Shown piece by piece: positions 1 to 64,000 of a DNA stretch of 64,000 bases. The notes under the pieces are model-generated. The model was given only the letters and a program-made list of their open reading frames with translations, searched no databases and was not told where the DNA came from. The DNA lies in assembly GCA_019634165.1 (NCBI GenBank), contig JAHQVT010000006.1, positions 744,001-808,000 of the forward strand, written 5' to 3'. Origin of the DNA: Rhodospirillales bacterium (GTDB lineage: Bacteria > Pseudomonadota > Alphaproteobacteria > Rhodospirillales > Thalassospiraceae). Position 1 is the first letter of the stretch. Each line of letters starts with the position of its first letter. The position numbers were made by a program, and so were the translations under genes.

Positions 1-947
1 TTGGCCTTTTTCAGATCATGTGAAACACGCGAACGTTTGTTCCATGGAATCGACACCATCCAATCAAGATAATTGCGCACCACGGTGGCTTCCGCCGACA
101 TCGGGCTCATATTGCGCAGTTTCTTGAGTTCGGCCTGTGCCTTTTCCTTTGCCTCTTTGGGCATTTTGGCTTTGTTCAGCTTCTCTTCAAGTTCAGAAGC
201 TTCATCCTTGCCGTCTTCGCCCTCGCCCAGTTCTTTCTGAATGGCTTTAAGTTGCTCATTCAAATAGTACTCGCGCTGGGTTTTCTCCATCTGGCGTTTG
301 ACCCGGTTGCGGATTTTCTTTTCAACCTGCAACACGCCAATTTCAGATTCCATGAACCCAAAAATACGTTCCAGACGGTCACCAACAAGGGCGGTTTCCA
401 GCAATTGCTGTTTTTCAGAAATCTTGAGCGACAGGTGCGATGCAACCGTGTCGGCAAGCTTGGCCGGTTCTTCGATCTGATTGACCGAAACCAAAACTTC
501 TGGCGGAATTTTTTTGTTTAGCTTGATGTACTGTTCGAACTGCGTGACCACAGAACGGGCCAACGCTTCAAGTTCGCTGTCATCTTCATCAGAATCTTCA
601 CGAACAGCACCATAAGCCTGGAAGAAATCCGGGTTATCAACATAGCCGGTAATTTCGGCACGTTTCCCGCCTTCAACCAATACCTTAACAGTTCCGTCCG
701 GCAGTTTAAGAAGCTGCAAGACAGTTGCGACAGTACCAACTTCGTAAAGATCTTCGACTGCCGGATCATCAAGACCGGCATCTTTCTGGGTTACAAGCAA
801 GATTTGCTTGTCTTCGCGCATCACATCTTCGAGTGCACGCACCGATTTCTCACGTCCGACAAACAGCGGAACAATCATGTGCGGGAACACGACAATGTCA
901 CGCAACGGCAGCACCGGGTATATTTCGCCACGCGCCAATTCGACCAT
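1..947 (-). CDS. lon: Lon protease, N-terminal part (truncated by window edge)
   Basis: Reverse complement from ATG at 947 reads MVELARGEIYPVLPLRDIVVFPHMIVPLFVGREKSVRALEDVMREDKQILLVTQKDA..., a Lon substrate-binding domain; follows clpX. Confidence 0.95.
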   Translation of the reverse strand, partial: MVELARGEIYPVLPLRDIVVFPHMIVPLFVGREKSVRALEDVMREDKQILLVTQKDAGLDDPAVEDLYEVGTVATVLQLLKLPDGTVKVLVEGGKRAEITGYVDNPDFFQAYGAVREDSDEDDSELEALARSVVTQFEQYIKLNKKIPPEVLVSVNQIEEPAKLADTVASHLSLKISEKQQLLETALVGDRLERIFGFMESEIGVLQVEKKIRNRVKRQMEKTQREYYLNEQLKAIQKELGEGEDGKDEASELEEKLNKAKMPKEAKEKAQAELKKLRNMSPMSAEATVVRNYLDWMVSIPWNKRSRVSHDLKKA

Positions 948-1040
948 TATGTTCTATTCCCTAATCTGAGCCAAAACGTTACTGAGGTCCTGCCATAGGC
1001 CCCATCAGCAACGCGAACATTTGATAGATAATCTGAAATT

Positions 1041-1068
1041 CCCGCACCGCAATAGATGCCGGTGCGGG
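1041..1068 (-). terminator. Stem-loop between clpX and lon (possible attenuator/terminator)
   Basis: cccgcaccg ... cggtgcggg inverted repeat, short T run on the minus strand. Confidence 0.5.
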
Positions 1069-1077
1069 ATTTAACTA

Positions 1078-2343
1078 TCAGGCAGTATTTTCGACACCTT
1101 CGTGACGTTCAGAATGGATCAGCAATGGTTTTGCTTTTCCATCGACAACATCCTTATTGATGACGATTTCCTCGACACTTTCCATCGTCGGCAAATCGAA
1201 CATGGTATCAAGCAAAATGCCTTCCATGATCGACCGCAGACCACGTGCACCGGTTTTGCGTTCAATTGCCTTTTCCGCAATGCCTTGCAGTGCATCAGGC
1301 TGGAAGGTGAGCTTGACATCTTCCATATCGAACAGGCGCTGATACTGCTTGATCAGCGCATTTTTCGGCTCGGTCAGGATTTTGACAAGTGCGTCACTGT
1401 CGAGGTCTTCAAGCGTTGCCAAAACCGGCAGACGACCAATGAATTCCGGAATAAGACCGAATTTCAAAAGATCTTCTGGTTCGACTTCACGAAGGACATC
1501 GCCCGTACGGCGTTCTTCCGAGCTGCGAACATCGGCACCAAAGCCGATTGCGCTGCCCTTGCCGCGTTGGGAAATCACCTTGTCCAAGCCAGCGAACGCG
1601 CCGCCAACGATGAACAGGATGTTGGTGGTGTCAACCTGCAGGAATTCTTGTTGCGGATGTTTACGACCACCTTGCGGCGGTACGGATGCAACAGTGCCTT
1701 CCATGATCTTCAGCAATGCCTGCTGAACGCCTTCGCCTGACACATCACGCGTGATCGACGGATTGTCCGATTTACGCGAAATCTTGTCGACTTCGTCAAT
1801 ATAGACGATGCCGCGCTGGGCACGTTCGACATTGTAATCTGCAGCCTGCAGCAACTTCAGAATGATGTTCTCGACATCCTCACCGACATAACCGGCTTCG
1901 GTCAGTGTCGTGGCATCTGCCATGGTGAACGGAACATCAAGAATACGTGCCAGAGTCTGTGCCAGAAGCGTTTTACCGCAACCGGTCGGACCAACCAGCA
2001 TGATGTTTGATTTCGCCAGTTCGATATCTTCGTTCTTGCTGGCGTGATGCAGGCGTTTGTAATGGTTGTGAACCGCGACTGAGAGAACTTTCTTCGCATG
2101 GCCCTGACCGATGACATAATCATCAAGGACCTTGCAAATCTCTTGCGGAGAAGGCACCCCGTCAGCCGATTTGACGAGATGGGTTTTATGCTCTTCGCGG
2201 ATGATGTCCATGCAAAGCTCTACGCATTCATCACAGATGAATACGGTTGGACCGGCGATGAGCTTGCGAACCTCGTGCTGGCTCTTTCCACAGAAAGAAC
2301 AGTACAGAGTATTCTTGGAGTCCCCGCTATTCGATTTGCTCAT
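1078..2343 (-). CDS. clpX: ATP-dependent Clp protease ATP-binding subunit ClpX
   Basis: N-terminal zinc finger [12 protein letters not shown], Walker A GPTGCGKT, ClpX signatures; gene context. Confidence 0.98.
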
Positions 2344-2590
2344 ACAAACCCCAATTACGTTTGACGTTATCTTTTATCTGCCATGTTAGCCGGTAAACGA
2401 TACCGATCTCAACGTTTAATCTGCGCTTTTAGGCCATTTGGCTACATGTTTGATATGGGAGCGCAACCACGGTTGCGAAACCCCTTGCTATAATCACCCA
2501 AACGTTTGAGTGCAACGCAAGCTCCAAACAGAACCCAAAAAGCCAGTCACCCTCTTGTCTATGACTTAAAACTGCCATGAGGCAAGTCAT

Positions 2591-2624
2591 AAAAAAACGC
2601 CCCGACCATTGATCGGGGCGTTTT
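2591..2624 (-). terminator. Rho-independent terminator after clpP
   Basis: cgccccgaccattgatcggggcg hairpin followed by T7 on the minus strand. Confidence 0.85.
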
Positions 2625-2644
2625 CACCAATCGAGATCACACGA

Positions 2645-3283
2645 TCAGTCTTTCTTTTCATCGCTATCCGTTTTCGGACGGGACGTCACCACCTCGTCGA
2701 TCAAGCCAAATTCTTTGGCCTGATCCGGAGTGAGGAAGTTATCACGCTCCATCGCATCTTCGATCGTCTTAAGATCACGGTCGGTATGTTCGACATAGAT
2801 CTCGTTAAGACGCTGACGCAGTGCCAGAATTTCGCGGGCATGGATTTCGATATCCGATGCCTGCCCCTGGAAACCGCCTGACGGCTGATGGATCATCACG
2901 CGGGCATTCGGCAGGCTATAACGCTTGCCTTTTGCACCGGCCATCAGAAGAAGCGAGCCCATAGATGCCGCCTGCCCCATGCACACCGTCGATACATCAC
3001 AGCGGATGTATTGCATGGTGTCATAGATGGCGAGACCCGAGGTCACAACACCGCCCGGAGAGTTGATGTAAAGCGAAATGTCCTTATCCGGATTTTCCGA
3101 TTCGAGGTGCAAAAGCTGCGCGCAGATCAGTGACGACATGCCGTCATGGACCTGACCATTGATGAAAACGATACGCTCCTTAAGCAAGCGCGAAAAGATG
3201 TCATAAGCACGCTCACCACGGCTGGTCTGTTCAACCACCATCGGTACAAGCGAGTTCATCTGTTCTCTAATCATCAACTGCAA
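2645..3283 (-). CDS. clpP: ATP-dependent Clp protease proteolytic subunit ClpP
   Basis: [32 protein letters not shown]..., GQAASMGS and MIHQP motifs. Confidence 0.98.
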
Positions 3284-3318
3284 TCTCCCTGCATTATCCT
3301 AAACCGTGTCCGGCTGGA

Positions 3319-4779
3319 TTACTTCTCTTCGGATTTGTCAGCTGCTTTTTTCTTCGCAACCGGCTTCTTAGCAGCAGCTTTCTTGGCCGGAGCCTTTTTC
3401 TCTGCAGCTTTTTTCGCCGGTGCTTTCTTAGCAGCCGATTTTTTCTTCGGAGCTTCGTCTTCCTCTTCCGGCTTCAGAAGATCTTCGACCGAAACGGTCT
3501 TTTCTTCAACCTTGGCGAGTTCGACGATGTAATCAACGACCTTGTCTTCATATACAGGGCCCTGAAGAGCCTGCAAGGCCTGCGGGTTATTTTTATAGAA
3601 TTCAATAACCTGCTGTTCCTGACCCGGGTACTTCTGAGCTTCGGCAACAAGAACCTTGTTCACGTCTTCCTGGGTAACCTGGATGTCGTTTGCACGGCCA
3701 ACTTCAGCCAGCAGCAGGCCAAGAAGAACGCGGCGTTCTGCGATTTCGCGGAACTCTGCGGTCAGTTCTTCTTCAGACTTGCCTTTGGTTTCGTCATCTT
3801 CCTGACCAGCTTCACGTGCCTGTTTGATCTGACCGATGATGCCTTCCAGCTCGTTGTCGACCAGCGAGGTCGGCAGTTCGAAGCTGTGGTTTTCAGCCAG
3901 CGCGTCAAGCAGCTCGCGCTTCATTTTCTGACGGGAAACCGATTCGTACTCGCGACCGAAATCCTTACGGATTGCGTCTTTAAGTGCTTCAAAGCTTTCC
4001 TGGCCGAGTTTCTTGGCCAATTCGTCATCCAGCTCAGCCGGTTTCTTTTCTTTGATTTCTTTGACGGTTACGTCGAACTCGGCATCTTTGCCTGCAAGCT
4101 CAGCAGCACCGTACTCTTCCGGGAATTTAACTTTGACGACAAGTGCGTCACCGCCGTTAACACCGGTAAGCTGTTCTTCGAAACCTTCGATGAAAGAGCT
4201 TGAACCAAGTTCGAGTTCGTAATCTTCAGCTTTACCACCTTCGAAGGCTTCACCACCGATTTTGCCGAGGAAGTCGATGACAACAACGTCGCCAGTTTTC
4301 GACTTACGCTTGCGTGCCAAAGGTGCAGTCGTGCCCTGAGCCGCAGCAATGCGCTCGAGGGTTTCATTTACCTTGGTGTCGTCAAGTTCAACAACTTCAC
4401 GGGTCAGCTTCAGCTTTTTGAAGTCCATTGCTTCGATTGCCGGGATGATTTCAACAGCGATGTCGAACTCAAGGTCCCCGCCTTCATCGAATTTGGTTAC
4501 TTCGATTTTCGGCTGAACGGCCGGGCGCAGATCGTTGTCGGAAAGAACTTTACCGGTGTTTTCATTTACAGCGGTTTCAAGAACTTCACCCATGACGGAC
4601 TGACCGTAACGCTGGCGCAGGAGTTTCGCCGGAATTTTACCCGGACGGAAGCCTGGCAGGCGAACCTGATCTTTGATCTCGTCAAGTTTGGCGACGACTT
4701 TTTCTTCGATATGTGCGGCGGGCACGACGACTTTGAACTCGCGCGCCAGGCCTTCGTTTTTGGTTTCAGTAACCTGCAT
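3319..4779 (-). CDS. tig: Trigger factor with Lys/Ala-rich C-terminal tail
   Basis: MQVTETKNEGLAREFKVVVPA..., GFRPGKIP ribosome-binding motif, FKBP-type PPIase region; upstream of clpP. Confidence 0.97.
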   Translation of the reverse strand: MQVTETKNEGLAREFKVVVPAAHIEEKVVAKLDEIKDQVRLPGFRPGKIPAKLLRQRYGQSVMGEVLETAVNENTGKVLSDNDLRPAVQPKIEVTKFDEGGDLEFDIAVEIIPAIEAMDFKKLKLTREVVELDDTKVNETLERIAAAQGTTAPLARKRKSKTGDVVVIDFLGKIGGEAFEGGKAEDYELELGSSSFIEGFEEQLTGVNGGDALVVKVKFPEEYGAAELAGKDAEFDVTVKEIKEKKPAELDDELAKKLGQESFEALKDAIRKDFGREYESVSRQKMKRELLDALAENHSFELPTSLVDNELEGIIGQIKQAREAGQEDDETKGKSEEELTAEFREIAERRVLLGLLLAEVGRANDIQVTQEDVNKVLVAEAQKYPGQEQQVIEFYKNNPQALQALQGPVYEDKVVDYIVELAKVEEKTVSVEDLLKPEEEDEAPKKKSAAKKAPAKKAAEKKAPAKKAAAKKPVAKKKAADKSEEK

Positions 4780-4892
4780 AGATAACTCTTTTGCTTGGTT
4801 CGAATAATGTCCGTTACGCGACGCAGTCCGGACGTCAGAAAGTCAAAATGACTAAACGAATATATAAGCTGATCTAATAATCAGCCTGCAAG

Positions 4893-4977
4893 TGGTACGG
4901 GCGAAGGGACTCGAACCCCCACGTCTTGCGACACCAGGACCTAAACCTGGCGCGTCTACCAATTCCGCCACGCCCGC
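4893..4977 (-). tRNA. tRNA-Leu (anticodon UAG), CCA encoded
   Basis: Minus strand GCGGGCGTGGCGGAATTGGTAGACGCGCCAGGTTTAGGTCCTGG...GGTTCGAGTCCCTTCGCCCGTACCA; anticodon loop TTTAGGT, long variable arm, TTCGAGTCC T-loop. Confidence 0.96.
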
Positions 4978-5145
4978 ACACAAGCATACAAATCATCTCG
5001 GTTGGACCGAAATGAGTGCGCCTTAATACAAACTTCGCTCACCTCATGCAAGCATCGCCTTTTCGACAAACGCATTCTTCTGACAATTAACGGGTTTTTG
5101 ATGACGAAATTGGGACTATTCCGGGATTTTCGGGCAATCTAAAAC

Positions 5146-6549
5146 TTAACGCAACAAGCGCTTTACGCTGCTGGAAGCGGCAATTTTGCCCTGACCGACA
5201 TAGCTTTCGTGATTTTTTTCGATCATCGAGAGGTCATAAAGGTAATTCACCATCATCCCGAATGACTGGGTCCAGCCGTTTTCCTTACCGTTGCCATTCC
5301 AGTTAAGGCGCTGGACCCGCGCCCCATTGCTCAGATGGAAATGCGCGACAGGATCAAACGATGATCCCGTTTCGGGACGTCTGGCATTTAACAGATACCA
5401 TGCGCTCAGATATTCAATATTGGTGCGTGTACGTTCGCCAACGCCATCCGGGCTTGATGCTGGTGGCTTGGGCCCCATCAGTTCATCACAGTCACGAAGG
5501 GCAGCTTCGATTGCCTTTGGCAAGCCGGTTTCGACATTTTGTGCCATCGCATCAAGCTGCCGATCCATCCAATGACGCAATCGCGGAATCGGCGATAGCG
5601 TACTAAACTGTTTTAAGTTCGGCAGATCACGCTGCAACTCGGCAACGACACGCTTAATCAGGAAATCGCCAAAACTGATCCCTGCCAGCCCCGCCTGCGC
5701 GTTTGAGATGGAATAAAAAATAGCCGTATCCGCAGATGGCTCAGTTTCCATCCCACCATCTTGTTGCTTAGTTTGAATCAGGGCATCGACATTTCCCGCA
5801 ATGCCGTTAACCAACGCAACTTCAACAAAAATCAATGGTTCGTCGGGCATGCCGGGATGGAAAAAGGCAAAGCATCTGCGATCGGGTGCCAGGCGCCGCT
5901 TTAAATCATCCCAACTTTGGATGGCGTGAACCGCCTCATAGGCAATCAGTTTTTCAAGAAGCGCTGCGGGCGAATGCCACGTTATCCGCTGGAGTTCAAG
6001 AAAGCCGATATCAAACCAGCTTGCCAAAAGCGTTTTTAAATCACGTTCAAGAATACCAAGCCCGGGTGCTTCTTTGCGCCAACGCAGCAAATCCGAACGC
6101 AGATCAACCAAAAACTTCACCCCTTGTGGCAAGGAGTTGAATTCTTTTAATATTTCGCGAAATGGCGGGACAAGTGCTGCACGCAGTTCGGATTCCAACA
6201 ATGCCTGTTCTGCCAGGTCGTCGGCCATGTTCCAGTCGGTCATGATCGCCGCAACACGGTCACGATCCACCCCGAATTCATTAACCAGCAGATGAAGAAA
6301 TTGACGTTTGCCATCATCATCAAGACGCAGGAAATCATGGCCAAGGGCGGCGGCACGTGAACGTGCCGACACCGCCCCACCGCGCCTTGCAAGACAATCC
6401 GCAATTTGACCGCGCCAATGTTCTTGACGTGTGTGACTTTCATCCAGACCAAGACTACGCACAACCGGACTGTCGCGTAGCTCACGCCACGCAATGCGCA
6501 GGTTATCAAGTGTCCTGTCCAAAAAAGTCTGGGACATATCCGCCTCCAA
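5146..6549 (-). CDS. Malonyl-CoA decarboxylase (likely start Met at 6537)
   Basis: FYSISNAQAGLAGISFGDFLIKRVV, FSTLSPIPRLRHWM, FHLSNGARVQRLNWNGNGKENGWTQSFGMMVNYLYDL typical of the MCD family. Confidence 0.93.
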   Translation of the reverse strand: MEADMSQTFLDRTLDNLRIAWRELRDSPVVRSLGLDESHTRQEHWRGQIADCLARRGGAVSARSRAAALGHDFLRLDDDGKRQFLHLLVNEFGVDRDRVAAIMTDWNMADDLAEQALLESELRAALVPPFREILKEFNSLPQGVKFLVDLRSDLLRWRKEAPGLGILERDLKTLLASWFDIGFLELQRITWHSPAALLEKLIAYEAVHAIQSWDDLKRRLAPDRRCFAFFHPGMPDEPLIFVEVALVNGIAGNVDALIQTKQQDGGMETEPSADTAIFYSISNAQAGLAGISFGDFLIKRVVAELQRDLPNLKQFSTLSPIPRLRHWMDRQLDAMAQNVETGLPKAIEAALRDCDELMGPKPPASSPDGVGERTRTNIEYLSAWYLLNARRPETGSSFDPVAHFHLSNGARVQRLNWNGNGKENGWTQSFGMMVNYLYDLSMIEKNHESYVGQGKIAASSSVKRLLR

Positions 6550-6755
6550 CCCCTGTTAGATGCTGTTTGCATGTCACAGGGTGGTCAAAATTTGCTGGTT
6601 CCTAATTTATATCGGGTGCAATCGGACAAAGGTCCAGCATCGCCGCCAACTTGTCATACCAAATTGTTATTAACGTGGCGCAAATCATAAGCACCCTCAT
6701 GACGTTACCGCGCATAAACGCGGCAAAACCGCCTCTCCTCGCCTTGATTGCGGGT

Positions 6756-8219
6756 TTATCCCTTATTACGTGATGCCAGCCACAATTCGCGTAAGATTGC
6801 GGGCAGATGTTCCGGGATATCTTCGGCAATCAAGCCCGGTCCAATATCGGCACCACTACGGGCATGCAGCCAGACACCCATGCAAGCCGCGTCAAACATT
6901 TCCATCCCTTGGGCCATCAAACCGCCAATGATCCCGGACAAAACATCGCCTGATCCAGCAGTTGCCAACCACGATGCTTCCATCGCGTTGATCGCGGCCC
7001 TGCCATCCGGGGCTGCGATAACCGTATCGGCACCCTTTATCAAAACAGTGGCACCGCTGCGCTTTGCCGCCGCACGTGCACGGGTCAATTTATCGCCTTC
7101 GATGTCAGGAAACAGACGGGCAAATTCGCCCTCATGCGGGGTTAAAACCGTTGGTCCCTGAATGGCAAAACATAATGTAGACGGATCTTCGGTGAAACTT
7201 GTGAGCGCATCTGCGTCCAGAACAGTGGCCCGGCACAGATGCAAAAGCTGTATCACAAGGCTTCTGGTGCCATCACCAACACCATATCCCGGCCCAATGA
7301 CAAAGGCATTATGTCGACAGTCGCTGAGCAAGGATTCAAGCATCCCAATAGGGGCAGTCATATTGCCCGGCGCATCGGCGCCGTAAACCGGCAATACAAC
7401 AGGATCAGCAACAATGGTTAGCAACCCGACACCGGATCGGCGTGCCGCGCGTGCCACCAGCCGTGTCGCCCCGGTCATGCTCGTCCCACCAAAGGCCAGC
7501 AAATGCCCACGATGATATTTATGCCCGTCAATACCGGGCCAATGAATGCCTGCCCGCCACAAAACCGGATCATTGCGCCAGCAGGTCGGACGAATTTCTG
7601 AAATCGTTTGATCCGAAATGCCAATATCGCGCACGGAAACTTCACCGCACATCAATCGACCAGGCAAAAGATAATGCCCAGGCTTCGCCCGGCAGAACGT
7701 CACCGTCAGATCTGCCTTGATCCCGTGTCCCCGAACCATGCCGGTATTGCCATCAATGCCTGATGGCACATCCACCGAAACAACCGCACACATGCTTGAA
7801 TTGATCGTTGTGATCAACTCGCCCAGATCGCCATCAATATCGCGCGCAAGCCCTGCCCCAAAGATACAATCAACAATCAAATCCGCCCCAACCACAAGGG
7901 CCGGTGACAAACGTTCGGTCGCACCATCCCAACGCGCAGCGTGAAGGGCAGCATCCCCCTTAAGGGCGCTAATATCCCCAAGCAGCCCCAACCGCACCGA
8001 CCAACCTTCATCACGCAATAGTTTGGCAATAACAAAACCATCCCCGCCATTATTGCCCGGACCGCACAAGACCGAAACAGAACGCGGAGACCAGTGACGC
8101 ACGATTTCTTCAAATACCGTGCGCCCGGCATTTTGCATCAAAACGTCGCCAGAAATTCCACCTTCAATGGTGCGACGATCAGCATCATACATCTGTTCGG
8201 TTGTCAGGATTTCAAACAT
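6756..8219 (-). CDS. nnr: Bifunctional ADP-dependent NAD(P)H-hydrate dehydratase / NAD(P)H-hydrate epimerase
   Basis: N-terminal YjeF_N GPGNNGGDGFVIAKLL; C-terminal ribokinase-like carbohydrate kinase with TAGSGDVLSGIIGG. Confidence 0.95.
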   Translation of the reverse strand: MFEILTTEQMYDADRRTIEGGISGDVLMQNAGRTVFEEIVRHWSPRSVSVLCGPGNNGGDGFVIAKLLRDEGWSVRLGLLGDISALKGDAALHAARWDGATERLSPALVVGADLIVDCIFGAGLARDIDGDLGELITTINSSMCAVVSVDVPSGIDGNTGMVRGHGIKADLTVTFCRAKPGHYLLPGRLMCGEVSVRDIGISDQTISEIRPTCWRNDPVLWRAGIHWPGIDGHKYHRGHLLAFGGTSMTGATRLVARAARRSGVGLLTIVADPVVLPVYGADAPGNMTAPIGMLESLLSDCRHNAFVIGPGYGVGDGTRSLVIQLLHLCRATVLDADALTSFTEDPSTLCFAIQGPTVLTPHEGEFARLFPDIEGDKLTRARAAAKRSGATVLIKGADTVIAAPDGRAAINAMEASWLATAGSGDVLSGIIGGLMAQGMEMFDAACMGVWLHARSGADIGPGLIAEDIPEHLPAILRELWLASRNKG

Positions 8220-8416
8220 TTTACCCAGTCCGCTTTCCCATCACTGGCAGCCTGATAGCAACAATTGCCCTAGGTCGAAAAAGAGCGACAGTCACTGGTA
8301 GCCATTTGTTTTCCACGTCAGTATATTGCAACCAAGTTCGCAAGTCAGGTTGATAACACATAGCCTTATCACCTTGACCCGCAACAATAACGCACTTTCC
8401 GCAACAAGGCTTCTCA

Positions 8417-9682
8417 ATGCATGTTGTCGTTATGGGCGCTGGCGTCATCGGGACGACAGCCGCCTGGTATCTTTTGCAAAATGGCCATCAGGTCACGGTC
8501 ATTGACCGTCAGCATGCAAGTGCACAGGAAACAAGCTTTGCCAATGGCGGGCAGATTTCGGCATGCCACGCGACACCTTGGGCCAATGCCAAAGCCCCCA
8601 AACAAATCATAAAATGGCTTGGCCGCGAAGAAGCACCGCTTTTGGTCAGGATGCGGTTTGACCCACAGCTTTTTGCTTGGGGTTTACGGTTCTTGGGCAA
8701 CTGCACCGATGCCCGCGCCAAGATCAATTTGGAAAAAGCCCTGCGGGTTGCGATTTATAGCCGCGATTGCCTGCGCACCCTTAGAACCGATCTTGGTCTT
8801 GAGTATGACCAAAGCGATCAGGGAATTTTGCATATTTGTCGTGATGCGCGTGAAATGGCCTCTGTCACCACCGCAACCAGCCAGATGCAAGATTTTGGCC
8901 TAAACCGCAAAATCGTCACGGCCGACGAATGCTATGAAATCGAGCCTGCCCTACGCCAAAGCACCGCACCAATTGTTGGCGGCAGCTACACCCCCGATGA
9001 TGAAAGTGGCGATGCCCGCAAGTTCACCGAACTTCTGACCCAACATTGCATTGCCAAAGGTGCGACGTTTAAATTCAATACCGGCATCCTTTCACTGACC
9101 AAGGAAGGCGGCAAAATAACGTCGGTCCAAACCGATCAAGGTAAGATCACAGCAGATGCTTTTTTGGTTTGCCTTGGCAGTTACAGCCCGCTTTTGGTTA
9201 AGCCACTGGGGATCGATTTGCCGATCTATCCGTGTAAGGGATATTCGATCAGTATCGACACCACCGGCTATGACGGTGCCCCCAAAACAGCCTTGATCGA
9301 TGACAGTGTCAAAATGGTCTATTCACGCCTTGGCGAACAGCTTCGCGTGGCGGGAACCGCAGAACTTGACGGCTATAACCTGCGTATGTCGCCGCAGCGC
9401 AAACAACTTATTGTTGATAAGGCCTTAGAATTATTCCCAAATTCTGGCGACAAGTCGAAAATCGCGTTTTGGTCAGGTCTGCGGCCTGTTACACCTGATT
9501 CTGCCCCTATTCTTGGCGCTACTAAATATGGTAATCTGTTCCTTAATACGGGGCACGGGACGCTGGGTTGGACGATGAGTTGCGGATCAGCAAAAGCAAT
9601 GGCCGATTTGATCAGCAACCAAGACCCTGACATCCCACTAACAGGGCTAGGTATCGATCGTTTTAAACGAACGGTATGGTGA
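8417..9682 (+). CDS. dadA: D-amino acid dehydrogenase
   Basis: MHVVVMGAGVIGTTAAWYLLQNGHQVTVIDRQ, ETSFANGGQISACHATPWA, FLNTGHGTLGWTMSCGSAKAMADL as in DadA. Confidence 0.92.
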   Translation: MHVVVMGAGVIGTTAAWYLLQNGHQVTVIDRQHASAQETSFANGGQISACHATPWANAKAPKQIIKWLGREEAPLLVRMRFDPQLFAWGLRFLGNCTDARAKINLEKALRVAIYSRDCLRTLRTDLGLEYDQSDQGILHICRDAREMASVTTATSQMQDFGLNRKIVTADECYEIEPALRQSTAPIVGGSYTPDDESGDARKFTELLTQHCIAKGATFKFNTGILSLTKEGGKITSVQTDQGKITADAFLVCLGSYSPLLVKPLGIDLPIYPCKGYSISIDTTGYDGAPKTALIDDSVKMVYSRLGEQLRVAGTAELDGYNLRMSPQRKQLIVDKALELFPNSGDKSKIAFWSGLRPVTPDSAPILGATKYGNLFLNTGHGTLGWTMSCGSAKAMADLISNQDPDIPLTGLGIDRFKRTVW

Positions 9683-9685
9683 ACT

Positions 9686-10813
9686 ATGGGACCAGGGGCT
9701 GATATGACCAACGACACACGGATTGGCGCAACGAATGCACCACTGGCCGATCAGGTAGTCCTGAACGCGCTTCCGTATGCGGCCGTAATTTGTGATCGCA
9801 ACGGGCTTGTTCTTCAATGCAACGAAGCCATTGCACGCATGATCGGTGTTTCCCGTGATCGCATGATGGGCCGCAAGGCCGGTTTCCTGTCCAAGGGTCT
9901 GATGAACGACATCGAAGATGTCTTTGCTTCGGGTCGATCTTGGCGGGGTGATATCATCCTTGTCGGGGCATCCAAGGAAAGTCACGTTTGCGATCTATCC
10001 ATCGCACCGCTTGAATATTTCCAAAACAATGAAACCCGCACCGCTGTTCTGATGACGCTTCTGGAAAATGATCGTCAACAACAGGCTGAGCGTTCCTTGA
10101 TGGCGCAGAACCGCAATCAAACAGATGCCAATGCGTCAAAATCAGACTTCATTGCCAATATGGGCCATGAATTGCGCACCCCGCTTAATGCGATTATTGG
10201 CAACTCGGAATTGATTGCCCAAGCTGTTCTTGGCGACATCCCCGACGGATACCGCGATTGCGGACGCGATGTGTATGAAGCCGGTAAGCACCTTCTGGAA
10301 CTGGTAAACAACGTTCTTGACGTGTCCAAGCTTTCAGCAGGCTCAATGACCCTTCAGCTTGACGACGTCGATCTTGGCTCTGTGATCCAAGAAGCAGGCA
10401 AACTTGTGCGCGATGACATTTCGCGCCGTCACCACAGTTTGAAATTCGATCTGCCATCTAAGAATGTTTCACTGCGCTGTGACAAGCTGAAGCTCAAACA
10501 AATCCTGATCAATATCCTAAGCAACGCGGCCAAATTCACCCCAGATGGCGGGCAAATCACAATCGGCCTGTCGATGAGTGATGATGACATTACCATTGCC
10601 GTTATAGATAACGGTGTCGGCATGAGCCCAAATGACATTCCCCGCGCCCTTGCACGGTTCTCGCAACTTCACCCCTCCGGGGTCAAGGAAAGTGCTGGGA
10701 CGGGCCTTGGCCTGCCATTGGCAAAGCTTCTTGTTGAACTTCATGGTGGACGGCTTAGCATCGAAAGCGACCTTGGCAAAGGCACAACGGTACGCATAAC
10801 CCTGCCACGCTAA
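9686..10813 (+). CDS. PAS-domain sensor histidine kinase (likely soluble)
   Basis: PAS-like N-terminus, H-box FIANMGHELRTPLNAI, N-box NILSNAAKF, DNGVGM, GTGLGLPL; no transmembrane segment seen. Confidence 0.93.
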   Translation: MGPGADMTNDTRIGATNAPLADQVVLNALPYAAVICDRNGLVLQCNEAIARMIGVSRDRMMGRKAGFLSKGLMNDIEDVFASGRSWRGDIILVGASKESHVCDLSIAPLEYFQNNETRTAVLMTLLENDRQQQAERSLMAQNRNQTDANASKSDFIANMGHELRTPLNAIIGNSELIAQAVLGDIPDGYRDCGRDVYEAGKHLLELVNNVLDVSKLSAGSMTLQLDDVDLGSVIQEAGKLVRDDISRRHHSLKFDLPSKNVSLRCDKLKLKQILINILSNAAKFTPDGGQITIGLSMSDDDITIAVIDNGVGMSPNDIPRALARFSQLHPSGVKESAGTGLGLPLAKLLVELHGGRLSIESDLGKGTTVRITLPR

Positions 10814-10846
10814 GCAATCCCCCCACCACATTAATTCACACATAAC

Positions 10847-10880
10847 AAAGCCCGCATGGAGTGATCCATTGCGGGCTTTG
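10847..10880. terminator. Bidirectional stem-loop between the convergent kinase and cytochrome genes
   Basis: aaagcccgca...tgcgggcttt hairpin. Confidence 0.75.
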
Positions 10881-10900
10881 CCGTCAAACAGTATGTCCTA

Positions 10901-11377
10901 TTATTGCCCGGCAGCTTGATTGATCTGATCGTGGCGCTGCTTGATTTCATTTGGCCAGCGACTTTTGACATAAGAAAGGCTGGCGAGAATTTCTTCGTCG
11001 CTGAGCACATCGCCAAACCCCGGCATAGCTGATTGATACCCATCACCAGCCATTGCTGCAGGTCCATGCTTGGTCAGGGCAAACAACATTGCATCGGGGT
11101 GATGCCAAGTATGACCTGTTTCATCATGGGGTGGTGCTGGAAGCAATCCGTCTTGCCCCCGTTCGCGCCAATTTTCTTCTCCTTCAAACGTAACACCGTG
11201 GCACGACGCACAGTTCGCGTCATAAACCTTTTTGCCAAGTGCCACGAGTTTCAGATCATTGGGACGCAGTTCCACAGATGGGTCAACAGCCGCTGTCGGT
11301 GCGAAAAAAGTAATAATGCCATACATGATCGCACCACCGGCAAGCGCGCCTATCGCCATAACGCCTTTGTTTTTCAA
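10901..11377 (-). CDS. Membrane-anchored class I c-type cytochrome
   Basis: N-terminal TM segment; single heme motif CASCH; downstream AMPGFGDVLSDEEI. Confidence 0.9.
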   Translation of the reverse strand: MKNKGVMAIGALAGGAIMYGIITFFAPTAAVDPSVELRPNDLKLVALGKKVYDANCASCHGVTFEGEENWRERGQDGLLPAPPHDETGHTWHHPDAMLFALTKHGPAAMAGDGYQSAMPGFGDVLSDEEILASLSYVKSRWPNEIKQRHDQINQAAGQ

Positions 11378-11414
11378 TTTATTCTCTCTCTAATCGTTTT
11401 ATTGGGCTTACGCG

Positions 11415-11798
11415 TTAGCGTGCCAGATCGTTGATGATGGGACAGTTTGGACGGTCATCGCCATGGCAAGCATGAACAAGCTCAGACAATGTGGTTTGCA
11501 AACTTTGCAGTTCCGTAATCTTGCGCTGAATTTCAATCAGATGGGTTTTGGCAATGGCTTTTACATCTGCGGATGCGCGATTGCGGTCTTCATAAAGTGA
11601 CAATAGTCCCCTGCAGTCCTCGACCGAAAACCCAAGACCGCGCGCACGCTGCAGGAACCGCAATTTATGTAGATCATCTTCACCATAATCACGATACCCG
11701 TTGCTAAGACGCCCAGGGTTCACAAGGCCAATATCCTCATAATATCGAATGGTTTTTGCCGGAAGGCCACATTCGCTCGCAGCATCAGAAATGTTCAT
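11415..11798 (-). CDS. cueR: MerR-family copper-responsive regulator CueR
   Basis: MNISDAASECGLPAKTIRYYEDIGLV..., C-terminal metal-binding CHGDDRPNCPII; next to copA. Confidence 0.93.
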   Translation of the reverse strand: MNISDAASECGLPAKTIRYYEDIGLVNPGRLSNGYRDYGEDDLHKLRFLQRARGLGFSVEDCRGLLSLYEDRNRASADVKAIAKTHLIEIQRKITELQSLQTTLSELVHACHGDDRPNCPIINDLAR

Positions 11799-11802
11799 AT
11801 TT

Positions 11803-14299
11803 TCACTCCTCACCCCAGGCTTTCCAGCGACGCAGGGTCAATGAATTCCCCACAACCGAAACGGAACTAAGCGCCATGGCCGCACCGGCAATTGCCGGGC
11901 TCAGTACCCCAAAGGCAGCAAGCGGCAAACCAACCACGTTATAGGCAAAGGCCCAAAACAGGTTTTGCGCAATCTTGCGGCGGGTGGCGATGGAAATATC
12001 AATCGCAGCAGACACCAATGCCGGATCAGAACGCATCAAAGTAATGCCCGCAGTTTCCATGGCAACATCCGCCCCCCCCCCCCATGGCAATCCCAACATC
12101 GGCTGCGGCCAATGCCGGGGCATCATTGATCCCGTCCCCGACCATGGCAACATGACGCCCCTGTTTACGCAGTTTTTCGACCTCACGCGCCTTATCTTGC
12201 GGGCGAATGCGCCCTTCCCCGCGTTCCAACCCCAATTCACGGGCAACATGACGGGCAACATCCTGGCTATCGCCCGAAAGCATGATTGATGAAATCCCAC
12301 GCGCCTTCAGATCAGCAATGGCCTGCTTCGCACTTTCACGAATGCGGTCCTCAAGGGTCATATAACCGGCAAAAGCACCATCAACCGCAATCAGAATGAC
12401 AGTACGCCCCTCACCTTCATGTTTTCGGATTTCAGCAGCAATCTCGTCGGTTGGTTGTTTGATCCCTTGATCTAAAAGCATCGCATCACTGCCAATCGCA
12501 ATTTTGCAGCCATCAACTTCTGCCATCACACCCGCACCAGTTTTACCTTTGAAGTTGGCAATTTCTGGAACGGTCAATTCTTCATCACGGGCAAGCGATA
12601 CAATCGCACGTGCCAGCGGATGTTCACTTGCGGCCTGCACACCTGCTGTTAGGCGCAACAACTCGTTGCGATCCATCCCCGCCACCGGGCAGACATCGCG
12701 CACGGTTGGTTTGCCTTCTGTCAGGGTCCCGGTTTTATCAAAAATGACAGTGTCAACGTTATGGGCCTGTTCAAGCGCATCAAAGTTACGAATCAGAATA
12801 CCATTACGTGCGGCACTCCCCGTTCCCGCGACAAGGGCAGTCGGCGTTGCCAAGCCCAGCGCACAGGGACATGCGATCACCAGCACCGAAACAGCAGCAA
12901 CAATTGATGCTTCGCCGCCAAATCCAGCCATCAGCCACCCAATCAGGGTTGCCAGTGCAATCGCAACAACAACCGGCACAAACACGCCCGAAACGCGATC
13001 GACAAGTTTCTGCACCGGGGCTTTGCCCGTTTGCGCCTGTTCGACCAAGCGGATGATGCGCGATAAGGTGGTGTCATCGCCAACTGCACGGACATCGATA
13101 TCAAGTCGCCCCGTGCCATTCACCGCCCCGCCGACAACCGCGTCACCGGGCATACGCGCGACCAAACGGGTTTCGCCGGTAATCAGGCTTTCATCAAGAT
13201 CACTTTCACCGGCACGCACGACACCATCGACGGGCAACCGTTCCCCCGGAAGAACCCGCACGATATCGCCAACCACAAGGCTTTCGATGGCAACGTCTTG
13301 TTCCCCTTCGCCGTCGATCAGTTTACGTGCCCGGCGTGGGCGCAGCGCCATTAATTCGCGAATGGCGGCAGATGCCCCGCGTTTGGCGCGCTCTTCCATG
13401 ATCTTACCCGCAAGGATCAGGGTAATTATGGCAGCAGATGCTTCGAAATACAGATGTGTTTCAGGACCACTGCCCAGTGCCATGTTGTAGATACTCAGGA
13501 AATAGGCCGCCGACGTCCCAAGGGCGACGAGAACATCCATATTCGCACTACGATGACGCAGAGCAGCCCAAGCACCTTTGTAAAAACGCCTGCCGATCAC
13601 GAACTGAACCGGTGTTGCCAATGCAAGCTCGACCCATGCAGGAAGATGATAGGCGATGCCGAAATTCATCCACACCATCTGCAACACTAAAGGTGCCGTC
13701 AGAACGGCGGATACCGCCAAAAGGATCAATGATTTATCGGTTTTGGTCGAGGGCACGCCACCGCTGACACCTTGTCCATCACCACCATTTTCCGCATCCG
13801 TATTTGGTGCATTGCGCGATGTTGCGTGATAACCGGCATCTTCAATCGCCTTGATCACTTTGGCATCGGTAATTTTATCGGATGATGTGGAAATATCGGC
13901 GCGCTCCAACGCGAAATTCACACTGGCCGATATCACGTCAGGCAATGCCGACAACGCCTTTTCCACGCGCAGTGCGCAGTTCGAACACGTCATGCCGTCA
14001 ATATCAAAAGACAATTGGCTTTGCGGAACGCTGTAACCGGCATCCTTGATGGCACCAGCAATTTTCGCAGCATTAAGCTTATCGCGATCAAAACGGACAT
14101 GTGCGGTGTTCAGGGCCAAGTTGACGTCAACCTCGGCAACGCCATCCAAACCATTGATCGCTTTTTCCACACGGCCCGCACAGCCAGCACAGCTCATCCC
14201 GTCGATCGGAAGACTAAGCTCGCTTTGATCGGAAGATGGCGCTGCACCGGACGCGGCACTGCCATTTGCGGTATCGAATGTTTCTGCCCGATTGTCCAT
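11803..14299 (-). pseudogene. copA: Cu(+)-translocating P1B-type ATPase, split by a +1 frameshift in a G tract (ORFs 12026..14314 and 11803..12300)
   Basis: Two HMA domains (MSCAGC, MTCSNC), CPC motif ACPCALGLATP, DKTGTLTEG, GDGINDAPALAAADVGIAMGGG; the frame then breaks in a 12-nt C run at 12072-12083 (+ strand) and the C-terminus ADVAMETAGITLM... continues in another frame. Confidence 0.9.
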
Positions 14300-14345
14300 A
14301 TCACGTAACCTCAAACTGGATTCTTATTTGATATGGGAAAAGATA

Positions 14346-14368
14346 GACCTTCCAGCAACTGGAAGGTC
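14346..14368 (-). promoter_or_regulatory. CueR operator/promoter of copA
   Basis: Perfect 23-bp dyad GACCTTCCAG-CAA-CTGGAAGGTC; minus-strand -35 TTGACC (14370-14365) and -10 TATCTT (14345-14340) separated by 19 bp as in MerR-type promoters. Confidence 0.93.
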
Positions 14369-14424
14369 AAGGCGAAAAACACCCCAGTTATAAATCACCG
14401 AAACCAAATGGAATTTATCACGAA

Positions 14425-14451
14425 AAAAGCCCCGGACATGTGCCGGGGCTT
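14425..14451 (-). terminator. Terminator downstream of the bacterioferritin genes
   Basis: aaagccccggacatgtgccggggcttt hairpin with T run on the minus strand. Confidence 0.85.
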
Positions 14452-14483
14452 TGATCATTCATCTTGCTATCGCAGCATCGCGG

Positions 14484-14975
14484 TTAACCGTGTGGGTTTG
14501 GCTCACCTGCGGCGCGGAACTGGATGTAGTTCTGCAAGCCCATCATATCGATCAGGCGGATCTGCTGTTCGATCCAGTAAGCATGATCTTCTTCGCTGTC
14601 ATCAAGCAAACCAACAAGCATCTGACGGGTCTGGAAGTCATCTTCCTTTTCCGCGATTTTGATGGCTGCTTTCAGAAGATTGATCACGTGATATTCGTGT
14701 TCGAGATCGTTTTTCATCATCTCAGGCACGGTTTTACCGATCTTGATCGGTTCACGCGATGCGGTGTCTGGAACACCTTCAAGGAACAAAATCCGCTCGA
14801 TCAGGCGTTTTGCATGCTCAAGCTCTTCGTCCTTTTCATGGTGCATGCGTTCATAAAGCGAATGCAGACCCCAATCGGCATACATTTCTGCATGCGTGTT
14901 ATACTGGTCGGCCGCAGACAGCTCAGCAGTGAGCTGTTTGTTCAGTGCGGCAATAACCTTTTTACTACCCTTCAT
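14484..14975 (-). CDS. bfr: Bacterioferritin, ferroxidase-competent subunit lacking the heme Met
   Basis: MKGSKKVIAALNKQLTAELSAADQY... Bfr fold; E18, Y25, E51, H54, E94, E127, H130 equivalents present, position 52 is Leu. Confidence 0.95.
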   Translation of the reverse strand: MKGSKKVIAALNKQLTAELSAADQYNTHAEMYADWGLHSLYERMHHEKDEELEHAKRLIERILFLEGVPDTASREPIKIGKTVPEMMKNDLEHEYHVINLLKAAIKIAEKEDDFQTRQMLVGLLDDSEEDHAYWIEQQIRLIDMMGLQNYIQFRAAGEPNPHG

Positions 14976-14996
14976 GGCATAAAGCTCCTGGTCTGA

Positions 14997-15518
14997 TTAG
15001 TCGCCGTCGCCTGAACGGCTCTGAATGTAATTATGGATACCGACATTTTCGAGCTGCCATTCTTCGGTCTCAAGCCAATCGACATGCTCTTCCTGATCTT
15101 CAAGGAACTTCACCAGCAGATCACGGGTTATAAAGTCCTCTGCCTTTTCACAGGCGGTAATTGCTTCGCGCAGCAGTGGCAAAGAAGCCAATTCGAACTT
15201 CATATCGCAACTGACGATTTCCTGAACATTCTCACCAATCATGAGTTTGTTAAGGTTTTGAAGATTGGGCAGACCTTCAAGAAACAGAATGCGCTCGATG
15301 GTATCATCCGCGCGTTTCATTTCCTTGATGGAAAGTTTGTATTCGTACTCGCCCATTTCTTCGACACCCCAGTCTCGCAGCATACGGGCATGCAGGAAAT
15401 ACTGGTTAATCGCGGTCAACTGATTTGTCAGAACGCGATTAAGGTATGTGATGATCTTTGGATCACCTTTCATCATGGCTCTCCTGATGGTTGGGCTACA
15501 CAGATATTGGGAAGCCAC
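14997..15518 (-). CDS. bfr: Bacterioferritin, heme-binding subunit with degenerate ferroxidase site (likely start Met at the MKGDPKI segment)
   Basis: MKGDPKIITYLNRVLTNQLTAINQYFLHARM...; Met52 retained, E18Q, H54R and E127Q relative to E. coli Bfr. Confidence 0.95.
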   Translation of the reverse strand: MASQYLCSPTIRRAMMKGDPKIITYLNRVLTNQLTAINQYFLHARMLRDWGVEEMGEYEYKLSIKEMKRADDTIERILFLEGLPNLQNLNKLMIGENVQEIVSCDMKFELASLPLLREAITACEKAEDFITRDLLVKFLEDQEEHVDWLETEEWQLENVGIHNYIQSRSGDGD

Positions 15519-15876
15519 CCTGTTAGTTTCAAGGGAAAACCGCGCGTTTGATTACCATTATCAATAATTTAGGCGTTTTTTTTGAATTCAACGATCCAAG
15601 CGCAATGACTAAAAATCATTCGCACGAAAAAGCCTGCGAATGACAATCGGTTCAGAAAAATCCGCTCCTGCAAACTGCCTTCTCAACCTGAAAATCGCGA
15701 CTCGCAGCAGGCATATATTCAAGGCATCAACAGCCCATTCCGAGCAAAATTAGAACCGTCGTAAGATGGGAAAAACAGGATATATCTTGTAAAAGACTTT
15801 GGGGAATTTACCGCGCGGTCGATTTATCCTTGCCCCAAAATGGCTGCCTATTGGCAACACCCAAAGCCCAGATACA

Positions 15877-15902
15877 CAAAAAGCCGGACTGATGTCCGGC
15901 TT
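15877..15902 (-). terminator. Terminator after the DUF1127 gene
   Basis: aagccggactgatgtccggctt hairpin, T5 on the minus strand. Confidence 0.8.
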
Positions 15903-15947
15903 CCGCATTGGCATTCCCGAATTAAGGATGCCTAGGTCGTTCTGGCG

Positions 15948-16112
15948 TTATGCAATCGCGTCGCGAGCTGCCTTGCGAGCAACATCTTTGATCTGCCACT
16001 GGGAAATCCCGACATCATCAAGATCGCGCTTATCAAGGCCGTAAAGTTCATTCGCGACCGAGCGTGCATAGGCCCAACGGCGAACAGCAACAAGAATACT
16101 GGACAGGAACAT
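15948..16112 (-). CDS. DUF1127 small protein
   Basis: MFLSSILVAVRRWAYARSVANELYGLDKRDLDDVGISQWQIKDVARKAARDAIA; AAGGAGG Shine-Dalgarno upstream. Confidence 0.9.
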   Translation of the reverse strand: MFLSSILVAVRRWAYARSVANELYGLDKRDLDDVGISQWQIKDVARKAARDAIA

Positions 16113-16432
16113 GTTGAACCTCCTTGGGTTACAGAGAATGAATGCAGCCTTGGAAACCACTTCCAACTGTCTGGCGCATTCACCGCAGTAGTTTCTGCAG
16201 CGCAATATGCCCACAAGTTTCCCAATCCTCAACCACCTAAGTTTGCATATCATCTATTCCATTTTGTCACATATCAACCGAGTTACCCTGCCCGCTCCCG
16301 CTATTCAAAGGCCTATTCCACTGTTTTTGGCCATGTATTTGGCTCGCACGGTTCCCACCCGAACATACTGCACCGCATTATTTCCATCCAAAACATGTAC
16401 GGAAACGCCCGGAAGGGCATTAGAACGGGGCA

Positions 16433-17632
16433 TTAATGGCTTTCTTTTGGTGGGTTAAACGGCAATTCGCTTTGAAGAGCATGCACCTTAAGCGGCTCTG
16501 CCACGCCCTTGACGTCAAAATCACCGCAATAGATCGTGGGTTCGACAATGTGCTGTGCCAAAACATCGGACATTAACAAGGGTGTCCCGATCTGCTTGGT
16601 CAGGGCTTCCAGTCTTGCTGTTCGGTTCACCGCAACCCCCATCACGGTAAAATCAAGGCGATGCTTCCCGCCAACATTCCCATAAACAACTTCGCCGTAA
16701 TGTAACCCGACCCCGAAGCGAAGTGGCGGCAACCCATTCTTTTCACGTTCTGCATTCCCTGCTGCCAATGTAACAAGCGCAGTTTGCGCCGCATTGATTG
16801 CACGTTCACAGACTGTTTTTGCCTGCTCAGTTTCATCCTGGGCAAAGACAATCAACATGGCATCGCCAACAAAACGCAGAATTTCCCCACCTTGTGCCCG
16901 CACAGCGGTTTCAACAGTTTCAAAATAGACATTCAAGCTATCAAGCAGTTGCTCCACCGAAAGGGTTTCTGTCAGCACCGTAAAATCGCGCACATCACTA
17001 AACCAAAGAGCAGCCCGGATTGTTTCGCCATGACCACGGCGGATCTGCCCTTCCATCACCCGCTTGCCCGTGCGTTCACCAAGATAGGTATCAAGTAGTG
17101 ATCCCGCGATGCGTTTGGTGACATGAAGTTCCAAAACCAACCCAACGTGATCCATCAGAACTTCAAACCCGGCAAGTTCATGGTCGCTAAAACCGTTTTG
17201 CTCATCGGTCGCAATGGTCAGAACGCACCAGCGCCCACCACTGAAATGCGCGCGCGTACAATAGTAATCGACCAACCCCATTTCGATCAGTTCACCAACA
17301 ATCGGATGGTTTTCCGACGGATCGACTTCGGATAAGCGAATACGCACCGGCTTGCCTGATAAATTCACACGTTCGACCGGGCTTCCGATATAGGATGCGC
17401 TTTCATGAATGCCATGCGACGCCTCCCACAGCGAAGCGCCATGCTGCTGATCCCACGTATAAGACCAAACCGCGACCTGAGGATGCAGCGCCTGCATGGA
17501 ACAACGCATACGGGCGATCCGAAGGCCGTTACAATTTATGTGCTCCATCAAACCATTAAAGAAGTCCACCGGATCTTCCAGCAGCCGTCCTTCGCGGATG
17601 ATCCAGTCGATAACAGGCTGTGTATTCCACAT
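16433..17632 (-). CDS. Class III adenylate/guanylate cyclase
   Basis: Catalytic domain ALWFSDVRDFTVLTE...GGEILRFVGDAMLIVF...FGVGLHYGEVVYGNVG...DFTVMGVAVNRTARLE. Confidence 0.93.
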   Translation of the reverse strand: MWNTQPVIDWIIREGRLLEDPVDFFNGLMEHINCNGLRIARMRCSMQALHPQVAVWSYTWDQQHGASLWEASHGIHESASYIGSPVERVNLSGKPVRIRLSEVDPSENHPIVGELIEMGLVDYYCTRAHFSGGRWCVLTIATDEQNGFSDHELAGFEVLMDHVGLVLELHVTKRIAGSLLDTYLGERTGKRVMEGQIRRGHGETIRAALWFSDVRDFTVLTETLSVEQLLDSLNVYFETVETAVRAQGGEILRFVGDAMLIVFAQDETEQAKTVCERAINAAQTALVTLAAGNAEREKNGLPPLRFGVGLHYGEVVYGNVGGKHRLDFTVMGVAVNRTARLEALTKQIGTPLLMSDVLAQHIVEPTIYCGDFDVKGVAEPLKVHALQSELPFNPPKESH

Positions 17633-17897
17633 ATTTGCCCCAATCCCCCTGCGTCGCGCATGAATTATGGCCTAATTCTCTGCATTTATGATCCTGTGTC
17701 ACAGCTTTAATGCGCACAAACGCCCTAATTGTTTTTGCTGCTTTGCAATATACTCGCAGACTATCATACCAAATTTGTAACAGTTTGTTTCAGTTCGCAT
17801 TCTGGAAACGCCCTGTTACAGTTTTGTGGATGCATTGAAAGCCCTCTCACAGCATGGTGTCGCTGCAATTGGTTTAAAGCCAGGGAGGAAAACTTAA

Positions 17898-19160
17898 ATG
17901 TATCTGCGCAAAACCATTCTCGCCACAGGTGTGGCGCTTTCAGCACTCGCAACAGCTAGCTTTGCTCATGCAGAGCCGACCGCTGAAGTCCTGCATTGGT
18001 GGACTTCGGGCGGCGAAGCAAAGGCTGTCGCAGCTCTTAAAGAAGATTTTGAATCCAAAGGCGGCAAATGGGTGGATAGCCCGGTTGCTGGCGGCGGTGG
18101 CGATGCAGCCATGACCGTTCTGCGTTCGCGCGTTCTGTCTGGTGATGCACCAGCAGCCGTTCAGCTTAAAGGCCCGGCGATCCAGGATTGGGCCGAACAG
18201 GGTGCTTTGGCAGACCTTAATGACGTTGCAGCAGCCGAAGGTTGGGATGACGTTATCCCGGCGGCCATTCAGGACGTTATGAAATACGAAGGTGACTATG
18301 TTGCCGTTCCGGTAAACATTCACCGTGTTGACTGGGTCTGGGCAAACCCGGCCCTGCTGGCAAAAGTCGGCGCCGATGCCGTTCCGACCACTTGGGATGA
18401 GTTCAACGCCCTTGCTGACAAACTTCAGGCTGCTGGCATTACGCCAGTTGCACATGGTGGTCAGCCTTGGCAGGACGCAACCGTGTTCGAAACCGTCGTT
18501 CTTGGCCTTGGCGGCCCTGAATTCTTCCAGAAAGCACTGGTCGATCTTGACGACGACGCACTGAAATCCGACACCATGAAAGCCGTGTTTGACCAGATGC
18601 GTAAAATCCGCGGTTATGTCGATTCTGACTTCCCGGGTCGTGACTGGAACCTTGCAACCGCAATGGTCATGAATGGCGATGCCGCCATGCAGATCATGGG
18701 TGACTGGGCAAAAGGCGAATTCCTTGCTGCTGGTAAAGTACCGGGCAAAGACTTCATCTGCTCCCCGACCCCATCTGAGAACGGCTACCTGTTCAACGTT
18801 GACAGCTTTGCAATGTTCAATGTTTCGGGCGACGACAAAGTCGAAGGCCAGAAACTGCTTGCAGAACTGATCGTTGGTGAAAAGTTCCAGGAAACCTTCA
18901 ACCTTCTCAAAGGTTCGATCCCGGCACGCTTTGGCGTTTCCATGGATAAATTCGACGATTGCGCCAAAAAATCCGAAGCTGACCTTAAAGCAGCTCAGGA
19001 CGCAGGCGGCTTCCTGCCGTCTATGGCACATGGCATGGCGCTTCGTGGTCACCTTTCGGGTGCCATCGTTGACGTTGTGACCGCTCATTTCAACTCCGAC
19101 ATGTCGTCTGACGAAGCAGTCTCACGTCTGGTCGAAGCAGTTGAACTGGCCAAAGACTAA
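17898..19160 (+). CDS. Sugar ABC transporter substrate-binding protein, GtsA-like
   Basis: Signal peptide; EVLHWWTSGGEAKAVAALKEDFESKGGKWVDSPVAGGGGDAAMTVLRSRVLSGDAP; followed by permeases. Confidence 0.92.
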   Translation: MYLRKTILATGVALSALATASFAHAEPTAEVLHWWTSGGEAKAVAALKEDFESKGGKWVDSPVAGGGGDAAMTVLRSRVLSGDAPAAVQLKGPAIQDWAEQGALADLNDVAAAEGWDDVIPAAIQDVMKYEGDYVAVPVNIHRVDWVWANPALLAKVGADAVPTTWDEFNALADKLQAAGITPVAHGGQPWQDATVFETVVLGLGGPEFFQKALVDLDDDALKSDTMKAVFDQMRKIRGYVDSDFPGRDWNLATAMVMNGDAAMQIMGDWAKGEFLAAGKVPGKDFICSPTPSENGYLFNVDSFAMFNVSGDDKVEGQKLLAELIVGEKFQETFNLLKGSIPARFGVSMDKFDDCAKKSEADLKAAQDAGGFLPSMAHGMALRGHLSGAIVDVVTAHFNSDMSSDEAVSRLVEAVELAKD

Positions 19161-19205
19161 TCTACACTCATCTGATCAGAACAGTCTTACTGTCTGAATA
19201 GCGCG

Positions 19206-19230
19206 CAGGCCCCGGAAATTCCGGGGCCTG
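19206..19230 (+). terminator. Intra-operon stem-loop after the sugar-binding protein gene
   Basis: caggccccggaaattccggggcctg, near-perfect hairpin. Confidence 0.75.
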
Positions 19231-19263
19231 CTTCCCACTAATTTAACTTTTGAGGCAAAGGGT

Positions 19264-20172
19264 ATGGGGGCTTCTCAAAGCACCGAAAGCAACCTGACGG
19301 CCAGCATCCAGCGTCATCTATCCAAGATCGTGGTTGCACCGTCCTTTGCTGCGTCCCTGTTTTTCGTCTACGGGTTCATCCTGTGGACTGGCTATATGGC
19401 GTTTTCCAAGTCGCGCATGCTTCCCGTTTGGGATTGGGCAGGCCTGCGACAGTATGAACGCCTGTGGCAAATGGAACGCTGGCATGTTGCCATTGAAAAC
19501 CTTTTGGTCTTTGGCGGTCTCTTTATCGTGACCTGCCTGATTATCGGGTGTTTTCTGGCCGTACTTCTTGATCAGCGTATTCGCGCCGAAGGTGCGCTTC
19601 GCACGATCTTCCTTTATCCGATGGCGCTGTCCTTCATTGTGACAGGTACTGTTTGGAAATGGCTTCTTAATCCGGGCCTTGGTCTGGAAAACATGATGCA
19701 TGATCTTGGCTGGACGAGCTTTACGTTCGACTGGCTGGTCAATTCAGACATGGCGATCTACACCGTGGTCATCGCTGCTGTCTGGCAGGCATCCGGCTTT
19801 ATTATGGCAATGTTCCTTGCGGCATTGCGCGGCGTCGATCAAGACATCATTCGCGCAGCCTATATGGACGGTGCCAGCCTGCCACGCATCTATTTCGGCA
19901 TTATTATTCCGTCAATCCGCCCGGTTTTCCTAAGCGCGATTGTCGTTCTGGCCCATCTGGCCGTTAAAAGTTTCGATCTGGTTATCGCCCTTACGGGTGG
20001 TGGTCCGGGTTATTCATCAGATCTTCCGGCAACCTTCATGTACACGATGGCATTCCAGCGCAACCAACTTGGTGTAGGTGCCGCCAGTGCCATGATGATG
20101 CTGGCAACCGTTATGGCAATCATTGTGCCGTATCTGTATTCCGAACTGCGTGGAGGCAAGAAAAATGGCTGA
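19264..20172 (+). CDS. Sugar ABC transporter permease (MalF-like)
   Basis: Multiple TMs; EAA-like loop AAYMDGASLPRIYFGIIIPSIRPVF. Confidence 0.93.
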   Translation: MGASQSTESNLTASIQRHLSKIVVAPSFAASLFFVYGFILWTGYMAFSKSRMLPVWDWAGLRQYERLWQMERWHVAIENLLVFGGLFIVTCLIIGCFLAVLLDQRIRAEGALRTIFLYPMALSFIVTGTVWKWLLNPGLGLENMMHDLGWTSFTFDWLVNSDMAIYTVVIAAVWQASGFIMAMFLAALRGVDQDIIRAAYMDGASLPRIYFGIIIPSIRPVFLSAIVVLAHLAVKSFDLVIALTGGGPGYSSDLPATFMYTMAFQRNQLGVGAASAMMMLATVMAIIVPYLYSELRGGKKNG

Positions 20173-21052
20173 TCTTCAGACCTACAGCCACGACGCAGGC
20201 TGGAAAAACACGATCCTGCGCGGCTTGCTGTATCTTGTACTGATTTTGTTTGCTGCCTATTACCTTTTCCCGCTGATCGTCATGGTCGCAACTTCATTGA
20301 AGTCGCTTGACGAAATCCGTGAAGGGTCCCTGATTTCACTGCCGCGCGTTGTCACGTTTGATGCATGGAACTATGCATGGAACGAAGCATGTATTGGCGT
20401 GGAATGCACAGGTATCAAAATCTATTTCTGGAACTCGGTCAAAATGGCGGTTCCCGCTGTTCTGATTTCGACCTTCCTTGGTGCGATCAACGGTTATGCA
20501 CTGACCAAATGGCGGTTTAAGGGTGCGAACATCGTTTTCGCCCTGCTGTTGTTCGGTTGCTTTATTCCGTTTCAGGTCGTTCTGCTGCCGATGTCACAGG
20601 TACTTGGCAAGATTGGTCTTGCCAGCTCGACCCCGGGCCTTGTTCTGGTCCATGTCGTTTATGGCCTGTGCTTCACCACCCTGTTCTTCCGGAACTACTA
20701 TGTTTCGATCCCGGACGAACTGGTCAAAGCAGCCACCATTGATGGTGCGGGTTTCTTCACTATTTTCTGGCGCATCATTCTGCCGATCTCGACCCCGATC
20801 ATCGTGGTTTCGGTCATCTGGCAGTTTACCCAGATCTGGAATGACTTCCTCTTTGGTGCTTCTTTCGCCTCTGGCGCCAACGCACCGATGACAGTCGCAC
20901 TCAACAATATCGTCAACACCACTACCGGCGTGAAACAGTACAACGTTGATATGGCCGCAGCTTTGCTGACGGGTCTTCCGACGCTTCTGGTTTATGTCCT
21001 GGCTGGCAAATACTTCGTCCGCGGCCTGACAGCCGGTTCGGTGAAGGGATAA
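20165..21052 (+). CDS. Sugar ABC transporter permease (MalG-like)
   Basis: EAA loop AATIDGAGFFTIFWRIILPISTPIIVV; start at MADLQTYS. Confidence 0.93.
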   Translation: MADLQTYSHDAGWKNTILRGLLYLVLILFAAYYLFPLIVMVATSLKSLDEIREGSLISLPRVVTFDAWNYAWNEACIGVECTGIKIYFWNSVKMAVPAVLISTFLGAINGYALTKWRFKGANIVFALLLFGCFIPFQVVLLPMSQVLGKIGLASSTPGLVLVHVVYGLCFTTLFFRNYYVSIPDELVKAATIDGAGFFTIFWRIILPISTPIIVVSVIWQFTQIWNDFLFGASFASGANAPMTVALNNIVNTTTGVKQYNVDMAAALLTGLPTLLVYVLAGKYFVRGLTAGSVKG

Positions 21053-21056
21053 GCAA

Positions 21057-22169
21057 ATGGCATCACTCACCCTAGATAAAGTTCGCAAGGCTTTTGGCCC
21101 TGTTGAAGTTCTAAAAGAAATCAATCTGGCGATCGAAGATGGCGAGTTTCTCGTCCTTGTCGGTCCGTCAGGTTGCGGTAAATCGACGCTTCTGAACCTG
21201 ATTGCAGGTTTGGAAAGCTCGACCGACGGGGAAATCCGCATCGGGGACCGCATTATCAACGACGTGCACCCAAAAGACCGTAACATCGCAATGGTGTTCC
21301 AGTCCTATGCATTGTACCCGAACATGACCGTTCGCAAGAACATCACCTTTGGTCTGGAAATTCGCGGTGTTTCGAATGAAGAACGCGACAAGGCAGTAGC
21401 CGACGTTGCCAAACTTCTTCAGATCGAGCCCCTTCTTGATCGTAAACCATCCCAGCTTTCGGGTGGTCAGCGTCAGCGCGTTGCCATGGGCCGTGCGCTG
21501 GTACGTGATCCGGACATCTTCCTGTTTGATGAACCATTGTCAAATCTTGATGCCAAGCTGCGTGTTGATATGCGCACCGAGATCAAAAAGCTGCATCAGC
21601 GCCTGGGATCAACCATCGTTTACGTGACCCACGATCAGATCGAAGCCATGACCTTGGCCTCAAGGATCGCGGTGATGAAAGACGGTATTTTGCAGCAGTT
21701 CGATACGCCGCAGAACATCTATGAACGCCCAAACAACATGTTTGTTGCTGGCTTCATCGGTTCACCGTCCATGAACTTCATGGATGCGACCCTGATCGAA
21801 GAAAACGGTCAGCTTGCGGTAACCATCGCACGCCCGGGCAGCCCAATCACGCTTCCGCTGTTTGAAACACCGGAAAGCTATAAGGGTTACGTTGGCAAGG
21901 AAGTTGTCTTTGGCATCCGGCCAGAAGGCCTGACCCACAAACGTACGGGTTCAGAAGCCGCTGGTAGCCAGTATGTCAATTTCGATAGCAAAGTCGAAGT
22001 GATCGAACCAACTGGTGCCGACACGATGACCGTGATTGAAATTGCTGGCAAAGAAATCGTCGCACGTGTCCGCCCTGACCGGGCACCGACGCCGGGCGAG
22101 AGCATGACGTTCTCGGCCGATATGTCTCAGATCAGTCTGTTTGACCCGGATACCGAGTTGCGGATCTGA
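21057..22169 (+). CDS. Sugar ABC transporter ATP-binding protein (UgpC/MsmX type)
   Basis: Walker A GPSGCGKST, signature LSGGQRQRVAMGRALVRDP, Walker B FLFDEPLSNLDAKLR, C-terminal TOBE region. Confidence 0.96.
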   Translation: MASLTLDKVRKAFGPVEVLKEINLAIEDGEFLVLVGPSGCGKSTLLNLIAGLESSTDGEIRIGDRIINDVHPKDRNIAMVFQSYALYPNMTVRKNITFGLEIRGVSNEERDKAVADVAKLLQIEPLLDRKPSQLSGGQRQRVAMGRALVRDPDIFLFDEPLSNLDAKLRVDMRTEIKKLHQRLGSTIVYVTHDQIEAMTLASRIAVMKDGILQQFDTPQNIYERPNNMFVAGFIGSPSMNFMDATLIEENGQLAVTIARPGSPITLPLFETPESYKGYVGKEVVFGIRPEGLTHKRTGSEAAGSQYVNFDSKVEVIEPTGADTMTVIEIAGKEIVARVRPDRAPTPGESMTFSADMSQISLFDPDTELRI

Positions 22170-22272
22170 TCTGATTGGCGGGTGGTTCTGGGGGCCACCC
22201 GCCATTCTTCTTTTTGGGAATTTTTAAAAGCCACATACCTTATCTGGCAGCATTTAAAGTCCTCCCAACACC

Positions 22273-22305
22273 AAAAAACGGCCCGTTCATGCGGGCCGTT
22301 TTTGC
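22273..22305. terminator. Bidirectional terminator between the ABC operon and the two-component system
   Basis: aacggcccgttcatgcgggccgttttt. Confidence 0.8.
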
Positions 22306-22321
22306 TTGGTACAATCAGGGT

Positions 22322-23836
22322 TTAGTTGCCGATATTTACGCGTCTGGGAATGGATATGATGACCTCAAGCCCCCTGCCCGGCATGTTGCGCAATTTGATC
22401 TGACCATCATGGGCATCAATTACTGTTTTTACGATTGAAAGGCCCAATCCACTGCCGCCGGTACTGCGCGCACGCGATCCTTCAACCCGGTAAAATGGCA
22501 AGAACACTTTGTCCTGATGCTCCACCGGGATACCCGGTCCTTCATCACGAATGACGATCAAAACCGTGTCTGCCGTTGCCTCCAGACTAACTTTGGCCAA
22601 ATGGCCATATTTCAGCGCATTTTCGATCAGGTTGGTAAAGGCCCGCTTTAACGTTCCCGGACGGCAGGATAACCGAATGCTGCGTTTACCATCAAAGGAA
22701 TGCGGCTCATCCCCGCCACCAAAGACGGTATGGACGGAACTAAATTGTAACGGTTGTGGCCCTGCAAAACTAACCGGACGGCCAAGGTCGGCGTAATCAT
22801 CACAAATCGCTTCAAGTACCGAAACGAAATCGACCGTGCGTTCCTCTTCCTTTTGAATCCAGTCACCCAGGAAATCAAGCGCATCGTTCAGAAGGCTATC
22901 CATCTCATCAAGATCACGCAGAACGGTTTCACGCAGCTCATCATTTTCAATGAATTCAGCCCGAAGGCGCAAACGCGTGCTGGGTGTGCGCAAATCGTGT
23001 GAAATCGCGGCCAGCATCCGGGTACGGTCCCCCAACATACGGGCAATACGTTCGCGCAAATCGTTATAGGCCGCGGCCATTGACCGTGCCTCGGTCGGGC
23101 CACGTTCTTCGACCGGCAGACCTTCAACTTCATCGCCATGATCAATGATCGCGTTGGTAAGCCTTTTAAACGGTCCGGCCAACAAATCGGCAAGGGCTGC
23201 AAATACCGCAAGAACCGCAATCACACCCAACAGGAACATCAAAAACACAAGCGATGGCGACGAATAGCTTGCCCATAATTCATCATGGCGCACCAGAATG
23301 CGTTTGCCAGATGGCATGGTGATTTCGACCTGGGCCTCAAGCCCTAAACGCGCGATTTCACGCGATAGTTCGGCAAAAAACAGACTTGGGTTTTCTGCCG
23401 CCTCAATAACCGCACGTTGTTCGGAACTTAACCGCCCGCGCAAGAAATGGACCTTAACCGATATCGGCCAACCGGTATTAACCAACCGGACAGGCAAGGC
23501 AATATGCTGTGCCGGGCGCGAAAAAAGCAGCAAAGTTCCAAGATCATCTGGTGGCAATATGCGTAGCGCCATACCATCGCGCGCAGCAATATCGACGATA
23601 TTAGCTTCGAATTCGGGGTTTTCGGCGATGCGTACCAATTCACGAATGGTAAAACCTAGCGTATAAGCACGACCAATCCGCTCATCGCGTTCAATGACGT
23701 AATACGATGCCATGGCACTGAGAACGGCGATAATCACCCCACCCAACATCATCAGCAAAAAGATACGCCCACCCAAAGTGCGCGGTTTATAGCGACGAAG
23801 ATAGTTGCTGAAATCTGCAAACATATCGCCCATCAA
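22322..23836 (-). CDS. Sensor histidine kinase, periplasmic-sensing (EnvZ/GltS type)
   Basis: Two TMs, HAMP, H-box AAISHDLRTPSTRLRLRAEFI, ATPase NLIENALKYG, DEGPGIP, GSGLGLSIV. Confidence 0.95.
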   Translation of the reverse strand: MMGDMFADFSNYLRRYKPRTLGGRIFLLMMLGGVIIAVLSAMASYYVIERDERIGRAYTLGFTIRELVRIAENPEFEANIVDIAARDGMALRILPPDDLGTLLLFSRPAQHIALPVRLVNTGWPISVKVHFLRGRLSSEQRAVIEAAENPSLFFAELSREIARLGLEAQVEITMPSGKRILVRHDELWASYSSPSLVFLMFLLGVIAVLAVFAALADLLAGPFKRLTNAIIDHGDEVEGLPVEERGPTEARSMAAAYNDLRERIARMLGDRTRMLAAISHDLRTPSTRLRLRAEFIENDELRETVLRDLDEMDSLLNDALDFLGDWIQKEEERTVDFVSVLEAICDDYADLGRPVSFAGPQPLQFSSVHTVFGGGDEPHSFDGKRSIRLSCRPGTLKRAFTNLIENALKYGHLAKVSLEATADTVLIVIRDEGPGIPVEHQDKVFLPFYRVEGSRARSTGGSGLGLSIVKTVIDAHDGQIKLRNMPGRGLEVIISIPRRVNIGN

Positions 23837-23842
23837 CCGACC

Positions 23843-24577
23843 TTAAAGCATCTGGGTATCAGCGCAGAACTGATAACCGATGCCGCGCACAGTTTTGATC
23901 AGTTTGGGGTTTTTGGCATCTTTTTCGATCTTGCGGCGCAGACGGCTGATCTGGATATCAATGCTGCGATCAAATGGAAGCGAGCTTTGCCCACGCACAA
24001 TATCAACAAGCTGTTCACGCGAAATCGCCCGCTTGTTATTTTTCACAAGTGCTAATAGCAGCGAAAATTCCCCGGTCGAAAGATGAACCGCAACATTATC
24101 GGCATCACGTAATTCACGTGATCCAATATCAAGTGTCCAGTCACCAAAGATGATTTTCTGTGTTGGGGCGACTTCATTATCAACCGGGCCAACCGATCCT
24201 GTTTCAAACCTGCGAAATACCGCCCGGATACGAGCCAGCAATTCACGCGGGTTAAACGGTTTGGTCAGATAATCATCTGCACCCAGTTCCAGACCAAGAA
24301 TACGGTCCGTATCCTCGCCAACAGCGGTCAGCATGACAATCGGCACCTTGGATGTGCGGCGCACATCACGGCACAGCGCAAAGCCATCTTCACCAGGAAG
24401 CATGATATCAAGAATGACAAGATCGATCTTCCAGTCGCGCAAGGCACGGTGCATTTCGTTCCCATCCGAAACGGTGGTAATACGAAAACCATGCTGCAGC
24501 AGGAATTTCTTCAAAAGCTTCTGGATTTCCTGATCGTCATCGACAACCAGAATATGTGGTTCACGTCGCGTAGTCAG
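23843..24577 (-). CDS. OmpR-family response regulator; extended upstream of the ORF track to a putative CTG start
   Basis: In-frame upstream translation (L/M)TTRREPHILVVDDDQEIQKLLKKFLLQHGF... completes the receiver domain; DNA-binding wHTH at the C-terminus. Confidence 0.88.
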   Translation of the reverse strand: MTTRREPHILVVDDDQEIQKLLKKFLLQHGFRITTVSDGNEMHRALRDWKIDLVILDIMLPGEDGFALCRDVRRTSKVPIVMLTAVGEDTDRILGLELGADDYLTKPFNPRELLARIRAVFRRFETGSVGPVDNEVAPTQKIIFGDWTLDIGSRELRDADNVAVHLSTGEFSLLLALVKNNKRAISREQLVDIVRGQSSLPFDRSIDIQISRLRRKIEKDAKNPKLIKTVRGIGYQFCADTQML

Positions 24578-24687
24578 TGTCCCAAACTCCCCTATTTATC
24601 AACCGGCCATGTTCCTGGCCGCCGGCGGAGTTTAGTCGATATTGCCAACGGATTGAACCATTTTACCATCTCACGAATATAAAAGAA

Positions 24688-24710
24688 AAAGCCGGGCAAA
24701 ACCCGGCTTT
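24688..24710 (-). terminator. Terminator after the choice-of-anchor I protein gene or between genes
   Basis: aaagccgggcaaaacccggcttt hairpin. Confidence 0.75.
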
Positions 24711-24742
24711 CTCAATTCGAAATATCGTGCGTTAATCGACGC

Positions 24743-26338
24743 TTATTTCAGATCATAAACCTTCGTACTTCCCGAAACCTCGGATGCCACCACCAGCATT
24801 GCATTGCCCGTCGGGCTGTCTGCTGCATCGATAAACTGCATGCCTTCCGGGGCCAGTTCACCAGCAGTGTCATGTTCCGGGCTGCCAGAAAAACGACGAT
24901 CGCTGTGATAGGTGACAAATTGCGGGTTGGTCGGGTTTGTCAGATCATAAACCATGAACCCACCCTGACGCTCCAGCCCGATAAAGGCATATGGCGTACC
25001 ATTGACGTAACCCGATGCAATGCCTTCTGGCTCCGGGCCTTTGTCGTCTGAACGGTTGTCGCGGCTGTAATTTTCCGCATCAGATGCGTTAAAGACATTG
25101 CCGTAATTTGATGCCAGAAACTGTTCAAACGCATCGCCGCTGTCAAAGACCATGTTGCCATTGGCATCAAGCACAGAAAATGACCGTGCACCATAGCTGT
25201 AAATCACGTCAACATCGCCGTCACCATCGGTGTCGCCCTGTGCTGTCGTGGTTTTCAAACGGCCAAGGTTTTCATCTTTCTGTAGGGTGTCTGCCGTTGG
25301 GAAGGCAACCGGATCAAGGGTCAGTTTGCCGACACGGGTTTCTTCGCTGTAACCGTCATAGTCACGGGAATCGCCTTCATTTGCGATCAGGACCCAATCC
25401 TTACCACCGATTTCAATCGCATCGATTGTATCGGGCATATACATACCCATAACCGGCCACGTGCGGATGTTGATTTTTCCATCCTTGTCACTGGCGTCAA
25501 AGGCATGTACCGAATGGTCCTTAAAACCAAGACCAGCAATCCGTTTTACGGACGCGGTTTCAATATCAATGATCGCAATGGCATTGTTTTCCTGCAAAGA
25601 CACATAGGCGGTTTTGCTATCTTTAGAGACGGCGATATATTCCGGCTCTACATCTTGCGCAACGCTTGACGCACCCGGATTTGACGTGCGCATGCCATAT
25701 GGCAGTTCGCCGTTATTCAGGAACGCAAAATCAATCGTTTTGACATCGCCATCCGTCAAACTGTCAACGCCACCTGCCAGCGGAATGATCGAAACACTGC
25801 CTTCCGGATCATTGGTGAAATCATCATTCGGTTCACCTTCATTGGCGACCAGAACGTATTTGCCATCTGGCGAAAACTTGATCATGTCAGGCAGCGCACC
25901 AACGCTAACAGCCGAAATGAAAGTACCGTCAGTGTCAAAGAATACAGCCTTCCCCGCGGCCTGCTTGTCGGCATTTTCAACAGCGACCGCAACAATACCG
26001 TTATGGATTGCAACGCTGTTGGCACCTTTGCCCCACGTTGAAAGTTCCATCGCACCGATTTTGGTCAATTCAGACGGGTTTGACATATCAAGAATATCAA
26101 TAACCTTGTCTGCGCCGTTCACCACAAAGATGCGTTTTGAAACTGGATCAAAGGCCGGAATTTCAGCGGCACTTTCATCAAGCATTCCGGTGCGATATTC
26201 GCCCATCGGAACAATCGTCAACGGATGTGCACCGGCGTTAGCCACACCATCAGCCATCATGGCATGATTGTCAGCCGTGCCTGCACAGGCACTCAGAAGG
26301 ACGGAAACGGCAGCAGTTGCCAACAGTGAAGAACGCAT
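24743..26338 (-). CDS. Choice-of-anchor I family beta-propeller lipoprotein
   Basis: Lipobox LLSAC at the N-terminus; repeated NGAD..IDILDM, FSPDGKYVLVANEGEPND, ALVVASEVSGSTKVY. Confidence 0.85.
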   Translation of the reverse strand: MRSSLLATAAVSVLLSACAGTADNHAMMADGVANAGAHPLTIVPMGEYRTGMLDESAAEIPAFDPVSKRIFVVNGADKVIDILDMSNPSELTKIGAMELSTWGKGANSVAIHNGIVAVAVENADKQAAGKAVFFDTDGTFISAVSVGALPDMIKFSPDGKYVLVANEGEPNDDFTNDPEGSVSIIPLAGGVDSLTDGDVKTIDFAFLNNGELPYGMRTSNPGASSVAQDVEPEYIAVSKDSKTAYVSLQENNAIAIIDIETASVKRIAGLGFKDHSVHAFDASDKDGKINIRTWPVMGMYMPDTIDAIEIGGKDWVLIANEGDSRDYDGYSEETRVGKLTLDPVAFPTADTLQKDENLGRLKTTTAQGDTDGDGDVDVIYSYGARSFSVLDANGNMVFDSGDAFEQFLASNYGNVFNASDAENYSRDNRSDDKGPEPEGIASGYVNGTPYAFIGLERQGGFMVYDLTNPTNPQFVTYHSDRRFSGSPEHDTAGELAPEGMQFIDAADSPTGNAMLVVASEVSGSTKVYDLK

Positions 26339-26522
26339 AATTCCCCCTAGATAAATGGTTCATCAAAGGGAACAACTTGCTGGTTTGTTGTAACTGTTTG
26401 ATGACCAAGTGGTGACAGTTTCATAAATATCTTGTAGCACTGACTGCTCCAATCTGCGCGTCACCCCGTATGAAATAACAGACCAACACGTGCTCAGCGC
26501 GCAATCGAAACAGGAATGCCCC

Positions 26523-27548
26523 ATGCCCAAGATCAAAATCGCCGTCATCGGTGCCGGTATGGCTGGATTAAAAGCAGCCAGCACGCTTCACAAAGTCGGC
26601 ATGGATGTCACCGTGTTTGAGAAAAGCCGTGGCCTTGGCGGGCGATTGGCATCCCGACGAACGGAATCTGGCCATTTCAACCATGGTGCACAATACGTTA
26701 CGGCACGTGATCCGGGATTTGATGCCTTTTTGCAACAAGCCACGCAAGATAACGCTGCACAAAAATGGCACCCTGATCTCCATCGCGGAAGCCCCCCGGA
26801 CAAAGTGTTTTCAACGCCTGCCACCCATGCCGGAAACCTCGCAGAAAAGCAGTGGTACCAAGGCATACCGCAGATGAACAAGCTGATCGGGCCGTTGGTT
26901 CAACCATTTGAAATCAAAAAGCAGCACCGCATTACATCCATAGAGCCCATCACAGCGCGTACTTTCATGCTTCATGATGATCTTGATGGCGAATTTGGCC
27001 TGTTTGATGGTGTGATTGTCAGCGCACCGGCCCCACAAAGTGCAGATCTTTTACGCCCGCTTTCATCACGTTTTGATCCGATTGATGATGTTATAATCGC
27101 ACCGTGCTGGACAGTGATGGCCGCCTTTGAAAAACCGCTGCCAACCGCCTTTGACGCGATGCTTTATCCATCCCCGGAAATAAGCTGGGCAGCGCGCAGC
27201 ACCCAAAACAACGATATTTTCCATCGGCGCACACCCGATCATTGGGTTTTACATGCCAGTCCGAGTTGGTCGCGCGATCACCTAGAAGAAGACAAAGAAC
27301 GTGTGATTGAAAAACTACTTGCGGCACTTCGCACTGCAAGTGGCATCAAGCTGCCTGATCTTCAAACTATTCAGGCGCATCGTTGGCGTTATGCCCGGAC
27401 CGAAACCCCACTTGGCAAAAGTCATCTAAATGGCATGAATGGCCGGGTCATTGCGGCGGGTGACTGGTGTTTGGGCGCGCGGGTCGAAGCCGCATGGCGA
27501 AGTGGTCAGTCCGCAGCCCATGCCATGATCGAAACCCTGATCGGATAA
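26523..27548 (+). CDS. FAD/NAD(P)-binding amine-oxidase-like (renalase-like) protein
   Basis: MPKIKIAVIGAGMAGLKAASTLHKVGMDVTVFEKSRGLGGRLASRR, C-terminal AAGDWCLGARVEAAWRSGQSAA. Confidence 0.9.
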   Translation: MPKIKIAVIGAGMAGLKAASTLHKVGMDVTVFEKSRGLGGRLASRRTESGHFNHGAQYVTARDPGFDAFLQQATQDNAAQKWHPDLHRGSPPDKVFSTPATHAGNLAEKQWYQGIPQMNKLIGPLVQPFEIKKQHRITSIEPITARTFMLHDDLDGEFGLFDGVIVSAPAPQSADLLRPLSSRFDPIDDVIIAPCWTVMAAFEKPLPTAFDAMLYPSPEISWAARSTQNNDIFHRRTPDHWVLHASPSWSRDHLEEDKERVIEKLLAALRTASGIKLPDLQTIQAHRWRYARTETPLGKSHLNGMNGRVIAAGDWCLGARVEAAWRSGQSAAHAMIETLIG

Positions 27549-27573
27549 CCCGCATTTCATCAGACAAGCTGCC

Positions 27574-27774
27574 ATGCCACGTAATGCCAACGGTTACGCC
27601 CGCAACAAAACCGATCTCCCCGAAAAGACTTGTGTAGTATGCAAGCGCCCTTTTGCATGGCGCCGTAAGTGGCGGGATTGTTGGCAAGACGTTCGGTATT
27701 GTTCGGACAAATGCCGAAAACACCGCAATTCCGACATGCACAAGGCTTTACCAAGTCCCCCATCGCCGGGATAA
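27574..27774 (+). CDS. DUF2256 small zinc-finger-like protein
   Basis: KTCVVCKRPFAWRRKWRDCWQDVRYCSDKCR. Confidence 0.9.
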   Translation: MPRNANGYARNKTDLPEKTCVVCKRPFAWRRKWRDCWQDVRYCSDKCRKHRNSDMHKALPSPPSPG

Positions 27775-27872
27775 ATGTGCCCAAACAAAGAACGGCGGCA
27801 TCAGCCATAAGCCAACACCGCCATTCTTAAAAAACCTTTTTGTACGACCAACCTATGACAGATCAAGCAACC

Positions 27873-29525
27873 CTAACCGCGTAGGGATTGCATCCGCTTG
27901 ATCAGACCCGCCGTTGATGCATCCCGCGTGCTGGCATCTTCTTTGCCCTCGACCATCGGCAGCAATTCCTTGGCAAGCTGCTTGCCAAGTTCAACGCCCC
28001 ATTGATCATAAGAATTCACATTCCAAATGATGCCCTGAACAAAGATTTTATGTTCATACATCGCAACCAATCGGCCCAGAGTGAACGGATCAAGCTGCTT
28101 ATACAGGATCATGGTGCTCGGTTTATTCCCGGCAAAGACCTTTTGCGGGGCCAGAACATCAATCTCGGCCGGTGACAAATCACTACCTGCCAGCTCGTCC
28201 CTAACTTCGGCTTCGGTCTTCCCGCGCATTAATGCTTCGGCCTGTGCCAAGCAGTTTGATACCAGCTTGTCATGATGATTGGACAATGGATGTAACGCAT
28301 TGGCCGCCATGATGAAATCAACCGGGATCAGTTCCGTTCCCTGATGGATTAGCTGATAAAACGCGTGTTGGCCGTTGGTGCCCGGTTCGCCCCAAATAAT
28401 CGGGCCGGTTTCATAAGCAATCGGTTTGCCATCACGGGTAACTGATTTGCCATTACTTTCCATATCCGCCTGCTGCAAATAGGCCGGTAGGCGCGATAAA
28501 TGCTGATCATAAGGCAATATCGCTTGGCTAGAGGCGCCCAGAACATTGCGATACCACACCCCGATCAGGGCAAGGATCATGGGAATATTGGTTTCAACCG
28601 GTGCGGTTTTAAAATGGTTATCCATTGATTGCGCACCGCGCAGAAGTTCTTCGAACTTCTCATACCCAACTGCCAGAATGATCGGCAGGCCAATGGCCGA
28701 CCACAGGCTGTAACGCCCGCCAACCCAGTCCCAGAAACCAAATGCATTATCGGTATCAATGCCAAAGGCGGCGACTTTTTCAAGGGCGGTTGAAACCGCC
28801 ACGAAATGCTTGGCAACCGCAGCCTCATCACCAAGTTCCTTGATCAACCAATCGCGTGCGGAATAGGCATTGGTCAGGGTTTCATCCGTCGTGAAAGTCT
28901 TCGATGCAATGATGAAAAGCGTCGTTTCCGCATCAAGAGTTTTAAGCGTATCGACAATATGCGCACCATCTACGTTCGACACAAAATGGCAGCGAATGCC
29001 ATCGATGTGGAACGGACGCAGGGCTTCATTGACCATGACCGGGCCAAGGTCTGATCCGCCAATGCCGATATTGACAACATCGGTAATTTTTTTGCCGGTG
29101 TAGCCTTTCCATTCGCCGGAATGCACACGCGCAGCAAAGGATTTAAGCCGCGCCAGAACGTCTTTGACCGCAGGCATAACATCCTGCCCGTCAAGCTCAA
29201 CCGCGCCACCATCAAGATTGCGAAGGGCTGTATGCAGGACCGCACGATTTTCGGTAACATTGATTTTATCACCGGTAAACATCCGGTCGCGCCAACCTTC
29301 AACATTGGCCGCCTTTGCCAGCTTACCAAGGGCTTCCATCACGTCATCAGTGATCAGGTTTTTGGAATAATCGACAAACATGTCGTTGAGTGCGGCGCTA
29401 AAGCGGTCAAACCGCGCGGGATCATCGGCAAATGCACGGCGCAGGTTCAGTTTCTCGGAAACTTCCGCGCCAAGACGATCCAGTTCTTCCCAGTTTTTAG
29501 TCAATTTATCAGCGGACATAACCAT
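27873..29525 (-). CDS. pgi: Glucose-6-phosphate isomerase
   Basis: [53 protein letters not shown]. Confidence 0.97.
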
Positions 29526-29671
29526 CCTCGGCCAAGTTCAATTTATTGCACATAACAGCAGCGCCGCTGCGACTTCGCAGATTAGCATGCTGTTGAAACC
29601 ATGTGTGGGACAGTTTGTAGAATACCGCGGCAAGATAGGCCATCGCGCCGCGACATTTGTATATTTATGGA

Positions 29672-30631
29672 TCAACGTGTTGAAAGAAACTCTTCGACTT
29701 CTTTTTCCGTCGGCAGCGCATTGATCGCGCCACGTTTGGTCGCGGTGATGGCACCAACCGCATTGGCAAAGCGACAGGCACTCGCAAGTTTTTCTTCCGA
29801 TGCCAAAATATCCGGGTCTTTGAGAAGACGCGAAAGGAAACCTGCCGTGCAACCATCCCCTGCCCCGGTCGCATCAACCGCCGTGATATCAAACGATGGC
29901 ACGAAACCGTCAAATTCCGGGGTGATAAAACGCGATCCTTTGGGGCCATAGGTCACAATCAATGCGCGCCACTGATCACACCAAAGGTCTTTGATGCCTT
30001 CTTCAAGGTCATCCTTGCCCGAAACAAATGTAATTTCCTCGTCCGACATTTTAACGACGTCGGCCTGACTGATCGCAAGGCGCAGGATTTCACGTGCCTT
30101 TTCGACACTGGGCCATAACGGCAAACGAAGGTTCGGGTCACACGAAATCAGCGCCCCATTGGCACGCGCAATTTTGATCGCCTCAAGCGTTGCAGCGCGC
30201 GGATCGTCATCGATCATGCAAAGCGTTCCATAATGGAACAGATCGGCTGATTTCAACATATCCTGATCAAGATCAGCCGGGCATAACAACATGTCGGCAG
30301 ATGGGCTGCGGTAAAATGAAAATTCGCGTTCCCCATCAGCACGCAGTGACACAAAGGCAAGCCCGGTCAGGGCTTCTTTGGTCAGAACAATGCCCGATGT
30401 ATCAACATGATCGGCCTTAAGCGTATCAACCAGAAAATGACCAAAGGCATCATCGCCCAGTTTACCGATAAAGCCGGTATCAATGCCAAGCCGCTTTAAT
30501 CCCACAGCAGCATTCCCCGGCGCACCACCAGCAGCCTTGGCAAAGGCCGGTGCATCGGCAAGCCCGGTCCCGGTTACAGTCGGGACAAAATCAATCAGCA
30601 GTTCCCCAAGACAAACAGCTTTGGCTGTCAT
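29672..30631 (-). CDS. PfkB-family carbohydrate kinase, probable fructokinase
   Basis: GGAPGNAAVGLKRLG, DATGAGDGCTAGFLSRL; next to pgi. Confidence 0.9.
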   Translation of the reverse strand: MTAKAVCLGELLIDFVPTVTGTGLADAPAFAKAAGGAPGNAAVGLKRLGIDTGFIGKLGDDAFGHFLVDTLKADHVDTSGIVLTKEALTGLAFVSLRADGEREFSFYRSPSADMLLCPADLDQDMLKSADLFHYGTLCMIDDDPRAATLEAIKIARANGALISCDPNLRLPLWPSVEKAREILRLAISQADVVKMSDEEITFVSGKDDLEEGIKDLWCDQWRALIVTYGPKGSRFITPEFDGFVPSFDITAVDATGAGDGCTAGFLSRLLKDPDILASEEKLASACRFANAVGAITATKRGAINALPTEKEVEEFLSTR

Positions 30632-30770
30632 GACGTTTCTCCGTTCGGATTGTCCGCTTTATCGCGCGGACCCGTTATCAAATTCGTTGTTGCGGTCTGT
30701 GGGACGGAACGCTTTTAAATCGATTCAATTTGACACGCAAACCAAAATAAATCCGGTCTATGCCGATTGC

Positions 30771-31376
30771 CTAGGTAGATGTCTTTTGCGGCATGATCGC
30801 GCGACCAAATTCGACCTCACGCTGACGTTCAAGATCGGTCATCCAACCTTCAAACATTTTATCTCGTGCCAGTTGGGCTGCGTAGTGACGATGAAGGGCT
30901 TCGGTAAGGCGCCCTTTCCGGCCAAGAAGATCATCAGCAAAGGCAATCATCACCGAGTTTGGCCAGGCAATCGGGCGGATATCACGGATGGTGGTGAAAA
31001 TGCTGTCTTCATCGCGATCTGGTTCACATTGCGCCATCAGGGTAATCATCGCTGCAGTCGAACGCGACACCCCCATGTGACAATGCACAAGCAAATGCCC
31101 ATCGCGACGTTCTTCCTGACTGCTTTTAAGACCTTCACCAAATTCAAGGATCGCCTCGACATTGGCCTTGATTGGCGCTGGGCGACCTTCCTTGTCCTCA
31201 ATCACATCATGAAACCGCAAGATCGTGCGTTCGTGCGGCGCGTAATCGGAAAATATGCTGGGATCTTCTCGTTCAGGATCAAGCACGGACAGAACATGGG
31301 AAACCCCGTGATTGCGATGGGTCGGCAATTCATCAATGCCACAGATCGTTAAACGCGAAATCGCAATCGGTTTCAT
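30771..31376 (-). CDS. Protein tyrosine/dual-specificity phosphatase-like protein
   Basis: CX5R signature HCHMGVSRS within a DSP-like fold. Confidence 0.85.
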   Translation of the reverse strand: MKPIAISRLTICGIDELPTHRNHGVSHVLSVLDPEREDPSIFSDYAPHERTILRFHDVIEDKEGRPAPIKANVEAILEFGEGLKSSQEERRDGHLLVHCHMGVSRSTAAMITLMAQCEPDRDEDSIFTTIRDIRPIAWPNSVMIAFADDLLGRKGRLTEALHRHYAAQLARDKMFEGWMTDLERQREVEFGRAIMPQKTST

Positions 31377-31536
31377 CTTCGCTCTCCTCATGTGCCTTAG
31401 TTCTTTTCCATGACACTATCAGAGCACAGGAATATGAAAAAACAAGGGCTGGCACCTTAAAAAAGGTACCAGCCCGAAAATCTTCGCCAAACTGACATCT
31501 CAAACCAATGTCATATGACCTGCAAAGTTTTGCTGA

Positions 31537-32508
31537 CTATTTAGCGCGGTTAACCGCATGAATATTCAACATTTCCCATGCGATCGTCGCCCCGGCAAGC
31601 GATGTAATGTCCGAAACATCATAAGGCGGGGAAACTTCAACAACATCACTGCCAATCAGATTGATATGACCAGCAAGACCGCGCAGGATCGAAACTGCCT
31701 GATGGGTGGTCAAACCGCCCAAAACGGGTGTGCCGGTTCCCGGTGCATAGCACGGGTCAAGACCATCAATATCAAAGGTGATGTAAGCCGGATTATCGCC
31801 GACCGTTGCTTTGATCTTTTCAACAATCGCATCAATCGACATTGACTGAACGTCGGGGCCATACAGGATGTTGAACCCGTGGGTCGATTCATTATGGGTC
31901 CGAATGCCGACCTGAATAGATTTCGACGGATCAACAATGCCTTTTTGGGCAGCATGCCAGAACATGGTGCCGTGATCAATGCGCTCCCCATCATCTTCCC
32001 ATGTATCGGAATGGGCATCGAACTGGATCAGGGAAATGCCGTTACCATATTTTTCAGCATGCGCTTTCAAAACCGGGTAACTGATGAAGTGATCACCACC
32101 GATGGTCAGCATTTTGGCACCGGACTGAACGATATCACGGGCGTGATCTTCGATCATTTCCGGCAATTTTTCCGGGTGGCCCGGATCAATTACCATATCT
32201 CCGTAATCAACAACCGAAAGTTCGGCAAAGATATCGCGACCAGATGGGAAATGCGGTGCCCATGCAAGATTGGCCGACGCACGGCGCACACCCTGTGGGC
32301 CAAGTCGCGTTCCCGGTCGGCTTGACGTCGCCAGATCATAAGGAATGCCGGTCACGGCAATATCAATACCCTTCAGATCGCGCGAATAAATACGGCGCAT
32401 AAACGACAGCGCACCGGAATACATCGGTTCACTGGTGTTCTGATGCACAGATTTTGCCGTAAAGGCGTTGTCACCGCCCTTGGTGTCAATGACCCCAGTG
32501 CTGCTCAT
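31537..32508 (-). CDS. speB: Agmatinase (arginase/ureohydrolase family)
   Basis: Metal-binding GGDHFISYP, FDAHSDT, FDIDGLDPCYAPGTGTP; adjacent to puu genes. Confidence 0.92.
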   Translation of the reverse strand: MSSTGVIDTKGGDNAFTAKSVHQNTSEPMYSGALSFMRRIYSRDLKGIDIAVTGIPYDLATSSRPGTRLGPQGVRRASANLAWAPHFPSGRDIFAELSVVDYGDMVIDPGHPEKLPEMIEDHARDIVQSGAKMLTIGGDHFISYPVLKAHAEKYGNGISLIQFDAHSDTWEDDGERIDHGTMFWHAAQKGIVDPSKSIQVGIRTHNESTHGFNILYGPDVQSMSIDAIVEKIKATVGDNPAYITFDIDGLDPCYAPGTGTPVLGGLTTHQAVSILRGLAGHINLIGSDVVEVSPPYDVSDITSLAGATIAWEMLNIHAVNRAK

Positions 32509-32547
32509 TTTTCTTCCCTTATCTCCGAATAAGAACGTGCCTTAAAA

Positions 32548-34053
32548 TCAGGCGTCGCCCAGTGCGATCCAAGTCGACTTGATTTCACAGTATTTATCAA
32601 GCGCATGCAACGAACGGTCGCGACCCGTACCCGACTGTTTGTAACCACCAAACGGCATGGTGATGGACCCACCGTCCCAGCAATTCACCCAAACAAGACC
32701 CGAACGCAGTTTCTTTGCGGTCATGTGGGCCTTGTTAATATCGCGTGTCCAAACCGCCGCTGCCAAACCATATGGCGTATCATTTGCGGTCTGAACTGCT
32801 TCTTTCCAATCCTTGACCGAAATAACCGACAGAACCGGGCCAAAGATTTCTTCCTTGGCGATCGTCATGTCATTCTTGATGCCATCAAACACGGTCGGTT
32901 CAACGTAATAGCCACCAGACTCTGTCCGCGCACGTTTCCCGCCAGCACGTAAAACACCGCCCTCAGACGCACCCTTTTCGATATAGCCCAGAACGCGGTT
33001 CATCTGATTTTCATCGACAATCGCACCCATCTGGCTTTTCGGATCAAGCGGATCGCCCGGCTGCATTTTAGCACCTTCGGCAATGACCTTTTCGATGAAT
33101 TCATCCTTGATGCTTTCTTCGACAATCAAACGCGACCCTGCGGTGCAGACTTCACCCTGATTATAGAAGATACCACCGGCTGCGGCCGCGGCTGCGGCAT
33201 CCATGTCTGGGCAATCCGCCAAAACGATGTTCGGGCTTTTGCCACCACATTCAAGCCAGACGCGCTTCATGTTTGACTGACCGGCATATTGCAAGAACAG
33301 CTTGCCAACTTCGCCAGACCCGGTAAAGGCAATGCAATCAACATCTTCATGCAGGCCAAGCGCCTTGCCCGCCGTCGGGCCAAAGCCCGGAATTACGTTC
33401 AAAACACCTTCTGGAATTCCGGCTTCAACCGCGATTTCCGCAACACGAAGCGCGGTTAATGGGGATTGTTCAGCAGGTTTAAGGATGATCGAATTGCCCA
33501 TCGCCAATGCCGGGCCAAGCTTCCAGACCGCCATCATCAGCGGGAAGTTCCACGGCACCACAGCAGCAACCACACCAAGCGGTTCACGGGTGATCATGCC
33601 AATCGCATTAATTTCCGATGGCGATACTTCGTCATAAATCTTGTCGATCGCTTCGGCGTACCAACGAATGCATTTATAAGAAAGCGGGATATCATCACGG
33701 GCTGCCATCGCAATCGGCTTACCCATATCAAGGCTTTCCAAAAGGGCCAGTTCAGCCGCATTCTTTTCCAGAAGATCGGCGAAATGAAGCAAGATTGCCT
33801 TACGCTTTGCCGGGGCGGCTTCTGACCAACTGCCTTTTTCAAAGACTGCACGCGCAGAGGCGACCGCGCGATTGACATCTTCAACGTCACACTCGGCAAC
33901 CTTGGTCAAAACAGAACCGTCGCGCGGGCTGATGCAATCAAATGTCTTGCCTGATGCGGCGTCAACATAGGCACCGTTGATGAACGCTTTGTTGCGAATA
34001 TCAAGTGCTTTGGCTTGTGCAGTCAGCTGTTCAAAATTCAACGGATTGGTCAT
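32548..34053 (-). CDS. puuC: Aldehyde dehydrogenase, probable gamma-glutamyl-gamma-aminobutyraldehyde dehydrogenase
   Basis: VVPWNFPLMMAVWKLGPALAMGN, LECGGKSPNIV, GEVCTAGSRL; start at MTNPLNFEQL. Confidence 0.92.
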   Translation of the reverse strand: MTNPLNFEQLTAQAKALDIRNKAFINGAYVDAASGKTFDCISPRDGSVLTKVAECDVEDVNRAVASARAVFEKGSWSEAAPAKRKAILLHFADLLEKNAAELALLESLDMGKPIAMAARDDIPLSYKCIRWYAEAIDKIYDEVSPSEINAIGMITREPLGVVAAVVPWNFPLMMAVWKLGPALAMGNSIILKPAEQSPLTALRVAEIAVEAGIPEGVLNVIPGFGPTAGKALGLHEDVDCIAFTGSGEVGKLFLQYAGQSNMKRVWLECGGKSPNIVLADCPDMDAAAAAAAGGIFYNQGEVCTAGSRLIVEESIKDEFIEKVIAEGAKMQPGDPLDPKSQMGAIVDENQMNRVLGYIEKGASEGGVLRAGGKRARTESGGYYVEPTVFDGIKNDMTIAKEEIFGPVLSVISVKDWKEAVQTANDTPYGLAAAVWTRDINKAHMTAKKLRSGLVWVNCWDGGSITMPFGGYKQSGTGRDRSLHALDKYCEIKSTWIALGDA

Positions 34054-34149
34054 CGGAAATCTCCTGACGGATGGCGCTTTTTGGGTCTTGTTCAATTTTG
34101 GTGTTTTTGTCGGGTGTCGTACCCGGTTGATCACGCGATCAATTAGATA

Positions 34150-34698
34150 TCAGTAAGATGGCGGAGTTGCGGCACTGACAATTTCACATTCACCATCCCC
34201 GACATTGCGGAAACGGTGCGGAATTTCCGCATTGAAATAATAGGCATCACCAGGGCCAAGAACCTTGACCCTCTCACCCACCGTTACTTCAAGTTTCCCG
34301 CGAATGACAACACCGGCTTCTTCGCCTTTCTGGACAATAAGGTTATCGCCCGTGTCGCCACCCGCTGGATACGTTTCATGCAGCACGCGCAATTTACGAT
34401 CTTTGCGCGATGCCCCGACAAGACGCATCGACATTGTCCCGTCAGAAAGTTCGACAAGATCTTCTTTTTTAAAGAAGATTTCTTCACCGTTATCAAGGTC
34501 GATGGTGAAGAAATCGATCATGCTCATGGGGATGCCTGCCAACACCTTGGCAAGGCTATCAATAGATGGGCTGACCCGGTTTTGTTCGATCGTTGAAATT
34601 GTGCTGTTCGTAACACCGGCACGGCGTGCCAGTTCACGTTGCGACAGCCCATACATGCTGCGCACAGCCTTCAAACGATCCCCTACCTTTTGAGACAT
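34150..34698 (-). CDS. puuR: XRE-family regulator with C-terminal cupin domain (PuuR-like)
   Basis: HTH LSQRELARRAGVTNSTISTIEQN; cupin C-terminus; within puu cluster. Confidence 0.9.
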   Translation of the reverse strand: MSQKVGDRLKAVRSMYGLSQRELARRAGVTNSTISTIEQNRVSPSIDSLAKVLAGIPMSMIDFFTIDLDNGEEIFFKKEDLVELSDGTMSMRLVGASRKDRKLRVLHETYPAGGDTGDNLIVQKGEEAGVVIRGKLEVTVGERVKVLGPGDAYYFNAEIPHRFRNVGDGECEIVSAATPPSY

Positions 34699-34737
34699 TC
34701 CCGTCTTTTCCCTGTCGAACTTTTTTGTTTAGGTGCG

Positions 34738-36120
34738 TTAGACCGCATCAAGGTACCAGCGATATTCAAGCTGGGTGACCTCGGCAAAGAATTCGTCATA
34801 TTCCGCCCGACGGCAAATATCGAAGACTTCAACAAATCGCTCGCCCAGATATTCCTTGACGATTTTCCCTTCGACAAACTGATCGAGTGCGGAAATCATG
34901 CTGCGCGGGACGATCTTGCCGCCGTGCTGCTCATATCCGTTACCCGTGGTCGGCTCACCCGGATCAAGTTTGTTTTTCATGCCGTAATGCATTCCAGCCA
35001 GAACACATGCCAGGACCAAATACGGGTTGGCATCTGCCCCCGATACGCGGTGTTCAACACGGGCGGCTTTTGGGCTACCGGCCGGGATACGCAGTGCGAC
35101 AGTCCGGTTATTCAGCCCCCAGTTTGGCGACATCGGCGCATAGGCCTTGTTCTGGAACCGGCGGAAAGAATTCGGGTTCGGTGCAAAGATCGCCATGCTT
35201 TCAAACATTGCTTCTTGCAGGCCACCAATCGCGAAACGCAGATTGTCCGAAACTTCTTCATCGGCAACTGGCGAAAGAACGTTATTACCGTCTTCATCCC
35301 GCAACGATACGTGCACATGAAGACCATTACCCGCCTGATCTGAATACGGTTTTGCCATAAAGGTCGCCGTGACACCGTGGTCCCAGGCAATGCCTTTGAC
35401 AACGCGTTTAAGCTGCATGGCGTGATCAGCCGCAATCATCGGATCGGTAACGTGACCAAGGTTGATTTCAAACTGACCGGGGCCAGCTTCGGCAACAATG
35501 GTATCTGCCGGAATGTCCTGACGGTTCAGTTCGGCAACGGCATCATGCAATACGCGCTCAAAATCTTCGATCTGCTGCAGGCCATAAACCTGAACACCGT
35601 CCGATGCAATCCCACCACCAAGCGGCTGGGGCGGCAACGGGGCTGCAGTTTCCTGATTCTGATCGGCAAGATAGAATTCAAGTTCAAGTGCGACAGTCGG
35701 ATAAAAACCGTCTGCAGACATGCGATCAACAACCGCTTGAAGCACGTTGCGCGGATCAGCAAAGAATTTCGAACCATCAAGGTTATGAAGGCTCATCATC
35801 ACCTGTGCGAGTGGCAATTCGCCATACGGCACGCGACAAAGAGTTCCCGGGATCGGTTTTGCCAGATTGTCCTGATCACCGCTCGACCAAAGAAGCCCTG
35901 TGCCTTCCGGGGTATCGCCCGTGATGTCGACAAGACATACGGAACCCGGCAGGTTCACACCTTCATGAAAGCTTTTGATGAATTTTTGCTTGCTGATTCG
36001 TTTGCCACGAAACACACCGTTGATGTCTGGGATCAACAGTTCGACAAGTTCGATATCAGGATTTTCTTCAAAGAATCGTTGGGCTTCTGCCCTACTGTCT
36101 TCGACGAACGACTTGTTCAT
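34738..36120 (-). CDS. puuA: Glutamine synthetase family protein, probable gamma-glutamylputrescine synthetase
   Basis: GS fold: VALELEFYL, EAGPGQFEINLGHV, NGLHVHVSLRD, RVSGADANPYLVLACVLAGM; cluster context. Confidence 0.92.
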   Translation of the reverse strand: MNKSFVEDSRAEAQRFFEENPDIELVELLIPDINGVFRGKRISKQKFIKSFHEGVNLPGSVCLVDITGDTPEGTGLLWSSGDQDNLAKPIPGTLCRVPYGELPLAQVMMSLHNLDGSKFFADPRNVLQAVVDRMSADGFYPTVALELEFYLADQNQETAAPLPPQPLGGGIASDGVQVYGLQQIEDFERVLHDAVAELNRQDIPADTIVAEAGPGQFEINLGHVTDPMIAADHAMQLKRVVKGIAWDHGVTATFMAKPYSDQAGNGLHVHVSLRDEDGNNVLSPVADEEVSDNLRFAIGGLQEAMFESMAIFAPNPNSFRRFQNKAYAPMSPNWGLNNRTVALRIPAGSPKAARVEHRVSGADANPYLVLACVLAGMHYGMKNKLDPGEPTTGNGYEQHGGKIVPRSMISALDQFVEGKIVKEYLGERFVEVFDICRRAEYDEFFAEVTQLEYRWYLDAV

Positions 36121-36356
36121 CGTCTTATACTCCCAGAAAAGGCCTTCTATTACAGGGTTTATCCCTAAGCCTCACAGTGCCGTGCCGCGATGCCCCGGTC
36201 AAGTCCAATCGTTCGATATATCGTGCAAATCATGCAGTGCAATAAAATCCTCCCTGCGAAACGACGCACTGAAGCCAATCATCCTGCACGAACCACCTCA
36301 CATCAAAAAACAAGAAATAATTGCGAAAAAATTTGCGAAAAAATCCTCTTGCAAAG

Positions 36357-36376
36357 GTGTTCAAAAAAACGAACAC
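36357..36376. promoter_or_regulatory. Candidate operator upstream of spuC (inverted repeat GTGTTC-N8-GAACAC)
   Basis: Perfect 6-bp arms in the puuA/spuC divergent intergenic region; ATGTTCAACAT palindrome follows at 36386-36396. Confidence 0.45.
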
Positions 36377-36436
36377 TGGAAACAGATGTTCAACATATCG
36401 CACAAAAGCAGACCAGCATCGCTGTCAGGAGACGTT

Positions 36437-37807
36437 ATGAATAATTTCGACAAAACCGCCTATTGGCAGGACATTGACCAAGCGCACCATATTCACCCGT
36501 TCACAGATACAGCGGATTTGAATAACCGTGGCACACGGGTTATCACCAGTGCCAAGGGTGTCTTTATCGAAGACTCCAACGGCAAAAGCTATCTTGATGG
36601 CATGGCTGGTCTTTGGTGTGTCAATATCGGCTATGGCCGCAAGGAACTTGCCGATGCGGCTTATGCCCAAATGCTGGAACTGCCCTATTACAACAACTTC
36701 TTCCAGTGCGCGAACACCCCGGCAATCGAGCTTTCCAAAGTTCTTGCTGAAATCACGCCAGAAGGCCTGAACCACGTCTTTTATGCCAATTCCGGGTCCG
36801 AAGCGAACGACACGGTTGTTCGTATGGTGCACCAGTATTGGAACCTTAAAGCTCAGCCCGAACGCAAAGTCATCATCAGTCGCAAAAATGCCTATCATGG
36901 TTCGACCGTTGCTGGCGCGTCACTTGGCGGCATGGCCGGAATGCATTCACAGGGTGGATCACTTCTGCCCGACGTTGTGCATATTGATCAGCCATACTGG
37001 TACGGCGAAGGTGGTGATCACACCCCCGAAGAATTCGGCCTGATTGCCGCGCGCAAGCTTGAAGAAAAGATCGAAGAACTTGGCGCAGACCGCGTTGGCG
37101 CATTTATTGGTGAACCGATCCAGGGTGCTGGTGGCGTGATCATTCCGCCTTCGACCTACTGGCCTGAAATTCAGCGTATCTGTAAAAAATACGACATTCT
37201 TCTAATTGCTGATGAAGTTATCTGTGGCTTTGGCCGTACCGGTGAGTGGTTCGGTTGCGATACATTTGACATCAAACCGGATTTGATGCCGATGGCAAAA
37301 GGCATGTCATCTGGGTATCTTCCGATTTCTGCTGTCATGGTTGGTGATCGCGTTGCGGATGTTTTGATCAACCAGTGCGGTGAATTCACCCACGGCTTCA
37401 CCTATTCCGGTCACCCGGCATGTGCGGCTGTGGCATTGGAAAACATCCGTATCCTGCGCGAAGAAAAAATGGTCGAACGCGTGCATGACGACATCGGTCC
37501 TTACTTTGCCAAGGCGCTTAAAACCCTTGAAGACCATCCGTTGGTCGGTGCAGTTGAAACCATCGGGCTGATTGCTGGCATGCCGCTGGTTGATGACAAG
37601 AAAACGCGCAAACCGTTTGAAAAACCGGGAACCGTTGGCACCATCTGCCGGGATGCCTGTGTTGCCAATGGTGTAATCTCGCGCGCCTGTGGCGACCGTA
37701 TGGTTCTCTCACCGCCGCTTTGCATCAGCAAAGATGAAGTCGACGAGTTGGTCAAACGGCTCCGCGCTGCACTTGATGATACAGCCAAGAAAATCGGAAA
37801 AATGTAA
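36437..37807 (+). CDS. spuC: Class III aminotransferase, probable putrescine-pyruvate aminotransferase
   Basis: MNNFDKTAYWQDIDQAHHIHPFTDTADLNNRG..., ADEVICGFGRTGEWFG, MAKGMSSGYLPISAVMV; Shine-Dalgarno aggag upstream. Confidence 0.92.
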   Translation: MNNFDKTAYWQDIDQAHHIHPFTDTADLNNRGTRVITSAKGVFIEDSNGKSYLDGMAGLWCVNIGYGRKELADAAYAQMLELPYYNNFFQCANTPAIELSKVLAEITPEGLNHVFYANSGSEANDTVVRMVHQYWNLKAQPERKVIISRKNAYHGSTVAGASLGGMAGMHSQGGSLLPDVVHIDQPYWYGEGGDHTPEEFGLIAARKLEEKIEELGADRVGAFIGEPIQGAGGVIIPPSTYWPEIQRICKKYDILLIADEVICGFGRTGEWFGCDTFDIKPDLMPMAKGMSSGYLPISAVMVGDRVADVLINQCGEFTHGFTYSGHPACAAVALENIRILREEKMVERVHDDIGPYFAKALKTLEDHPLVGAVETIGLIAGMPLVDDKKTRKPFEKPGTVGTICRDACVANGVISRACGDRMVLSPPLCISKDEVDELVKRLRAALDDTAKKIGKM

Positions 37808-37836
37808 TCACACTTCGATTACAATGACTTACTGTA

Positions 37837-37872
37837 ATACCCGGCGTGAGTTATCATTGCCGGGTATTTTTA
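37837..37872 (+). terminator. Terminator after spuC
   Basis: atacccggc...gccgggtat followed by T run. Confidence 0.85.
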
Positions 37873-37925
37873 TCTAGCCTCTATCCAACCCCACGCACAC
37901 CACCTTTTCGCCCAAAGAGACATCC

Positions 37926-39275
37926 ATGCTCAAACGCATCTATCAGCCCATGGCTTACCAAACAGACACCCTGCCCAAAAGTTACTGGGCCGAAAGTGTC
38001 CCAACCCTGCCCGATTGCGAAAAACTGCCAATCGAAGGCTCACTCAAGGCCGATGTTGCGATCATTGGTGGCGGCTATTGCGGGTTGTCTGCGGCATTGG
38101 AACTGGCCAAAAATGGTGCGGATGTTGCGGTTTTTGATGCCGGGCGCAGCGGCTGGGGCGCATCTGGGCGCAATGGCGGCTTTTGTTGTATGGGCGGCAG
38201 CGGCAAGGATTACGGTTATCTTGCCAAAAAGTTTGGCGATGACGCGGTTAAACAGTTTGCCCGCATTCAACGTGACGCCATTGAACTTGTTGAACATCGC
38301 CTTACCGATTGGAATATTGATGCTGATCGTCATTCCGACGGTGAAGTTGTTCTGGCCCATAAGCCAAACCGCATTCGCGAATTACATCACGAGGCCGATG
38401 AACTTGCCCATTTCACAGACATCAAAACCGCGTTTCTAGACCGCGACGCCCTTACTGAGCGCGGGTTACACGCCAAGGACACCTATGGTGGGCTACATGT
38501 TAAGGCGGGGTTTGGCTTAAACCCCCTGAAATACTTGGCCGGGCTTCATGCGCAATGTATTGCAGCAGGTGTTCGAATATTCGAACAGGCAAAAATCGAC
38601 CGTTTTTCGGAACATGGCGACCAATATCTGCTTCATGCCGGGGATGTTCAAATATCGGCTGGCAAGATCGTGATTGCCACCAACGGATATAGTTCCGAAA
38701 ACCTGCCCAACTGGATTGGTGGGCGCTTAATGCCGGTATTTTCAGGCATTCTGGTTACCCGACCCATGAGTGACGATGAATTGGCAGCACAAGGCTGGAC
38801 CAGTGACTTGATGGCCTTTGACAGCCGGATTTTGCTGCATTATTTCCGCAAGCTTCCTGATAATCGTTTTCTGTTTGGTGGACGTGGCGGCATAACCGCA
38901 ACGCCAGCGGCCTTTGAGGCAGGGAAACGTGACCTTCTTGATAACTTCAATCGCATGTTTCCGGCATGGCGCAATATCGAGTTAACCCATCACTGGAATG
39001 GTCTTGCCTGCCTGTCGCAAAGCTGGCGTCCCTATATCGGCCGTGTTCCGGGGCATCATGACGTCTGGACAGCGCTTGCCTGGCATGGCAACGGCGTTGC
39101 GCTGGGAAGTATTGGCGGGAAACTTTTGGCCGAACGTATGCTCGGCACAAAGGATGATGCAGATCTCGGATCGGTTTTGACAACACCAATGGACAAGTTC
39201 CCAATGCCTGTCCTACGACGGATGGCGCGGTCTGTTGCTTATCGTTATTACGGGTTCCGTGATCAGTTTGCCTAA
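37926..39275 (+). CDS. puuB: FAD-dependent oxidoreductase, PuuB-like (gamma-glutamylputrescine oxidase)
   Basis: VAIIGGGYCGLSAALELAKNGADVAVFDAGRSGWGASGRNGGFCCMGG; cluster context. Confidence 0.88.
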   Translation: MLKRIYQPMAYQTDTLPKSYWAESVPTLPDCEKLPIEGSLKADVAIIGGGYCGLSAALELAKNGADVAVFDAGRSGWGASGRNGGFCCMGGSGKDYGYLAKKFGDDAVKQFARIQRDAIELVEHRLTDWNIDADRHSDGEVVLAHKPNRIRELHHEADELAHFTDIKTAFLDRDALTERGLHAKDTYGGLHVKAGFGLNPLKYLAGLHAQCIAAGVRIFEQAKIDRFSEHGDQYLLHAGDVQISAGKIVIATNGYSSENLPNWIGGRLMPVFSGILVTRPMSDDELAAQGWTSDLMAFDSRILLHYFRKLPDNRFLFGGRGGITATPAAFEAGKRDLLDNFNRMFPAWRNIELTHHWNGLACLSQSWRPYIGRVPGHHDVWTALAWHGNGVALGSIGGKLLAERMLGTKDDADLGSVLTTPMDKFPMPVLRRMARSVAYRYYGFRDQFA

Positions 39276-39360
39276 AGCGCAAAACTGACATATGTCATGT
39301 CTGATCACAGCACCATGCGTTAATGCTGTGCCATCCTGATCGCATTACAGGTTTGATATC

Positions 39361-39858
39361 ATGTCCGACAAACAGCCGACCCTTGCCGAAATCAAGGAAC
39401 GCCGCGAAATCGCAACCCGCCGTATCAAGGATGATACCGGGATTGATCAGGACATGATCAAAAACATCGTTCATGGCTTTTACGCCAAGGTCCGCGACGA
39501 TGATTTACTCGGTCCGGTATTTGATGAAAAAGTCGAAAACTGGGACCACCATCTAGATCGCATGGTGATGTTTTGGTCTTCCGTCGCCCTTGCCACCGGC
39601 AATTATGACGGCCGCCCGATGCAAAAGCATTTACCGCTTAAAATCACCCGTCATCATTTTGACCGTTGGTTGCAGCTTTTTGCGCAAACACTTTCTGAAT
39701 ATTGCAAAGAACCTGCTGCCAGACATTTCATGGAACGCGCCCTTCGCATCGCTTCAAGCTTTGAAATCGGCATTGCCGCGCATAACGGCGTGATCCTTGG
39801 CAAGGGCGAACGCTATGACCCGGTGACAAATTGGACACCGGATGGCAGTGGCGCATAG
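39361..39858 (+). CDS. Group III truncated hemoglobin
   Basis: IVHGFYAKVRDDDLLGPVFDEKVENWDHHLDRMVMFWSSVALATGNYDGRPMQKHLPLKITRHHFDRWLQLF. Confidence 0.88.
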   Translation: MSDKQPTLAEIKERREIATRRIKDDTGIDQDMIKNIVHGFYAKVRDDDLLGPVFDEKVENWDHHLDRMVMFWSSVALATGNYDGRPMQKHLPLKITRHHFDRWLQLFAQTLSEYCKEPAARHFMERALRIASSFEIGIAAHNGVILGKGERYDPVTNWTPDGSGA

Positions 39859-39925
39859 CAAACCAAACGCCACTGCATCTAAACTTACCTTGGAATATGG
39901 ACCGCTGTTCAAAGTAGACCGCTCA

Positions 39926-41242
39926 TCACAGACGGTCGCGGATCGAATACCAAACCATCGCCGCCACCAAAAGCGGGAAGCGCAATGCCTTGCCGCCGGG
40001 GAAAACCGGAATTTTCAGGTTCGACATCACATCAAACCGTTCCATCGTTCCGCCAACCGCATCGGCCATGATCTGCCCAGCCAAGGTCGCCATGGCAACG
40101 CCGTGCCCGGAATAGCCCGTCGCGGTAAAGACATTATCTTCGATCTTACGGAAGAACGGCATGCGGTTCATCGTAATTGCAAGCGTCCCGCCCCAGCCAT
40201 AATCAATCTTAACGTCTTTAAGCTGCGGATAGACTTCAATCATATGCGGTGAAACAAAAGACTTAATGTCTTTTGGGAAGGTGTAGCCGTATGTTTCGCC
40301 ACCGCCAAACAACATGCGTTTATCGGCACTTAGACGGTAATAGTTGATCACGAACTTTGAATCCGCGACCGCCACATCATCACGGATCAATTCGCGCGCC
40401 AAATCATCAGAAAGCGGTTCGGTCGCAATAATGAAATTATTGATCGGCATAACCCGTTTGGCCACCCGATCTTCCAGCCCATCAAGATACCCGTTACAAC
40501 CAAGAATCACTTTGTTAGCGCTAACAACCGCGCCATCCTTGGTCTTGACCGTAACCTTGCCTGCCTGATTTTCATAAGACGTTACAACCGCACCTTCAAA
40601 AATCCGTGCCCCGGCAGCACGTGCGGCATTCGCAATACCCAGTGCGAAATTAAGCGGGTGAATATGCCCCGCCCCCATATCAAGCGAGCCGCCATGATAG
40701 AACGACGTGCCCAGCATCTCGCGCATTTCATCGCGGTCGACATTGCGAATATCCTGATATCCGTATTCGTCGCGCAGCTTTTCGCTATAGGCATGGCTAT
40801 CAGCAACAAACCGTGCGCGATGATCGGCATGCAAAATGCCCGGTTTCCAATCGCACTTAATCCCATGCTTGGCGATCAGGGATTTGACGATGTCTTTGGA
40901 TTGTTCGGCAATATCCCAAAGCTTTTTGGCATCATCGCGCCCAACCATCTTTTCCAGATCGTCCTGTTCACGGCGCTGACCGGAACCAACTTGCCCGCCA
41001 TTGCGGCCAGATGCCCCCCATCCAACCCGGTGGGCTTCAAGCAAAATGACGTCAAATCCACGCTCTGCTAAGTGCAAAGCCGATGACAACCCGGTAAAGC
41101 CGCCCCCAATGACAACAATGTCGCAGGTTTGGTCCCCTTCAAGCTTGGCAAACGGTTCGGTCGCATTGGCAGTTGCTGCGTAATAGGACGCAGGATATGC
41201 CCCGGCCGTGTCATTGGCAGTCAGCAAATTTGGGGTAAACAC
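39926..41242 (-). CDS. puuB: Second PuuB-like FAD-dependent oxidoreductase
   Basis: CDIVVIGGGFTGLSSALHLAERGFDVILLEAHRVGWGASGRNGGQVGSGQRREQ. Confidence 0.88.
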   Translation of the reverse strand: MFTPNLLTANDTAGAYPASYYAATANATEPFAKLEGDQTCDIVVIGGGFTGLSSALHLAERGFDVILLEAHRVGWGASGRNGGQVGSGQRREQDDLEKMVGRDDAKKLWDIAEQSKDIVKSLIAKHGIKCDWKPGILHADHRARFVADSHAYSEKLRDEYGYQDIRNVDRDEMREMLGTSFYHGGSLDMGAGHIHPLNFALGIANAARAAGARIFEGAVVTSYENQAGKVTVKTKDGAVVSANKVILGCNGYLDGLEDRVAKRVMPINNFIIATEPLSDDLARELIRDDVAVADSKFVINYYRLSADKRMLFGGGETYGYTFPKDIKSFVSPHMIEVYPQLKDVKIDYGWGGTLAITMNRMPFFRKIEDNVFTATGYSGHGVAMATLAGQIMADAVGGTMERFDVMSNLKIPVFPGGKALRFPLLVAAMVWYSIRDRL

Positions 41243-41478
41243 GAGGAGGCCTCATTTTTGGTTGGTGGCGATGGCCCATCCTGCCCGAACAGCGCCATCT
41301 ATCAAGGGAAAACTGCGCTTTCAAACAGTTCCAAACGCATTTCACCGATTATGCCAAAACAAATCAGATCAAGGAAAAAGGATTGCGCAAAGCCCTGCTC
41401 AAACCGCGATAAATGCAAGCCGATCAGATGCTAAGTCTGGTGCTGCCCGTCGCCTGAATGGGTCTGAGTTTTAGAGTC

Positions 41479-43077
41479 TTACCCACCATGGCTTGCGGCT
41501 TCGACCATGCGAAGGGCAGTCTTGGTCGCAGCACAGCCCCCACGCGCCGTACAGCGCAAATCAGGATGCATCATCGCACCAATTTTCACTGTCTGATCGA
41601 CCAATTCATCATATCCCAGAACCGCATCGAACCCGGCAAGAACCGCCATTGCCGATGAAAAGGCATGCGACACACCCGCAACATTGCGCGCATGACACGG
41701 GATTTCAACATCCCCACCAACCGGATCACAGACCAGACCAAGGGTATTCATCAAACACATGCTGGCCGCGTCAAAGCACTGTTTGGCGTCCCCACCATAG
41801 GCCTGCGCAACACCCGCCGCCGCCATCGCCGCCGACGCCCCGGTTTCAACCGAACAGCCGCCACATTCCGCAGCAAACGTGCCACGTGCGGCAAATACAG
41901 CCCCGATCAGCGCCATGACTTGCAGCGCATCCGTCGCACCTTCGATATCAATGCCGTGACGGATCAATCCATAAAGCGTTCCGGGAACGACACCTGCACT
42001 GCCTGCCGTTGGGGCCGCACACACCACCCCCCGATTGGAATCGCGTTCCATTGCGGAAAGCGCACCTGCAATGGCGTCTTGCAGTACCGGGCCACCCAGC
42101 CCGCCGGGCAGATTGGCATCACGGACTTTACGCGCCCGCAAGGTTAAAAACCGCATCACGTTATCTTCGGGTTTTGCATCGAACCCTTCGGCCACCACAC
42201 GCAACATCAATTCACAGCGTTCGCGGAACAATGCGCGGGTGGCTTCGCGTGATCGGCCAAGGCGCTTGGCTTCCAGCACAAGGGCCGCATCAGCAATTGA
42301 TCCGCCTTCTTGCCCATCGGCAACCGCAATCACGGCTTCGCTGGTCGAAAACAAATCATCTGTCGCGCAGACCGGATATTGCGATGCATCGGCATAACGC
42401 AGATCGGAAATTTCACCGCCATCCCATTCGTGTAGCGATGATAAAGCATCCCCATTCGGCAAGGATTGCAAAGAAACTTCAATTCGTTCATGGGATGGAT
42501 CAAACGACACACCAAGCAATGTATTGCCACCCGATGCCAACTGTTTTCCAAGGTCATCGGCATGGGCACCCACATCAGGACCCCAGACAAACACCGTCGC
42601 CGTTTTCCCGGTTAAAAATACCGGCTGCCCATTCATCGCATCGATGTAAAACATGCCGCCGCCAATCGATGCACCGGCATAAAGATCAACACGCTTTGTG
42701 CCATCCGCCGTCACAACGGTCAGTTCCAGATCAACGCGGTTGGGGTGGTTGTTGTTGGCAAGTTCAACGATCTCGATGGCAAACTGGAACCCTTCGCCGC
42801 GCTCAACCCGGCCCAGAATATCGCGGTAATCTGCATCGGTCAGTTTCGCGCCAGCAAGCCCAGCAGCAAAATTTTCGTCCGAACTTTGCGCCTTATAGCA
42901 CGGCGCAAAAGAACCACGCGGATCAAACCGAACCACCGCATTTTGCAGTATTTCACCGTTTGAACAGGAAAGTTCACGCACAAGTTTCGCCATCATATAA
43001 GGCGCTGCACAGTGCGAACTTGATGGCCCCCGCATAACGGGACCAATCACGGAATTAAGCAGGCTGATTTCTTGCAT
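41479..43077 (-). CDS. sdaA: L-serine ammonia-lyase, iron-sulfur-dependent type
   Basis: SVIGPVMRGPSSSHCAAPYMMAKLVRE; AAPTAGSAGVVPGTLYG; CLMNTLGLVCDPVGGDVEIPCHARNVAGVSHAF. Confidence 0.93.
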   Translation of the reverse strand: MQEISLLNSVIGPVMRGPSSSHCAAPYMMAKLVRELSCSNGEILQNAVVRFDPRGSFAPCYKAQSSDENFAAGLAGAKLTDADYRDILGRVERGEGFQFAIEIVELANNNHPNRVDLELTVVTADGTKRVDLYAGASIGGGMFYIDAMNGQPVFLTGKTATVFVWGPDVGAHADDLGKQLASGGNTLLGVSFDPSHERIEVSLQSLPNGDALSSLHEWDGGEISDLRYADASQYPVCATDDLFSTSEAVIAVADGQEGGSIADAALVLEAKRLGRSREATRALFRERCELMLRVVAEGFDAKPEDNVMRFLTLRARKVRDANLPGGLGGPVLQDAIAGALSAMERDSNRGVVCAAPTAGSAGVVPGTLYGLIRHGIDIEGATDALQVMALIGAVFAARGTFAAECGGCSVETGASAAMAAAGVAQAYGGDAKQCFDAASMCLMNTLGLVCDPVGGDVEIPCHARNVAGVSHAFSSAMAVLAGFDAVLGYDELVDQTVKIGAMMHPDLRCTARGGCAATKTALRMVEAASHGG

Positions 43078-43173
43078 GGCGGCACTTCACAGGTTGATAT
43101 GCATGTTGCGGGAATTGCATACAATATGCCGTAATCATCACCTGCCTTTTGGATGATTGCAATCTTACAAAAG

Positions 43174-43210
43174 AAAAACCCCAATCAGCATGGCGGCTGA
43201 TCGGGGTTTT
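43174..43210 (-). terminator. Terminator after betA
   Basis: aaaaccccaatcagca...gctgatcggggtttt. Confidence 0.85.
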
Positions 43211-43237
43211 CAATAATGGTTTTGTCGGTGCGATCGC

Positions 43238-44926
43238 TTAACGCTGCTTGGTTTCCCATTCGGGATGAACGAAATACGGCGCATTTGACGGGGCCAATGG
43301 TTGACGCCCGCGAATGATGTCAGCGGCCTTTTCACCAATCATGATCGTCGGCGCATTCAAATTACCCGTCGCAATCGTTGGCATGATCGAACTATCAACC
43401 ACGCGCAGCCCTTCGATGCCGTGAACACGGGTGTTTTCATCCACCACGGACATCTCATCACTGCCCATCTTACAGGTGCATGACGGGTGATAAGCACTTT
43501 CGGCGTGATCTGCGACCCATGCGTCAATCTGCTCGTCGGTCTGAATATCCTTGCCCGGTGCGATTTCACTGCCGCGCAAATCGGCAAATGCTTCCTGACC
43601 AAATATTTCGCGGGTCAGGCGCACGGATGCACGCATTTCTTCCCAGTCTTCCGGGTGGCTCATATAGTTCGGATCAATGATCGGACGGTCTTTGGGGTCG
43701 GCGGATGCCAAACGCACGGTCCCACGCGATTTCGACCGCATCGGGCCGATATGGGCTTGGAAGCCATCCCCTTCGGCGGCCTTTGATCCATTATAGTTAA
43801 TAGCGGCTGGCATGAAATGATATTGCAGGTCCGGGTGCTTAACGCCCGCTTTCGACCGAATAAAACCACCAGCTTCAAAATGGTTGGTCGCACCAAGACC
43901 GGTTTTAAACAGATACCACTGCACACCGATCTTAAGTTTGCTCCACCAATCAAGCTTGCTGTTCAGACTAACCGGCTTTGTGCATTCCATCTGAACGTAA
44001 AGTTCCAAATGGTCCTGAAGGTTTTCACCAACACCGGGAAGATCATGAACAACATCAATACCATGTTCGCTCAGATGTGCTGCCGGACCGACCCCTGACA
44101 GCATCAAAAGTTTCGGCGAATTGATCGAACCTGCCGATAGAATGACTTCACGGTCAACCACTGCGCGCTTGGCCTCACCTTCATGGGTGAAGTCAACACC
44201 AACCGCACGTTTACCTTCAAAAACAATGCATTGTGCAAATGCCTTATTGTAAACCGTGACGTTTTCACGCTTTGCCGCCGGGTGAAGATAGGCCTGTGCG
44301 GTTGACCAACGACGGCCTTTATAGACCGTCATATCCATGGTCCCCAGACCTTCCTGACGATAGCCATTCTGATCCGGCGTATATTCATACCCCGCCTGTT
44401 GCCCGGCCTTGATCCACGCTTTATGCAGATCATTCTGACAGGCACCGGTCGTCACATGAAGCGGACCGTCACCACCATGATATTCATCACCATCGGCGTC
44501 TTCATTGCGCGTATCGGCCTTGCGGAAATAAGGCAAGCAGCGTGCATAATCCCAATCTTTCAGGCTTGGGTCTTCTTCGGCCCAGCGATTATAATCAAGC
44601 GCGTGCCCGCGAACATAAGCCATCCCATTGATCGAACTTGATCCGCCCGAAACACGCCCACGCGGCGTTTCCATCCGACGATTATTCAAATTCGATTGCG
44701 GTGTCGTCCAATATGCCCAGTTATAGGTTTCTGACTGCATCGGATAGGAAAGTGCCGTTGGCATATGAATGCGCCAATCCCACCAATGATCGACTGGCCC
44801 GGCTTCCAGCACCAACACCTTAACGTCGCGATCTTCTGACAGGCGATTTGCCAAAACAGCACCGGCTGAACCGGAACCGACAATCACGTAATCGTATTTT
44901 TCAGTCTTTATTGGGGTCGACATCAT
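43238..44926 (-). CDS. betA: Choline dehydrogenase (GMC oxidoreductase)
   Basis: YVIVGSGSAGAVLANRLSED, GGSSSINGMAYVRGHALDYNRWAEE, STGNLNAP-like ATGNLNAPTIMIGEKAADIIRGRQPL. Confidence 0.96.
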   Translation of the reverse strand: MMSTPIKTEKYDYVIVGSGSAGAVLANRLSEDRDVKVLVLEAGPVDHWWDWRIHMPTALSYPMQSETYNWAYWTTPQSNLNNRRMETPRGRVSGGSSSINGMAYVRGHALDYNRWAEEDPSLKDWDYARCLPYFRKADTRNEDADGDEYHGGDGPLHVTTGACQNDLHKAWIKAGQQAGYEYTPDQNGYRQEGLGTMDMTVYKGRRWSTAQAYLHPAAKRENVTVYNKAFAQCIVFEGKRAVGVDFTHEGEAKRAVVDREVILSAGSINSPKLLMLSGVGPAAHLSEHGIDVVHDLPGVGENLQDHLELYVQMECTKPVSLNSKLDWWSKLKIGVQWYLFKTGLGATNHFEAGGFIRSKAGVKHPDLQYHFMPAAINYNGSKAAEGDGFQAHIGPMRSKSRGTVRLASADPKDRPIIDPNYMSHPEDWEEMRASVRLTREIFGQEAFADLRGSEIAPGKDIQTDEQIDAWVADHAESAYHPSCTCKMGSDEMSVVDENTRVHGIEGLRVVDSSIMPTIATGNLNAPTIMIGEKAADIIRGRQPLAPSNAPYFVHPEWETKQR

Positions 44927-44985
44927 TGATCCCTTTTATCTTTCAAACGTTGCGGGCAGCCATTTTTTGATCACAAATATGCCGA

Positions 44986-46443
44986 TCAATAAGGCGCCTC
45001 GACATCGCCGGTTTCGACATAGACCGATTTAATGCGGGTGTAATGTTCAATCGCCGCACGGCCATTTTCACGACCGACACCGGATTTTTTCACGCCACCA
45101 AACGGCATTTCAATCGGGGTAATGTTGTAGGTATTAATCCAGCACGTCCCGGCTTCAAGACGGGCGACAACCCGATGACCACGCGACAGATCCTTGGTAA
45201 ACACACCCGCCGCCAGACCATATTGCGTGTCATTGGCGCGTTTGATGACTTCGTCTTCGTCTTTAAATGTCAAAACAGACATGACCGGACCAAAGATTTC
45301 TTCGCGCACGATGGTCATATCATCGGAACAACCCGCAAAGACCGTCGGGGCAACAAACAAACCGCCTTCTGGCATGCCATCGGTTACGGCATGGCCACCA
45401 AGAACGCATTTTGCGCCCTCTTTTTTACCGGTTTCGATATAGGACATTACCTGATCGAACTGCGCCTTGGTCACAATCGGGCCGACCTGGGTTTCCGGTT
45501 TTTCCGGATCACCCAGAACAAGGTCCTTGGACCGTGCGATCAGTTTTTCGATGAAGGCATCAGCAACACTTTCATGGACAAACACCCGTGTTCCGTTCGA
45601 ACAAATCTGCCCCGATGAATAGAAGTTTGCCATCTGTGCGCCCGAAACCGCGTTATCAAGATTGGCATCTTCAAAAACAATCATCGGTGATTTGCCGCCA
45701 AGCTCCATGGTAACGGCCTTCATGCCGCCCGCGGCAGCGGCGGCAACCTTGGCACCGGTGGCGGCCGATCCGGTCAGTGAAACTTTATCGACATCATCAT
45801 GATCAACAAGGGCCGCACCACATTCGCGCGCACCCTGAACAACGTTGTAAACACCGTCCGGAAGACCTGCTTCCTGCAGGGCTTCGGCAAGTGCGATGGC
45901 CGATAACGGGGTCACTTCGGATGGCTTATAGACAACCGCATTGCCGCACGCCAAGGCGGGGGCTGCTTTCCAACAGGCAATCTGGATCGGATAGTTCCAT
46001 GCACCAATGGCGGCACAAACACCAACGGCTTCACGCCGAGTATAGGCAAAATTCCCGGCAAGATCGATATGTTCACCTGCAAGACTGCCCGCAACACCGG
46101 CAAAATATTCAAGACACTCAACACCGGAAATCACATCGACAATTTCGGTTTCCTGAATGGCGCGGCCCGTATCGCGGGTTTCAACCAGTGCCAATTCATC
46201 GTTACGGTCCCGCAGGATTTGGGCGGCCTTAAACAACACACGTGCGCGCTGTGCAGCGGGTGTGTTTTTCCAAATTTCAAACCCTGCACGCGCGGCCTTA
46301 ACGGCTGCATCAACATCCGATGCCGTGCTTTCATTACCCTTGGCAAGAACCGTGTTGGTCGCTGGGTTCAGCGTTACCATCGCAGCACCAGAACCGCTGG
46401 TTTTCTTGCCATTGATGAAATTCAAGATTTGGTAAAGGCTCAT
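44986..46443 (-). CDS. betB: Betaine-aldehyde dehydrogenase
   Basis: IGAWNYPIQIACWKAAPALACGNAVVYKPSEVTPL, LELGGKSPMIV-like motif, GQICSNGTRVFVH. Confidence 0.96.
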   Translation of the reverse strand: MSLYQILNFINGKKTSGSGAAMVTLNPATNTVLAKGNESTASDVDAAVKAARAGFEIWKNTPAAQRARVLFKAAQILRDRNDELALVETRDTGRAIQETEIVDVISGVECLEYFAGVAGSLAGEHIDLAGNFAYTRREAVGVCAAIGAWNYPIQIACWKAAPALACGNAVVYKPSEVTPLSAIALAEALQEAGLPDGVYNVVQGARECGAALVDHDDVDKVSLTGSAATGAKVAAAAAGGMKAVTMELGGKSPMIVFEDANLDNAVSGAQMANFYSSGQICSNGTRVFVHESVADAFIEKLIARSKDLVLGDPEKPETQVGPIVTKAQFDQVMSYIETGKKEGAKCVLGGHAVTDGMPEGGLFVAPTVFAGCSDDMTIVREEIFGPVMSVLTFKDEDEVIKRANDTQYGLAAGVFTKDLSRGHRVVARLEAGTCWINTYNITPIEMPFGGVKKSGVGRENGRAAIEHYTRIKSVYVETGDVEAPY

Positions 46444-46507
46444 ATCAAAACTCCTGCAGGCCGCCTCGATGTCGGGCGACCGTAATCTTAAACATTTGAC
46501 GTGTTGT

Positions 46508-47098
46508 TTAGCGCGCGGGCGAATTCGCCAGATAAAGGCGCATGGTACTGTGCACCATTTCGCGCGCGGCTTTGACATCGGCGCGTCCCTCGGAAAGGCC
46601 CGAACGCACCCAGATGCCATCAATCATTGCCGCCAGTGCGGCCGAAATTTCATCTGCACGCTGATCCGTTGTCAGTTGGCGCAGTTCGTGACGCAGATTG
46701 GACGCCAGTCGTTTGAAATAGATCGCATTAATACGGTTAAGCGCCTTGGAAAACGGCACCTGCGACCAGAAGGACAACCACGCCACCGTCACCTGTGGGG
46801 TAAATTGTTCTTCGTTGAAATTCGTATTCACAATCGCTTCTAGTCGGTCTATCGGCGTTTTTGCATTGGCCAGACGCACAAGATAATCGTTGCGCAGTTC
46901 CTGCATCAAGAAGCGCATGGTGGCTTCAAGCAACGCATTCTTACCACCGAAATAATGCGAAATAATGCCCGACGACATACCCGCCGCCTTAGAGATACGC
47001 GCAATCGTCGTATCAGCAAAACCGTGGCGGTGAATGGTTTCAATCGTCGCGTCGATCAACTGCCTGCGGCGAACAGGCTGCATACCAACCTTGGGCAT
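46508..47098 (-). CDS. betI: TetR-family transcriptional repressor BetI
   Basis: MPKVGMQPVRRRQLIDATIETIHRHGFADTTIARISKAAGMSSGIISHYFGGKNALLEATMR. Confidence 0.96.
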   Translation of the reverse strand: MPKVGMQPVRRRQLIDATIETIHRHGFADTTIARISKAAGMSSGIISHYFGGKNALLEATMRFLMQELRNDYLVRLANAKTPIDRLEAIVNTNFNEEQFTPQVTVAWLSFWSQVPFSKALNRINAIYFKRLASNLRHELRQLTTDQRADEISAALAAMIDGIWVRSGLSEGRADVKAAREMVHSTMRLYLANSPAR

Positions 47099-47204
47099 TC
47101 ACATCATCCAATTCAAAGCGATCCAAAGGGTTTAGCGTCCGTGCAACAGCATAAGACGCAGTTTTTAGCCATTCGCAATTGACGTGACGTGAATATGATG
47201 TATT

Positions 47205-47224
47205 TTAATTGAACAATCAATCAA
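47205..47224. promoter_or_regulatory. Candidate BetI operator
   Basis: TTAATTGAACAATCAATCAA in the betI-choX divergent region, resembles TTGATTGAAC(N2)TCAATCAA-type BetI sites as recalled. Confidence 0.6.
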
Positions 47225-47477
47225 TAAAAACACACCGTCATTTGCGGCGCACAGATCCGTGGGATCACACATAGTTGCGCGGCTTTGCGGTTGTTTTTCT
47301 GATTATTCCGGTCCATGCGATGGGGTTCTGGGGAACCTGATTGCGTGGCTCTGGGCGAGTGTTAGCGACTTACGATATTACGTTGATGTTCGTCTGGCCT
47401 CCGGAACCGAGAGTCTGATGACTGCGCAATCGCAGCCATTAGTAACCGTTAGGTTTACACAAGGGAGAACCAGAAAC

Positions 47478-48437
47478 ATGACCACTCTTTCCACGTTCGG
47501 CCGTCTTCTTGGCAGCACCATCATTGCCACCACCCTTCTGGGTGCCGCAAGTGCCAAAGCAGCCGACAGCGATGCCTGCAAAACCGTAACGTTTTCTGAT
47601 GTTGGCTGGACCGACATCACGGCAACCACGGCAACCGCATCGGTTATTCTTGACGCATTGGGCTATGATGCAGAAACCGAACTTCTGTCGGTTCCTGTCA
47701 CCTATACCAGCCTTGCCAATGGCGATGTTGACGTGTTCCTTGGCAACTGGATGCCAACCATGGCCGCCGACATTCAGCCATATCTCGACAAAGGGACTGT
47801 TGTTACCACCGGTGCAAACCTTGAAGGTGCAAAATACACCCTTGCCGTTTCCAAGAATGCCTTTGACGCAGGCCTGAAAGACTTCGCTGACATCGCCAAA
47901 TTCAAAGATCAGCTTGATGGCGAAATTTACGGCATTGAGCCGGGCAACGATGGCAACCGTCTGATTCAGGACATGATCGATGGCGATCAGTTCGGTCTTG
48001 CAGGCTTTGAACTTGTTGAATCCTCCGAACAGGGCATGCTGTCGGAAGTTAAGCGTAAGTCATCGCGCGATCAGTTCATCGTCTTCCTTGGTTGGGAACC
48101 GCATCCGATGAATGCAAAATACGACATGGCCTATCTTGATGGTGGCGATGACGTATTTGGTCCGAACTTTGGCGGTGCTACGGTTCATACCAACCTTCGT
48201 GCCGGTTACACCGAAGCATGCCCGAATGCGGGTAAATTCGTGACCAACCTTCGTTTCAGCCTTGCCATGGAAAACGAAATCATGGATGCGATCCTTAACG
48301 AAGGTACCGATCCGGCAAAAGCAGCATCTGCTTGGATTAAAGCCAATCCGGATGCAGCATATGCATGGCTTGACGGCGTGACCACCTTTGACGGTGGTGA
48401 CGCAAAGGCAGCGCTGAAAAGCGGCCTTGGTCTTTAA
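47478..48437 (+). CDS. choX: Choline ABC transporter substrate-binding protein
   Basis: Signal peptide; CKTVTFSDVGWTDITATTATASVILDALGY, VPVTYTSLANGDVDVFLGNWMPTM. Confidence 0.94.
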   Translation: MTTLSTFGRLLGSTIIATTLLGAASAKAADSDACKTVTFSDVGWTDITATTATASVILDALGYDAETELLSVPVTYTSLANGDVDVFLGNWMPTMAADIQPYLDKGTVVTTGANLEGAKYTLAVSKNAFDAGLKDFADIAKFKDQLDGEIYGIEPGNDGNRLIQDMIDGDQFGLAGFELVESSEQGMLSEVKRKSSRDQFIVFLGWEPHPMNAKYDMAYLDGGDDVFGPNFGGATVHTNLRAGYTEACPNAGKFVTNLRFSLAMENEIMDAILNEGTDPAKAASAWIKANPDAAYAWLDGVTTFDGGDAKAALKSGLGL

Positions 48438-48480
48438 GCTTCCGTAAATAGGCGGGCCTTGCCCGCATTTGCGATCCTAC

Positions 48481-48524
48481 CGATACGCCCGCGCCCCGAA
48501 ATCGGGCACCGCGCGGGCGTATCG
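48481..48524 (+). terminator. Strong intra-operon stem-loop between choX and choW
   Basis: cgatacgcccgcgc...gcgcgggcgtatcg, 14-bp perfect arms with nested cccgaaatcggg. Confidence 0.8.
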
Positions 48525-48545
48525 CGTTTTAATTTGATTTAAAAA

Positions 48546-49412
48546 ATGAACGGAATTTTTCCCATGGAATGGCTCACGGAAACGAAGATTCCGCTGGGAC
48601 AGTGGATTGCATCCCTCATGGATGCGCTTAATGAACATGCCGATTTCGTCTTTTATACCATCTCGGATGTTCTTGAATTCATTATTGAAAACACCATTGA
48701 TTTTCTGGTGTGGCTCCCGCCCCTTTTGATGATTGCCGGTTTCGGCGTGTTGGCTGCCGTCCTCCATAAATCATGGAAATTGTCGGCCTTTACCATTCTT
48801 TCCCTGCTTTTGATTGTTAATCTGGGCTATTGGGAAGAAACCATGGAAACGCTGGCACTTGTTCTTTATGCCTCGCTGTTTTGCATGGTCATTGGGGTGC
48901 CGCTTGGTGTTGCATCAGCACACCGTCCATGGCTGTATCAGGCCATGCGTCCGATCCTTGATTTGATGCAGACCATCCCGACTTTCGTGTATTTGATCCC
49001 GACCCTGATTCTGTTTGGTCTGGGCGTGGTCCCCGGTTTGATTTCAACCGTGATCTTTGCAATTGCCGCCCCGATCCGCCTGACCCATCTGGGCATTTCA
49101 AGCACGCCCAAGGCGTTGATCGAAGCAGGTGAAAGCTTTGGCTGCACACCACGTCAATTGCTGTTCAAGGTCGAACTTCCATCGGCCATGCCATCAATCA
49201 TGGCAGGCCTCACCCAATGCATCATGCTTTCGCTTTCAATGGTCGTGATTGCCGCCCTTGTCGGGGCAGATGGCCTTGGTAAACCTGTGGTACGCGCACT
49301 TAATACCGTGAACATCGCCCAAGGGTTTGAAGCCGGTCTTGCGATTGTGATCTTGGCCATTGTGCTTGATCGCATCTGCCGCCGTGACAATAACGAAACT
49401 TCGGGGCAGTGA
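48546..49412 (+). CDS. choW: Choline ABC transporter permease
   Basis: ProW-like; PILDLMQTIPTFVYLIPTLILFGLGVVPGLISTVIFAIAAPIRLTHLGI. Confidence 0.94.
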   Translation: MNGIFPMEWLTETKIPLGQWIASLMDALNEHADFVFYTISDVLEFIIENTIDFLVWLPPLLMIAGFGVLAAVLHKSWKLSAFTILSLLLIVNLGYWEETMETLALVLYASLFCMVIGVPLGVASAHRPWLYQAMRPILDLMQTIPTFVYLIPTLILFGLGVVPGLISTVIFAIAAPIRLTHLGISSTPKALIEAGESFGCTPRQLLFKVELPSAMPSIMAGLTQCIMLSLSMVVIAALVGADGLGKPVVRALNTVNIAQGFEAGLAIVILAIVLDRICRRDNNETSGQ

Positions 49413-49414
49413 TC

Positions 49415-50611
49415 ATGACCAATGCAATTGAATTTGAAAATATCGACGTCATATTCGGCAATCGTCAGGCTGAATCACTTGCCCTGCTTGACGCTGGCAA
49501 GACCCGTTCCGAAATCGCCGAGGCCAACAACAATGTTCTTGGCGTTGCGGGGGTCAATCTGAATGTCCCACAAGGCGAGATTTGCGTTCTGATGGGGCTT
49601 TCAGGGTCCGGTAAATCATCACTTCTGCGCTGTGTGAATGGCCTCAATACCGTATCGCGCGGATCGCTTCGGGTGCGCGATGGCGACTGGATGGAAGACG
49701 TCACCAAATGTGATGGCCCAACCCTTCGTAAATTGCGCCGTGAATGCGTTGCGATGGTCTTTCAGCAATTTGGCCTTTTGCCATGGCGAACCGTTGCCGA
49801 GAATGTCGGCTTTGGTCTTGAGCTTCGCGGCATGGGACCAAAGGAACGCCGCGAAGTTGTGAATGAAAAACTCGCCCTTGTCGGCCTTGATCAATGGGCA
49901 GACAAATATGCCCATGAATTATCCGGCGGTATGCAGCAGCGTGTTGGTCTTGCGCGTGCCTTTGCAACCGATGCGCCGATCCTTCTGATGGACGAACCGT
50001 TTTCGGCCCTTGATCCGCTGATCCGTAATCGTCTGCAGGACGAGTTGCTTGATCTTCAGGAAAAGCTGAACAAAACCATTTTGTTTGTCAGCCATGATCT
50101 CGATGAAGCCATGAAACTTGGCAATTCGATTGCCATCATGGAAGGCGGTTATGTTGTGCAGCACGGCACCCCGGAAGACATCGCCTTGCGTCCGGCCAAT
50201 GAATATGTTGCCGATTTTGTCGCCCATATGAACCCGGTCCACATCCTGCGCGGTCGTGCGATCATGCAGCGTGTGTCCAAGGATCAACGCAACAGCACGG
50301 GCGATCTTCTGATTGCAGATGAAGACATGCATATCACGGTTGAAAACGGCGTTGTCCGGGCCGCTCATAACACCACAATCGGCGCACTTAAGCTGATTAA
50401 TTATGATGGCACCCTGCCCGCCGATCTCGACGAGACGGACAATTCAGTGGTCTTTGTTGCCCAAGATGATGTGCTGCTTAAAGATTTGATCGATATGCGC
50501 TCCATCACCCAGAACCCGGTGATCTTAACCCGCGAAGGCAAGATTTCCGGTACATTGGGTCGCAAGGAGTTCTTTGACAGTTTGACACAGACCGCATCTG
50601 TACCAGACTGA
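49415..50611 (+). CDS. choV: Choline ABC transporter ATP-binding protein
   Basis: Walker A GLSGSGKSS, LSGGMQQRVGLARAFATDAPILLMDEPFSALDPLIR; GTG start at 49409 also possible. Confidence 0.94.
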   Translation: MTNAIEFENIDVIFGNRQAESLALLDAGKTRSEIAEANNNVLGVAGVNLNVPQGEICVLMGLSGSGKSSLLRCVNGLNTVSRGSLRVRDGDWMEDVTKCDGPTLRKLRRECVAMVFQQFGLLPWRTVAENVGFGLELRGMGPKERREVVNEKLALVGLDQWADKYAHELSGGMQQRVGLARAFATDAPILLMDEPFSALDPLIRNRLQDELLDLQEKLNKTILFVSHDLDEAMKLGNSIAIMEGGYVVQHGTPEDIALRPANEYVADFVAHMNPVHILRGRAIMQRVSKDQRNSTGDLLIADEDMHITVENGVVRAAHNTTIGALKLINYDGTLPADLDETDNSVVFVAQDDVLLKDLIDMRSITQNPVILTREGKISGTLGRKEFFDSLTQTASVPD

Positions 50612-50636
50612 TCTGCCAGACATATCCAAGCCATCT

Positions 50637-50673
50637 AAAAACAAAGGCGACCGTTCATCGGTCGCCTTTGTTT
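50637..50673. terminator. Bidirectional terminator between choV and moaD
   Basis: aaacaaaggcgaccgttcatcggtcgcctttgttt. Confidence 0.85.
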
Positions 50674-50694
50674 ATATCAAGACTTTGGCGAACG

Positions 50695-50946
50695 TTAGCC
50701 ACCCGTAACCGGCGGGAACAGGGCAATTTCCGTGGCCTTGGTTACATCCGTATCAGGCGTCGCATATTCCTGATCCACCGCAACACGAATGATCGCAGGT
50801 TCCGAAAGGGCATTGGCAAAATTCGCCCCACGTGTTGGCAACCACGCCAAAAGGTCGGTTACAGTTTTAACATCACTGGGCAATTCGACGGTTTCTTCGG
50901 CAATGCCGATACGGTCTTTGACCCAGGAAAAATAGACCAGTTTCAT
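50695..50946 (-). CDS. moaD: MoaD/ThiS-family sulfur carrier protein
   Basis: MKLVYFSWVKDRIGIAEETVELPSDVKTVTDLLAWL...ALFPPVTGG; C-terminal Gly-Gly. Confidence 0.88.
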   Translation of the reverse strand: MKLVYFSWVKDRIGIAEETVELPSDVKTVTDLLAWLPTRGANFANALSEPAIIRVAVDQEYATPDTDVTKATEIALFPPVTGG

Positions 50947-51024
50947 GTGCAATCCTGATGGTTCATTCGCAATTTCCCGCAGCTTTGCGCAAACCTCGTC
51001 ATGGTGCAAGTCCCGATCACGTGA

Positions 51025-51969
51025 TCATGGATAAACGAAATAGCCATCAGGGGCATTTTCCAACCTTGCGGTCAGGTTATCGATAAAGAAACGTTCTGCC
51101 CGGCTAAGCGACATGCGCGGGTTGGTCACAAGGTAAATGTCAATCGCTGGCGGGTCGACATAAGGCGGGAGACGCCATAACTGGCCGCGTTCCGTGGCAT
51201 TTTGCACCACATGGATCGGCAGTGGCCCAATCCCAAGCCCGGCATTGATCAAACGCCTTACTTCTTCAAGATGCGGACTCACAGCAACCACTTTGCCCTT
51301 CAGGCCTTGTTGTGCGCGTAAAATGGCCACCGGGGCAAGTGCATCGGAAAGCTGATCGGTCGAAAAGGATACGAACGCTTCGCTTCTAAGGTCCGCCAAT
51401 GTCAGGTCTTTTTGCCCAAACAAATGATGACTTGGCCCACAGAAGAACCCGAAATGTTCGCGGTACAGACGGCGATATTCCAATCGGGGATGCTTTTCAC
51501 GCACCAGACAAATGCCAAAACTGGCCTGCTGGGATAGAACCTGATCGGTCACATGACCAGATGTTGCGACATTGATTTCATAGGTCACTTCGGGATGAAG
51601 ACGGTTAAATTCAAACAAACCATCATCAAGCGGCGGGAAAACAACGTGACTGGCCAACCACAAATGCAAATGCCCGGTCAATTGACTGCCGCTATCGGAC
51701 ATCACATCAGACAACCGCCCGATGGCCCCACAGATTTCCCGACATTCGTGATAAAGCGCTTGGCCCTGCTCGGTTACTTCAAACCGGCCACGTTCACGGT
51801 CAATCAGGCGCGCACCGATCTGATCTTCAAGCCGCTTCAAGGCGTTACTGACACTGGGCTGGCGCAGTAACAGCCGGTTGGCCGCCCCGGTGATCGATCG
51901 TTCTTCAACGATCACGGTAAAGGTATGCAACAGGTTCCAATCAAACTGGCGCCGCATCAATTCATTCAT
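51025..51969 (-). CDS. LysR-family transcriptional regulator
   Basis: FDWNLLHTFTVIVEERSITGAANRLLLRQPSVSNALKRLEDQIGARLIDRERGRFEVTEQG; divergent from ABC operon. Confidence 0.95.
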   Translation of the reverse strand: MNELMRRQFDWNLLHTFTVIVEERSITGAANRLLLRQPSVSNALKRLEDQIGARLIDRERGRFEVTEQGQALYHECREICGAIGRLSDVMSDSGSQLTGHLHLWLASHVVFPPLDDGLFEFNRLHPEVTYEINVATSGHVTDQVLSQQASFGICLVREKHPRLEYRRLYREHFGFFCGPSHHLFGQKDLTLADLRSEAFVSFSTDQLSDALAPVAILRAQQGLKGKVVAVSPHLEEVRRLINAGLGIGPLPIHVVQNATERGQLWRLPPYVDPPAIDIYLVTNPRMSLSRAERFFIDNLTARLENAPDGYFVYP

Positions 51970-52001
51970 CGAAATCCCCCACCGAAACCCATCAAAAATC
52001 C

Positions 52002-52026
52002 ATCCCATAGCAAACGGCTATGGGAT
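52002..52026. promoter_or_regulatory. Candidate LysR box between the regulator and the ABC operon
   Basis: ATCCCATAG-N7-CTATGGGAT perfect 9-bp inverted repeat containing T-N11-A. Confidence 0.75.
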
Positions 52027-52144
52027 CTATTCTACTTATCTATTTGCGCTATGTGCAAGTCTGAGGTGGAATAGGGACAAGATAAATTTCAACGGCCAAA
52101 TAACCGCGCACGGCATCGCCGGAGCATAATAACGGGAGGCATAA

Positions 52145-53017
52145 ATGGCCGCAGATATCGCTGGGGAGCGTCGCGCTCCTTGGATGCTGCTATCGCCGTC
52201 ACTGGCAACAGTCGGGCTGTTACTGATCATTCCGATGATGTTCATCATCGTGTATTCGTTCTGGTTGCGCACCGCGACCGGGGCTGATCAAGTCGGCTTT
52301 TATCTTGATAACTGGATTGAAGTTCTGGGCGACCGGTTCTATCGCGATATCCTGTTTCAAACCTTTGCCATTGCCTTCTATACCACCATTATTTGCGCTT
52401 TCGTCGGCTATATCCCTGCCTATTTCGTTGCCAACACCCCGATGAAATCCAAGGCATTTTTGCTTTTGATGCTGATGCTGCCATTCTGGATCAGCTACAT
52501 CATCCGCACCATGTCTTGGATTAATATTCTGGGCACATCGGGTGCGCTCAATACCATGATGCTGTCAATTGGCATTATCGATGAGCCGATCCAGATGCTC
52601 TATAACCAGACCACCGTGATCCTTGGTCTGGTGCATTATCTTCTGCCCTTCATGATCCTGAATGTCTATGTCAGCCTTGATGGCATTGACAAAAACCTGA
52701 CCGAAGCTGCCCAAAGCCTTGGCTGCACAGGTTGGCAGGCCTTCCGCGAAGTCACCCTGCCCCTGTCATTTCCGGGATTGGCCGCAGGATCGCTTCTTTG
52801 TTTTGTCTTGGCTGCTGGCACCTATATCACCCCGATTGTCCTGGGTGGGCCGCGTGATGCGATGTTTGCCAATCTTGTGTTTGAAGCCATCGTCACCCAA
52901 TTGAACTGGCCGCTTGGCTCTGCTCTTTCGCTTGTCCTCCTCGCCCTGCTGGGCGCGCTGGTCGTCGTCTATACCCGTTACCTTGGCGTCGATCAGATCG
53001 CCAAGAGTTTCAAATAA
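52145..53017 (+). CDS. ABC transporter permease, spermidine/putrescine (PotB) type
   Basis: EAAQSLGCTGWQAFREVTLPLSFPGLAAGSLLCFVLAAGTYITPIVLGGP. Confidence 0.94.
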   Translation: MAADIAGERRAPWMLLSPSLATVGLLLIIPMMFIIVYSFWLRTATGADQVGFYLDNWIEVLGDRFYRDILFQTFAIAFYTTIICAFVGYIPAYFVANTPMKSKAFLLLMLMLPFWISYIIRTMSWINILGTSGALNTMMLSIGIIDEPIQMLYNQTTVILGLVHYLLPFMILNVYVSLDGIDKNLTEAAQSLGCTGWQAFREVTLPLSFPGLAAGSLLCFVLAAGTYITPIVLGGPRDAMFANLVFEAIVTQLNWPLGSALSLVLLALLGALVVVYTRYLGVDQIAKSFK

Positions 53018-53028
53018 GGAAGGGTTTT

Positions 53029-53850
53029 ATGATGATGTCCGGTTGGTCAATGATCCGCATTGCAACGATCCTTGTTTACCTGTTCCTGTTTGCGCCGGTC
53101 GCGGTTGTGATCCTGCTTGCCTTTAACGCCAATCAGTTTGGCGGCTTCCCGATCGAAGGTTTCTCGCTGCGTTGGTTTGAAGCGCTTTGGAACAATGATG
53201 CGATTGTACGGGCTTTCAAAACTTCCCTGTTGCTGGGGCTTTTGACCAGTGCGGTTTCAACCACACTTGGCACCATGGCCGCCCTTGCCATGGTCAGATA
53301 CGACTTTCCGGGGAAACGGACCATTTCGACCCTATTGGTTGCGCCAATCCTGATCCCGGAAGTCGTTTTGGCTGTGGCACTCCTTTTATTCCTGCAGTTC
53401 CTTGCCATGCCCAAAAGCTTTGGTCTGCTGTTGATGGGCCATGTTGTCTTTACCCTGCCCTTTGTGGTGCTGGTGGTTCAGGCACGGCTTGTCTCCATCC
53501 GCCGTGACGTCGAAGAAGCTGCCATGAGTTTGGGTGCAACCCCGATCCAGACATTTTTCCAAATCACCCTGCCCTTGATGCTGCCTGCGGTGATGGCCGG
53601 AATGCTGTTTTCCTTCACAATTTCATTTGATGACATTACCGGCACTCTGTTCTGGAAACCGGGGGGGGTCGAAACCGTCCCAACCCAGATTTTCGCCATG
53701 CTGCGCAATTCCATCAGCCCGGAAATCAATGCGCTGGGCGCTGTCATGGTGATCTTTACAATCGCACTGCCATTGATTGCGGCATCGGTTGCGCGGGTTG
53801 TTTCCATCCAAAAACTGCGCGCATCAAACCGGGCAGAAAAGCCCGGCTGA
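53029..53850 (+). CDS. ABC transporter permease, spermidine/putrescine (PotC) type
   Basis: EEAAMSLGATPIQTFFQITLPLMLPAVMAGMLFSFTISFDDITGTLFW. Confidence 0.94.
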   Translation: MMMSGWSMIRIATILVYLFLFAPVAVVILLAFNANQFGGFPIEGFSLRWFEALWNNDAIVRAFKTSLLLGLLTSAVSTTLGTMAALAMVRYDFPGKRTISTLLVAPILIPEVVLAVALLLFLQFLAMPKSFGLLLMGHVVFTLPFVVLVVQARLVSIRRDVEEAAMSLGATPIQTFFQITLPLMLPAVMAGMLFSFTISFDDITGTLFWKPGGVETVPTQIFAMLRNSISPEINALGAVMVIFTIALPLIAASVARVVSIQKLRASNRAEKPG

Positions 53851-53961
53851 ACATGTTTCGAATATCGCGGGAAACCGCCAAAACCAAAAACAATATCGCT
53901 TAACCAACGACCAAGAACAAAACCGATTAACGGATTAAATTGTTTTATCAGGAGGCCTTAA

Positions 53962-55116
53962 ATGGACGATACGAAACGCTATGAACGCCTGCTAAATCGC
54001 TATCGCGATGGCGATATCAACCGCCGTACTTTTCTAACCGCACTTGGTGCTGCCGGTGTTGTTGCCGGTGTCACGGGTGGCCCGATGGGTATGCTTGCCC
54101 GCAAAGCACAGGCAGCAACCCCAGAACAGGTTCGTTTTGATGGTTGGGGCGGTGTTGTCTCCGAAGCATTTGAAAAACATGCTTTTGCGCCTTACACCAA
54201 GAAAACCGGCATTGATGTCATTTCCGGTACGTTCGGCGGTGCGGATGAATATATCGCGCGCGTAAAAGCCGGTCAGCCCGGTGAATTCAACCTCGCCCAT
54301 CTGTCTGGCGTATTTGACTATGCGCGCTATCACGGGTTGGAACTGACATCGGAAATCAACGAAGCCAATATCCCGAACCTGAGTAACGTAATTTCCAGCC
54401 TGATCGAGCCGCTGCGCAAAATCACCGGCGGGACGATTTCGGCAGTACCCTATGACTATGGCACGACGGGCATTGCCTATAACCGCAAACATATCAGTGA
54501 CGAAGAAGCCAAGGCCAAAGGTGCGAAACTGATGGTCGATGAAGCCTATAAAGGCAAGATCGGCGGTTGGGGTGAATGGAAAACCCGTATCTGGTACGGC
54601 GCACTGCAGTCCGATCAGGATCCGAACAACATCAAAGACATTGATGCTGTTTGGGACATGATCCGTTCGCACCGTGATCTGGCCCTGAAATATTGGAGTT
54701 CAGGGGCCGAATTGATGAGCCTTCTGGCAGAAGAAGAAATCTATGTCACCGAAGGTTGGTCTGGTCGCATCAAAGCGCTTCAAGATCAGGGCCATGACAT
54801 TGGTTATCTTGATCCGGCTGGTGGTCTTGGTTGGCAGGAATGCCTGTTTGTCCTGCGTGGCAGCCCGATGGCAGCTTGTGAAGAACTTCTGAACTTCATG
54901 TTGGAACCAGAAGTCGCAATTGCTGTTGCCGAAGGCCAAAGCTATCCGCCGGCACTTGACCCGAAAAAGGTCGATCTTGGCAAGATCATCCCGACCCTTC
55001 CGGCATTTGATCCGTCCGGAACACTTTCGTCACTTAGCTTCTTCGATCCGGCATACTGGAACGAAAACGAAGCAGATTGGTCGAAAACCTTCTCTCGTGT
55101 GCAGCGCGGCTACTAA
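53962..55116 (+). CDS. ABC transporter substrate-binding protein, polyamine type, Tat-type signal
   Basis: NRRTFLTALGAAGVVAG signal; PotD-like FDGWGGVVSEAFEKHAFAPYTKKTGIDV, ISAVPYDYGTTGIAYN. Confidence 0.92.
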   Translation: MDDTKRYERLLNRYRDGDINRRTFLTALGAAGVVAGVTGGPMGMLARKAQAATPEQVRFDGWGGVVSEAFEKHAFAPYTKKTGIDVISGTFGGADEYIARVKAGQPGEFNLAHLSGVFDYARYHGLELTSEINEANIPNLSNVISSLIEPLRKITGGTISAVPYDYGTTGIAYNRKHISDEEAKAKGAKLMVDEAYKGKIGGWGEWKTRIWYGALQSDQDPNNIKDIDAVWDMIRSHRDLALKYWSSGAELMSLLAEEEIYVTEGWSGRIKALQDQGHDIGYLDPAGGLGWQECLFVLRGSPMAACEELLNFMLEPEVAIAVAEGQSYPPALDPKKVDLGKIIPTLPAFDPSGTLSSLSFFDPAYWNENEADWSKTFSRVQRGY

Positions 55117-55138
55117 GCCCTGCTTGTTCACCTGAACC

Positions 55139-55173
55139 GGTGCCCTGGTCTTCGCACAACCGACCAGGGCACC
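55139..55173 (+). terminator. Intra-operon stem-loop after the substrate-binding protein gene
   Basis: ggtgccctggtc...gaccagggcacc, 12-bp perfect arms. Confidence 0.75.
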
Positions 55174-55224
55174 CCTGCCTTCTTTCTTTAGACAGGCACA
55201 TTCATTCTGACAGGGTATTTAACA

Positions 55225-56322
55225 ATGGCAGACGCCGAAAACGCCGTTGAACTGCAAAATGTCGTAAAGCGTTACGGGGAATTTACCGCGGTTAAACGCA
55301 TGGATTTGACCGTTCCTGACAACAGCTTTGTGACTTTCCTTGGTCCGTCGGGCTGTGGCAAGACGACGACATTGCGCATGATTGCCGGTTTGACCGACAT
55401 TACCGAAGGCGATTTGATGATCCGGGGCAAACGGGTCAACAGCCTGCCGATCCACAAGCGCAATCTTGGGCTTGTGTTTCAGAACTATGCCCTGTTCCCG
55501 CATAAAACGATTTTTGACAATATCGCCTTTGGCCTGAAATATCGCAAAGTGTCAAAATCCGACATCGCGCAAAAGGTCAATCAGGCACTTGAACTTGTTC
55601 AATTACCCCATGTCGCTGGCCGCTATCCCAATCAGTTATCCGGCGGGCAACAGCAGCGTATCGCGCTGGCCCGTGCGATTGTGATCGAACCAGATGTTTT
55701 GCTGCTTGATGAACCGTTATCCGCCCTTGATGCCAACTTGCGCGAAGAAATGCGCGTCGAGCTTAAACGCATCCAACGCGAACTGGGCATTGCAACCGTG
55801 TTCGTCACCCATGACCAATCCGAAGCATTGGCCATGTCTGACAAGCTGGTTGTGATGAATAACGGCTTTGTCGAACAAGAAGGCGCGCCGCAAGATGTTT
55901 ATAACAATCCGGCATCTGCCTTTGTTGCCGACTTCCTTGGCCATTCCAATATCATCCCGGCAGAACTCGGCAGCCCCGATGCCGCATTCACCAATGTAAA
56001 CCTTAATAGCGGTGAAACGCTTTTGACCACGGATGAACAAACGGCCAAGGCCAATGGATCAAAAGACGTGCGTGCGGTTATTCGTGCTGAAAAAATTGAT
56101 CTATCGGATCAAAACGGCGCAGCCAATGGCGTGATTAGCATTCCGGGTAAAATCAAAACGGTTGATTATCTGGGGCAGCAGGCCCGTTATTTTGTCGAGG
56201 CCAATGGCCGCGACTGGCAAGTTATCAATCCGATTGATGCCCGCCCCCATCAGGAAGGTGCCGATATCTTTATGCATATCGCTGCCCGCAATTGTGTGTT
56301 GTTGCCCGGTCACCAAGACTGA
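55225..56322 (+). CDS. ABC transporter ATP-binding protein, PotA type
   Basis: GPSGCGKTTTLRMIAGL, LSGGQQQRIALARAIVIEPDVLLLDEPLSALDANLRE. Confidence 0.96.
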   Translation: MADAENAVELQNVVKRYGEFTAVKRMDLTVPDNSFVTFLGPSGCGKTTTLRMIAGLTDITEGDLMIRGKRVNSLPIHKRNLGLVFQNYALFPHKTIFDNIAFGLKYRKVSKSDIAQKVNQALELVQLPHVAGRYPNQLSGGQQQRIALARAIVIEPDVLLLDEPLSALDANLREEMRVELKRIQRELGIATVFVTHDQSEALAMSDKLVVMNNGFVEQEGAPQDVYNNPASAFVADFLGHSNIIPAELGSPDAAFTNVNLNSGETLLTTDEQTAKANGSKDVRAVIRAEKIDLSDQNGAANGVISIPGKIKTVDYLGQQARYFVEANGRDWQVINPIDARPHQEGADIFMHIAARNCVLLPGHQD

Positions 56323-56367
56323 TCATAAGAACAAAGTCCACCAGACCGGTTCAGGAGAGCCACCAGA

Positions 56368-57744
56368 ATGACGCATAATGATAAAAACCCGGTCGGTCAT
56401 AACCGGGAGTCCCGCCTTTTTTACCAAAGTCGATCACGTCGCCCCCTGATCGAACGGGCACAAGGTGTCTATATGTGGGACGTCGATGGCAAACGCTATA
56501 TCGATGCATCCAGCGGCGCCATGGTCAGCAATATCGGTCACAGCGACCCGCGCGTGATCGCCGCAATGAATGCCCAGCTTGAAAAAGCCAGCTTCGCCTA
56601 TCGCCTGCATTTTGAAAACGACGCCGCCGAAAACCTGGCATGGCGGTTGGCCGAACGTGCACCGGGTGATCTGGAACGGGTATTCTTTGTTTCTGGCGGG
56701 TCCGAAGCGGTTGAAAGCTGCATCAAGCTTGCCCGGCAATATGCATTGGCCAAAGGTCAAGCCCAACGCACCAAAGTCATTTCACGGTTCCCAAGTTACC
56801 ATGGGTCCACCCTTGGTGCACTTGCACTGACCGGCTACACACCGATGCACGCGCCTTTTGCACCAATGATGGTCGATCAACCCAAAATTCCTGCCCCAAC
56901 TTGTTATCTGGATCGCGATGATCTGACCGATCATGATCGTGGCATCAAATATGCCAACATGTTAGAGGCCGAAATCATTAAACAGGGTCCTGAAACCGTC
57001 CTTGGTTTCATCATGGAACCGGTTGGCGGGGCTGCAACCGGTGCACTTGTAGCACCCGATAGCTATTATGGCCGCATTCGTGAAATTTGTGATCAATACG
57101 GCATTCTTCTGATCTATGACGAGGTCATGACAGGTGCCGGACGTACAGGCACCTATTTCGCGGCTGAACATTGGGGCATTACGCCCGATATTCTCGCCGT
57201 ATCAAAAGGCCTTGCTGCGGGTTACGCGCCACTGGGTGCGATGATTGCACCGGATCGGATCGTTGGCCCGGTTCTTGATCACGGCGGCTTTATTCACGGC
57301 TATACCTATGCCGGCAATCCGCTTGCCTGTGCGGCGGGCAATGCCGTGCTTGATGTCATCGAAGAAGATGACTTGCTTGAAAATGCAACAACCAGCGGTG
57401 CGGCATTAAAGGCCGAGCTTGGCAAACTTGCAGATGATTTCACCATGATTGGCGATGTCCGAGGCAAGGGACTTTTATTGGCGATCGAGCTGGTCAAAGA
57501 TCGTAAAACCATGACCCCGCTTGATCCCAAACATATGGCGGCCGCACGTTTGGTCGACATTGCCTATGACCTTGGCCTGATCATTTATTGGCGCAGAACG
57601 CGCGGCGGGTATCGTGGTGATCACGTTATGGTCTGCCCGCCGATGACGATCAAACCCGAACAGTTTGACGATATTCTGGTGCCGCTGCGGTCCGCATTGA
57701 CCGAACTTCAAGATGAACTCGTTATCGCCGGAGCCTTCTCATGA
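56368..57744 (+). CDS. Class III (omega) aminotransferase
   Basis: SGGSEAVESCIKLARQYA, IYDEVMTGAGRTGTYFAAEHWGITPDILAVSKGLAAGYAPLGAMI. Confidence 0.94.
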   Translation: MTHNDKNPVGHNRESRLFYQSRSRRPLIERAQGVYMWDVDGKRYIDASSGAMVSNIGHSDPRVIAAMNAQLEKASFAYRLHFENDAAENLAWRLAERAPGDLERVFFVSGGSEAVESCIKLARQYALAKGQAQRTKVISRFPSYHGSTLGALALTGYTPMHAPFAPMMVDQPKIPAPTCYLDRDDLTDHDRGIKYANMLEAEIIKQGPETVLGFIMEPVGGAATGALVAPDSYYGRIREICDQYGILLIYDEVMTGAGRTGTYFAAEHWGITPDILAVSKGLAAGYAPLGAMIAPDRIVGPVLDHGGFIHGYTYAGNPLACAAGNAVLDVIEEDDLLENATTSGAALKAELGKLADDFTMIGDVRGKGLLLAIELVKDRKTMTPLDPKHMAAARLVDIAYDLGLIIYWRRTRGGYRGDHVMVCPPMTIKPEQFDDILVPLRSALTELQDELVIAGAFS

Positions 57745-58670
57745 GCCGGAAAGTTATTATTACCTGCGCAATCACCGGATCGGTACACACCCCATCGATG
57801 AGCCCGCACTTGCCCGTCACCCCCGATGAAATTACCCGCCAAGCAATTGATGCCGCCAATGCAGGCGCTTCAATCTTGCATCTGCATGCACGTGATCCGG
57901 AAACCGGCTTCCCAAGCCCCGATCCTGATCTGTTCATGGAATTCTTGCCCAAAATCAAGGCCGCCACAGATGCCGTGATCAACATATCCACCGGCGGCGG
58001 CATGAATATGGATGTTAGTGACCGTATCCGTGCGGCCCGTGAAGCCGCCCCGGAAATGGCGTCATTGAATATGGGCACGATGAATTTCGGTCTGTTCCCG
58101 GCCTTGGCGACAAAGCGCGAATGGAAACATGACTGGGAACCAAAGTTCCTTGAAGACAGCCGCGACTTTGTTTTCAAAAACACGTTTTCCGATATCGAAA
58201 CCATTCTGGCTGACCTTGGCGATGCCAATGGCACCCGGTTTGAATTTGAATGTTATGACGTCGGCCATCTTTATACGCTGGCACATTTTGTTGATCGTGG
58301 CCTGATTAAGGGACCGGTTTTCATTCAGTTTGTGTTGGGTATTTTGGGTGGCATTGGCGCTGACCCTGATAACCTTGCCCATCTAAAATCCACGGCCGAC
58401 AAACTGTTTGGCGATCAATATCAATTCTCGGTCCTTGGTGCCGGACGCCACCAGATGCCACTTGCCACGATGGCGGCATCAATGGGCGGAAATGTCCGCG
58501 TCGGGTTGGAAGACAACCTGTATCTGCGCAAGGGCGAACTGGCCCCTGATAATGCATCACAAGTGCGCAAAATCCGCGAAGTCCTTGATGGCCTGTCACT
58601 TGAAATCGCAACACCGGACGAAGCACGCGCGCAACTTGGGTTGAAAGGCGGCGATCAGGTCGCCTTCTAA
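57741..58670 (+). CDS. BKACE-family beta-keto acid cleavage enzyme (DUF849)
   Basis: VIITCAITGSVHTPSMSPHLPVTPDEITRQAIDAANAGASILHLHARDPETG; zinc-binding HLHAR. Confidence 0.93.
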   Translation: MSRKVIITCAITGSVHTPSMSPHLPVTPDEITRQAIDAANAGASILHLHARDPETGFPSPDPDLFMEFLPKIKAATDAVINISTGGGMNMDVSDRIRAAREAAPEMASLNMGTMNFGLFPALATKREWKHDWEPKFLEDSRDFVFKNTFSDIETILADLGDANGTRFEFECYDVGHLYTLAHFVDRGLIKGPVFIQFVLGILGGIGADPDNLAHLKSTADKLFGDQYQFSVLGAGRHQMPLATMAASMGGNVRVGLEDNLYLRKGELAPDNASQVRKIREVLDGLSLEIATPDEARAQLGLKGGDQVAF

Positions 58671-58737
58671 CCCGCCTGATGACGACACCATAAACGCCAC
58701 CACCGTTACGACACGCACAAAGTGAAAGGCGGCAGCC

Positions 58738-59802
58738 ATGATGCATGCCTATTTCTCAGATGATCAGCTTCGCCACCACGGCAAAACATTCATTGTCGCG
58801 GGCGAGAAAAAGCCAATCCCGGAAGTACCCGAACGCGCCGAAATCCTAAGCGGTGCGGTTGCGCGTCTGGGTCTTGATCTGCATGCCCCAAAGGATGCGG
58901 GCATGGACCCGATTGCCGCCATTCACGACGGGCGCTATCTAAACTTTTTGCAGACAATTTATCCCGAATGGCAGGCGGCTGGCGGGTCAGAACTGGTTAT
59001 TCCCAATATCCATCCGTTTGATCGTAATGGCCCCTATCCGCGCCATCATGTTGGCAAGGCTGGTTTTCATTTGGGCGATACATCCTGTCCGGTTTCCGCA
59101 ACCACATGGCATTCTGCCTATGCCAGTGCGCAAACCGCAATTTCGGCCACCCGCCATGTGCGCGATGGCGGTGCCAACAGCGCCTATGCCCTATGCCGCC
59201 CGCCGGGGCATCACGCCAGCACCAACATCGCCGGTGGGTTTTGTTATTTGAACAACAGTGCGATTGCCGCACAAGAACTGCGCACGAAATATGACCGGGT
59301 CGCGATCCTTGATGTTGATCTTCATCACGGCAACGGAACCCAGCATATTTTCTATGACCGATCTGATGTCATGACCCTATCCATCCATGCTGATCCGCAT
59401 GATTTTTATCCATTCTTTTGGGGCCATGCGGAAGAAATTGGCGAGGATGCTGGCATTGGCTTTAACCATAATGCGCCCCTGCCCCTTGGCAGCGGTGATG
59501 TGATTTTCCTTGATGCACTTGACCGTGCTTTGGCAAAGATTGATGATTTTGGGGCCGACGCCATCGTTGTCGCACTTGGCCTTGATGCGTCGCGCGATGA
59601 TCCATTTGGGGGTTTAACCGTTAGCCCGGATGGTTTTGCCCAAATCGGTGAAAAAATTGGCACCCTTACCTGCCCAACCGTGCTAGTGCAGGAAGGTGGC
59701 TATGTCAGTAACACACTGGCCGAAAACCTTTATCAGTTCATCAGCGCGTTTAGCGCCACCAAAGACAAAAACAACGTCACGATATCAGAAGGCCCCAAAT
59801 GA
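58738..59802 (+). CDS. Histone deacetylase-family / acetylpolyamine amidohydrolase-like
   Basis: CRPPGHHAS, GGFCYLNNSAIAAQ, ILDVDLHHGNGTQHIFY. Confidence 0.93.
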   Translation: MMHAYFSDDQLRHHGKTFIVAGEKKPIPEVPERAEILSGAVARLGLDLHAPKDAGMDPIAAIHDGRYLNFLQTIYPEWQAAGGSELVIPNIHPFDRNGPYPRHHVGKAGFHLGDTSCPVSATTWHSAYASAQTAISATRHVRDGGANSAYALCRPPGHHASTNIAGGFCYLNNSAIAAQELRTKYDRVAILDVDLHHGNGTQHIFYDRSDVMTLSIHADPHDFYPFFWGHAEEIGEDAGIGFNHNAPLPLGSGDVIFLDALDRALAKIDDFGADAIVVALGLDASRDDPFGGLTVSPDGFAQIGEKIGTLTCPTVLVQEGGYVSNTLAENLYQFISAFSATKDKNNVTISEGPK

Positions 59803-60950
59803 CACATTCAGACATCTTGATTATTGGCGGCGGCATTGCCGGAATGTCCGCAGCATTCTTTTTGGCCAAGGCGGGTAAATCCGTCACCGTTCTCGAACGC
59901 GAAGATCAGCCGGGCTATCACAGCACCGGTCGGTCCGCCGCGCTCTATAGCGAGACGTATGGCCCAAAGATCATCCGCAAGATGTCGACCGCCAGCCGCG
60001 AATTCCTTTTATCTCCGCCAGATGGTTTTACCGAAAACCCAATCCTGACACCGCGCGGCATCATCATGACCGCGGCACCGGGCGAAGAAGCCAAACTTGA
60101 CGCCATCTTGACCGAAGGCCGTGTCAATGGCGCCAATTTTGTCGAACTTAGCCCCGCCCAACTCAAAGAAATGATCCCGGTGATCAATACCGACAATGTT
60201 GTTGGTGCGGCACATGAACCTGATGCCATGGACATGGATGTCCATGCCCTTCATTGGGGGTTTATCCGCCAGTTCAAATCAATGGGTGGAACCCTTGTCA
60301 CCAAGGCAAATGTTCATACCATCACCAAAACCGACGGCGCATGGGACGTTACCCTTGCCAATGGCGACCATCATCGCGGCGATATCATTGTTAATGCCGC
60401 TGGTGCATGGGTTGATGACATCGCCACCAAAGCAGGCGTTGCGCCGCTTGGCATCGTTCCTAAACGCCGGACCGCAGTCATGGTTGATTTGCCAGCAGGC
60501 ATAAATGCCCATGGCTGGCCATTGGTCGCAACCATCGATGAAACGCTTTATTTCAAGGAAGATGCCGGGCGTTTGCTGGTATCCCCAGCCGATACCACGC
60601 CGACCGAACCACACGACGTCCAACCCGAAGAACTTGATATCGCGATTACGATTGATCGCCTGATGACCTACACCAACATCGAAGTACGCCGCCCCGGTGA
60701 ATCATGGGCAGGCTTGCGCAGTTTCTTTGCCGATGGTGACCCAGTTTCCGACTTTGACCCAAGAGATAGCAGTTTTTACTGGCTTGCTGGTCAGGGCGGA
60801 TATGGCATTCAAACAGCACCTGCCATGGGTGAATATGCCGCTAGCATCCTGTGTGGCAATGGCGTCCCGGCCCATATGCAAAAACTTGGCGTTGCCAAAG
60901 ATGCCTTATCAGCAGCACGTCCCAGCCTTGCAAAAGGCAAGTCATCATAG
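59799..60950 (+). CDS. FAD-dependent D-amino acid dehydrogenase, resembles D-arginine dehydrogenase DauA
   Basis: VLEREDQPGYHSTGRSAALYSETYG, VNAAGAWVDDIA, PLGIVPKRRTAV, HDVQPEELDIA, WAGLRSFFADGD, GQGGYGIQTAPAMGE. Confidence 0.85.
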   Translation: MTHSDILIIGGGIAGMSAAFFLAKAGKSVTVLEREDQPGYHSTGRSAALYSETYGPKIIRKMSTASREFLLSPPDGFTENPILTPRGIIMTAAPGEEAKLDAILTEGRVNGANFVELSPAQLKEMIPVINTDNVVGAAHEPDAMDMDVHALHWGFIRQFKSMGGTLVTKANVHTITKTDGAWDVTLANGDHHRGDIIVNAAGAWVDDIATKAGVAPLGIVPKRRTAVMVDLPAGINAHGWPLVATIDETLYFKEDAGRLLVSPADTTPTEPHDVQPEELDIAITIDRLMTYTNIEVRRPGESWAGLRSFFADGDPVSDFDPRDSSFYWLAGQGGYGIQTAPAMGEYAASILCGNGVPAHMQKLGVAKDALSAARPSLAKGKSS

Positions 60951-60982
60951 GGCATTGATGCTTGCCCGAACGGAGAACCCCA

Positions 60983-62269
60983 ATGACCAGTTTTGACCGC
61001 AACGCATTGCGCAAAGCCGTTGCAAACCGCAAAGCCAAGGCGATTGATGATCTTTGCGCGCTGGTACGCCATGACAGTCTTCTGGGCAATGAGGCACCTG
61101 CACAAAACTGGATCGCCGATCAATTTTCGCAAATGGGTCTTGATGTTGAACGGGTGGCGATTGATATCGACGCCCTTCGCGATCAGCCGGGCTTTTCCCC
61201 GCCGGTAATTGATGGCTATGACGGGCGTGAAAACATCGTTGGTTTGCATCGCCCCAAAAACCCGACTGGCCGCAGCCTGATCTTGAATGGTCATATGGAT
61301 GTTGTGCCAACCGGCCCGGTTGATAAATGGCGTCGCGGCCCATTTGATCCGCATGTCGACGGTGACTGGATTTATGGCCGCGGTGCTGGTGATATGAAGG
61401 CCGGCATCATTGCCTATTGCCATGCACTGCAGGCATTACATGATATTGGATTGGAACCAGCCGCCCCGGTCACCTTGCAATCGGTTGTCGAAGAAGAATG
61501 CACTGGCAATGGTGCGCTGGCTTGCCTTCATGCGGGGTATAAGGCCGATTGCGCAATCATTCCCGAACCGTTTGACCAAACCCTTATGACTGCACAGCTT
61601 GGCGTAATGTGGTTTCAAATTCATGTATCAGGAAGCCCCGCCCATGTTCTTGATACCTCTGCTGGCAGCAACGCCATTGAAGCTGCCTTTGGTTTCTTTG
61701 AAACCCTTAAGGAAGTCGAAGAAATCTGGAACCACCCCACCCATCGCCATGCGGCCTATGGGGCGCATGTTCACCCGGTGAACTTCAATCTTGGCAAGAT
61801 TGAAGGCGGTGAATGGGCATCAACCGTTCCACCGGTTTGTCATGCCGATATCCGCGTTGGGTTCTATCCGGGCATGGAACTTGAAAATGTTCGTGAAACG
61901 ATTGATGCGGTTAGACAAAGTGCGATTGACAACCACCCGGCTTGCAAAGGTGCCTCTATTGACGTCACCTATCACGGTTTTCAGGCCGAAGGGTGCGAGA
62001 TGGATGTTAACCACCCGATGATGTCAATGATCGGCGACATTCATCACGAAGTCACCGGGAATGCCATTAAAAACTATGCCTCGACCGCGACAACCGATGC
62101 CCGGTTCTTCCAGATTTACGGCAATATCCCGGCAACATGTTATGGCCCAAAAGCCGAGGCCATTCACGGCATTGATGAACGGGTTTCGATCGCATCCATG
62201 ATGGAAGTAACAGAAGTACTTGCGCTGTTTATTGCCGACTGGTGCGGCGTGCAAAAGCGTGGTAGCTAA
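60983..62269 (+). CDS. M20-family deacylase (ArgE/DapE type)
   Basis: LILNGHMDVVPTGPVDKWRRGPFDP, GRGAGDMKAGI, SVVEEECTGNGALAC. Confidence 0.93.
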   Translation: MTSFDRNALRKAVANRKAKAIDDLCALVRHDSLLGNEAPAQNWIADQFSQMGLDVERVAIDIDALRDQPGFSPPVIDGYDGRENIVGLHRPKNPTGRSLILNGHMDVVPTGPVDKWRRGPFDPHVDGDWIYGRGAGDMKAGIIAYCHALQALHDIGLEPAAPVTLQSVVEEECTGNGALACLHAGYKADCAIIPEPFDQTLMTAQLGVMWFQIHVSGSPAHVLDTSAGSNAIEAAFGFFETLKEVEEIWNHPTHRHAAYGAHVHPVNFNLGKIEGGEWASTVPPVCHADIRVGFYPGMELENVRETIDAVRQSAIDNHPACKGASIDVTYHGFQAEGCEMDVNHPMMSMIGDIHHEVTGNAIKNYASTATTDARFFQIYGNIPATCYGPKAEAIHGIDERVSIASMMEVTEVLALFIADWCGVQKRGS

Positions 62270-62317
62270 TTCACATCATTGAATAAATTATCCGATACAT
62301 ATTCCAAGGAGAATTTC

Positions 62318-62665
62318 ATGAGCATTCAACGTCTTCACACCGGCCCGCGTATGAGCCAAGCCGTTGTCCATGGCGACACCATCTATCTTGCCGGTCAGGT
62401 TGGCGAACCAACCAGCGACGTCACCAACCAGACCAAAGAATGCCTGGCAAAGATTGACTCGCTTCTGGCTGAATGTGGTTCGTCTAAGGAAAACATCCTC
62501 TCAACCACCATCTGGCTGGCTGACATGAAAGATTTCGCTGCAATGAACGCAGTTTGGGATGCATGGGTACCGCAGGGTCACACCCCGGGCCGTGCATGTG
62601 GCGAAGCAAAGCTTGCCACCCCCGATTACCTTGTTGAATTCATCGTGATTGCGGCCAAGTCATAA
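62318..62665 (+). CDS. RidA (YjgF/YER057c/UK114) family protein
   Basis: MSQAVVHGDTIYLAGQVG...WVPQGHTPGRACGEAKLATPDYLVEFIVIA. Confidence 0.92.
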   Translation: MSIQRLHTGPRMSQAVVHGDTIYLAGQVGEPTSDVTNQTKECLAKIDSLLAECGSSKENILSTTIWLADMKDFAAMNAVWDAWVPQGHTPGRACGEAKLATPDYLVEFIVIAAKS

Positions 62666-62684
62666 TATCGGCAGCATAAAAATC

Positions 62685-62728
62685 AAACGCCCGGCAGGAT
62701 GATTGATTCCTGCCGGGCGTTTTTTTTG
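62685..62728 (+). terminator. Terminator of the LysR-linked catabolic operon
   Basis: aacgcccggcagga...tcctgccgggcgtttttttt. Confidence 0.92.
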
Positions 62729-62746
62729 CTTATCTTTCTGATTTGA

Positions 62747-63979
62747 TCAGGCAGGTTTTTCTGATGTCACGATAAGTGATGTTGCCTCAAGGGTTCTATG
62801 AACCGGGCATTTATCGGCAATCTCAAGCAATCTGGCGCGGGTCTGCGCATCCAGATCGCCAATAAAAGTCAGCTTGCGTTCAAACCGGTCAATTTTTCCA
62901 CTTTTTGGCAGACGATCTTTTGCGCATTCGGTGCAGTCATCGGAATGCACCTTGTCATGTCGTATTTCGGCCCGGACGGCTTCTAGTGGAATGTTTTTAT
63001 GATCGGCATACATCCGCACCGTCATTACCGTGCAACTGCCAAGGGCTGCTGATAAGAACCCATACGGTGATGGTCCGCTATCAAATCCACCAACGGATTC
63101 TGGTTCATCTGCCAACATCCGATGACGCCCTGTCATCACCATCGACTGAAATTTTCCCAGCCCGGTTTCGCGCACCATCACACCTTCGACGATCTCAATC
63201 GGTGTTTCAGCAGATTCAGGCAAATAATGCTTGGCCCATGCGGCAATAACCGATGCGGCATAGCTTGCATCCGCAGGATCACGCAGCAAATGATCGGCCC
63301 GATCAAGCGACACAAAGCTTTTGGGATGTTTTGCTGCCTCAAAGATACGACCGGCGTTTTCAATACCGACAGTTTCATCCAAAGGGGCATGCATAATCAG
63401 AAGCGCCTTTTTCATATGCCCAACAGAATGGGCAAGATCATGTTTGGCCAGATCATCAACAAATTGGCGTTTAATGACAAATGGCCGCCCACCAAGGGAG
63501 ACTTCTGTTTCGCCGGTCTCTTTGATGGTTGCAAGATGTTCGGCGAAATTGTGGGTTACATGGTCAATGTCGGCGGGTGCACCAATGGTCGCAACGGCGG
63601 TTGCTTCCTGTATCCGTTCGGCAACCGCAAGAACTGCTGCACCGCCAAGTGAATGACCAATCAATATTTTGGGCGCTTCATATTCGTCGCGCAAAAAATC
63701 GGCTGCGCGTTCCAGATCGTCCAGATTGGACGTAAAGTTGGTTGACGCAAAATCCCCGCCCGACCCGCCAAGCCCGGTAAAGTCAAACCGCAACACGCCG
63801 ATCCCTTCCATGGTCAAGGATTGCGCAATTTTGCGCGATGCCGTCAGATCCTTGCTGCAGGTAAAACAATGGGCAAACAGCGCATATGCCTTGACCGGTC
63901 CTTCTGGCAAATCAAGACGTGCGGCCAGTTTGGCACCATGGGCACCGTCAAACGTAAGTTTCATTGGTTTTCCGGGCAT
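62747..63979 (-). CDS. Bifunctional alpha/beta hydrolase - OsmC family protein
   Basis: N-terminal hydrolase with GHSLGGAAVLAVAE nucleophile elbow; C-terminal OsmC: GPSPYGFLSAALGSCTVMTVRMYAD, CPVHRTLE. Confidence 0.92.
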   Translation of the reverse strand: MPGKPMKLTFDGAHGAKLAARLDLPEGPVKAYALFAHCFTCSKDLTASRKIAQSLTMEGIGVLRFDFTGLGGSGGDFASTNFTSNLDDLERAADFLRDEYEAPKILIGHSLGGAAVLAVAERIQEATAVATIGAPADIDHVTHNFAEHLATIKETGETEVSLGGRPFVIKRQFVDDLAKHDLAHSVGHMKKALLIMHAPLDETVGIENAGRIFEAAKHPKSFVSLDRADHLLRDPADASYAASVIAAWAKHYLPESAETPIEIVEGVMVRETGLGKFQSMVMTGRHRMLADEPESVGGFDSGPSPYGFLSAALGSCTVMTVRMYADHKNIPLEAVRAEIRHDKVHSDDCTECAKDRLPKSGKIDRFERKLTFIGDLDAQTRARLLEIADKCPVHRTLEATSLIVTSEKPA

Positions 63980-64000
63980 TGGTATTCTCCAACAGGTTTG

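Follow-up and report, generated by a model that had tools for sequence, protein, structure and literature searches.

Which compound is degraded by an operon that combines a polyamine-type ABC transporter with an aminotransferase (AT), a beta-keto acid cleavage enzyme (BKACE) and an amidohydrolase of the histone deacetylase (HDAC) fold? This question is raised by a locus of Thalassospira, a marine bacterium, found in a 64,000-nucleotide stretch of DNA (the window). The operon comprises ten co-directional genes on the plus strand (52145-62665), opposite a divergent LysR gene, and ends at a bidirectional intrinsic terminator (62685-62722) with a 15-bp stem followed by TTTTT. The first-pass annotation had counted nine genes in this unit, and this count has to be raised to ten; its divergent LysR gene, its single strong terminator and its two exact 4-nt overlaps, i.e., aminotransferase/BKACE (57741-57744) and HDAC-like/DauA-like (59799-59802), were all recovered. 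The coordinates that it gave matched throughout in an ORF check of the window, and the families that it had assigned to the LysR regulator, to the PotB/PotC/PotD-like transporter and to the six enzymes described below stand as well. The terminator is by far the strongest of the region and can also be read on the opposite strand, and thus it serves the convergent gene located beyond it (62747-63979, minus strand) too. An Rfam search across the operon revealed no element.

The order of a divergent LysR gene followed by the genes of two permeases (PermB and PermC), a substrate-binding protein (SBP), an ATPase, AT, BKACE, the HDAC-like enzyme, a flavin dehydrogenase (DAO), an M20 deacylase and RidA recurs across distant alphaproteobacteria, far past the genus, with M20 and RidA not always present. 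Since order and orientation are kept far beyond the genus, the arrangement is not due to chance. The AT-BKACE-HDAC core is more widespread, with different transporters and often with a GNAT acetyltransferase gene between those of BKACE and HDAC. Both AT and BKACE are encoded near HDAC in 57 of the 98 loci of this HDAC subfamily. When 372 sampled alphaproteobacterial genomes were compared by hand for gene positions, 15 of the 19 AT orthologues with at least 60% identity were found beside a BKACE and 9 beside an HDAC. This conserved order and orientation supports the earlier proposal of a single catabolic unit in which a class III aminotransferase feeds a BKACE, and the co-conservation that this proposal demanded is present, with the BKACEs forming one clade. 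The swapping or loss of single genes at some loci might be taken as a sign that unrelated functions have been assembled by chance, but the core order is repeated in many families and has a dedicated BKACE clade; the conserved synteny already refutes this explanation, whose probability is close to nil.

The transporter consists of PermB (PotB-like; 52145-53017), PermC (PotC-like; 53029-53850), a PotD-type SBP with a Tat signal (53962-55116; PF13416, TIGR01409 and a fold search) and a PotA/PhnT2-like ATPase recognized by profile matches (55225-56322). The NCBIfam equivalog cut-offs of PotABCD were not reached by any of them, i.e., 197 bits against a curated 348 for PotB (NF007044), 209 against a curated 326 for PotC (NF007047), 38 against 582 for PotD, and 358 against 482 for PotA. 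The structure of the SBP and a fold search place it in the group of PotD, GABA and opine receptors, which does not fix its ligand. According to a residue mapping that rests on a 43-bit alignment, the Trp and the acid of the PotD amine site are kept, the acidic E205 and E293 are retained, R209 and R269 are invariant, and all 30 sequences have Arg where PotD has E171 and S232. The site thus appears to have kept its amine type and gained two invariant arginines, which argues against a free-amine ligand.

The HDAC-fold amidohydrolase (58738-59802; PF00850), a proposed acetamidoacyl deacetylase, has the acetylpolyamine amidohydrolases (APAH) of M. ramosa (3q9b) and Pseudomonas (9gkz), together with 3men, as its nearest PDB relatives. 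It shares with them the fold, the Zn ligands, the tandem His and the catalytic Tyr, and its catalytic residues (H158, H159, D194, H196, D283 and Y322) are intact in all copies compared. The operon subfamily differs, however, by the replacements E17->F, E106->V, Y168->F and F225->Y. Both polyamine-recognizing acids of the M. ramosa enzyme are absent from the window protein, which has F18 and V105 in place of E17 and E106; among 64 operon copies, 60 have F instead of E17, and V or another uncharged residue stands for E106. In MrApaH, E106 makes a salt bridge with the polyamine, yet PsApaH carries H106 and is active on acetylpolyamines, so that E106 alone is not absolute (PMC11532494). The loss of these acids argues, at the level of sequence, against a free-amine substrate. 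The PotABCD-like transporter and the PDB relatives of HDAC would fit a route in which N-acetylputrescine or N-acetylspermidine is imported, deacetylated by HDAC and converted by AT into an aminoaldehyde. Nevertheless, the acids E17 and E106 are missing from the subfamily, whereas a second HDAC encoded in the host genome (L185) has retained the counterpart of E17, the SBP site carries invariant Arg, and a dedicated BKACE would be left without a role. Acetylpolyamine utilization is therefore highly improbable, and the acylated polyamine considered in the first-pass annotation is disfavored.

The class III aminotransferase (56368-57744; PF00202, 349 bits), proposed to be a beta-amino acid transaminase, scores 473 bits with the PRK07483 model, narrowly below its cut-off of 485. 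The BKACE (57741-58670; PF05853, 369 against 24.8 bits) keeps the Zn-binding and catalytic residues, H47, H49, E257, S83, E170, R253 and D258 being equivalent to H46, H48, E230, S82, E143, R226 and D231 of the lysine-fermentation enzyme Kce (2Y7D). Fold, catalysis and the logic of an aminated beta-keto acid are common to both enzymes. In Kce, E14 binds the free 5-amino group of the substrate (PMC10470551), whereas the window enzyme has V15 at this position, V or I being found there in the operon BKACEs, and scores only 249 bits with the Kce model NF052387 (cut-off 382). This replacement likewise argues against a free-amine substrate. The BKACEs of AT/HDAC loci form one clade of 69 rows with an SH-aLRT support of 98 and one exception, and 8RIO, 3E49, 3E02 and 33 of 34 BKACEs from other contexts fall outside it.

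From the gene set, its conservation, the active-site states and the dedicated BKACE clade, we propose that this LysR-controlled operon allows the cell to import and aerobically degrade a small beta-amino acid whose distal amine is acylated, probably N-acetylated. We give this reading somewhat less than an even chance, with N6-acetyl-beta-lysine (6-acetamido-3-aminohexanoate) as the best candidate. The N-acetyl-beta-lysine-like compound suggested earlier thus appears to fit best. The PotD-type transporter would import the omega-acetamido beta-amino acid, and AT would take off its beta-amino group to yield 6-acetamido-3-oxohexanoate. BKACE would then use acetyl-CoA to split this keto acid into acetoacetate and 4-acetamidobutyryl-CoA, and the HDAC-like enzyme would deacetylate the latter, CoA being released by the same enzyme or by a thioesterase. 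The resulting 4-aminobutyrate may enter the succinate semialdehyde route. The first-pass annotation had placed deacylation before transamination, but deacetylation is more likely to follow the BKACE cleavage. The host genome has downstream capacity, i.e., a succinate semialdehyde dehydrogenase (SSADH) above its cut-off and GABA-transaminase-like proteins; the score for the catabolic acetoacetate CoA-transferase model (TIGR02429) lies under its cut-off. Lysine 2,3-aminomutase (TIGR00238) was not found in the host genome, and just 5 of the 16 relatives have it; local formation of beta-lysine by this enzyme was thus rejected, and the compound would need to be imported.

A shorter substrate has also been considered. 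N-acetyl-beta-alanine or a similar neutral compound could be deacylated and transaminated to a short 3-oxo acid such as malonate semialdehyde, from which BKACE would produce acetoacetate and formyl- or acyl-CoA. In fact, BKACE15, a relative of the operon BKACE, accepts neutral 3-oxo acids and cleaves malonate semialdehyde, and a beta-alanine transaminase with a BKACE is functional in E. coli (PMC11961710). The window BKACE also exceeds the cut-off of the NCBIfam model whose name refers to such substrates (NF053538, 525 bits against 430), and it shares with BKACE15 of Paracoccus denitrificans (8RIO; 3,5-dioxohexanoate-type) the Pfam family, the catalytic residues and a hydrophobic residue at the position of Kce E14. 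However, BKACE15 lies outside the operon clade and has T and W where this clade typically has F197 and F229. In addition, an HDAC tunnel is suited to longer acetamidoalkyl chains, and a GNAT partner makes little sense with a mono-amine. We consider this shorter route quite improbable. The name of NF053538 (3,5-dioxohexanoate BKACE) was itself rejected as an indication of the substrate, since the operon BKACEs form a clade of their own (SH-aLRT 98) without BKACE15.

The three last genes of the operon encode an FAD-dependent D-amino acid dehydrogenase-like protein related to DauA (DAO; 59799-60950; PF01266; nearest PDB entries 3nyc and 6p9d), an M20 deacylase of the ArgE/DapE subfamily (60980-62269; PF01546; NF005306, 528 bits, above the cut-off of 376) and a RidA-family imine/enamine deaminase (62318-62665; PF01042). 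The M20 and RidA genes start at ATG, with in-frame TTG codons at 60962 and 62279, respectively. DauA of P. aeruginosa (3nyc), the best PDB match of DAO, has its carboxylate Arg pair R222/R305, Y53, Y249 and E246 conserved in the window protein, which differs by H48->L and E87->I; no DauB partner is encoded in the operon. Loss of the PaDADH residue E87, which meets a cationic side chain, was dropped as a sign of a neutral substrate, given that the position varies, with I88 in the window DAO and E in 12 of 31 relatives. M20 accompanies HDAC at just 5 of the 98 HDAC loci, plus L033, and is peripheral or accessory to the core; the dehydrogenase and RidA (near 18 of 98 HDAC loci) are frequent yet variable partners.

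In the N6-acetyl-beta-lysine pathway, DAO and RidA might oxidatively deaminate the substrate, its enantiomer or part of it as an alternative to AT, and M20 might be a second deacylase or free the substrate from a conjugate. A serious rival, if an unlikely one, takes the substrate itself to be a conjugate of two parts, in which a (D-)amino acid and a beta-amino acid are joined as an amide; M20 would split it, leaving the alpha half to DAO and RidA (with a racemase in relatives) and the other half to AT, BKACE and HDAC. The genes of DAO, M20 and RidA are contiguous in the window and were left intact in a sister species after an 8.1-kb deletion. Moreover, DAO is replaced at four loci (L076, L128, L139 and L148) by an M20D amidohydrolase together with a protein resembling alanine racemase, which suggests that the substrate has an alpha-amino acid portion as well. 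On the other hand, most loci keep DAO and RidA without M20, and no fitting conjugate is known.

The N6-acetyl-beta-lysine reading recalls a pathway from older enzymology. The Barker laboratory reportedly described in 1979-1981 a degradation of L-beta-lysine in Pseudomonas through N6-acetyl-beta-lysine transaminase (EC 2.6.1.65), cleavage of 3-keto-6-acetamidohexanoate and 4-acetamidobutyryl-CoA deacetylase (EC 3.5.1.51). Each step of this pathway has a plausible gene here, i.e., GNAT in relatives, class III AT, BKACE and the deacetylase. It is possible, rather than likely, that the AT-BKACE-(GNAT)-HDAC core holds the genes for EC 2.6.1.65, 6-acetamido-3-oxohexanoate cleavage and EC 3.5.1.51 of this 1970s-80s pathway. 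The likeness is one of step descriptions, and the window cluster differs by adding DAO, M20 and RidA and by missing a GNAT of the conserved type. GNAT is encoded near HDAC in 42 of the 57 AT+BKACE loci, as if cells that import the free compound acetylated its amine in vivo. Some loci (L066 and L071) are limited to the transporter, AT and BKACE, and therefore acetylation is not obligatory for every clade member. The identification of GNAT as AblB (beta-lysine N-acetyltransferase) gained no support, since the NCBIfam matches listed for five GNATs of this kind include no AblB model. Carnitine catabolism modules (carnitine dehydrogenase, BKACE and thioesterase) likewise use a BKACE to cleave a nitrogen-containing beta-keto acid from an upstream step, whereas in the window operon the keto acid would be made by an aminotransferase and a deacetylase would come after.

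Literature searches of a paper library on the gene set, on beta-lysine degradation and on BKACE with HDAC retrieved no description of the cluster or of a pathway with the same set, nor genes for the Pseudomonas steps. If the proposal is true, a widespread gene set that mostly carries wrong annotations ('3-keto-5-aminohexanoate cleavage protein', 'histone deacetylase family protein') would gain a function, an HDAC-fold subfamily directed at neither polyamines nor histones would be defined, and decades-old enzyme steps could be tested with few proteins. In the case of N6-acetyl-beta-lysine, the HDAC fold would act on a CoA-ester metabolite. N-acetyl-beta-lysine is a compatible solute of methanogens (PMC1224877), and marine and soil bacteria would thus gain a route to consume this archaeal osmolyte.

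Genes of the acyl-CoA thioesterase family occur near some loci; the one just past the window (L209, 3338-3835) was discarded as part of the operon because it belongs to another one, overlapping an ornithine-cyclodeaminase-like gene. The LysR-type regulator (51025-52008, minus strand; PF00126 and PF03466) is conserved, and divergent beside the operon, in relatives, and its true start is probably an internal ATG (MNELMRRQFDWNLL...). A perfect palindrome, ATCCCATAGC-N5-GCTATGGGAT (52002-52026), is a candidate LysR operator. The palindrome is missing from most other loci compared; it is present in full in L081 too, and its core CATAGC-N5-GCTATG is found in L082 and L044.

The operon is real, conserved and catabolic, and it brings known enzyme kinds together in a new combination; in line with the first-pass annotation, which had put it forward as a candidate undescribed operon, no description of it was met in the literature searched. 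A LysR regulator (51025-52008, minus strand) is divergent from a run of ten co-directional genes (52145-62665, plus strand, by ORF positions), for which the first-pass annotation gave the right genes but a count of nine. The enzyme family calls are firm for all by profile matches, both 4-nt junction overlaps it had reported are present, and the single strong terminator it proposed, a stem-loop followed by a T run at 62685-62722, closes the operon. This stem-loop also serves the convergent gene at 62747-63979 (minus strand), which encodes a fusion of an alpha/beta hydrolase and an OsmC domain. The divergent promoter region carries a perfect palindrome, ATCCCATAGC-N5-GCTATGGGAT, whose core is found again in the loci L081, L082 and L044 and is absent from most loci. 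Just beyond the window end, about 1.4 kb past the hydrolase/OsmC gene, a neighbouring operon begins (L209 3338-9072) that encodes a thioesterase like the C-terminal part of carnitine dehydrogenase, together with ornithine-cyclodeaminase-like, D-threonine-aldolase-like and MlrC-like genes (all three by-eye calls).

Synteny is complete in named Thalassospira species, with most genes 82-96% identical, and a distant alphaproteobacterium (L033) has every gene of the set, LysR, M20 and RidA among them, at 56-87% identity. The order LysR, then divergently two permeases (PermB, PermC), binding protein (SBP), ATPase, class III aminotransferase (AT), beta-keto acid cleavage enzyme (BKACE), HDAC-fold amidohydrolase (HDAC) and DauA-like FAD dehydrogenase (DAO), with or without RidA, also occurs in Phaeobacter, Mameliella, Sedimentitalea, Rhodobium and others. 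In Rhizobiales, the core is AT-BKACE-GNAT-HDAC, GNAT being an acetyltransferase, accompanied by a family-3 amino acid transporter. A DMFA2_C protein, N,N-dimethylformamidase beta-like, is often present as well, and it lies directly upstream of AT in L153 (5482-7140) and some 30 Rhizobiales loci. These named loci were gathered by an HDAC query and are a biased sample; free of this bias, an AT search of 372 alphaproteobacterial genomes (orthologues of at least 60% identity) found BKACE adjoining in 15/19 and HDAC in 9/19. A proteobacterial HDAC of the operon subfamily lies in a record titled Bacillus subtilis (L093, JAHREI010000002.1), and its identity to the window equals that of the Pseudochrobactrum copy (L095); the record is probably mislabelled or contaminated.

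A second Thalassospira species (G267) has lost 8.1 kb in a clean deletion that starts inside LysR (window 51147) and ends inside the HDAC gene (window 59259); the operon's first half is thus dispensable as a unit. The junction, near 10193-10195 of L171 (G267:C6:123000-142000), joins the 3' parts of LysR and HDAC with a 3-nt overlap, and DAO, M20 and RidA are spared.

In a quick tree of 107 BKACE sequences (SH-aLRT support only), the AT/HDAC-associated enzymes form one clade (98%), whose members neighbour AT and HDAC (59), AT (6), HDAC (3) or other genes (1). BKACE15 of Paracoccus denitrificans (8RIO), 3E49, 3E02 and the remaining 33 other-context copies fall outside, as does, exceptionally, the HDAC-neighbouring BKACE of L078. 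Because the operon enzymes stand apart from BKACE15, the label '3,5-dioxohexanoate:acetyl-CoA acetone transferase' given by NCBIfam cannot be taken as evidence for that substrate. The catalytic residues are retained, and V15 occupies the position of E14 in the lysine-fermentation enzyme Kce, a Glu that binds the substrate amino group and is Trp in the triacetate enzyme (PMC10470551). Since the amine-binding Glu is replaced, the substrate, judged from sequence, should be a beta-keto acid that lacks a free amine at that point. The genome of the window has a second AT-BKACE pair (L198 5901-8107, G000:C2), with a 4-nt overlap and adjoining a TAXI/TRAP-like transporter; the BKACE of this pair carries R where Kce has E14, and counterparts of E143 and D231 are missing from it. 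A third BKACE (L002, G000:C12:2446-3324) is closest to PDB 3c6c.

The nearest solved relatives of the operon HDAC are acetylpolyamine amidohydrolases, and its catalytic centre is intact. Among 64 operon copies, E17, a polyamine-recognising residue of the M. ramosa enzyme MrApaH, is F in 60. E106, which in MrApaH pairs with the polyamine through a salt bridge (PMC11532494), is V or another uncharged residue in these copies, which also carry Y168 to F and F225 to Y changes. E17 and Y168 are retained in 14 classical sequences, including the second HDAC of the window's genome (L185). These residues are naturally read as pointing to a putative acetamidoalkyl substrate with a group other than an amine at its far end, e.g., 4-acetamidobutyrate or its CoA ester.

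A class III AT and an adjoining BKACE are the enzymes expected for converting a beta-amino acid into a beta-keto acid and then into acetoacetate and an acyl-CoA. GNAT lies near HDAC in 42 of the 57 AT+BKACE loci, which suggests that the distal amine would be acetylated first and freed last. This protect/deprotect logic is that of the Pseudomonas L-beta-lysine pathway, which proceeds through N6-acetyl-beta-lysine, 3-keto-6-acetamidohexanoate and 4-acetamidobutyryl-CoA to 4-aminobutyrate. Since a GNAT of the conserved type is absent from the Thalassospira operon, and a genome search found no lysine 2,3-aminomutase in the window's Thalassospira genome, a ready-acetylated compound would be taken up there. 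N-acetyl-beta-lysine is a compatible solute of methanogens (PMC1224877). The substrate class is moderately supported, and the candidate exact substrate is unproven.

M20 takes the place of HDAC beside AT-BKACE in three loci (L037, L038 and L046), and therefore it may be an alternative deacetylase, and DAO and RidA could provide an alternative deamination; L044 has the transporter, BKACE and DAO and no AT. Another explanation is a two-part conjugate, whose amide would be split by M20, DAO and RidA taking the alpha-amino acid half and AT, BKACE and HDAC the other; it is kept alive by four roseobacter-type loci with an amidohydrolase and an alanine-racemase-like protein at the DAO position.

The SBP is PotD-like, scoring under the equivalog cut-off. 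By numbering read off an alignment, it retains the Trp and acidic residues of the PotD amine site (W266, W291, E293, E205), and Arg209 and Arg269, at the PotD E171 and S232 positions, are invariant in 30/30. This pattern points to a putative ligand carrying both an amine and a carboxylate. With a mean pLDDT of 76.7, the predicted fold resembles PotD/PotF, GABA and opine receptors equally and so does not discriminate among ligands. Relatives of the SBP and transporter adjoin a class III aminotransferase (39%) on pTiS4 (L080 9890-15325), and therefore a similar uptake module is present on Ti plasmids.
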